From contig CAMLYR010000096.1 in NCBI GenBank assembly GCA_946491915.1, forward strand, positions 1-5,522: a stretch of 5,522 bases of DNA, written 5' to 3'. A program made the translations under genes and the position numbers. Each line of letters opens with the position of its first letter. Position 1 is the first letter of the stretch. This document shows positions 1 to 5,522 of the stretch, one piece after another. This stretch comes from an uncultured Clostridium sp. (GTDB lineage Bacteria > Bacillota_A > Clostridia > TANB77 > CAG-508). The notes under the pieces were generated by a model. It saw only the letters and a program-made list of their open reading frames with translations. It ran no database searches and had not been told where the DNA came from.

Positions 1-18
1 ATGCGGTGATAGCTTCTT

Positions 19-81
19 CTTATACTACATCGCATAAGTAGCTCCCCTAAGGAGGGGTGAAGTTTAGCAGAGTAGTATAGG
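19..81 (+). repeat. Hairpin copy A enclosing AGGGGTGAAGTTTnnCAG
   Basis: CTTATACTAC (19-28) can pair with GTAGTATAGG (72-81) as a 10-bp stem with one T-G wobble (20/80). Inside lie a small GC-rich hairpin CCCCT-AAGG-AGGGG (44-57) and the motif AGGGGTGAAGTTT (53-65), then CAG (68-70). The 18-bp motif matches copy B (183-200) at 16 positions in direct orientation, 130 bp apart. The stem arms differ completely from those of copy B, yet pairing is kept. The loop is longer than in copy B, mostly because of the inner hairpin. Confidence 0.5.
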
Positions 82-116
82 TTAAATGATCTTCCCCACA
101 CCCACCCCGCAAAAGC

Positions 117-157
117 AAAAATAAGCCCTTTTTTATTGAAAAAAAACTATGCCTTAT
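117..157 (-). terminator. Possible weak terminator after the HTH/zinc-knuckle gene
   Basis: About 50 bp past the stop codon the minus strand can fold ATAAG (153-157) onto CTTAT (121-125), with an inner run of T paired to AAAAAA around a CAAT loop. It is followed by TTTTGCTTTT. The stem is very A+T-rich and interrupted by an internal loop, so it is an imperfect intrinsic terminator. Nothing better is seen downstream of the gene. Confidence 0.3.
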
Positions 158-168
158 CACTTTACTCT

Positions 169-209
169 TAAGCAAAACAATAAGGGGTGAAGTTTTACAG
201 TTTTGTTTA
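169..209 (+). repeat. Hairpin copy B enclosing AGGGGTGAAGTTTnnCAG
   Basis: TAAGCAAAAC (169-178) can pair with GTTTTGTTTA (200-209) as a 10-bp stem with one G-T wobble (172/206) when read as the plus strand. The 21-nt loop carries the motif AGGGGTGAAGTTT (183-195), and CAG at 198-200 runs into the right arm. The right arm covers the stop codon of the HTH gene (207-209). There is no T-tract on the minus strand, so it is not a terminator for that gene. It could be a transposon-end structure, a protein-binding site or part of a plus-strand RNA. Confidence 0.5.
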
Positions 210-683
210 CTCCAACAAGTCTTTTATCCACTGAGGTGTTTTCTCGACTTTTTCACCTTTCTTCAATTGCTCTATCAAGTATGCCATCTGTTCATTTTTA
301 TAAAAACGATCTTCAATATAGCAATCATGCGAGCAATATTTCTGATTCTTTGTAGTACTCTTAAAACTTTTGCCACACATTTTGCACTGATGTGCATATT
401 CTTTCTTGGGATGCTGTGCTTCCCATTTTCTTTTGCACGACAGTGAGCAATATTTTCTTTTTCTCCCAGTAGGAGGATGAACCAGAGGGGCACCGCAACG
501 GATACATACGTTACCTTCATATTTTGACGATTTTAAAATATCATCTGCTCTTCCGTCCAGCCCTATTTTTTTGCAATAATTTCTAACAATATCCCTGCTT
601 AGTTCCACCTTATCTGCTATTCTACGATACCCATACCCCAAATGCCGCATTTTCACAATAAGTTCTCTTTGTTCTTCTGTCAT
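207..683 (-). CDS. Helix-turn-helix / double zinc-knuckle protein of mobile elements
   Basis: This 158-residue protein starts at the ATG at 683, with AAGGAG 9 nt upstream. Residues 1-45 form a resolvase- or sigma-region-4-like helix-turn-helix (QRELIVKMRHLGYGYRRIADKV, then LSRDIVRNYCKKIGL). Two zinc knuckles follow: C60-x2-C63-x15-C79-x3-C83 and C100-x2-C103-x13-C117-x3-C121, the second ending in YCSHDCYIEDRF. The C-terminus (about 130-158) is a charged helix. From memory, proteins with this layout are frequent beside serine recombinases in Clostridia and are often labelled 'RNA polymerase sigma-70 subunit' because of the HTH. It lacks regions 2 and 3 of a real sigma factor, so a DNA-binding regulator or recombination accessory role is more likely. 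It has its own promoter candidate and operator-like repeats, and it is less A+T-rich than the two genes upstream. Function beyond DNA binding is inferred. Confidence 0.85.
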   Translation of the reverse strand: MTEEQRELIVKMRHLGYGYRRIADKVELSRDIVRNYCKKIGLDGRADDILKSSKYEGNVCIRCGAPLVHPPTGRKRKYCSLSCKRKWEAQHPKKEYAHQCKMCGKSFKSTTKNQKYCSHDCYIEDRFYKNEQMAYLIEQLKKGEKVEKTPQWIKDLLE

Positions 684-684
684 A

Positions 685-717
685 AGTGATCACTCCTTTT
701 TGTTGTAGTAATCACTC
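685..717 (-). promoter_or_regulatory. Paired operator-like repeats upstream of the HTH/zinc-knuckle gene
   Basis: On the plus strand AGTGATCACTC (685-695) and AGTAATCACTC (707-717) are identical in 10 of 11 positions and start exactly 22 bp apart, about two helical turns on the same face. The proximal copy contains the perfect 10-bp palindrome AGTGATCACT (685-694) and overlaps the ribosome binding site (AAGGAG at 693-698, 9 nt before the ATG). The distal copy covers the predicted -10. The arrangement suits a dimeric repressor, and the HTH protein encoded next is the obvious candidate for autoregulation. Confidence 0.5.
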
Positions 718-736
718 TGAAAGAACTACTTGTCAA
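708..736 (-). promoter_or_regulatory. Sigma-A-type promoter for the HTH/zinc-knuckle gene
   Basis: A perfect TTGACA -35 box lies at 731-736. With a 17-bp spacer the -10 hexamer is GATTAC (708-713), which has only 3 of 6 consensus matches. That -10 falls inside the distal operator-like repeat at 707-717, so a bound repressor would block it. Transcription would start about 20 bp upstream of the ATG. The -35 is convincing by sequence; the weak -10 keeps confidence moderate. Confidence 0.45.
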
Positions 737-812
737 GGTAGTATTGAAAGATAATTTGCTTTTTATCTAATGTGATCTCTGCCACAAAATAATTTTCTAT
801 TTCATCCAACAA

Positions 813-2105
813 TTACACTATCCTCAAATAGAAATTCATCTTATGGATATGTGTATTGTTGTCTATAATTATTATATCTTGTGGTATTCCTGTTATTATG
901 TAATGATCGTCCAATATGACTGAAAAATAGGAATCCGTTTTTGCTTGAATCACTTTATCTTTTGAGCATTCTGGCATATTTTTTTGAATATACGAAAGTG
1001 CCTTGTTGAAATCATGGCATTCTTGATATCTTATCAGCGACATTTTTTTACTGTTAACAAGCGGTAATACTTTACTACACCATTCATCTTTTGCCCAGTC
1101 ATCTAAATGATAAACATCAATCCGTATATTCTCACACTTATCTGCCAAATATTTTAATAATACCTCAAATTCTTCATCAAATAATTTTCTATCAGAAAAA
1201 ATTTCTTTTTCAATTATTATCCCCAATTCATCTCTATTACTTTTATTCTTCTTATATTTCTGCAAATCCCCTTTTAAATCTGGATTTTCTTTTAAATCTA
1301 CTCCTATAAATGGCTTTCTTAACCTATACTTAATAAATGTATTCTTCAACACTTTCTTTTTTCGAATTTGGTCTATTATTTCATTTTTAAACAACAAAAG
1401 CAAAGAATCATTCTTTTTATTAACAGCCATAATATCTATATCTATTCCTTCAGAGCTAACATAGATATATATAGGAATACGCACAAATTTAACATAAGCA
1501 TTTTCTATATTATCAATACTTAGGAGCTCATCAGGTTGACTCTTTGTTTTATCATTATAGAAATCCATTTCATCAAGAAAAATTTTATTTACAGCATCAA
1601 TATTCTCCTTAAATATTTCTACATCCTTTACTTCAAAATCAACATCCAGTTTCTTATCATTGACATAAACCCTATCGACAAATTGATAATTATCGTATTC
1701 AAGAATAACCTTCCGATTGATTGGATCTAAATAAACATTTTTTATTGTATCTTTTTTTCTTTGTATAGTTCTTAGCTCCTGTAATGCCTGTTTTCCTTTT
1801 GCCAATAGACTACATCTATTTGTAGTGCAATAAATAATGTCTTTTACACTTAAATCTGCAAGAGTCACTTCGAGGAGTTTTCTCTCAATTCCCAATATAT
1901 TTACTAATTCATCGATTTCTTGAACCCCTTCGTTTATCAGGCGTAACACTATTTCATCCAGTAAAGGAAGTGAATAAAAAGAACGTTTTGTAATTGACAG
2001 TACAGTCTTTATTATAGGAACATAAATTTCTTCACGTTTTACAAAGATATATCCATCATTCTTTCTTACATTAATATTAGCTAAAGATTCGATTAGTTTA
2101 TCCAT
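813..2105 (-). CDS. Unrecognised partner protein of the kinase-helicase, winged-helix-like N-terminus
   Basis: I do not recognise this 430-residue protein as a named family. Residues about 45-108 look like a winged helix. Helix PLLDEIVLRLINEG is followed by EIDELVNILGI and LLEVTLADLSVKDII, then a wing ending in CSLLAKGKQAL, the usual 'L-x-x-K-G-x-x-A-L' finish of such folds. Residues 120-260 are mixed beta strands and charged helices (DPINRKVILEYDNY; IPIYIYVSSEG). The C-terminal third (295-425) alternates helices and hydrophobic strands, with SYFSVILDDHYIITG at 392-406. That stretch loosely resembles the strand-DD-strand-TG part of phospholipase D-type nuclease domains, but the HxK catalytic pair is absent, so any such domain would be degenerate. 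No signal peptide or transmembrane segment is evident. The start is fixed by AGGAGG and the TAATG overlap with the helicase gene, so both are probably made in concert and may form a complex. The gene is strongly A+T-rich, like the helicase gene. Confidence 0.85.
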   Translation of the reverse strand: MDKLIESLANINVRKNDGYIFVKREEIYVPIIKTVLSITKRSFYSLPLLDEIVLRLINEGVQEIDELVNILGIERKLLEVTLADLSVKDIIYCTTNRCSLLAKGKQALQELRTIQRKKDTIKNVYLDPINRKVILEYDNYQFVDRVYVNDKKLDVDFEVKDVEIFKENIDAVNKIFLDEMDFYNDKTKSQPDELLSIDNIENAYVKFVRIPIYIYVSSEGIDIDIMAVNKKNDSLLLLFKNEIIDQIRKKKVLKNTFIKYRLRKPFIGVDLKENPDLKGDLQKYKKNKSNRDELGIIIEKEIFSDRKLFDEEFEVLLKYLADKCENIRIDVYHLDDWAKDEWCSKVLPLVNSKKMSLIRYQECHDFNKALSYIQKNMPECSKDKVIQAKTDSYFSVILDDHYIITGIPQDIIIIDNNTHIHKMNFYLRIV

Positions 2106-5100
2106 TATATTTCGCCTCCTGGTATCACAAGACATTCTTTTTCATGCTCATAAATGTAATCAATAATCTCAATAAATTTGTTATCTGGGTCATCAAACCT
2201 ATAAAAGAAATCTATGTCTCCGCAAATAATAAGCAGATTTTTTGCTCTTGAAAAGGCTACATTAACTCTTTCCTTTTCTTTCTGAAATCCAATGGAATTC
2301 TTAGTTCTAACCGTGCTATATATAATAACATCATTTTCTCTACCTTGGAATGCATCAAGAGTATTAATATCAATTATTTTTGCTATTTTATCATATCCAC
2401 TATTGTTTACAGACTTCCTTATTAAATCTTTTTGACCTCGATATCCCGTAATAATTCCAATATCTAATTTGGGAAGTGTTCCTTCTTTCTTGAATTCTTC
2501 TAACAGTTTTTTTATTATTGTATTTTCCGCATAATTACAGAAAGAACCTCCCTTAAGCCTACTTTCATCTTTTTTATCCATCATCGAGGTATCAATCCAA
2601 ACAATTGATTTTCCGTTGAATTTTTTTATAGGATGTGTACGGTCTTTATCATCAACTTCTGTTGCAATCTTGCCCTCATAAAAAACTTGACTAATTAAAT
2701 TTCCTATATTTTTTCGCATTCTATACTGCACAGTCAAAATTTGCTTATGTGTATCTGGCAACACATTAAACAGTAAATCGAAAAGCCTATACTTTGGTTC
2801 TTTGGTCAGCTTAGCTATTATTGGAGATAATTCTTGATCTGCATATGCTGGTAATTGGTTTTGATCTCCTACTAATATAATTTTTTTAGACTTAATAATA
2901 GAAACTAATAATTCCGGTGTTGTAGCTTTTGCAGCTTCATCAATAATTACATAATCAAAATCCAACTCTTTAACAAAATCATTTGATAAAAATCCCACGC
3001 ATGTTCCCGCAATAATAGTTGCACTTTTTATCATCTGATAATCAAGTGTCTCTAAATTGCTGCATCTATTAATCCAATCTTTCTGAATATCCTGGATTCT
3101 TTCCCATCGGTCCAGTACTTTTTGCTCCGTAATATTAGCATATAAAGAATTCTGATGTTCGATATATGAATTTGATTTTTCTTTAATATCTGCAAACATC
3201 TTTTTTCGAATTGCATTCATAGTACATGTTTCTTCAACTTTTGGAGAAATATTTTCTGGACGACCAATTCTTATAATATTTAAGTTTCCTTTGTCTACCA
3301 ACCCTTCGATAATATTATCTACCGCTGTATGTGATTGAGATACGATTAAGATTCTTGATGTATCGTCAAATTTATTTATTTGCATTAAAATTTGGAAAAT
3401 AATTTCTTTTATTACTGTCGTTTTTCCTGTACCTGGAGGTCCTTGAATTAGACTGATACTATCTGAATATAGAGCCTTTTTTATTGCTTCCCGTTGAGAT
3501 GAATTTAAAGTATCCCTACTAAATACAATATTTTGTAAAAAAGGTGTATAAGTAGGTTCGTCCAAATTAAGTAATATATCTTTTAAATTTTTCGCCGAAT
3601 AATTATCATCATGTAAAGCCCGAATGGCATATTGCTGCCTTTTATATGCACTTATATTTGCTCTAAAATTTTCCATTATAGGACGTTGTTTTCTAAGTAA
3701 TGGGCGTAGTTTACCCATCTGTGCTTTCTTATCCAAATCAATTATAAATAATGTTTTATCATCGTCATATCTTATCCCATGATAAGTTCCAACATCAAAA
3801 TAAAAGAAGTTGCCCCTGCTATCCACATCTTCAATAATATATTCCATATCATTTTCCAATACGTCAATATCATTATTTTTATATTCTTCTATGGTTAAAA
3901 TCAACTGTTGATCTACTATATTAAATGCAGAATAGACAATCCGTCCTACACGTTCTTTCTCATTTTTCATAGACTCATCAAGTCCATCTTGCCATTTTCC
4001 GAATAATTCTTCAAATAATTCATCTTGTTTTTGTAATGTGCTTTTGGTGTTAACATTATTTCTAAATTGTATAATTAGCTTTTGATTATCGTTATTTATC
4101 GTTCTGTCATTATAATTTCTTCTTCCACTATCTATAAATTTAACTATACCTTGAACAGTAAAACCTCTCTTTTGATTACTAATCCTCCGATCAACCGATA
4201 CAGGAAAAATTTTACTTACCACAAATAACTCATCTTTGTCATTATAAATACATTCAACCGCTATTTTCTTTCCGGAAAAAATATAACAATTTTTAAAGCT
4301 ATTATAAAAAGCAGAACATTCTTTAAACTGGTTTTTTAAAAATGAATTTGTGAAGATAGACATATTAGCATTCGATTCAATTAAAGAGATACTCTTTATA
4401 TATCTCAATTTATCGGCGTCAATGCTACATAAATATATATCTCTTTTTGGACTATTATCTCCTATAATCTCTTCAAAAGCATCGATAACTGCCCCAAGTT
4501 CTTGAAATCTATTTTCTGGTTCTTCTGCAACCATCTTAGCAATTAAATGCTCTAAATTTTCAGGTACTTCTAAATTACCCAGTGTTTTGCAGATCATTTC
4601 TGTACCATTTGGCAATATACCATATAGAATATAGAAAATTACTGCTCCTAACGAATAAATATCACTTGCTTCTGTTGTGCTATTACCTTTAACTACTTCT
4701 GGAGCCGAAAAATTCGGAGAATAGAACGGCAAAGTTGTCTCTTGCTCTACTATGGATTTTATCTTACTTGTTCCAAAATCAATAATCTTCACTTCCCCCG
4801 TCTCAGTATTATATATAATATTAGACGGTTTAATATCACGGTGCAGAACATTATTATTATGTGCTTCTTCGATAGCTTTCAAAATTTTTAAACAGAGTTC
4901 ATACTTTTCTATCTGTGACAAACTGCTTAAATCTAAATCTTCAAGATTCACTCCATCAACATAATCTAGTAGAATCAGCCCCCAGTCACTTTTACCCCTA
5001 AATTCGGCATTGAGTAAATAATCTCTGATTTTCACAATACTATCGCAAGAATTTAATGTCCTAAGCGCCTCAACTTCTCTCTTAAAAATTAATTTTTGAA

Positions 5101-5239
5101 ATCTATTATTTAGTGAGCCAATTAATTTTAAAGCGTAAACTTTATCACAAGTCTTTTTATTTTTTTCTTTCACTTTCAAAATAATAGTCTCATTAGTCCT
5201 AGACGTATGAATTACTTCTAATACCTCATAATTATCCAT
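2105..5239 (-). CDS. Ser/Thr protein kinase - SF1 (DNA2/Upf1-like) helicase fusion
   Basis: This 1044-residue protein starts at the ATG at 5239. Residues 4-260 form a Hanks-type kinase: YALK with ATP-anchoring K38, probable helix-C E55, HRDIKPSN with catalytic D135, DFG at 154-156, APE at 179-181, DIYSLG at 193-198 and PENRF with R244. The glycine-rich loop is missing: HTSRTNET occupies the expected position. Residues 261-570 match no domain I can name. Residues 577-1010 carry a full superfamily 1 helicase: LNSSQREAI Q-motif, GPPGTGKTT Walker A (600-608), SHTAVDN motif Ia (636-642), DEAA Walker B (767-770), GDQNQLP (791-797), VQYRM (837-841), TLDAFQGRE (960-968) and RVNVAFSRAK (991-1000). Residues about 680-725, between motifs Ia and II, are charged and helical. 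No signal peptide or membrane segment is seen, so it is probably cytoplasmic. It is expected to phosphorylate protein and to translocate on or remodel DNA or RNA. The stop codon overlaps the partner gene's start. Domain calls are firm; the defence role is inferred. Confidence 0.93.
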   Translation of the reverse strand: MDNYEVLEVIHTSRTNETIILKVKEKNKKTCDKVYALKLIGSLNNRFQKLIFKREVEALRTLNSCDSIVKIRDYLLNAEFRGKSDWGLILLDYVDGVNLEDLDLSSLSQIEKYELCLKILKAIEEAHNNNVLHRDIKPSNIIYNTETGEVKIIDFGTSKIKSIVEQETTLPFYSPNFSAPEVVKGNSTTEASDIYSLGAVIFYILYGILPNGTEMICKTLGNLEVPENLEHLIAKMVAEEPENRFQELGAVIDAFEEIIGDNSPKRDIYLCSIDADKLRYIKSISLIESNANMSIFTNSFLKNQFKECSAFYNSFKNCYIFSGKKIAVECIYNDKDELFVVSKIFPVSVDRRISNQKRGFTVQGIVKFIDSGRRNYNDRTINNDNQKLIIQFRNNVNTKSTLQKQDELFEELFGKWQDGLDESMKNEKERVGRIVYSAFNIVDQQLILTIEEYKNNDIDVLENDMEYIIEDVDSRGNFFYFDVGTYHGIRYDDDKTLFIIDLDKKAQMGKLRPLLRKQRPIMENFRANISAYKRQQYAIRALHDDNYSAKNLKDILLNLDEPTYTPFLQNIVFSRDTLNSSQREAIKKALYSDSISLIQGPPGTGKTTVIKEIIFQILMQINKFDDTSRILIVSQSHTAVDNIIEGLVDKGNLNIIRIGRPENISPKVEETCTMNAIRKKMFADIKEKSNSYIEHQNSLYANITEQKVLDRWERIQDIQKDWINRCSNLETLDYQMIKSATIIAGTCVGFLSNDFVKELDFDYVIIDEAAKATTPELLVSIIKSKKIILVGDQNQLPAYADQELSPIIAKLTKEPKYRLFDLLFNVLPDTHKQILTVQYRMRKNIGNLISQVFYEGKIATEVDDKDRTHPIKKFNGKSIVWIDTSMMDKKDESRLKGGSFCNYAENTIIKKLLEEFKKEGTLPKLDIGIITGYRGQKDLIRKSVNNSGYDKIAKIIDINTLDAFQGRENDVIIYSTVRTKNSIGFQKEKERVNVAFSRAKNLLIICGDIDFFYRFDDPDNKFIEIIDYIYEHEKECLVIPGGEI
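2115..2120 (-). promoter_or_regulatory. Internal ribosome binding site and TAATG coupling junction
   Basis: AGGAGG sits inside the last glycine codons of the kinase-helicase (encoding part of IPGGEI), 9 nt before the ATG at 2105. The helicase stop TAA (2105-2107) and this ATG share one base, forming TAATG. This is a classical arrangement for translational coupling by termination-reinitiation. It decides the partner's start: an in-frame ATG 30 bp upstream at 2135 has no comparable site. Confidence 0.85.
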
Positions 5240-5251
5240 ATCACTTTGCAA

Positions 5252-5257
5252 CTCCTT
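5252..5257 (-). promoter_or_regulatory. Ribosome binding site that decides the kinase-helicase start
   Basis: AAGGAG lies 12 nt upstream of the ATG at 5239. It directly abuts an in-frame TTG at 5251 with zero spacing, which makes that TTG an implausible start. A GTG at 5244 has better spacing but is out of frame. The ATG at 5239 is therefore chosen, although its spacing is somewhat long. Confidence 0.65.
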
Positions 5258-5274
5258 CTTTGCGTAGTAATTTT

Positions 5275-5303
5275 ATTTTATCATATTCCTGCACCCTTTA
5301 CTA
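5275..5303 (-). promoter_or_regulatory. Weak promoter candidate for the kinase-helicase operon
   Basis: Between the terminator and the kinase-helicase ribosome binding site the minus strand holds an A+T-rich TATGATAAAAT block. The best sigma-A reading is -10 TAAAAT (5275-5280, 5 of 6 matches) with a 17-bp spacer to TAGTAA (5298-5303, 3 of 6 matches to TTGACA). A promoter is expected here because the upstream gene is terminated, but the -35 box is poor and the exact boxes are uncertain. No operator-like palindrome is apparent. Confidence 0.35.
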
Positions 5304-5320
5304 TCCGGAAAAAGCGCAAG

Positions 5321-5356
5321 AAAAAAGCCGATCAGGACTCTTACATCCCAACCGGC
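5321..5356 (-). terminator. Rho-independent terminator of the recombinase gene
   Basis: On the minus strand a 12-bp stem (GCCGGTTGGGAT paired with GTCCTGATCGGC, including four G-T wobbles) encloses a 6-base loop and is followed at once by six T residues. It begins 8 bp after the recombinase stop codon. This is a standard intrinsic terminator, and it implies that the downstream kinase-helicase gene needs its own promoter. Confidence 0.85.
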
Positions 5357-5364
5357 CTCTTTTC

Positions 5365-5522
5365 TTACGCTTCTTCACTTCTACACTCAATCTCCGATCC
5401 GTCCAGAAACACCACCAGCAATGTCCCATCCTCAAACACCTTGATATGGTCCAGCGTTTTCAGCATGAAATCCGTGTCCATCTCTTTCAGTGGCTTCGCA
5501 TCTTTTGTATATTCCACAAATT
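5365..5522 (-). CDS. Serine recombinase, C-terminal fragment (5' end outside window)
   Basis: This is an open frame of 51 codons ending in TAA and running off the right edge of the window, so only the C-terminus is visible. The peptide contains KEMDTDFMLKTLDHIKVFEDG followed by a short beta-rich stretch (TLLVVFLDGSEIE). Large serine recombinases and resolvases of Clostridia typically end in this way: a helix, then 'I.V.EDG...V.F.DG.E', after the recombinase and zinc-ribbon domains. Those catalytic domains lie outside the window, so the assignment rests on this tail pattern alone. Such enzymes cut and rejoin DNA at attachment sites using a serine nucleophile, and they excise or integrate mobile elements. 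A strong terminator follows the stop by 8 bp, which separates it transcriptionally from the kinase-helicase gene. Its G+C (about 44%) is higher than that of the next two genes. An unrelated protein with a similar tail cannot be excluded. Confidence 0.6.
   Translation of the reverse strand, partial: FVEYTKDAKPLKEMDTDFMLKTLDHIKVFEDGTLLVVFLDGSEIECRSEEA

Follow-up and report, generated by a model that had tools for sequence, protein, structure and literature searches.

The window, meaning the whole 5,522-nucleotide stretch of clostridial DNA analysed here, carries two overlapping genes that encode homologues of MkoA and MkoB, together with the end of a recombinase gene and a small additional open reading frame (ORF). 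The features are as follows.

5365..5522, minus strand: serine recombinase gene, C-terminal part only, truncated at the edge of the window (86% to L232:7886-8011 across 42 aa)
5252..5257, minus strand: AAGGAG ribosome-binding site of mkoA (read by eye)
2105..5239, minus strand: mkoA homologue, 1044 aa, Hanks kinase, linker and SF1 helicase (PADLOC, Pfam)
4460..5239, minus strand: kinase region, residues 1-260, with the HRD Asp135 at 4835-4837 (Pfam)
3665..4459, minus strand: linker, residues 261-525, no Pfam family (dN/dS 0.09 to L232)
2216..3508, minus strand: SF1 helicase core, residues 578-1008 (Pfam AAA_11 and AAA_12; invariant motifs)
3419-3442, minus strand: Walker A motif of the helicase, GPPGTGKT
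2103..2107, minus strand: TAATG stop-start overlap of mkoA and mkoB (sequence)
813..2105, minus strand: mkoB homologue, 430 aa (PADLOC)
1773..1976, minus strand: predicted MarR-like winged helix, MkoB residues 44-111 (model)
816..1322, minus strand: C-terminal PLD-like domain, MkoB residues 262-430, presumed inactive
906..932, minus strand: SYFSVILDD, the expected HxKx4D position (register from profile alignment and fold order)
207..683, minus strand: small HTH/zinc-like ORF, probably outside the system (weak Pfam matches only)

The sequence-only reading of this stretch had described a single ORF with a Hanks kinase and an SF1 helicase overlapping a second gene, and this is borne out: the two frames run 5239-2105 and 2105-813 and meet in TAATG, and its coordinates, its D135 and K606 motifs, the A+T richness and the flanking recombinase end were all correct, with the kinase and helicase motif residues intact on alignment. 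The start of mkoB sits within the stop codon of mkoA, an overlap of one base, and the genes are thus probably translationally coupled. A scan above mkoA returned one promoter-like site against 1.2 expected, and no terminator.

Mokosh was reportedly first described by Millman in 2022. The description used here draws on PMC11672841, PMC10740426, PMC11291487 and PMC10952713. In these, type I encodes its helicase and its PLD nuclease as two distinct genes and has an extra Ser/Thr kinase domain, the helicase being a COG1112-like RNA helicase (PMC11672841), and a table entry lists NERD and a PLD-like domain (PMC10952713); type II is one gene with a C-terminal PLD nuclease (PMC11672841, PMC10740426). 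The first gene of the window matches MkoA over its full length (PADLOC PDLC03920, 1.5e-178), with the helicase also recovered as AAA_11/AAA_12 and the Ser/Thr kinase as Pkinase at 1.9e-33 (both Pfam), its catalytic residues intact. The second gene, separate and adjacent, matches MkoB in its N-terminal half (PADLOC PDLC03923, 6.7e-25, confined to residues 25-260 of the 440-aa form). The helicase is likewise related to that of type II (MkoC, PADLOC PDLC03924, 3.8e-36), but the window has two genes and no helicase and PLD nuclease joined in one. Neither a PLD nuclease with an HKD motif in MkoB nor, as in the NERD branch of type I, NERD in MkoA (among the best 25 of 34 Pfam families) is found in the window. 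Homology to Mokosh type I is firm, and the pair is best read as a nuclease-less relative of that type, not as something categorically new; it is classed as a type I-related variant rather than a standard member because the HKD motif and the PLDc family are absent. Since both PADLOC models match, the pair is not an unnamed system, and the earlier view that no named system has this layout gives way to Mokosh type I, the kind of published match that had been set down in advance as grounds for abandoning it. A wholly undescribed defence system would agree with a partner that has no Pfam family and with the lack of DNA matches in phage or plasmid collections (the former gave no protein match either, and the latter one 90-aa Arthrobacter match). 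However, that proposal is refuted at the homology level by the full-length MkoA and N-terminal MkoB matches in PADLOC, and is further opposed by an hhalign comparison of HKD-bearing MkoB with MkoB of the window's clade (probability 96.5 over 110 columns) and by a gene order identical to that of other Mokosh pairs, so that it is now considered very improbable.

MkoA-MkoB pairs were collected from genome sets and duplicate loci were merged and counted once (L197/L235, L199/L234, L168/L236, L169/L237, L231/L238, L198/L230/L001, L228/L232, L229/L233). The nuclease-less clade numbers ten loci (the window, L232, L233, L001, L234, L235, L236, L237, L238 and L002), which fall on one side of a branch with an SH-aLRT of 99 in a helicase tree built by a quick method from 30 rows, without L257 and L258. 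The six long-MkoA pairs likewise occupy one side of a branch (SH-aLRT 99), and the PLD pairs need three changes on this tree. The co-occurrence of the two genes, on which the sequence-only reading depended, is constant, with mkoB within about 120 bases after mkoA in all ten clade loci; L236 and L237 were first located through MkoB. The pair is rare: among 392 genomes from the order to which Acetatifactor genome G001 belongs, 4 have such an MkoA at 1e-100.

Ten pairs have an HKD-bearing MkoB (L004, L014, L016, L017, L021, L245, L247, L248, L257 and L258). The PLD branch of type I (PDLC03920 with PDLC03922, for example Kribbella L014 and Pseudactinotalea L021) shares with the window a kinase-helicase MkoA with a winged-helix MkoB directly after it, the latter with N-terminal homology, but its MkoB carries HxKx4D and PLDc_2, whereas in the window the motif is absent and any likeness to PLD is in the predicted fold only. 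The long-MkoA branch (PDLC03921 with PDLC03923, for example Caballeronia L052) resembles the window in its two genes, its helicase with a kinase-like domain and its MkoB, which lacks HxKx4D in 6/6 pairs. However, its MkoA proteins (1501-1654 aa) carry an N-terminal NERD in five of six (Pfam) and an HGD-type kinase without DFG, whereas the window clade has no NERD and a canonical kinase. The sixth, L241, which gave no NERD match, has an N-terminus about 140 aa shorter than its near-twin L242. Pfam found NERD in none of the ten clade MkoA proteins (the window, judged on its best 25 of 34 families, and the nine others), nor any other nuclease family in the same ten, again with the best 25 of 34 for the window. 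Elsewhere in the collection, MkoA of L244 (2149-6915) carries NERD and two kinase-like stretches (about 332-434 and 608-658) ahead of the helicase. MkoB of L245 (7758-9677, 639 aa) has two HxKx4D motifs, so that some MkoB carry both PLD nuclease halves.

The C-terminal domain of MkoB is where catalysis would be expected. None of the 154 listed MkoB relatives, some of them partial, has HxKx4D in this domain, and truncation or frame damage is ruled out as the cause, as 133 of the 154 are at least 395 aa long and lack the motif as well. In the corresponding alignment columns there is no His, and Lys appears in 2 of 102 rows at one column; a bare HxK, with the rest of the motif absent, occurs in the C-terminal part of 9/102. 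Occurrences of HxKx4D in 29 of the 154 proteins all fall at residues 82-156, outside the C-terminal domain, and were taken as chance. Pfam assigned a PLD family to MkoB in 0/10 clade loci and PLDc_2 to 5/5 of the HKD-bearing MkoB scanned. With the predicted structure of the C-terminal domain as query, Foldseek ranks 1-39 are all of the PLD superfamily at modest scores, and FAM83 proteins, which are not known to have a winged helix or helicase link, are among the nearest structural neighbours; any resemblance of the domain to PLD is in predicted fold only. VIA-align with the full-length model listed winged-helix rows only, where the absence of PLD carries no weight. A possible natural MkoA-MkoB fusion suggested by P0070 was set aside, its sequence reading as an internal deletion or misassembly. 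Between the window and L232, dN/dS is 0.06, 0.09 and 0.04 for the kinase, linker and helicase of MkoA and 0.05, 0.08 and 0.14 for the three parts of MkoB, with dS at 0.8-1.3 and hence close to saturation. By these estimates every part of the pair is under purifying selection (0.04-0.14); the C-terminal domain of MkoB is the fastest-evolving part, yet it is not decaying, which also speaks against truncation or frame damage as the cause of the missing HKD. Loss of PLD catalysis in MkoB is well supported, and the suggestion in the sequence-only reading that the partner supplies nuclease function is left unsupported, because neither the catalytic His nor the catalytic Lys is present in the partner's PLD-like domain.

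The kinase presents a different picture. In an alignment of 115 listed relatives plus the window (two rows with gaps), K38, E55, H133-D135, N140 and D154-G156 are kept in 114-115 of 116 rows, the exceptions being gaps, and all five core columns are kept in 114 of the 114 protein-database rows that carry them, rows being counted whatever the partner gene. The set (VAIK Lys, alpha-C Glu, HRD, Asn and DFG, the last reading DYG in L237) is intact in 10/10 nuclease-less pairs and is canonical in 3/16 pairs with HKD or a long MkoA, an association that reflects about one independent event, because the nuclease-less pairs are one clade. Among the ten HKD-bearing pairs, three are canonical (L014, L021, L248), four have an HGD-type motif and, judging by it, may be active (L016, L017, L257, L258), and three lack the catalytic Asp (L004, L245, L247). 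None of the six long-MkoA kinases is canonical; HGD is present and the DFG glycine absent, motifs that resemble the Kdo/APH type and may also denote activity. The tally leaves aside the kinase-less pairs (L253, L254, L256, L039, L040), other or partial helicases (L246, L249, L250, L251, L255 and the second pair in L004), L252, whose MkoB runs past the contig end, and L260, with a 272-aa partner without HKD. This pattern of conservation fits a kinase that executes the response.

It is possible that the system still cuts, through a hidden active site in the MkoB C-terminus or the MkoA linker or through a recruited host nuclease, with the kinase only regulating. A new nuclease could lie in linker residues 261-525, which match no Pfam family, R306 and E312 of MkoB do not vary across 68 aligned rows, and kinase domains, some of them canonical, also occur in the Mokosh branches that do have a nuclease. 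However, nuclease families are absent from MkoA and MkoB in the ten loci (the window MkoA on its best 25 of 34), MkoB lacks the PLD His and Lys, and there is no common adjoining gene able to supply a nuclease. This explanation is regarded as unlikely, though it is the most serious competitor.

The surroundings of the pair bear on its mobility. The recombinase end corresponds to L232:7886-8011, within an ORF identified as Resolvase/Recombinase, and window and L232 DNA align at 83% from 826 to 5495; this segment starts just short of the mkoB end and reaches into the recombinase gene, and past mkoB the two show no similarity. Similarity of window positions 1-825 to L232 thus ends about 13 bases before the mkoB end, which may mark an insertion junction, as similarity stops there and persists into the recombinase gene. 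Two serine recombinase ORFs lie upstream of the pair in L232 and two adjoin it in L239 (Flavonifractor, the L002 locus), an integrase-family gene lies upstream in L236 and a relaxase downstream in L233. Directly upstream of mkoA, L238 (6845-9419) has a restriction enzyme of the BsuBI/PstI type and a methyltransferase; in L235, BrxL is encoded about 3.5 kb upstream. Neighbours at several loci are therefore mobile or defence genes, as anticipated from the sequence, and the proposed defence role is backed by homology to the MkoA and MkoB models. A shared third gene was rejected as a component, none being common to the loci: the ORFs after mkoB differ in L232, L233 and L235-L239, while L234 and L001 end soon after mkoB. 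These recombination genes, and the predicted MarR-like winged helix of MkoB, would suit a regulatory or maintenance module of a mobile element, controlling recombination or transfer rather than defending against phage. However, the recombination partners vary among loci, as expected of cargo, restriction-modification and BrxL genes lie upstream in two of them, and both genes are homologous to a defence system (PADLOC), so that such a module is judged improbable. In viral contigs the MkoB alignment profile found no relative and the MkoA profile 78 loci, by kinase or helicase similarity. The ORF at 207-683 has no PADLOC match; it has relatives at 27-32% identity in IMG/VR loci L140, L081 and L088 and may therefore belong to a mobile element.

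The model preferred here, at somewhat better than even confidence, is a mobile anti-phage system of two genes that descends from Mokosh type I and no longer has its nuclease. It proposes that the helicase and winged helix detect nucleic acid that is foreign or abnormal, that the presumably dead PLD domain of MkoB may hold nucleic acid or dock the kinase, as the FAM83 pseudo-PLD does with CK1, and that recognition turns on the MkoA kinase, which would stop infection through phosphorylation of host or phage proteins and not through cleavage of nucleic acid. We infer that the kinase is the likely executor and MkoB a sensor or adaptor. Defence by protein phosphorylation is possible because the nuclease part looks dead and the kinase is well preserved, and the failure to detect a nuclease in the clade strengthens the case for the kinase as executor. 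A docking role for MkoB is a guess by analogy: the FAM83 pseudo-PLD (DUF1669) lacks catalysis and binds CK1 kinases (PMC6008594), a likeness in PLD-like fold and Ser/Thr kinase binding that does not imply membership, FAM83 proteins being vertebrate. More tentatively, and at rather less than even confidence, the effector class may have switched in this Clostridia clade, protein phosphorylation replacing nucleic-acid cutting and the dead PLD of MkoB becoming a kinase anchor or nucleic-acid sensor independently of FAM83/CK1. If so, one chassis of helicase, kinase and winged helix would take interchangeable effectors, namely PLD in MkoB, NERD in MkoA or the kinase itself.

Mokosh is characterised through its nuclease, and this natural clade, with none recognised and its kinase fully conserved, opens the role of the kinase to a direct test, since continued protection by such a pair would mean that the kinase can act as effector. 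In the open-access literature searched, neither an explanation for the Mokosh kinase nor a nuclease-less Mokosh was found. Annotation tools will label such loci Mokosh even though they lack what is quoted as its effector. A further set of MkoA-like helicases without a kinase match, L253, L254 and L256 from Clostridia and L039 and L040 from Thermogemmatispora, cluster together in the helicase tree; in each case the partner gene that comes next encodes a winged-helix-type protein of about 380-420 aa that lacks HxKx4D.
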